Assembly: GCA_946478975.1 (NCBI GenBank)
Contig: CAMLEO010000106.1
Coordinates: 1 to 20,355 of the forward strand
Source of the DNA: an uncultured Steroidobacter sp.
GTDB lineage: Bacteria; Pseudomonadota; Gammaproteobacteria; Steroidobacterales; Steroidobacteraceae
DNA length: 20,355 bases
Direction: 5' to 3'
Shown: positions 1 to 20,355 of the stretch, one piece after another
How the letters are laid out: every line of letters begins with the position of its first letter
How positions within the stretch are numbered: position 1 is the first letter of the stretch
Notes under the pieces: model-generated
Told to the model about the DNA's origin: nothing
The model's database searches: none
Seen by the model: only the letters and a program-made list of their open reading frames with translations
Translations under genes and position numbers: made by a program

Positions 1-1
1 G

Positions 2-262
2 GGCGGCAGCGATCGACAGTGCCAAGAACCGCTCCGCGACCGTGCTTCCCAGCGTATACGTGCCGTCGCCGTTCAGCGTGTCGTCGCTGCGTATCGACCG
101 AAAATATTCGAGTCATTTTTCAGCACCAAGCAGGAAGGCCTCGGACTCGGGCTCGCGATCGCACGTACCATCGTGCATGCACACGGCGGCAAAATTTGGC
201 AAGAGGGAACCTCCACGGGGGGCGCGGCCTTCAAGTTCACGATTCCGCTGCAGGCGGTGTAG
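2..262 (+). CDS. Sensor histidine kinase, C-terminal end (partial, possibly frameshifted)
   Basis: This is the end of a gene cut by the window edge. Codons from about 98 to 262 read IFESFFSTK, then GLGLGLAIARTIVHAHGG and a final GGAAFKFTIPL. These are the F-box, the G2 ATP-lid glycines and the last strand of a HATPase_c kinase domain. The frame is open to the left edge, but the 30 or so residues before IFESFF do not look like a kinase, and the expected G1 box (DxGxG) is absent in all three frames. The +3 frame instead reads AIDSAKNR, which resembles the tail of an N-box, and it would join the kinase frame if one A were added to the A run near 101-104. Either the kinase is damaged here or the sequence has errors. 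The response regulator starts 34 bp downstream, so the two form a two-component pair of FixL/FixJ type. The kinase identity is firm; intactness is doubtful. Confidence 0.7.
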   Translation, partial: GGSDRQCQEPLRDRASQRIRAVAVQRVVAAYRPKIFESFFSTKQEGLGLGLAIARTIVHAHGGKIWQEGTSTGGAAFKFTIPLQAV

Positions 263-296
263 CGCGGCGTTTTAAAGGGGAGAGGGGAAACTTGGC

Positions 297-992
297 ATGG
301 ACACAGGGGGTGGCCGCGACAGCGGTCAGCAGTGCGGTGCGTCGCATGAGTTCGTCATTCACGTCGTCGACGATGACGACAGCTTTCGTCACAGTCTGCT
401 GCGGCTGTTCAAGGCCAAGGGCCTGGCAGCGCTCGGCTACGCGACGCTGGCGGAATTCAAACATGCGGATATTCGAGCCACGCCCGGCTGCGTGCTGCTC
501 GACATCTGCATGCCGGACGGCGATGGCCTGGAACTGTTCGAGGGCTTCGGCAGCGATGCATCGATCCTGCCGGTGATCTTCGTCAGCGCCTATGCCGATA
601 TTCCCGGCAGCGTGCGGGCGATGAAATCGGGCGCGTTGGATATTCTGCTCAAGCCGGTGCTGACCGAACGACTGTTGCAAACAGTCCTGCACGCCAGGGA
701 CGTCGCAGTACAACGTTTCTCCGCACACCGCGAGGAGCGCGAGCTATTGGAGCGTTACGAGACGCTCACAGCGCGCGAGAAGGCGGTGTTTGCCGGAGTG
801 GCCGAAGGCAAGCTCAACAAACAAGTCGCGGTCGAGGTCGGCGCCTGCGAACGAACCATCAAGTCCGAGCGCGCCAAGATGATGAAGAAGCTGCGGCTCA
901 CTCGCCTGGTCGATGTGGTGCGCGCCGCCGAGATGGTCGGGCTGAAGCTGTCGTTCGAGCACGGGCCGGCTACAACTGAAAGGCAACCGTAA
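297..992 (+). CDS. FixJ-type response regulator (receiver plus LuxR HTH)
   Basis: The 231-residue protein has a receiver domain (about residues 19-135) and a LuxR/FixJ-type DNA-binding domain (about 160-225). The acidic pocket is DDDD at 25-28, the phosphoacceptor is D69 in LLDICMPDGDG, the conserved hydroxyl residue is S97 and the invariant lysine is K119 before P120. The output domain reads LTAREKAVFAGVAEGKLNKQVA and then TIKSERAKMMKKL, the recognition helix region. Phosphorylation by the kinase encoded just upstream would be expected to activate DNA binding. The ATG at 297 is preceded by a strong purine-rich ribosome binding site (GGGGAGAGGGGA, 277-288). The target genes cannot be told from the sequence. 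The last 23 bp overlap the tail of the convergent phospholipase-D-family gene. Confidence 0.93.
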   Translation: MDTGGGRDSGQQCGASHEFVIHVVDDDDSFRHSLLRLFKAKGLAALGYATLAEFKHADIRATPGCVLLDICMPDGDGLELFEGFGSDASILPVIFVSAYADIPGSVRAMKSGALDILLKPVLTERLLQTVLHARDVAVQRFSAHREERELLERYETLTAREKAVFAGVAEGKLNKQVAVEVGACERTIKSERAKMMKKLRLTRLVDVVRAAEMVGLKLSFEHGPATTERQP

Positions 993-2331
993 GCAGCACG
1001 CCTTCGGCGATGTCGCGCAACAGACTGGGCGGCACAGCGCGATATTTCTCGCCCTGCTCCGCCTTGGCTGCAATCCATTGCGCGAGCCAGTCGATCTGTT
1101 CGCGGCCATAGAACACCACTGCGGCTTCGTGGTTCAACAGCAGGCTGCGCAGGTCCAGGTTGATGGAGCCGCACAGCGCCAATGTTTCATCGATGACGAC
1201 GCCCTTGGCGTGAATCATCGTCGGCAGCAACCGAAATTCCACGCCCGCAGCCGCGAGGTCTCGCATCGGCCGGGAACGCACGAAGTCGGCGAGCAGGTGA
1301 TTCGAGCGCTGAGGCAGCACGATCGTGACTTTCACACCTCGCCTCGCGGCCAGTCGCATGGCCGCTCGCAAGCTGTCATCGGGGACGAAATAGGGAGTGA
1401 CGATCAGCAGGCGGCGACGCGCTCGATAACAACCATCGATGAGCAGGGACTGCGCAGTATCCTCGACCTGATCGGGGCCGCTCGGCAGGAACTGCGCGAG
1501 CGTGCCGCCATCGATGGGCAAAGACTCGCGAGCGCGAATCGGCGTTCGCAGCTGGGTCGTATTCCAATCGAGATCGAACTGATGTCCGGCCGCCGCAGCC
1601 ACCGGCCCGCGCAAATCGAAAGAAAGATCGGACCAGACTGCGCCGGCGGAATCGCCGAGGAAATATTCGCCGGCCAGATTGCGACCGCCGCTCCAGAGAC
1701 AGCAGTCGTCGGCGACGACGAGCTTGCGATGATTGCGCAGGTTCCGTGGCCCCAGGCGACGCAGGCTCAAGAAAGGTCGAAAGACGGCGACCTGCACGCC
1801 GGCGCTGTTCAATTCGCGAATGTATTTGCCAGGCACCAATAACGCGAAGAAGCCATCGAGCAGCAGACGAACCTTCACGCCGTCGGCGGCTTTACGCACC
1901 AGGCGAGCGACGACGTCACGACCGAACTCGTCGCTGCCGATGATGAACGTGCTGATGTCGAGCGTGCGTTGCGCGCCGTCGATGACTCGATACAACGCCT
2001 CGCGGGCCTGCTCGCCGTCGGCGTGCATTTGAACCGTGCATGTCGAAGGCGGTGCGAGCCCGAAACTCTCGATCAACTCCGCCGCCCAATGCGGCCCTTC
2101 GACCACGACGCCCGAATAGGGGATGGCAACGGGCTGCAACTTCCGCTGCCCGAACAACAAATACAGCGGCAGCATCACGTAAGGAACGAGCGCGAGGCCC
2201 AGTACCCAGGCGATCGCCGCCGTCGGCGCCCGACGCTGGTCGCGAGCGCGGCTGGTCAGGATGTAGACGAGAAGCGCGATGGCACTGACGAGGAAGTGCT
2301 GCGATGGAGTGGGCAGCCAATCGACGATCAT
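970..2331 (-). CDS. cls: Cardiolipin synthase-like phospholipase D family protein
   Basis: The 453-residue protein has two N-terminal membrane helices (about 10-27 and 38-60), followed by two phospholipase D domains. The two HKD catalytic motifs are intact: H201-x-K203-x4-D208 (HRKLVVAD, followed by GGRN) and H374-x-K376-x4-D381 (IHAKGVVID, followed by GSINLDLRS). The block TPYFVPDDSLRAAMRLAARRG before the second motif is typical of bacterial cardiolipin synthases, which join phosphatidyl groups to make cardiolipin at the inner membrane. Length and layout match the Cls family. A broader membrane-anchored PLD enzyme cannot be ruled out, so the symbol is a family-level call. The ribosome binding site is weak (AGG close to the ATG). 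The 3' end overlaps the convergent response regulator by 23 bp. Confidence 0.82.
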   Translation of the reverse strand: MIVDWLPTPSQHFLVSAIALLVYILTSRARDQRRAPTAAIAWVLGLALVPYVMLPLYLLFGQRKLQPVAIPYSGVVVEGPHWAAELIESFGLAPPSTCTVQMHADGEQAREALYRVIDGAQRTLDISTFIIGSDEFGRDVVARLVRKAADGVKVRLLLDGFFALLVPGKYIRELNSAGVQVAVFRPFLSLRRLGPRNLRNHRKLVVADDCCLWSGGRNLAGEYFLGDSAGAVWSDLSFDLRGPVAAAAGHQFDLDWNTTQLRTPIRARESLPIDGGTLAQFLPSGPDQVEDTAQSLLIDGCYRARRRLLIVTPYFVPDDSLRAAMRLAARRGVKVTIVLPQRSNHLLADFVRSRPMRDLAAAGVEFRLLPTMIHAKGVVIDETLALCGSINLDLRSLLLNHEAAVVFYGREQIDWLAQWIAAKAEQGEKYRAVPPSLLRDIAEGVLLTVAFQL

Positions 2332-2359
2332 TACCTGCGCTCTCGCCCGACCAAGGGGG

Positions 2360-2393
2360 CCGGCAGGTTAGCAGAATCTGCTGGTTCGGCCGG
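2360..2393. repeat. Interrupted inverted repeat upstream of cls
   Basis: Outer arms CCGGC (2360-2364) and GCCGG (2389-2393) enclose a perfect inner pair, AGCAGA (2370-2375) and TCTGCT (2377-2382), with one base between. It lies in the 101-bp gap between the small membrane protein gene and cls, both on the minus strand. No T run follows it on either strand, so a simple intrinsic terminator is unlikely. It may be an operator or a leader hairpin. Confidence 0.35.
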
Positions 2394-2432
2394 TTGTGGC
2401 CGAGCGCAGTCGCTCGCTACGGCGGCGAATCG

Positions 2433-2900
2433 TTAGTTTGTTTTGGCTGGCGGATTCGAGTCGGCGCTCGGGGCCTTCGCAGCGTCTTGGGCCGGCGCGG
2501 GCTCCTGCGGATTCAGCGGCTGGAGCATGACGACACCGGGCTGATTCGACGGCGCCTGCGCCTCAGCTTCCGCTGCCTGCGACTGCGCCTGTTCCTGCTC
2601 CTGCTGCGAGATGGTGCTGAGGTAGCGATGGAACACGCGCAGGAAGCCATCGACCATGAACAGCGTCGCCGCGATCGGCACAGCGGCGATCAGCGAAATG
2701 ATCAGCCACTTGAGCGGCTTCGGCCGGCGCGCTTCGCGATCCAGCGCCGCTTCACGCTCCACCGACTCCTGCGCGCGCTGCTGAATAGCTCGCTGCAAGT
2801 CATAGTGCGTTGACTTCATGTGCAAAATGCGCGCGCCCTGCTGGGCATCGTCTGGTGTCGGCGTCGACTCGGGCGCGCGTTCTTCGGACTGTTGACTCAT
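2433..2900 (-). CDS. Hypothetical single-pass membrane protein
   Basis: The 155-residue protein has no family that I recognise. A charged, probably helical region (about residues 28-62, rich in Q, R and E) precedes one membrane helix (about 65-88, LIISLIAAVPIAATLFMVDGF). The C-terminal tail is low in complexity, rich in Q, A, E and P (SQQEQEQAQSQAAEAEAQAP), and looks disordered. This suggests an inner-membrane protein with a cytoplasmic N-terminus and a flexible periplasmic tail, but topology is inferred only. No Shine-Dalgarno sequence precedes the ATG at 2900; an internal ATG at codon 28 is no better. It lies 101 bp upstream of cls on the same strand and may share its transcript. Confidence 0.65.
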   Translation of the reverse strand: MSQQSEERAPESTPTPDDAQQGARILHMKSTHYDLQRAIQQRAQESVEREAALDREARRPKPLKWLIISLIAAVPIAATLFMVDGFLRVFHRYLSTISQQEQEQAQSQAAEAEAQAPSNQPGVVMLQPLNPQEPAPAQDAAKAPSADSNPPAKTN

Positions 2901-2923
2901 GAGGAGGACACTTCGCTGACAGT

Positions 2924-2936
2924 CGCAGAATGCGAG
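2924..2936. promoter_or_regulatory. Short palindrome in the gap upstream of the membrane protein gene
   Basis: TCGCA (2924-2928) and TGCGA (2932-2936) form a perfect inverted repeat with a 3-bp centre. A partial direct copy, TCGCAGCAT, follows at about 2942-2950. It lies 24 bp upstream of the minus-strand start codon at 2900, where an operator could sit. The pattern is short and could arise by chance. Nothing else stands out in 2901-3167 apart from a TTGACG hexamer at 3098-3103 that could be a -35 element for the next plus-strand gene. Confidence 0.2.
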
Positions 2937-3167
2937 GACACTCGCAGCATAACCCGGGCGCCCGGCCGATCAACTAGTAGCATCCTGGAACGCCTACGGA
3001 ATGGCACGGCCATGGAAAAAGACCGGCGCCGACGCTCACGGTTCCGCAACGATGCACCGACAACCTAGTACCTATGTCCGGGGACCGCCGACAATGCTTG
3101 ACGGGTGCCGGCGCGGCTGGCGACGATGACCGCCGGTCCAAACCACTCCTAGAAACAGGCCAGCAAA

Positions 3168-3668
3168 ATGAACGGCAAAGCCGTGCTGTGGGCGGGATGT
3201 ATATGCGCGATGTTGTCGTTGCTCGGCGCCAGCCGTGCCGACGAGAGCAGCAGGCAAGTCGAACAGCCGACCAGCGCTGCCGCGTCCGAAGCCGATCGCC
3301 CCAAGAAAGCAACACCTGCAGAGCTGGCTCATCAGGCGTGCATCAACCAGTGCAACGTCGCCAATGGCCAATGCAACAGCGAAGTCCGCCGGGCTCGGCA
3401 GGAATGCTCACGCAAAGCCGCCAACAGCGGCCGCGATCCGATGACGATGCGCAACGACGACTACACGTATTTCTGCAGCTACTTCCACAATCCCGGCCGC
3501 CAGGGTCCGGGCAATTTCCGGGCGCGCTTCACTCAGCACTACAACGTGTGCATCGATGTCATGCAACAGAACATCGCGTCGATGCGCTACGACTGCTTCC
3601 GCAACGAGCGCGACGCGCAGAACATCTGTCGCGGCGAACTGCGCGAGTGCCAGTCCGAGTGCAATTGA
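3168..3668 (+). CDS. Secreted cysteine-rich protein of unknown function
   Basis: The 166-residue protein begins with a signal peptide: MNGK, a hydrophobic core AVLWAGCICAMLSLLG, and a likely cleavage site ASRA before DES at about residues 25-26. The mature part holds ten cysteines in a regular scatter: CINQC, GQC, QEC, YFC, NVC, YDC, NIC, REC and the final SEC-N. An even number of cysteines in an exported protein suggests a periplasmic or extracellular disulfide-stabilised fold. It is rich in R, Q, N and E and has no catalytic motif that I can name. It stands alone: the next gene is convergent and ends 32 bp away. No clear ribosome binding site is seen. The signal peptide supports it as a real gene; the function is unknown. 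Confidence 0.75.
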   Translation: MNGKAVLWAGCICAMLSLLGASRADESSRQVEQPTSAAASEADRPKKATPAELAHQACINQCNVANGQCNSEVRRARQECSRKAANSGRDPMTMRNDDYTYFCSYFHNPGRQGPGNFRARFTQHYNVCIDVMQQNIASMRYDCFRNERDAQNICRGELRECQSECN

Positions 3669-3700
3669 GCAAGCGGATATCCGTGTATCCGACAACCTCG

Positions 3701-4903
3701 TCACACGCGCTCGATCACCATCGCGATGCCCTGCCCCACGCCGATGCACATGGTGCACAGGGCGTAACGTCCTGACGTTTTCTCCAGCTGATTCACCGCG
3801 GTCGTCACCAATCGCGCGCCGCTCGCGCCGAGCGGATGGCCGATCGCGATCGCGCCGCCATTGGGATTCACGTGTTCGGCAGCGTCGGGCAGGCCGAGTT
3901 GACGCGTCACCGCCAGGCCTTGCGCGGCGAACGCCTCGTTGAGCTCGATCACATCCATCTGACCGATCTGCAGCTTCGCCAGCGCCAGCACTTTTCGCGT
4001 CGCCGGCGCGGGGCCGATGCCCATGATTCGTGGCGGCACGCCGGCCGTTGCAGTCGCAATCACACGCGCTCGAACTCTCAAACCCAGCTTTGCCACCGCC
4101 TCTTCGCTTGCCAGCAAGAGCGCGCAGCTGCCGTCGTTCACACCCGACGCGTTGCCCGCGGTCACCGTGCCATCGGCTTTGACGACGCCTTTCAACTTCG
4201 CGAGCGCTTCCAGACTGGTCTCGCGTGGATGCTCATCGGCGATGAACTTGATCGGCTCGCCTTTCTTCTGCGGAATCTCCACCGGCGTGATCTCCGCTTC
4301 GAAAAACTTCGCCGCGAGAGCGCGTGCATAACGCTGCTGACTGCGCAAGGCGAACGCATCCTGGTCGGCGCGAGCGACGTTGAATTCAGCGGCAACGTTT
4401 TCCGCCGTCTCCGGCATCGAGTCGATGCCGTACTTCGCTTTCATCAACGGATTGACGAAGCGCCAGCCGATCGTCGTGTCTTCGATCTTCGCCGTGCGTG
4501 AGAACGCGCTGTCGGCCTTCGCCATCACGAACGGCGCGCGAGTCATGCTTTCCACGCCGCCGGCGATCACGAGCTCGGCTTCGCCACAGCGAATCGCGCG
4601 AGCCGCGAGGTTCACCGCATCCAGGCCCGAGCCGCACAAACGATTGATGGTCGCGCCGGGCACAGCATCGGGCAGCCCCGCCAGCAAAGCCGCCATGCGC
4701 GCAACGTTGCGATTGTCTTCGCCTGCCTGATTGGCACAGCCGTAATAAACATCGTCGACCGCCGCCCAATCGACATTCCGATTGCGCTCCATCAATGCCT
4801 TGATGGGAATGGCGCCGAGATCGTCGGTACGCACGTTCGCGAGCACACCGCCATATCGACCGATGGGAGTGCGGATGGCGTCGCAGATGAAAGCGTGGCG
4901 CAT
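3701..4903 (-). CDS. pcaF: 3-oxoadipyl-CoA thiolase (acetyl-CoA acyltransferase)
   Basis: This 400-residue thiolase cleaves 3-oxoadipyl-CoA with CoA to succinyl-CoA and acetyl-CoA, the last step of the beta-ketoadipate and phenylacetate routes. The nucleophile is C90 in NRLCGSG, followed by [21 protein letters not shown]356 in [16 protein letters not shown] and C386 in [13 protein letters not shown] complete the active site. [19 protein letters not shown] at the start and [16 protein letters not shown] are closer to PcaF/PaaJ than to general acetyl-CoA acetyltransferases. The reading frame extends upstream to 5008, but the ATG at 4903 gives the family length and is preceded by GAGG at about 6 bp. 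No ring-cleavage or paa genes are visible here, so it is an orphan copy. A general beta-ketothiolase role remains possible. Confidence 0.9.
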
Positions 4904-4927
4904 GGCTGCCCTCGAAGTGACAAATGA

Positions 4928-4967
4928 CGTTGCAAGGAATGCGTTATTCTGACCGTTGCGAAGGATG
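4928..4967. promoter_or_regulatory. Direct repeat in the thiolase/EamA divergent promoter region
   Basis: CGTTGCAAGGAATG (4928-4941) and CGTTGCGAAGGATG (4954-4967) are two near-identical 14-bp copies whose starts are 26 bp apart. They lie in the 120-bp gap between the divergent thiolase and EamA genes. On the minus strand a TTGCTC/GAATAA pair about 17 bp apart overlaps them and could be the thiolase promoter. They may be a regulator site, but no regulator gene adjoins. Confidence 0.3.
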
Positions 4968-5023
4968 AGCAAAAGGGAATCCCGCGGGATAGCCGCCTCA
5001 CCGGCCACGCGTTAGCATGTCGC

Positions 5024-5911
5024 ATGCACACAAATAACTTACGCGGCATCCTCTGCATGCTGGCTGCCGTCGCAACGTTCAGCGTGCTGGATGTTTGCAT
5101 GAAGCGGCTGGCCGAAACGTATCCCGCCATGCAGGTGACATTCATCCGTGGTGCCGCGTCGCTGCCTTTCATCCTGATCGTCGCCGGCTGGTTCGGCCGC
5201 TGGCAGGACCTGGTTCCCAACCGCTGGGGCTTGCACCTGCTGCGCGGACTGCTCCAGGTGACGACGCTGTATTTCTTTGTGTATGCGGTGAAGCGCCTGT
5301 CACTCGCGAATGCGTACACGATTTTCATGTCCGCGCCGCTGATGATCACCGCGCTGTCGGTGCCGTTCTTCGGTGAGCGCGTCGGCTGGCATCGCTGGGT
5401 GGCGATCGTGGTGGGAATGATCGGTGTCATCGTCGTGGTGCGCCCTGGCGCACAGAGCGTTGAGCTCGACAGCATCGCAATCATGGGCAGCCTGGCTGCG
5501 ATCGGCGCGGCCATCTCCTATGCACTCGGTGTGCTGCTCATTCGCGTGCTCTCGCCGTCGGAGACGAGTGCTGCGACGTTGTTCTGGGCCCTGACGCTGA
5601 CGGCAGTGTTCGCGGGCGTGCTATCGATCGCCGGCTGGGTGCCAGTGCGATGGGATCATTGGGGATGGATTGCCGTTGCTGGCTTCAGCGGCGCGCTCGG
5701 CCAACATTTTCTCACCGAAGCGTTTCGACTCGCGCTGCCGCCGGTCGTCGCGCCGCTCGAATACACGGCGCTCGCCTGGGGAATGACGTTCGACTGGCTG
5801 CTGTGGACGACGGTGCCGAGTTCACGAATGCTGACCGGCGCCGCCATCATCGTTGCCAGCGGCCTCTATCTCATTCACCGCGAACGGCTGCTTGCGCATG
5901 CTCCCGCCTGA
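5024..5911 (+). CDS. EamA/DMT-superfamily membrane transporter
   Basis: The 295-residue protein has about ten hydrophobic segments arranged as two EamA repeats (roughly residues 5-140 and 155-290), the usual layout of the drug/metabolite transporter superfamily. Repeat 1 shows RGAASLPFILIV, then LYFFVYAVKRLSLANAYTIFMSAPLMITALSVPFFGERVGWHRW, the typical pattern in which a small-residue helix ends in GER. Repeat 2 contains GALGQHFLTEAFRLALPPVVAPLEYTALAWG. Such proteins usually export metabolites or amino acids; the substrate cannot be read from the sequence. No Shine-Dalgarno sequence precedes the ATG. It is divergent from the thiolase and its last 37 bp overlap the next, convergent EamA gene. 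Confidence 0.85.
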   Translation: MHTNNLRGILCMLAAVATFSVLDVCMKRLAETYPAMQVTFIRGAASLPFILIVAGWFGRWQDLVPNRWGLHLLRGLLQVTTLYFFVYAVKRLSLANAYTIFMSAPLMITALSVPFFGERVGWHRWVAIVVGMIGVIVVVRPGAQSVELDSIAIMGSLAAIGAAISYALGVLLIRVLSPSETSAATLFWALTLTAVFAGVLSIAGWVPVRWDHWGWIAVAGFSGALGQHFLTEAFRLALPPVVAPLEYTALAWGMTFDWLLWTTVPSSRMLTGAAIIVASGLYLIHRERLLAHAPA

Positions 5912-6849
5912 GGCACTTCGCGACGGCGCAGATTCTTGAGCCACTGCGCGTCCTGGAACAACACCAGGCCAACGCCTGCCAGCACCATCGCAGCTGCAAT
6001 CAGCGCGAGTGCTGTGAGCCGCTCGCTCAACACCAACGTGCCGAGGAACAGCGCGACCACAGGATTCACGAGCGCATACGTCGCAACCTTCGCGGCGGAC
6101 ACTCGCGTCAGCAGCCACAAGTAACAATTCAGGCCGATGATGCTGCCGGCGACGACCAGGTAGCCCACCGCGAGCACCGACTTCCAGCTCACCGCCGCGA
6201 CATCGAAGTGCGCCCACTCGCCGTCTGGGAACGACAGCAGCAGCTGGGTCAGGCCGCCGAACAACATCTGCACGCAGGTGAAGCTCAGCACGGTCTCCGG
6301 CTTGGCAGAGCGCTTCTGAATCAGCGTGCCGAAGCTCCATGCCACCGTGGATGCAATCAACGCGATCAGATACAACGGCTGCGCATCTCCGGACAGCGAG
6401 CGCGTATGCGTGACGATCGCCACGACGCCGCTGAACGCGATGGCCGTGCCGATCAACGCCGGGCGCGACGGCGGACGTTTGCTGAAGAACGCCCAATCCA
6501 ACAACAACACGATCACAGGCACGGCAGTCACGACGAGCGCAGCGATACCCGACGGAATTCCCTGCTGCGACCAGGTGACGAGCCCGTTGCCCATCCCTGA
6601 CAACAGCACGCCTGCGAGCGCAGCGACCGGCACATTCACATCCGCGAACGGACGCGGACTACGCCAGCGCAGCCACACGTACATGACGAGGCCAGCGAGC
6701 AGGAAGCGCGACGCGCCGGTGATGAACGGCGGAATCGTCTGAATGGCGAGCGCGATACCGAGGTAAGTCGTGCCCCAGAAGAAATAAATGGCGGCGAACG
6801 CGGCGATCATGCCCGCGGACAACCGCGTCACGGTATTGGCTGAAGTCAT
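5875..6849 (-). CDS. EamA/DMT-superfamily transporter, MocR-linked
   Basis: The 324-residue protein has about ten membrane helices in two EamA repeats. Repeat 1 includes IYFFWGTTYLGIALAIQTIPPFITGASRFLLAG and GMGNGLVTWSQQGIPSGIAALVVTAVPV, which resemble YedA/RhaT-like exporters. Repeat 2 ends in ATYALVNPVVALFLGTLVLSERLTALAL. The frame is open up to 6894, but the ATG at 6849 has AAAGGA about 7 bp upstream and gives the family length. The gene diverges from a MocR regulator 113 bp away. In this family, linked MocR and transporter genes often form a regulator-target pair, so export of an amino acid or amine under MocR control is a reasonable inference. The substrate is unknown. Confidence 0.87.
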   Translation of the reverse strand: MTSANTVTRLSAGMIAAFAAIYFFWGTTYLGIALAIQTIPPFITGASRFLLAGLVMYVWLRWRSPRPFADVNVPVAALAGVLLSGMGNGLVTWSQQGIPSGIAALVVTAVPVIVLLLDWAFFSKRPPSRPALIGTAIAFSGVVAIVTHTRSLSGDAQPLYLIALIASTVAWSFGTLIQKRSAKPETVLSFTCVQMLFGGLTQLLLSFPDGEWAHFDVAAVSWKSVLAVGYLVVAGSIIGLNCYLWLLTRVSAAKVATYALVNPVVALFLGTLVLSERLTALALIAAAMVLAGVGLVLFQDAQWLKNLRRREVPQAGACASSRSR

Positions 6850-6895
6850 CGAAGGATCCTTTGGGACGAGCGTCACTATAGCGCACGCTGGCAAG

Positions 6896-6934
6896 CAGTA
6901 CAGATTCAGGTAGACTGATCCACGACCAATACAG
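6896..6934. promoter_or_regulatory. Candidate MocR operator (spaced direct repeat)
   Basis: CAGTACAG (6896-6903) and CAATACAG (6927-6934) are direct repeats with a start-to-start distance of 31 bp, about three helical turns. They sit in the divergent promoter gap between the EamA gene (start 6849) and the MocR gene (start 6963). MocR proteins such as GabR are known to bind two spaced direct repeats near their own promoter. The assignment is inferred from this arrangement. Confidence 0.45.
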
Positions 6935-6962
6935 TTGAAGTCCCACCGAGGGATCTGCCAGC

Positions 6963-8402
6963 ATGTCGACCGAGGAACCGCTGCTCTACGAACGTGTCGC
7001 GCGCATGGTCGAAGCGCAGATTGCCAACGGCACGTTGCGGGGGAATGAACGCATTCCCTCGGTGCGCTCCATGAGCCGGACGGCCAAAGTCAGCATCTCC
7101 ACGGTCGTGCAGGCCTACCTGCATCTCGAAAACATCGGCTTGATCGAAGCGCGGCCGCAGTCGGGCTTCTACGTGCGCCCGCCGCTGCGTGCGAATCTGC
7201 CGGCGCCGCGACCGAAGATCAGCCGCTCGCGTCGTCCGGTCTCGATCGCCACCGAAACATTGGACACCTGTCGTGAAGCGCTGGCACGACCGGACATCCT
7301 GCAACTCAACGGCGCGTTCACCTCGCCGTCGCTGTACCCGAATCAACGGCTGAACAATTTGATCCGCGAAGTGCTGCGCGATCATCCCGCACACGCCGGC
7401 GAATGTTTGCTGCCGCCGGGCCACGAAGAACTGCGACGACAAATCGCCAAGCGCATGACGTTTGGCGGCGCGCCCGCAGATCCTTCGCACGTCGTCATCA
7501 CCAGCGGCGCGATGGATGCGATCACCATGTCGCTGCAGGTGTTGTGCAAGGCCGGCGAGACCGTGCTGGTGGAATCGCCGACGTACTTCGGCCTGTTGCA
7601 AGTCGTCGAGTATCTCGGACTGAAGGTCGTCGAAGTGCCGAATCACACCGTGACCGGCATCGATGTCGACGTGGTTAGAAACATCGCGCGCAGTACGCGC
7701 TTGGCCGCGGCAGTGTTGATGCCCAACTTCAACAATCCCACCGGCAGCGTCACGCCCGACGACGCGAAACGCGAGATCGTTTCCATTCTGACGGCGCACG
7801 AAGTGCCCATCATCGAAGACGACATCTACGGCGACCTGCATTACGGCAACGTGCGCCCCACCTCCATGCGCGCGTACGACGAAGCCGGCATGGTGATTCA
7901 TTGCGGCTCGGTCTCGAAGACCATCGCGCTCGGCTATCGCATCGGCTGGGCGGTCACGCCGACGTTTCATTCCGAAATCGCCCGCGCCAAGTTCTTCTCG
8001 TCCGTCGCCTCGCCGACCTTGCAACAGCTGGTGCTCGCACGTTACTACGCCAGCGGTGGATACGATCGATACTTGCGCCGCGTGCGCACTACCCTCGCGG
8101 GAAATTCGCAGAGCGTCGTCGATGCGATCGTTCGTTACTTTCCGAGCGGCACACGCGTCGTGCGCCCGTCGGGCGGCATCGTGCTGTGGGTCGAATTGCC
8201 CCGCGGCGTCGACAGCGTCGAGCTGTTTCGTACCGCGCTCGCCAGCCGCATCGGCATCGCGCCCGGCCTGGTGTTCTCCGCCAAGGCCGAGTACCGCAAC
8301 TACATTCGCATCAGCTGCGGCATGCCGTGGGGACCGACGATCGAACGCGCCATCGAAAAGCTCGGCCGCCTCGTCGCCGCAGCGGCGAGGACGGGGAATT
8401 AG
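6963..8402 (+). CDS. MocR-type regulator (GntR winged helix plus PLP aminotransferase fold)
   Basis: The 479-residue protein joins a GntR-type winged helix (about residues 6-75, with IPSVRSMSRTAKVSISTVVQAYLHLENIGLIEARPQSGFYV) to a fold-type I aminotransferase domain (about 105-475). PLP-site residues are present: SGAMDAITMSLQ, PTYFG, NFNNPTGS, EDDIYGDL and the Schiff-base lysine K319 in GSVSKTIALGYRIGW. The MocR family uses the aminotransferase domain as a ligand sensor for PLP or an amino compound and controls nearby genes. A GAGGGA site lies about 10 bp before the ATG. The divergent EamA gene is the obvious target, with candidate operators between them. The stop codon overlaps the end of a small minus-strand gene by a few bases. 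Confidence 0.93.
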   Translation: MSTEEPLLYERVARMVEAQIANGTLRGNERIPSVRSMSRTAKVSISTVVQAYLHLENIGLIEARPQSGFYVRPPLRANLPAPRPKISRSRRPVSIATETLDTCREALARPDILQLNGAFTSPSLYPNQRLNNLIREVLRDHPAHAGECLLPPGHEELRRQIAKRMTFGGAPADPSHVVITSGAMDAITMSLQVLCKAGETVLVESPTYFGLLQVVEYLGLKVVEVPNHTVTGIDVDVVRNIARSTRLAAAVLMPNFNNPTGSVTPDDAKREIVSILTAHEVPIIEDDIYGDLHYGNVRPTSMRAYDEAGMVIHCGSVSKTIALGYRIGWAVTPTFHSEIARAKFFSSVASPTLQQLVLARYYASGGYDRYLRRVRTTLAGNSQSVVDAIVRYFPSGTRVVRPSGGIVLWVELPRGVDSVELFRTALASRIGIAPGLVFSAKAEYRNYIRISCGMPWGPTIERAIEKLGRLVAAAARTGN

Positions 8403-8530
8403 CACGGCTGGTGATTGCCCCAGCGGCGACCACACCCGGTGCGGTTGTTACGCAAGCCCACTTTCAGTGCTGCAAACACCGCGAGGTTGACGACGAGCGA
8501 CGCCGCCAAAGTCAGTAATACGTTCGTCAT
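8399..8530 (-). CDS. Small membrane protein, 43 residues
   Basis: This short reading frame encodes a hydrophobic helix (MTNVLLTLAASLVVNLAVFA and a few more residues, about 3-22), then a basic tail KVGLRNNRTGCGRRWGNHQPC. A strong GGAGG site (8539-8543) lies 8 bp before the ATG, and the gene starts 27 bp after the stop of the upstream small gene, which suggests a two-gene operon. The layout, one membrane helix with a positively charged cytoplasmic end, is common among bacterial small inner-membrane proteins. Its end overlaps the MocR stop codon by 3 bases. No family is recognised and no function is proposed. The ribosome site and clean topology support it, but the short length leaves some doubt. 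Confidence 0.55.
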   Translation of the reverse strand: MTNVLLTLAASLVVNLAVFAALKVGLRNNRTGCGRRWGNHQPC

Positions 8531-8538
8531 GGCTGCTG

Positions 8539-8543
8539 CCTCC
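8539..8543 (-). promoter_or_regulatory. Ribosome binding site of the 43-residue membrane protein
   Basis: GGAGG on the minus strand, 8 bp before the ATG at 8530. It is one of the strongest such sites in the window and is the main evidence that the small gene is translated. Confidence 0.55.
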
Positions 8544-8557
8544 ATCGTTGCTGCTGC

Positions 8558-8695
8558 TCAAGCCGCGGCGGCCCGCGGGTTTTCGACCGGTTCCTTCCGA
8601 GGCTCCGGCACTTCGTCTTTGGCGCGCTGTTCGCGCTCCCGGCGCAGGCGGTCGGACTTCAATTTCGCCATGCTGATGAACAGGTACTCGTCCAT
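8558..8695 (-). CDS. Small charged protein, 45 residues
   Basis: The predicted peptide starts MDEYLFISMAKLKSDRLRRE and continues with a run of alternating charges (REQRAKDEVPEPRKEPVE) to an alanine end. It is hydrophilic, probably helical in residues 8-28 and disordered after that; no membrane segment or metal site is seen. The start is fixed by AAAGGAG at 8702-8708, 6 bp before the ATG at 8695. The frame stays open upstream of this ATG, but nothing there supports a longer protein. It precedes the 43-residue membrane protein gene by 27 bp and is divergent from the LysR gene 117 bp away, so LysR control of the small pair is possible. I do not recognise a family. Confidence 0.55.
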   Translation of the reverse strand: MDEYLFISMAKLKSDRLRREREQRAKDEVPEPRKEPVENPRAAAA

Positions 8696-8701
8696 GGCCG
8701 G

Positions 8702-8708
8702 CTCCTTT
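8702..8708 (-). promoter_or_regulatory. Ribosome binding site of the 45-residue protein
   Basis: AAAGGAG on the minus strand, 6 bp before the ATG at 8695. It decides the short start against the longer open frame that runs into the LysR gene. Confidence 0.6.
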
Positions 8709-8786
8709 GAGATATGCATCTCGGTAATGGGCGAGTAGAGTAGATCTGGCCTTGGAGCCCGAAAAGCGATAGTTTGTGCCCCCGAT

Positions 8787-8805
8787 CTATGATCTATAGT
8801 CATAG
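8787..8805. promoter_or_regulatory. Inverted repeat before the LysR gene, candidate operator
   Basis: CTATGA (8787-8792) and TCATAG (8800-8805) form a perfect inverted repeat with a 7-bp centre. The region is AT-rich against a GC-rich background and ends 7 bp before the LysR start codon. LysR-type regulators bind T-N11-A dyads of this scale and commonly repress their own gene. A site this close to the start codon would suit autorepression. The link to this LysR protein is inference. Confidence 0.45.
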
Positions 8806-8812
8806 CTGAGCC

Positions 8813-9721
8813 ATGAAGCGCATTCCGGTCGGCCCGTTGCGGGCCTTCGATGTCGCCGCCCGCAACCTCAATCTCAGCGCCGCGGCCGAGGAGCTGAACG
8901 TCACGCACGCGGCAGTGAGCCGGCAGGTGAAGCAGCTGGAGGAACGGCTGGGCGTGAAGTTGTTCGAGCGCCTGCCGAGAGGCTTGCGGCTCACCGCTCA
9001 AGGCGCGTTGCTTGCGGAAGGCACGCGAGCAGCATTCGATCGTCTCGCAGCGGCGCTGGAGGATGTGTCGACGCCGACGGCTCGACGCAAGCTCACGATC
9101 TCGACGTTTTCTTCCTTCAACGCACGCTGGGTGATGCCGAGGCTGCGGGCGTTTTCAATCGCGTTCCCCGACGTGGACTTGCAAGTCATCACGACGGCGC
9201 AGCTGGTGGACTTTGCGCGTGAGGATGTGGATATCGCGATTCGCTTTGGCGGCGGCAACTATCCAGGGCTGCACGTCGTACCGCTGTTCAATCTCAAAGA
9301 GATTCTGGTGGCGTCGCCGGCGCTGCTGAAACACGGGCCGCCGTTGAAGGTCATCACGGACCTGCGTCATCACACATTGCTTCACGATGACTCGCATCGC
9401 TCGTGGATCCGCTGGCTCGATGCAGTTGGCGCCAAAGGCATCAATGCCAGGCGAGGCATCATCTGCGGCGATCGCAACTCGATGTTACAAGCGGCTCTTG
9501 CGGGTCAGGGGATTGCGATTGCCTCCGAGGTGTTCGCAGCAGTGGAACTGGCAGCCGGACGGCTGGTGAAGGTGTTCGATCACGAAGTGCCGTCGGAGTT
9601 TGCGATCTTCGCTGTTTGTCTGCCCCGGCGGTTGAATGATCCGGTCGTCGCCGGGGTGATCGATTGGCTGAAGAACGAGGCTCGAACATCGCTCGATAGC
9701 GTGCCGCCGCCGGCGCAGTGA
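8813..9721 (+). CDS. GcvA-like LysR-family transcriptional regulator
   Basis: The 302-residue protein has an N-terminal winged helix-turn-helix (about residues 5-65: LRAFDVAARNLNLSAAAEELNVTHAAVSRQVKQLEERLGVKLFERLPRGLRLT) and a periplasmic-binding-protein-like effector domain (about 92-290). The start MKRIPVGPLRAFDVAARNLN and the block DVDIAIRFGGGNYPGLHVVPLF are typical of the GcvA/AmpR branch. The effector is unknown. It is divergent from two small-protein genes, with an inverted repeat in the shared promoter. Its stop codon is only 4 bp from the convergent zinc-ribbon gene. No clear Shine-Dalgarno sequence precedes the ATG, because the candidate operator occupies that space. Confidence 0.92.
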   Translation: MKRIPVGPLRAFDVAARNLNLSAAAEELNVTHAAVSRQVKQLEERLGVKLFERLPRGLRLTAQGALLAEGTRAAFDRLAAALEDVSTPTARRKLTISTFSSFNARWVMPRLRAFSIAFPDVDLQVITTAQLVDFAREDVDIAIRFGGGNYPGLHVVPLFNLKEILVASPALLKHGPPLKVITDLRHHTLLHDDSHRSWIRWLDAVGAKGINARRGIICGDRNSMLQAALAGQGIAIASEVFAAVELAAGRLVKVFDHEVPSEFAIFAVCLPRRLNDPVVAGVIDWLKNEARTSLDSVPPPAQ

Positions 9722-9725
9722 CTTC

Positions 9726-10025
9726 TCAGTTCTTTTTCCCGAACAAAGCTTCCAGCTCCGCGCGAGCCTTGGAAGCTGCATCCAGATTCGTCGCCGAATA
9801 CGCGCCCGGCTTCGGCTTGAAGTAATCGCAGAAATTCGCCCGCTCCTTGTCCCTCACTTCCTCCGCCACCGTCTCACGGCAATGTTTCGCCACGCTGAGG
9901 CTGTACCACTCGCACATCTTGCAGACGTGCAGCTCGGCGTGACATTGGCGGCATTCGTCGAGACGGCGCAGCGGCAGGCTCAGGCCGGCGAGCGAGGCTC
10001 CGCATTTCCAGCAGACGAGTGACAT
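9726..10025 (-). CDS. Zinc-ribbon-like protein with eight cysteines
   Basis: The 99-residue protein carries eight cysteines: CWKC (C5, C8), CRQC (C25, C28), CKMC (C35, C38), then C49 and C66. Three CxxC knuckles plus two single cysteines could hold two zinc ions. The conserved-looking block EVRDKERANFCDYFKP (about residues 56-71) has the feel of a widespread uncharacterised proteobacterial family, though I cannot name it. The tail is rich in A, E and K. It starts 7 bp after the VOC-fold gene ends, so the two are very likely co-transcribed, with alkB further upstream on the same strand. It is not a classical rubredoxin: the CxxCG knuckles lack the usual spacing and the CPxCG signature. Function unknown. 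Confidence 0.8.
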   Translation of the reverse strand: MSLVCWKCGASLAGLSLPLRRLDECRQCHAELHVCKMCEWYSLSVAKHCRETVAEEVRDKERANFCDYFKPKPGAYSATNLDAASKARAELEALFGKKN

Positions 10026-10032
10026 GGCGATC

Positions 10033-10479
10033 TCATCGATGCGAGGACTTGGCCGGCTTCGAGTCGTTGCTGGTGGCGATTTCGTCGTAGCCTTTGCCGA
10101 CGAATTCGATCAGGCAGATGCCGTGGCCGAACGGGTCGGCGAGCATCGCAATCTTGCCCCAGTTGTTGGTCTTGATGTTCGCTTCCAGCCGGGCGCCGGC
10201 GTTGCGGGCCCGATCGAGCGCACCTTCGATTTCATCGACGACGAAGTCCAGGTGCACCGGCGTCCAGTGCCTCGCGTACGAGCGCAGGTGACGACTGGTC
10301 GCGGACGCGACGGTGCCGTTGGGCTTCACCAGCAGATAGATGGGCGAGGTGGCGCCGAGCAGCTCGACTGCATCGGTGCCGAAGCGACGGCCGACGTGCA
10401 GGTTGAACGCCTTGCAATAGAACTCGATGGCTTTGGCCAGGTCGTCAACGTCGATGTTGACCAGCATCGTTGCGGTCAT
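10033..10479 (-). CDS. VOC/glyoxalase-fold protein
   Basis: The 148-residue protein has the two paired beta-alpha-beta-beta-beta units of the vicinal oxygen chelate fold: TATMLVNIDVDDLAKAIEFYCKAFNLHVGRRFGTDAVELLGA and HWTPVHLDFVVDEIEGALDRARNAGARLEANIK, then WGKIAMLADPFGHGICLIEF, the typical DPFGHxxxLxE ending that carries a metal-ligand glutamate. Family members include glyoxalases, extradiol dioxygenases and resistance proteins; the substrate here is not known. The ATG at 10479 is preferred over an upstream ATG at 10509 because a GGAG lies about 11 bp before it and the domain starts directly. It is 106 bp downstream of alkB and 7 bp upstream of the zinc-ribbon gene. Confidence 0.83.
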   Translation of the reverse strand: MTATMLVNIDVDDLAKAIEFYCKAFNLHVGRRFGTDAVELLGATSPIYLLVKPNGTVASATSRHLRSYARHWTPVHLDFVVDEIEGALDRARNAGARLEANIKTNNWGKIAMLADPFGHGICLIEFVGKGYDEIATSNDSKPAKSSHR

Positions 10480-10585
10480 CGGATGGCTCGCTCCTATGCC
10501 AACGGGCATTGGGAAAGGAGCGAGATTAACGCGTTATGTCCGCAAACACAGCAGCCATCACACCGGCCCGTCGCAAGCCGCCGAC

Positions 10586-11773
10586 TCACGCGGCGGCGGC
10601 GAGATCCGGGCGACCGTACTTCGCGTACAAGCGGGCGCGCTTGGCAGGATCGATATTGATCTTGGTGATGTCGCCGCCCGCCCACGCCAGCAGCTTCGGA
10701 TCCATCACCTTGAACCACAGCCACGGAATCGCGGCGAGCCCGAAGCTGCCGGGATAACCGCTCGGCAACTTCGGCACGTCGTCGAAATCGCGCAACGCCT
10801 GGTACGGCCGCAGCGCGTTGGCGTGATGATCCGAGTGACGCTGCAGATGGAACGAAATCAGGTTCGAATACAGATGATTGGTGTTCCAGGAATGGCGCGG
10901 CTCCGGCAGTTCGTAGCGGCCGTTCGGCAGCTTCTGCCGCAGCAGGCCATAGTGCTCGACGTAGTTCGCCTGCGTGAGCCCGTACCACGCGTACAGATGA
11001 TGGATCAGCAGGAACGGCACCATGATCCAGCCGAACGTTGCTATCAACGCCGCAGCCATCACCGCCGTCAGCAGCCAAGACGTAAGAATTTCATTACTCC
11101 ACGACCAGGTGCGCTGGCCCGCCTTCGCCAGCCGATCTTTTTCCAACGCCCAGCCCCGGCGCAGCGCGCCCGGAATCTCACGCAGCGCAAATTTGTAAAT
11201 CGATTCGCCCATGCGCGCGCTGACACAATCTTCCGGCGTCGCGACGTTCACGTGATGGCCGCGATTGTGCTCGATACAAAAGTGCCCGTAGCCGACCAGG
11301 CCGAGGATCACTTGTGCCGCAGTTCGATCGGCCCGGTCCGACTTGTGGCCGAGCTCATGACCGAGCAAGAGTGAGATTGCGCTCGCGAAGCCGGTGCCCA
11401 GCGTGAGCGCGAGGAAAGACCACCAGGGCAGCGGATGCGTGCCGATGAACCAGGCGACGGCAAAGAACTGCACATACGTGAGCGCGATGGCGACGTACAG
11501 CAGTGCGCGGTAGTAGTTGTCTTTTGCCATCTGCGGCACCACTTCTTCCGGTGGGTTGTGACGATCCTCGCCGAACACCGCGTCGGCGAGCGGAATGAAG
11601 ATGAAGGTGTACGCCAGCGGAAAGAAGGTTGTGAGCAGGTTGCCGCCGCTCCAGAAGTACAGCCCGAGCGCCACCAGCGGGACCAGCGGGCCGCTCAGCG
11701 AGGCGAACCATAGATAACGCTTGCCGTCGGAATACTGGATGGTGCGACCATCGGCCATCTGGGCGACGAACAT
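10586..11773 (-). CDS. alkB: Alkane 1-monooxygenase (AlkB-type integral membrane di-iron enzyme)
   Basis: The 395-residue protein hydroxylates the terminal carbon of n-alkanes using O2 and electrons from rubredoxin, at the inner membrane. All AlkB histidine boxes are present: HELGH (139-143), EHNRGHH (168-174), NYVEHYGL (270-277) and LQRHSDHH (310-317). About six membrane helices surround them (for example 28-40, 48-65, 90-110, 118-137 and 235-262). The frame extends upstream to 11884, but the ATG at 11773 has GGGGGAG at 11780-11786, 6 bp away, and gives the usual family length. No rubredoxin or rubredoxin reductase gene is in the window, so electron partners must be elsewhere. It is divergent from pirin, with a palindromic site in the gap. 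Chain-length preference cannot be inferred. Confidence 0.95.
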   Translation of the reverse strand: MFVAQMADGRTIQYSDGKRYLWFASLSGPLVPLVALGLYFWSGGNLLTTFFPLAYTFIFIPLADAVFGEDRHNPPEEVVPQMAKDNYYRALLYVAIALTYVQFFAVAWFIGTHPLPWWSFLALTLGTGFASAISLLLGHELGHKSDRADRTAAQVILGLVGYGHFCIEHNRGHHVNVATPEDCVSARMGESIYKFALREIPGALRRGWALEKDRLAKAGQRTWSWSNEILTSWLLTAVMAAALIATFGWIMVPFLLIHHLYAWYGLTQANYVEHYGLLRQKLPNGRYELPEPRHSWNTNHLYSNLISFHLQRHSDHHANALRPYQALRDFDDVPKLPSGYPGSFGLAAIPWLWFKVMDPKLLAWAGGDITKINIDPAKRARLYAKYGRPDLAAAA

Positions 11774-11865
11774 CTGCGACTCCCCCTGCGCAATCGGTGC
11801 GAAAAGTCTACGCGCGCGCACGCCTCCGGGGAACTCACAAAAGAGGGGGCATTTGCAAATATACG

Positions 11866-11880
11866 GTCCGACAGTTGGAC
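11866..11880. promoter_or_regulatory. Palindromic operator candidate in the alkB/pirin promoter region
   Basis: GTCCGACAGTTGGAC is a 15-bp dyad with a single central base and one mismatch between 7-bp arms. It lies in the 197-bp divergent gap, 92 bp upstream of the alkB start and 90 bp upstream of the pirin start. A TATATT hexamer on the minus strand (about 11857-11862) could be an alkB -10 element next to it. The shape suits a TetR-type or similar dimeric repressor, but no such gene adjoins. Confidence 0.45.
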
Positions 11881-11970
11881 ACATGCGCGCCCGATCCGTG
11901 CCGCTGTGTGATAAATGTCATGCCTTGCGGCCCGCAGATCCGCCGCCATAACGGTGGCAGGATGCACACC

Positions 11971-12873
11971 ATGAACACCAATCCTTCAGCTTCCAGTATT
12001 CGCCCGGTCGCACGGCTGGTGCAGTCCCTCAGCACCGTCGAAGGCGGCGGCTTTCCGGTGCGCCGGCCGTTTCCGATTCAGGGCTTCAGTCACTTCGATC
12101 CGTTTTTGCTGATCGATCACCTGGGCCCGGTGACCTGGCCGGCCGGCGGCCCCATCGGCGCGCCCGATCATCCGCATCGCGGGTTCGAGACGGTCACCTA
12201 TGTGCTGGCCGGTGAGAACGAGCATCGCGATTCGTTCGGCAATGCCGATGTGCTGCGTCCGGGTGACGTGCAGTGGATGACGGCCGGTGGCGGCGTGATT
12301 CATTCGGAGATGCCGACGAATGCATTCAAGCGCAGCGGCGGTTTGCAGGAAGGTTTCCAGATTTGGGTGAACCTGCCGGCGGCCGACAAGATGATGACGC
12401 CGCGATATCAAACATTGCGGGCGACGGATATTCCGCAGGTCACTGCGGATGACGGCCGCGTGCACGTGCGGGTCATCGCGGGTGAGTCGCTAGGCAAGTC
12501 GGCGAGGATCGATACGCGAGTGCCGATTCAGATGCTTCACTTCACCGTGAAGCCGGGCGGATCGCTCGTGCAGTCGGTGCCTGCGGAGCAGAGTGGGCTC
12601 ATGTATGTGTTCCGAGGCACGGCTACGATCGGTAGCGATGAGCGCGCTGTTTCTGAGGGCCAGGCGGCGCTGCTCGGCTCGGGTAATGCGGTGAGCATTC
12701 GCGTCACTGAGAATGCGACGACGCCGGCGGAGATTCTGCTGCTGTCGGGCAAGCCGTTGCACGAGCCGGTCGCGAGATACGGGCCGTTCGTGATGAACAC
12801 CCGGGAGGAGATCGAGCAGGCGTTCCGGGATTATCAGAGCGGAAGGTTTGGGTTGATTCCGCCCCGTGTTTGA
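11971..12873 (+). CDS. Pirin family protein
   Basis: The 300-residue protein is a bicupin. The N-terminal cupin carries the pirin metal ligands H67 and H69 (DHPHRGFETVTYVL), H111 and E113 (GGGVIHSEMP). The pattern GFxxFDPFLLIDHLGP and APDHPHRGFET is diagnostic. The C-terminal cupin (about 175-290) includes HFTVKPGGSLVQSVPAEQSGLMYVF and FVMNTREEIEQAFRDYQSGRFG, the usual pirin ending. Bacterial pirins bind iron; some have quercetin 2,3-dioxygenase activity and others act as regulators, and which applies is not clear. Two in-frame ATGs lie at 11962 and 11971; the second has AGGA at 8 bp and is chosen. The gene is divergent from alkB. A long inverted-repeat element follows its stop codon. Confidence 0.92.
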   Translation: MNTNPSASSIRPVARLVQSLSTVEGGGFPVRRPFPIQGFSHFDPFLLIDHLGPVTWPAGGPIGAPDHPHRGFETVTYVLAGENEHRDSFGNADVLRPGDVQWMTAGGGVIHSEMPTNAFKRSGGLQEGFQIWVNLPAADKMMTPRYQTLRATDIPQVTADDGRVHVRVIAGESLGKSARIDTRVPIQMLHFTVKPGGSLVQSVPAEQSGLMYVFRGTATIGSDERAVSEGQAALLGSGNAVSIRVTENATTPAEILLLSGKPLHEPVARYGPFVMNTREEIEQAFRDYQSGRFGLIPPRV

Positions 12874-12902
12874 AGACTGCGCGATCGTTAGTTCAGTGGC
12901 TC

Positions 12903-13060
12903 GCGAAGGCCAGTGCGGGGTGTGCGCTTTCCGGCACCGCGCACGGGCCTTGTCCACGCTAAACGCGTGGACCGTATTCCGTCCGTCCCTGGAGCGCTGC
13001 TGGAGAAAGGTCCCTCTTTCTCAAGCTGCCGAAAGCGCACACCCCTCCCTGGCCTTCGCC
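12903..13060. repeat. Long structured inverted-repeat element (possible structured RNA or palindromic mobile element)
   Basis: The outer arms are 12903-12936 and 13027-13059. They pair as 10 contiguous bp (12903-12912 with 13050-13059), then a short patch with two mismatches, then 15 contiguous bp (12917-12931 with 13031-13045), then one bulged C and 4 more bp: about 31 pairs in all. The roughly 90-base interior holds two more perfect hairpins: GTCCACGC/GCGTGGAC with a 5-base loop (12952-12972) and GAGAAAG/CTTTCTC with a 6-base loop (13003-13022). It lies in the 232-bp gap between the convergent pirin and peptidase genes and codes for nothing convincing. No T run follows, so it is not a standard terminator. 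It may be a structured RNA, a dispersed palindromic element of MITE or REP type, or an mRNA-end stabiliser. Confidence 0.75.
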
Positions 13061-13105
13061 GAAGCGGCGTGGAACGTTTAACGCAGCCTCGCGGCAGCGC
13101 TGAAC

Positions 13106-16100
13106 CTACGTCTTGGCGCTCGATTCTTCTTCCATGTCGACCGTCTTCCGGTTGTCATCAGGCATACGGTCGATGAGCTTGTTGTACGGATCGAAGCCCA
13201 CGTCGTACGGCGGCTCGTCGACAGTGACCTTGATCGTGCCGTGGGCTTGCGTGATGTGCTGGCGCTCCAGGTAGAGGGGCTTTTCACTGCGCTCCTCTTC
13301 ATCCGCACCTCGCGCGAACACGCCGACTTCGATCCAATCGTCGACCGGAAGATCCGTCTCGCGGCCCAGCCCGTCGCTCTCACGCTTGGCAGCCGCGTAC
13401 TCAATCGTCACATCGTACTTTCCATCGTGCGGCGTCACCGTCGTCGCGACGACGCGGTTGTCGTAGAAGATGATCTTGGCAAACAGCTCATCGATGAGCT
13501 TGAGCTTGTCCGGCTGCGTCTGCGCGCGGATGTAATCGAGCAGTTCAACAGTCGTCGTATACGGCGGCTGTTGATACGCCTTGTCGCGAATGTAATTCGC
13601 CAGCGCACGATTCAAATTCTCCTCGCCGATCTCATCGCGCAGCCGATACAACACGAGCGAGCCCTTGGAGTAATGAATGTACCCCTGATCCTCCACTCGC
13701 ATCAGCGGCAGCTCCTCCACCAGCTCGCCGCCGCGGCCTCGCAGGTAACGATCGAGCTCATAGCGCAGGAAGCGGCGCATGTGCTCGCGGCCGTACTCCT
13801 TCTCCATGACCATCAACGCCGAGTACTGCGAGAGCGATTCCATGATCAGGTTCTGACCCTGCACGCCCGCACCGACGACCTGGTGACCCCACCACTGGTG
13901 CGCCATCTCATGCGCAGTGACATAGAAAACATAGTCGACGTCGTTCTTCGGATTGCGCACGTCGGCGATGAAGCCGATGCCCTCCGAGTACGGAATCGTG
14001 TTCGCAAAGCTCTGCGCGAAGCGGGCGTAGCGCGGAAACTCCAGGATGCGCACCTGCCGATGCTGGTACGGCGAGAAGTTGGCGCTGTAGTAGTCGAGCG
14101 ACTTGCGGGTCGCTTCGATCATGCGAGCGACGTTATATGCGTGCTTCGGATCGTGATAGATCTCGATGGGCAGGCCGTGCCACTCACCACGCGTCACCTG
14201 CCAGCGCGCCGACAGGAAGCAGTAGAACGGCAGCATCGGCCGATCCATCTTGTAATGGAAATAGTGCCGGCCGTTCTCGGTCCACTCGCGCTGCAGATAT
14301 CCGGGCGCGAGCGCGATCTGATCGTCGCTGGTGCTCACCGTCGCTTCGAAATTGATCCAATCGGAGTCGACCATGCCCATGTCATAGCGCGCCTTCTCAT
14401 CTTCGAGCTTGGGCATGCGCGGCACATCGCCCAGATCGCGTTTGCGGCGTTCGTTACGATCGATGATCTGCCGCGACTGGTCGTAGCCGAAGCGGGGTAA
14501 TTCGCCGTTGTTGAAGAACGTGCCGTTATGATTCAGCGTCGAACGCATCAATTCGACGCCCGTGGATGGAGGCATGCCGGTGTTGGTGAAGCCGCGCTGC
14601 TCACGCTCCCAAGTAAAGTCGAAATCCATCGACGCGCCCGGCGCCAGCGGCTCACGCAGCTTATAAATATGCAGCCCGGCTAGCGGATCATGCAGACGAA
14701 GCTCCATGCCCGCCGGCGCGACGACATCCAACTGCGCCGCGGGGTGCGTGTAAACATGCAGCTCCGGAATCGGCACGTCGTGCGTGTTCTCGATTCGGTA
14801 GTGGCCACGGATCACCGCGCGACGCTGCTCGGGGAAGATGTCGACATCGGTCCGTACATCGCGGATGCGAGGCTGCGGCAGGTCGATGAACTTGCGATAT
14901 TCCTTTTCCAGATGCGCCTGACGATCGAGCATCACATCCTTGGGCACATACTCATTGATCACATTGGTGTTGTAGAAGATCCAGACGCCGACGGCGATGA
15001 ACGCGATCGCGAGCGTGCCGAGCATCGCGGCTTGCGGGCCACGCAAGCTGCGCATTGCATGCTTCCAGCGCTGTTTCCAACGCGATGAGGTGCCACGGAC
15101 CCAGAACGCACCGGCCAGCACAACCAGCATCGCCGAGAACAGCGACCAATAGATATTGAACCAGACCCACGGCGCGAGGCGCGGGCCGAAGCCGTCCATG
15201 TCCGAAATTCTCATGTCGGGCGAGCCGCCGAAGATGTACAGGTTGTGCTCGTAGCCCATCGCGGCGTGCGTGATCTGCGCCAGCAATCCGACGATCAACA
15301 GCAGGTAACCAACAAACTTTTGGTTGCTGATGACCTGCAGGAACAACGCCAGCACGCCCATCAGGATGTAGAACACCGAATCGGCCAGCGCCGCGCGCAG
15401 ATACAGCCCGAGTTCGAGATTGGTGTAGCCCTGCGTCAGCTGATTTCCTATTGCTGCTACGACGCCGACGCCCATGAACACGAGCACGACAGCGGTGACC
15501 GCGCCGACTTTCGCCAGCATCGGCACCCAGTTCGGCACCGGCGAGGAATCCGTCACCTCGGCAAGCTTCGCATCGCGCTCCCGCCACAACAGGTCGCCGG
15601 CGTAAAAGCCGATCACAAACACCAGCAGGAACTGATAAGTGCCCTGCATGGCCTGCATCATCAGCGCCGTCACGGGATAGATCGGCGTACCGAACGAGGA
15701 GGTGTCGATGGTGCGCGAGCTGACGATGAAATTCAGCAGACCGAACGCCAGCAACACCAGGAATGGCAGGCTCTTCAATACATACCTGGTGTCGAACCAG
15801 AGCAGATGCGTCAACTGCCGCAGGGCGGCGCTCACATCAAACGTTCGATTGCCAGCAACGACCGGACGCGCAGTCGTCGTGCGAACCGGCTGTGCGACCG
15901 TGTCAACTACGAGCGCCGCACCTTTGCGATGCCACCAACGTTTCTTGGTCCGCTGCCGCTGCGACTGAAACATCAGCTGCGCAGCGACCAGCATGACGAC
16001 GCCCGAGCCCATCCAGATCGCCCGGTTCGTCAACACCAGGCCGCTGATCTCCGGCAGTCGGGTGTTACGTTCCGTCACCGACCAATAGCGCATCACGCGA

Positions 16101-16750
16101 GTCGCGGCTTCGATTCCGAACGGATCGATCACCGAGGCGACCGTGTCGTATTTGATATCCACCATCAGCGACTGCGCGACCGCATACAAAACAAAGAACG
16201 CGATCACACCGAGGAACACCATCAGCAGCCGTCGCGTCGTCACTGCGAGCAGGCTCAGCAGCGCGCCGACGAACAGCAGGTTGGGAATGATGATGATCCC
16301 GAAGCCCCACAGGTACGGGCCCCACGAGAACGGCCCGAGCCGCTGCGGATCCAGCCAGGGCATGAACGAGCCGAGGATCATGCCACCGGCCGTGAGCACG
16401 AACACCATCAATCCGATCACGATGCCGGCCAGGAACCGGCCCCACAAATAACTGGCCTTGCTCATCGGCGTGCTGAAGAACAACTCTTCGGTGCGCAGTT
16501 CGAAGTCTCGCAGCAGCGGCTGCGCCGAGAATGCGAGCGCCACGAGCATGCCGAGCGTGGAGAACACGCCCAAGAATTGCAGAATCACGGAGGGCGCATT
16601 GCGGTTGACGTTACCGATGCCTTCACCGACGGTGATGATGTCCGTCGTGGTCGCGGCGAATGCAAACAATGCGAAGGCAAATGCGAGCACCCAGACCAGC
16701 GGGCTACGCAGTTGATAACGCAGTTCGAAGCTGAAGAATTCCCGAAACAT
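13106..16750 (-). CDS. ABC-2 permease fused to M1-family metallopeptidase domain
   Basis: This 1214-residue protein has two ABC-2-type permease halves, the first from residue 1 (FREFFSFELRYQLRSPLVWVLAFAF, about six helices to 270) and the second from about 315 (LTHLLWFDTRYVLKSLPFLVLLAFGLLNFIV, to about 590), followed by an M1/gluzincin domain (about 620-1190). The zinc site is H947-E948-x-x-H951 in HEMAHQWWGHQ, with E971 in MESLSQYSALMVMEKEYG as the third ligand, 19 residues after H951 rather than the 18 seen in classical M1 enzymes. The exopeptidase GAMEN motif is not visible; SFANTIPYSEGIGF stands in that region. The ATPase gene is 23 bp upstream on the same strand. The design suggests a periplasmic peptidase tied to a transport machine; the substrate is unknown. 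Confidence 0.92.
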   Translation of the reverse strand: MFREFFSFELRYQLRSPLVWVLAFAFALFAFAATTTDIITVGEGIGNVNRNAPSVILQFLGVFSTLGMLVALAFSAQPLLRDFELRTEELFFSTPMSKASYLWGRFLAGIVIGLMVFVLTAGGMILGSFMPWLDPQRLGPFSWGPYLWGFGIIIIPNLLFVGALLSLLAVTTRRLLMVFLGVIAFFVLYAVAQSLMVDIKYDTVASVIDPFGIEAATRVMRYWSVTERNTRLPEISGLVLTNRAIWMGSGVVMLVAAQLMFQSQRQRTKKRWWHRKGAALVVDTVAQPVRTTTARPVVAGNRTFDVSAALRQLTHLLWFDTRYVLKSLPFLVLLAFGLLNFIVSSRTIDTSSFGTPIYPVTALMMQAMQGTYQFLLVFVIGFYAGDLLWRERDAKLAEVTDSSPVPNWVPMLAKVGAVTAVVLVFMGVGVVAAIGNQLTQGYTNLELGLYLRAALADSVFYILMGVLALFLQVISNQKFVGYLLLIVGLLAQITHAAMGYEHNLYIFGGSPDMRISDMDGFGPRLAPWVWFNIYWSLFSAMLVVLAGAFWVRGTSSRWKQRWKHAMRSLRGPQAAMLGTLAIAFIAVGVWIFYNTNVINEYVPKDVMLDRQAHLEKEYRKFIDLPQPRIRDVRTDVDIFPEQRRAVIRGHYRIENTHDVPIPELHVYTHPAAQLDVVAPAGMELRLHDPLAGLHIYKLREPLAPGASMDFDFTWEREQRGFTNTGMPPSTGVELMRSTLNHNGTFFNNGELPRFGYDQSRQIIDRNERRKRDLGDVPRMPKLEDEKARYDMGMVDSDWINFEATVSTSDDQIALAPGYLQREWTENGRHYFHYKMDRPMLPFYCFLSARWQVTRGEWHGLPIEIYHDPKHAYNVARMIEATRKSLDYYSANFSPYQHRQVRILEFPRYARFAQSFANTIPYSEGIGFIADVRNPKNDVDYVFYVTAHEMAHQWWGHQVVGAGVQGQNLIMESLSQYSALMVMEKEYGREHMRRFLRYELDRYLRGRGGELVEELPLMRVEDQGYIHYSKGSLVLYRLRDEIGEENLNRALANYIRDKAYQQPPYTTTVELLDYIRAQTQPDKLKLIDELFAKIIFYDNRVVATTVTPHDGKYDVTIEYAAAKRESDGLGRETDLPVDDWIEVGVFARGADEEERSEKPLYLERQHITQAHGTIKVTVDEPPYDVGFDPYNKLIDRMPDDNRKTVDMEEESSAKT

Positions 16751-16773
16751 GGGTTGGCTCCTCGCTTCGTGAG

Positions 16774-17661
16774 TTACGCGACGTGAGCCGAAGCCGCACC
16801 GTGCTGGCGCAGCCGATGGAAATAAACATCCTCGAGATCCGGATCGATCGCGGCGAAGCCGTCTTCGGGCCGCGAATCGCTATAGATATGAATCAGCGGC
16901 TGACCGCCGATCAATCGTGTCGACAGCACCGTGTAGCGCGACTGGTACTCCGGCAGCGCTGCCTTGTTGACCAGCTTGCTCCACACTCGTTCGCGCATGG
17001 CCGCGATTGCTTCACGCGGCTCGCCGCTCATGAGCACCTGGCCGCGACAGATCATCGCCATGCGGGGACACAAATCGGTGACATCCTCGACGATGTGCGT
17101 CGACAGGATCACGACCACCTGGCTGCCGATGTCCGCCAGCAGATTCAGGAAACGATTGCGCTCTTCCGGATCGAGGCCGGCGGTGGGCTCGTCGACGATC
17201 ACGAGCTTGGGATTGCCGATCAACGCCTGCGCGATGCCGAAGCGCTGGCGCATGCCGCCGGAGAAGGTGCCGAGCTTGCGCTTGCGCACGTCCCAAAGGT
17301 TCACTTGTTTGAGCAGCGCTTCGACCGCATCGACACGCTCGCCTTTATTCACATAGCCTTTGAGCACGGCCAGGTGATCGAGCATGTCGAGCGCGCTCAC
17401 TTTCGGATACACGCCGAAGTCCTGCGGCAGATAGCCGAGCGTGCGGCGAATGGCGGATTTGTTTGCAACCACATCGATGTCGTTGAACACGATCGTGCCG
17501 GAGTCCGGATCCTGCAAGGTCGCGATGGTGCGCATCAGCGACGATTTGCCGGCGCCGTTCGGGCCCAGCAGACCAAACATTCCGGCCGGAATCTGCAGCG
17601 ACACGTCGCGCAGCGCCTGCACGTTTCCATAAGACTTCGACAAGTTGCGAATCGTAAGCAC
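16774..17661 (-). CDS. ABC transporter ATP-binding protein (GTG start)
   Basis: The 295-residue ATPase powers the adjacent permease-peptidase. It has Walker A GPNGAGKS (33-40), Q-loop Q80 in LGYLPQDFGVYP, signature FSGGMRQR (133-140), Walker B LVIVDEPTAGLDP (153-165, E158) and H-loop H189 in LSTHIVEDV. It belongs to the CcmA/ABC-2 exporter-type ATPases. An ATG at 17697 in frame would add 12 residues, but it has no ribosome site, whereas the GTG at 17661 has AAAGGGG at 17669-17675, 7 bp away, and puts the start at LTIRNLSKSYG. The C-terminal extension (about 215-295, ending in EDVYFHRLRQHG) is usual for this group. The next gene starts 23 bp downstream, so translation is probably coupled in one operon. 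Confidence 0.93.
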   Translation of the reverse strand: MLTIRNLSKSYGNVQALRDVSLQIPAGMFGLLGPNGAGKSSLMRTIATLQDPDSGTIVFNDIDVVANKSAIRRTLGYLPQDFGVYPKVSALDMLDHLAVLKGYVNKGERVDAVEALLKQVNLWDVRKRKLGTFSGGMRQRFGIAQALIGNPKLVIVDEPTAGLDPEERNRFLNLLADIGSQVVVILSTHIVEDVTDLCPRMAMICRGQVLMSGEPREAIAAMRERVWSKLVNKAALPEYQSRYTVLSTRLIGGQPLIHIYSDSRPEDGFAAIDPDLEDVYFHRLRQHGAASAHVA

Positions 17662-17668
17662 AGCACAG

Positions 17669-17675
17669 CCCCTTT
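17669..17675 (-). promoter_or_regulatory. Ribosome binding site deciding the GTG start of the ABC ATPase
   Basis: AAAGGGG on the minus strand, 7 bp before GTG at 17661-17659. The upstream ATG at 17697 lacks any purine-rich site, so the GTG is favoured. Confidence 0.55.
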
Positions 17676-17722
17676 GCGCCGAGGTCCGTCGGCGCATGCA
17701 GTCGTTTTGGAATTATTGGAAG

Positions 17723-17755
17723 AACTCGCTCTGCGGCGAGTTGTTACAACTTTTT
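17723..17755 (+). terminator. Hairpins followed by a T run between DUF6249-like and ABC ATPase genes
   Basis: AACTCGC (17723-17729) pairs with GCGAGTT (17736-17742) around a 6-base loop. An overlapping alternative, AGTTG/CAACT (17739-17743 with 17747-17751), is followed by TTTT on the plus strand. The T run suits a plus-strand transcript, yet the genes on both sides are on the minus strand. On the minus strand the same bases could act as an attenuator or leader hairpin before the ATPase gene. The role is uncertain. Confidence 0.25.
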
Positions 17756-18211
17756 CTACAGAGGCGCGGGGCCCTGCGAGTAACGGGTGCCGCCGCCATT
17801 ACGCTCGCGCAACTCCTGCTCCAGCTGCAGCTTCTCGGTGTGTCGTCCCTCGACACCGTAATAGATGAGATAGGCGAGGCCGATACCGAGGGGAATCAAA
17901 CCGCCGATGACCGGCAGGTCGTCGTTGAAGCCGGTGATCAGCCAGCCGGCGAACACCGCCAGGCCGATGAAGAACCAGACCAGGCCCGGCAGCAGCGACG
18001 TGCGGCGGCACTTGGAACGGCCGTCGATCAGGTCGAGCGGCAGCGGCGGCAGCTCCATGCCGCGCTCGATCGCAGCCATGCGCTCGGTGTGATACAGCTC
18101 CATCAGCCGGCGCCGCTTACGGTAATTCAGCACGATCCAGATGATGGGGATCGAGAACACGATGCCCGTGGAGAAGATCGGGACCAGCAGCGGGACCAAT
18201 TCGGCAGCCAT
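17756..18211 (-). CDS. DUF6249-like membrane protein
   Basis: The 151-residue protein has one N-terminal helix (about residues 5-28, LVPLLVPIFSTGIVFSIPIIWIVLNY), a basic stretch RKRRRLMELYHTERMAAIERGMELPPLP, and a hydrophobic pair (about 73-92 and 98-118). The tail is charged (RHTEKLQLEQELRERNGG). The N-terminal helix followed by HxERMAAIERGxELPPLP matches, from memory, the DUF6249 family of uncharacterised membrane proteins often found near ECF sigma factor genes. An AGAGG site lies 5 bp before the ATG. It is upstream of the ABC operon by 94 bp on the same strand and divergent from the ECF sigma gene. Function unknown. Confidence 0.75.
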   Translation of the reverse strand: MAAELVPLLVPIFSTGIVFSIPIIWIVLNYRKRRRLMELYHTERMAAIERGMELPPLPLDLIDGRSKCRRTSLLPGLVWFFIGLAVFAGWLITGFNDDLPVIGGLIPLGIGLAYLIYYGVEGRHTEKLQLEQELRERNGGGTRYSQGPAPL

Positions 18212-18290
18212 ACAAGCCTCTACTTATGAACCGTCTTGGCCGGCGATCGAGCACCGGCGAACTGCGATTTGGGACGCAACAGCCCGTCAC

Positions 18291-18401
18291 AAGGTTGCAG
18301 CCAACGCATGTCGGTGAACTGCGGCCTGTAACCGGCCGACGGCGGCGGTGTTAGGACCAAGAAACCACGCACATTGTTAAAGTGCGCCCCACTGCAACCT
18401 T
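18291..18401. repeat. Distant inverted repeat and small dyad in the sigma-factor promoter region
   Basis: AAGGTTGCAG (18291-18300) and CTGCAACCTT (18392-18401) are perfect 10-bp inverted copies 91 bp apart. Inside lies a second dyad, CGCAC/GTGCG with flanking TT/AA (18368-18386). Both fall in the 218-bp gap between the DUF6249-like gene and the ECF sigma gene, where divergent promoters must lie. No consensus promoter is clear. They might be regulator sites or a leader structure, or chance. Confidence 0.25.
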
Positions 18402-18429
18402 CTGGCCACCTCACACGTCCCAACCGCCA

Positions 18430-19011
18430 ATGACGTCCTCGTCAGCTTCTCAGGCAGACGCCGACATTCTCGAGCGGCTGCAGGCCAAGCAATATCGCGA
18501 GGCGTTCGCGATCTTGTTGCCACGTTATCGGGACAAAGTTTTTCGCTTGACGTTCAGTATGTTACGCGATCGAGCCATGGCCGAAGACACCACCCAGGAC
18601 GTATTCCTGCGGATCTGGCGCGCCCTGCCGGGGTTCGCCGGCCAGTCGCAGCTGTCGACCTGGATCTACGCCATCGCCAAGAACGGCAGCCTGTCGGAGC
18701 TGCGCAAGCGCCGGCCGACGGTCTCGATCGACCAGAACGACGATGACGAAAGCTACAACCCCGCCGTCGCGGCCCTCGCCGCGCCGGAGGCGGATGACTC
18801 CGCGACCGTCAGCGTCGGCCAGATGCTGGACCAGCTGCCCGAGCGTTATCGCCAGGCCGTGGTGCTGTTCTATATGGAAGATAAATCCTACGAGCAGACC
18901 GCCGCCAGCCTGGGCTTGCCGCTCGGGACGGTCAAAGCCTTGCTTCATCGCGCCCGCAAGCGCTTAATCGAGCTGACTAAGGAGGCCGAAGCCGCTACGG
19001 CTGCTGCGTAA
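18430..19011 (+). CDS. ECF-family RNA polymerase sigma factor (RpoE-like)
   Basis: The 193-residue protein has sigma region 2 (about residues 22-95: YREAFAILLPRYRDKVFRLTFSMLRDRAMAEDTTQDVFLRIWRALPGF and LSTWIYAIAKNGSLSELRKRR) and region 4 (about 132-182: LDQLPERYRQAVVLFYMEDKSYEQTAASLGLPLGTVKALLHRARKRL). There is no region 1.1 or 3, as expected for the extracytoplasmic-function group. It directs RNA polymerase to stress promoters when released by the anti-sigma factor encoded 5 bp downstream. The frame is open from a GTG at 18382, but the ATG at 18430 fits the family length; neither has a good ribosome site. The linker between the domains is acidic (DQNDDDESYN). Confidence 0.93.
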   Translation: MTSSSASQADADILERLQAKQYREAFAILLPRYRDKVFRLTFSMLRDRAMAEDTTQDVFLRIWRALPGFAGQSQLSTWIYAIAKNGSLSELRKRRPTVSIDQNDDDESYNPAVAALAAPEADDSATVSVGQMLDQLPERYRQAVVLFYMEDKSYEQTAASLGLPLGTVKALLHRARKRLIELTKEAEAATAAA

Positions 19012-19016
19012 ACCTG

Positions 19017-19577
19017 ATGAATCAGCGCTCGTCACTACCGCCGCCGACGCATTCCGAGCAATGGGATGGCCAGCTGCAGGATTGGCTGGATGGTGAATTG
19101 AACACCGCCGAAAGCGCTGTGTTCGAGGCTCACCTGGCCGGCTGCGGTGAATGCCAGCAGACGCTGGAGGTGTTGGAGAAGCTCGATGAGGCGCTGGTCG
19201 AAGCCACGCCACCGATGGAGTTGAACCAGGCGTTCGACCAGCGGCTGTTCGCGCAGATCGAGGCGTTCGACGAGACCAAGCGCATCGAAGCCCGGCGCCG
19301 GCTGGAGCAGGAATGGCAGCAGCAGCTGCATGCTTTGTCCCGCAACTGGAAGCGCACACTCGCCTTCGTGATTCCCGGCGTGATTGCCGGCATCGCTCTC
19401 GCCTTCGCCGTGCTGGCATGGCTGGACAGCTCCGGCATCACCAGCAACCTGGTCGCCCAAGGCAGTGCCGAGCTGGGCGGCGGCTCGACCGACCTGCTGC
19501 GCGTGGGCCTCACCGGCTTCATTGGCGCCGCTTTGGGAATGGCAGTGGCGCCCTGGCTGGCCCGACTGGCCGACTGA
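19017..19577 (+). CDS. Zinc-finger anti-sigma factor, membrane-bound
   Basis: The 186-residue protein starts with a zf-HC2/ZAS anti-sigma domain: LQDWLDGELNTAESAVFEAHLAGCGECQQTLEVLEKLDEAL, with the H39-x3-C43-x2-C46 motif. A charged helical linker (about 70-115, FDETKRIEARRRLEQEWQQQL) leads to one membrane helix (about 119-141, TLAFVIPGVIAGIALAFAVLAWL) and a second hydrophobic segment near the end (about 163-182). It would hold the ECF sigma factor at the inner membrane and release it on a signal. The gene starts 5 bp after the sigma gene stops, so the pair is co-transcribed and probably translationally coupled. The second C-terminal helix makes it longer than the minimal one-helix anti-sigma plan. 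Confidence 0.88.
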   Translation: MNQRSSLPPPTHSEQWDGQLQDWLDGELNTAESAVFEAHLAGCGECQQTLEVLEKLDEALVEATPPMELNQAFDQRLFAQIEAFDETKRIEARRRLEQEWQQQLHALSRNWKRTLAFVIPGVIAGIALAFAVLAWLDSSGITSNLVAQGSAELGGGSTDLLRVGLTGFIGAALGMAVAPWLARLAD

Positions 19578-19673
19578 CCCATTCAGCCTCGCCGCCGCAC
19601 CGTTTTGGCGCTTCCAAGCGACAGAACCGGCGGAAACCTCACAGCTTCACTACCCGTTACGGCGGAATCCTCT

Positions 19674-19679
19674 AGAATC
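19674..19679 (+). promoter_or_regulatory. Possible -10 element for kup
   Basis: TAGAAT followed by a GC-rich discriminator (CCCGCGCC) lies about 57 bp before the kup start in the 158-bp gap after the anti-sigma gene. No good -35 hexamer sits at 17 bp, so the call is weak. Confidence 0.3.
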
Positions 19680-19735
19680 CCGCGCCTTTCGCCGCTTTCG
19701 TGCGGGTCATTCCTGCCGGTAACAAGAACACAGCC

Positions 19736-20355
19736 ATGAGTCTTCGCTCATCCGATTGCACCGACGAGGATCACGGCGGTGCGGATCGCAAACTCGTCCT
19801 GACGGCGCTCGGCGTGGTGTTCGGTGACATCGGCACCAGCCCGCTGTACGCATTTCGCGAATGCTTGAACCCCGAGCACGGCGCGGCCGTGAACGAAGCA
19901 AACATTCTCGGCATCCTGTCGCTGATCCTGTGGTCGCTGGTCCTGGTGATCTCGATCAAATACGTCGGCATCGTGCTGCGCGCGGACAATCGCGGCGAAG
20001 GCGGCGTGCTGGCGCTGAGCACGTTGCTGTCCACCGCCAGCACCAATTGGAAATTGTGGGCGCCGGTGAGCGCGGTCGGTTTGTTTGGCGCGGCGCTGTT
20101 CTTCGGCGACGGCTTCGTGACGCCGGCGATCTCGGTGTTGAGCGCCATGGAAGGACTCACCGTCGCGGCCCCACAGCTGGAACGTTTCGTTTTGCCCGGC
20201 GCCGTGATGGTGCTGACTGCATTGTTTCTGATCCAGCGGCACGGCACGGCCACCGTGGGCAAGTTCTTCGGCCCGATCATGACGCTGTGGTTCGCGACGC
20301 TCGGCGCGCTGGGCATCTACAACCTGATCCAGGCGCCTGGCATCCTGGCGGCGGT
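19736..20355 (+). CDS. kup: Kup-type potassium uptake protein, N-terminal part
   Basis: The window shows the first 206 residues of a protein that is usually about 620-650 long; the rest is beyond the edge. Kup proteins import K+ with protons at the inner membrane. Diagnostic motifs are [19 protein letters not shown] (about residues 27-45), [25 protein letters not shown] (about 76-100) and [20 protein letters not shown] (about 122-141). Helices are visible at about 22-42, 60-83, 110-130, 155-170 and 180-200. The ATG at 19736 has only a weak purine-rich site before it. It lies 158 bp after the anti-sigma gene and probably has its own promoter. Confidence 0.93.

Follow-up and report, generated by a model that had tools for sequence, protein, structure and literature searches.

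The window analysed here, a 20,355-nt stretch of DNA from an uncultured Steroidobacter sp., contains a strongly self-complementary segment between two convergent genes, which raises the question of what kind of element it is. An earlier note on this DNA had offered a structured RNA, a dispersed palindromic element or a protective 3′ structure for both transcripts; loops of the CsrA type, found here on the minus strand, were absent from its list of readings.

Fold and surroundings of the window copy

The stretch at 12903–13060 is a real nested inverted repeat, understated in the original claim, and forms part of a larger element of ~180 nt. The element, its helices (P1 to P5) and the flanking genes are located as follows.

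12886..13067, minus strand: whole element, approximate limits; ~180 nt, with ANGGA loops on the minus strand
12903..12936, unstranded: P1, left arm of the outer stem; pairs despite changes in sequence
12939..12942, unstranded: P2, left side of the junction stem (GCGC); relatives have GTGC/GCAC and GGGC/GCCC (by eye)
12944..12981, unstranded: P3, variable hairpin; 8-bp stem 12952–12959/12965–12972 plus an outer 4-bp stem
12982..12993, minus strand: P4 hairpin; loop AGGGAC (12990 to 12985), closed by C-G, a match to CANGGAYG
12994..12997, unstranded: P2, right side of the junction stem; pairs with 12939..12942
12999..13026, minus strand: P5 hairpin; loop AGGGAC (13015 to 13010), closed by G-C in the window copy
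13027..13060, unstranded: P1, right arm of the outer stem; pairs with 12903..12936
11797..12873, plus strand: pirin gene (PF02678/PF05726; ORF limits), ending upstream of the element
13106..16750, minus strand: ABC-2 permease/M1-peptidase fusion gene, convergent with pirin

Pairing of the outer arms was confirmed (12903–12931 with 13031–13059; 29 nt, 93% complementary, 99 nt between them) and extends in the fold to GGCA/TGCC (12933–12936 with 13027–13030). Both hairpins that had been named were exact (12952–12959/12965–12972, 8 bp; 13003–13009/13016–13022, 7 bp). Additionally, the fold contains a third hairpin, TCC-GTCCCT-GGA (12982–12993), and a junction stem, GCGC/GCGC (12939–12942 with 12994–12997), neither of which is in the earlier note. 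RNA folding of 12895–13070 gave −106.2 kcal/mol (z = −8.7) for the plus strand and −104.9 kcal/mol (z = −7.3) for the minus strand; none of 200 shuffled sequences folded equally well on either strand, in agreement with the view that this amount of pairing exceeds chance. The suggested alternative pairing of GGACCGTATTCCGTCC is possible locally, but is unsupported as a conserved fold because it competes with two hairpins kept in relatives by compensatory change.

The minus strand of the element lies downstream of the stop codon of the ABC/M1 fusion gene, in sense. The fusion protein (ABC-2 permease/M1-type peptidase, 1214 aa, encoded next to an ABC ATPase gene at 16774–17697, minus-strand fusion gene at 13106–16750) shares 71–73% identity over the best segment with Steroidobacter and Peristeroidobacter proteins; its best 80 relatives were mostly from Betaproteobacteria, with some from other phyla. 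For pirin, a start at 12019 was preferred by the codon model (ORF start 11797). Mechanical ORFs cross the element at 12913–13176 (plus) and 12490–12957 (minus); a codon-usage gene finder predicted no gene in it, consistent with the earlier judgement that convincing coding sequence is lacking. The reported absence of a T tract also held: an intrinsic terminator (GC-rich hairpin followed by a T run) was ruled out, since the sole terminator-like site found in 12600–13300 was at 13264, outside the element.

Distribution across genomes

BLAST searches with 12895–13070 returned dispersed matches in all four relatives (best E values 5.3e-15, 3.3e-5, 2.1e-6 and 1.9e-10). A structural model built from 18 copies (R1) matched the window at 12920–13041. 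When 150 candidates were scored in each of the 14 genomes of the genus-level group around G003, R1 had matches in 10 of them, with at least 39, 29, 24, 20 and 19 in the five richest relatives; with 60 candidates per genome and stricter filters, six of 60 wider-family genomes had matches. More distant carriers had a shorter form, ~85 nt in the model, from which hairpin P3 is missing. A second model built from 22 short copies (R2) found matches at E 1e-4 in at least 43 of 274 sampled Gammaproteobacteria genomes, with 16 candidates scored per genome and several genomes reaching 16/16. In G318, at least 136 R2 matches at E 1e-3 were obtained from 150 of 1,940 candidates scored. All copy numbers are minima, as limited candidates were scored per genome.

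The BLAST copies in relatives and the R1 and R2 matches across genomes bear out the suggestion of a dispersed palindromic element, and copies in relatives and in the wider Gammaproteobacteria rule out a local accident. It is near certain that the stretch in the window is one copy of a dispersed structured repeat family of Gammaproteobacteria.

Sequence conservation in 110 copies extended from about −34 to +19 around the model, weakly to +26, and was close to zero beyond. The pirin and ABC/M1 genes are convergent in four relatives also. At this slot no element was seen by eye in L001, L002 and L046; in L042 (Steroidobacter gossypii) a related copy without its 3′ half was seen by eye, and the R1 search of L042 reported no match.

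No Rfam model matched the whole window at gathering score, and around the element at E 5 only a snoRNA model was returned (E 1.7, under its gathering score). A blastn search of plasmids and phages with one core gave no match, and a 25-base core pattern had no exact match in viral contigs. In the full-text literature covered, mostly papers outside subscription, no description of the family was seen apart from a possible precedent in H. neapolitanus.

Conservation of base pairing

In the short form (97 copies, 95 distinct), 97.0% of pair cells held standard pairs vs 59.6% in shuffled data, both sides were changed in 1,098 cells vs 300, and the covariation score was 0.911 vs 0.205. The corresponding values for the long form (104 copies) were 88.0% vs 68.4%, 702 vs 206 cells and 0.463 vs 0.135. 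Paired-cell and covariation values were reached by none of 500 shuffles in either form, and shifting the partners by 1 to 3 columns lowered every measure. The count of pair types, one of five measures, did not rise above shuffles (90 vs 94.6 and 70 vs 69.0). The alignments were made by the models themselves and are biased toward structure, but the controls were nonetheless far apart, and near-perfect stems of differing sequence were also visible by eye among copies. Other copies and covariation, whose absence had been named in the earlier note as grounds for dismissing the structure, were both found.

Pairing in the 104 long copies differed by helix, with 98.2% of cells paired in P1, 84.2% in P3, 73.7% in P4, 96.1% in the outer two and 65.4% in the inner two pairs of P2, and 91.0% in the outer and 59.3% in the inner stem of P5; this unevenness is partly a matter of register or misalignment, since subfamilies differ in length there. 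When L258 and L283 (G134) were compared by eye, a block of about seven bases had changed in both arms together without loss of pairing, a change that seems larger than single compensatory mutations would give.

Strand preference

Isolated mismatches in P1 flanked by Watson-Crick pairs were, on the plus strand, A.C in 90 cases vs G.T in 14 after crude repeat removal, and 27 vs 14 when each position and type was counted once. An A.C on the plus strand corresponds to a G.U on the minus strand, so the wobbles are biased toward the minus (ANGGAY) strand. Wobble cells across the whole structure also favoured the minus strand (30 vs 12 in A6, 64 vs 38 in A7), with the reservation that wobble counts are not independent, copies being related and a few positions holding many counts. 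Of 110 copies, 87 have the more stable fold on the minus strand, with a mean advantage of 5.2 kcal/mol; the window copy (12895–13070) is no more stable on that strand.

Collectively, these observations argue moderately for selection on one strand of ANGGAY sense, either RNA or single-stranded DNA. The ANGGAY strand is likely to be the acting one, and the sequence patterns favour a minus strand that acts as a single-stranded molecule, probably RNA. Of the earlier proposal of a structured RNA, the structure was established by covariation, and the strand asymmetry of G.U wobbles points to a single strand, probably RNA.

Loop motifs and CsrA

On the minus strand the loops of P4 and P5 both read C-ANGGAY-G, in which A and GGA hardly vary and N is free or missing. 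Among 95 distinct short copies, the P4 loop had A in 95, G, U or C at N in 61, 33 and one, respectively, the following G, G and A in 95, 94 and 93, and a closing pair with C in 94 and G in 94. In P5 of the short copies A was present in 93 of 95, N was G in 57, U in 15, A in four and C in one and was missing in 18 (giving CAGGAYG), and both GGA and the closing C-G were found in 95/95. P4 of 104 long copies was similar (A in 104; N = G in 52, U in 45, A in 5, C in 2; the two Gs in 104 and 103; final A in 104). These column profiles did not take GGA as a starting point, though the models contain the motif. A strict count, which demanded at least three Watson-Crick closing pairs and is the only measure of P5 loops for long copies, identified at least two loops in 57 of 113 copies and a single one in 28, the other 28 having none; GGA in this count is there by construction, as TCC was taken as the starting point.

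The ANGGAY loops fit, at the level of sequence, the published consensus for CsrA/RsmE, given in the available text of PMC6692469 as RUACARGGAUGU for E. coli CsrA (SELEX) and (A/U)CANGGANG(U/A) for RsmE; the P4 context of the short form, CUACAGGGAUGUA, agrees with the former at 11 of 12 positions. According to the relevant passages of two further papers, ANGGA is the motif used for CsrA target prediction (PMC9788540), and CsrA sites are generally paired because the protein is a dimer (PMC4333381). Short copies carry ANGGA in hairpin loops at two sites per molecule.

A CsrA gene (PF02599) was present in 10 of 11 carrier genomes, the sole exception, G066, being a fragmented 3.6-Mb assembly with contig numbers up to C545. 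As CsrA is common in Gammaproteobacteria, its presence in the carriers lends weak support. Judged by the loops, CsrA/RsmA is a candidate ligand and, on balance, a probable one.

Position relative to genes

With a simple codon-usage gene finder, no predicted gene overlapped any of the 113 distinct R1 copies, of which two were short forms; 51 copies were convergent, 53 tandem, four divergent and five at edges, and the 91 classifiable clusters of copies comprised 46 convergent, 42 tandem and three divergent. In tandem settings the ANGGAY strand was sense in 28 copies and antisense in 25, which gives no sign of a strand-specific role in the mRNA of the neighbouring gene. No conserved promoter was found within 120 nt of 110 copies.

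Among 96 short forms, for which gene models were poorer, 20 were convergent, 38 tandem, 23 divergent, 12 gene-overlapping and three at edges, and a small sample of 20 copies from G318 included 13 tandem, four divergent, one convergent and two edge positions. The short forms thus have no preference for gene ends, and divergent promoters are avoided in the Steroidobacter group but not by the family as a whole. A protective 3′ structure shared by the two transcripts would suit copies of that group, given their position at gene ends, but not the short forms.

One copy, at 1501–1618 (minus) of L124, lies ~220 nt downstream of an RNase P RNA gene (902–1282, plus), and the same slot is also occupied in two other genomes (L224 and L217).

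Arms, cores and ends of the copies

At 17 loci two copies lay inverted, 129–510 bp apart, with no predicted gene between them (L131, L173, L189, L167, L162, L184, L186, L190, L170, L217, L160, L227, L203, L209, L175, L223 and L200). The DNA enclosed by inverted pairs is non-coding and partly repetitive. Several contigs of G001, G002 and G064 start within copies. Beside some copies (L089/L131, L087) a 5′ flank motif, GGAGGCGTCGGTGGTTSGC, was seen by eye in tandem with a period of ~26–27 nt, as though it formed a separate repeat.

Sixteen intergenic slots were occupied in at least two of five genomes (104 loci examined), and the ten single-copy slots among them were aligned and judged by eye, the six with inverted pairs being left out. 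In four of the ten (L101/L155, L191/L156, L215/L169 and L199/L198) the arms were largely shared and the core belonged to another subfamily, the core of L215/L169 being inverted as well. Core orientation differed in L142/L179/L212 and in L112/L192/L134, with arms only partly alike; the arms of L161 and L166 differed, and L107/L132 retained the arms and most of the core. These patterns would fit exchange of cores by recombination between copies, together with inversion between the arms of one copy. Inversion of a core between its own arms would help explain the missing orientation preference.

The arms of 18 copies in G158 were no more alike than shuffled ones (0.39 vs 0.37), yet they pair over 10–34 bp; arms were partly alike (0.44–0.68 vs 0.26–0.36 shuffled) in five other genomes, each with 3 to 7 copies. 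Seven of 17 other places in G158 matched the query over 58–66 nt at 94–100%, and the remaining places had longer or more diverged matching stretches. The 20 copies fetched from G318 were near-identical, ~165 bp long and MITE-like, and their sharp ends read TATACCC...GGGTATA next to TA. In G158 a conserved terminal repeat was not seen, and the ends of Steroidobacter copies (GGCGTCGGTGG..) were weakly conserved. As many of the 136 matches in G318 had identical scores, this version was probably active recently.

Among hairpins of the fetched loci whose stems reach 16 bp or more, the twin-loop core, recognised by motif, was present in 80 of 85 cases in the Steroidobacter group and 54 of 60 elsewhere; three and two of the remaining long hairpins coincided with model hits by coordinates, leaving two and four without a core. 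Core-less long palindromes are thus rare in these loci, which were chosen for carrying copies, and insertion into ready-made palindromes was not favoured. In relatives of G308, the DNA that flanks the query is matched with some 64–78% identity, and the element-bearing intergenic stretch of G308 had no match when searched against the relatives' loci L329–L342.

Comparison with known elements and competing explanations

CsrA decoy RNAs (CsrB, CsrC, RsmX/Y/Z) come from a small number of dedicated sRNA genes, each holding many sites. The element differs from them in its two sites on a long stem, its many loci and its lack of a conserved promoter. It resembles them in its paired hairpins, whose small loops contain GGA, in the published descriptions typically as A(N)GGA (PMC4333381, PMC6692469). 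A further likeness is to TwoAYGGAY (Rfam RF01731, and the reverse complement of Bacillaceae-1), with two hairpins and AYGGAY-type loops; in the sections of PMC4333381 that treat it, CsrA binding is proposed from the motif, and Clostridia are discussed with dispersed high-copy behaviour unmentioned. The RF01731 covariance model gave no match to the window at 12850–13110 (E 5) or to 20 loci (E 1), and a pyrimidine N, as in AYGGAY, is the minority state here (34 of 95 P4 loops and 16 of the 77 P5 loops having N).

High-copy extragenic palindromes and inverted pairs are shared with REP/REPIN sequences and CGTC-tagged REPs, and the gene-end bias of REPs recurs in the Steroidobacter group only. Unlike REPs (20–40 bp), the element is much longer, with a multibranch core and both loops in the same sense. 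A head-to-head or tail-to-tail REP dimer (GTAG or CGTC) was rejected because both loops are ANGGAY on one strand in nearly all of the 95 short copies. Like MITEs (Correia elements/NEMIS, RUP), the copies are short non-coding folding repeats, in G318 with TATACCC/GGGTATA ends and flanking TA; unlike MITEs, those in G158 have no conserved terminal repeat and unrelated arms, the arms being partly alike in five other genomes. By analogy, the element would work like a paired CsrA-site RNA (TwoAYGGAY, Rsm RNAs) placed on a dispersed palindrome.

We lean, with a little more than even confidence, toward a dispersed palindromic element that carries a paired CsrA-binding RNA module, with binding, transcription and mobilisation all putative. 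The element would be transcribed, e.g. as the tail of a neighbouring mRNA, exposing the ANGGAY loops, and the two loops would bind both faces of a CsrA/RsmA dimer. Copies may jointly serve as a distributed decoy or as local anchors for CsrA, while cores would be exchanged between copies by ectopic recombination and could flip between their own arms. A mobile decoy tuning the Csr system is possible. The most elaborate form of this reading, a mobile regulatory RNA module whose transposable apex, with its CsrA/RsmA dimer site, has been copied to tens or hundreds of places per genome, acquires new self-complementary stems at new sites, flips between its own arms, and collectively sets the level of free CsrA/RsmA, we regard as rather unlikely.

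The loops and the strand bias could instead reflect a transposase or recombinase that recognises one folded DNA strand, the repeat being a selfish palindrome at the DNA level (REP- or MITE-like). High copy number, the near-identical, sharp-ended G318 copies with their TATACCC/GGGTATA termini, the inverted pairs 129–510 bp apart at 17 loci, and the lack of both a conserved promoter and an orientation preference to genes would all suit such an element. No RAYT/Y1 transposase (PF01797) was found in the 11 carrier genomes searched, a set that does not include G318, G158 or the other genomes of the R2 survey, with 5 of 14 controls positive, which rules out a RAYT-mobilised REP for those 11. Moreover, the outer arms, which would be the natural recognition ends, are unrelated in G158 (0.39 vs 0.37) and partly alike in five genomes, and the loop keeps A and GGA while freeing or dropping N, a pattern known for CsrA in the published descriptions at hand. 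A selfish palindrome strikes us as possible but doubtful. A structure at 3′ ends that terminates or protects flanking transcripts with no specific ligand would account for the very stable fold, for the absence of all 113 R1 copies from genes and for the few divergent clusters (3 of 91, vs 46 convergent), but it leaves the near-invariant ANGGAY loops of two hairpins unexplained, the window copy has no T tract, and short forms are divergent in 23, convergent in 20 and tandem in 38 of 96 cases; we consider it very unlikely.

Also quite unlikely, in our judgement, is membership of a superfamily of CGTC-tagged REPs, with heterodimers inside palindromes as in H. neapolitanus, which we take to be a gammaproteobacterium of the genus Halothiobacillus. 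PMC3733652 describes the CGTC-1 dimers there as heterodimers without exception, lying within 41-bp palindromes whose right arm adjoins the tract attcacg; palindromes of this kind are not found without a dimer. Many short forms have ATTCACG at the corresponding place on the minus strand (the long form in the window does not), and a core is present in most of the long palindromes among the fetched loci; because ATTCACG stands at the same place, the H. neapolitanus dimers, compared by their description, may themselves be members of the present family. REP dimers are mostly head-to-head and some tail-to-tail, so their loops would be complementary, whereas here both ANGGAY loops lie on the same strand. 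In addition, stems of 8–9 bp with CGTC and a CCA tail were not recognised by eye, and a pattern taken from the published consensus tract was absent from the 342 loci.

Implications

The nearest precedent for this family in the print sources available is the remark on CGTC-1 dimers in H. neapolitanus (PMC3733652). Such elements would go unnoticed in annotation, as neither the window nor the 20 loci compared with Rfam gave a match to any of its models. The family is a natural experiment in which long palindromes change sequence yet stay paired, and in alignable slots of the Steroidobacter group the arms often appear shared, with the core differing. CsrA is a global regulator, and its decoy RNAs normally come from few dedicated genes. 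If the paired CsrA-binding module is real, a repeat family spreading this double loop would be a new route for selfish DNA to meet, and perhaps rewire, a global RNA-binding protein; in the most elaborate reading, gain or loss of copies would retune the Csr system.
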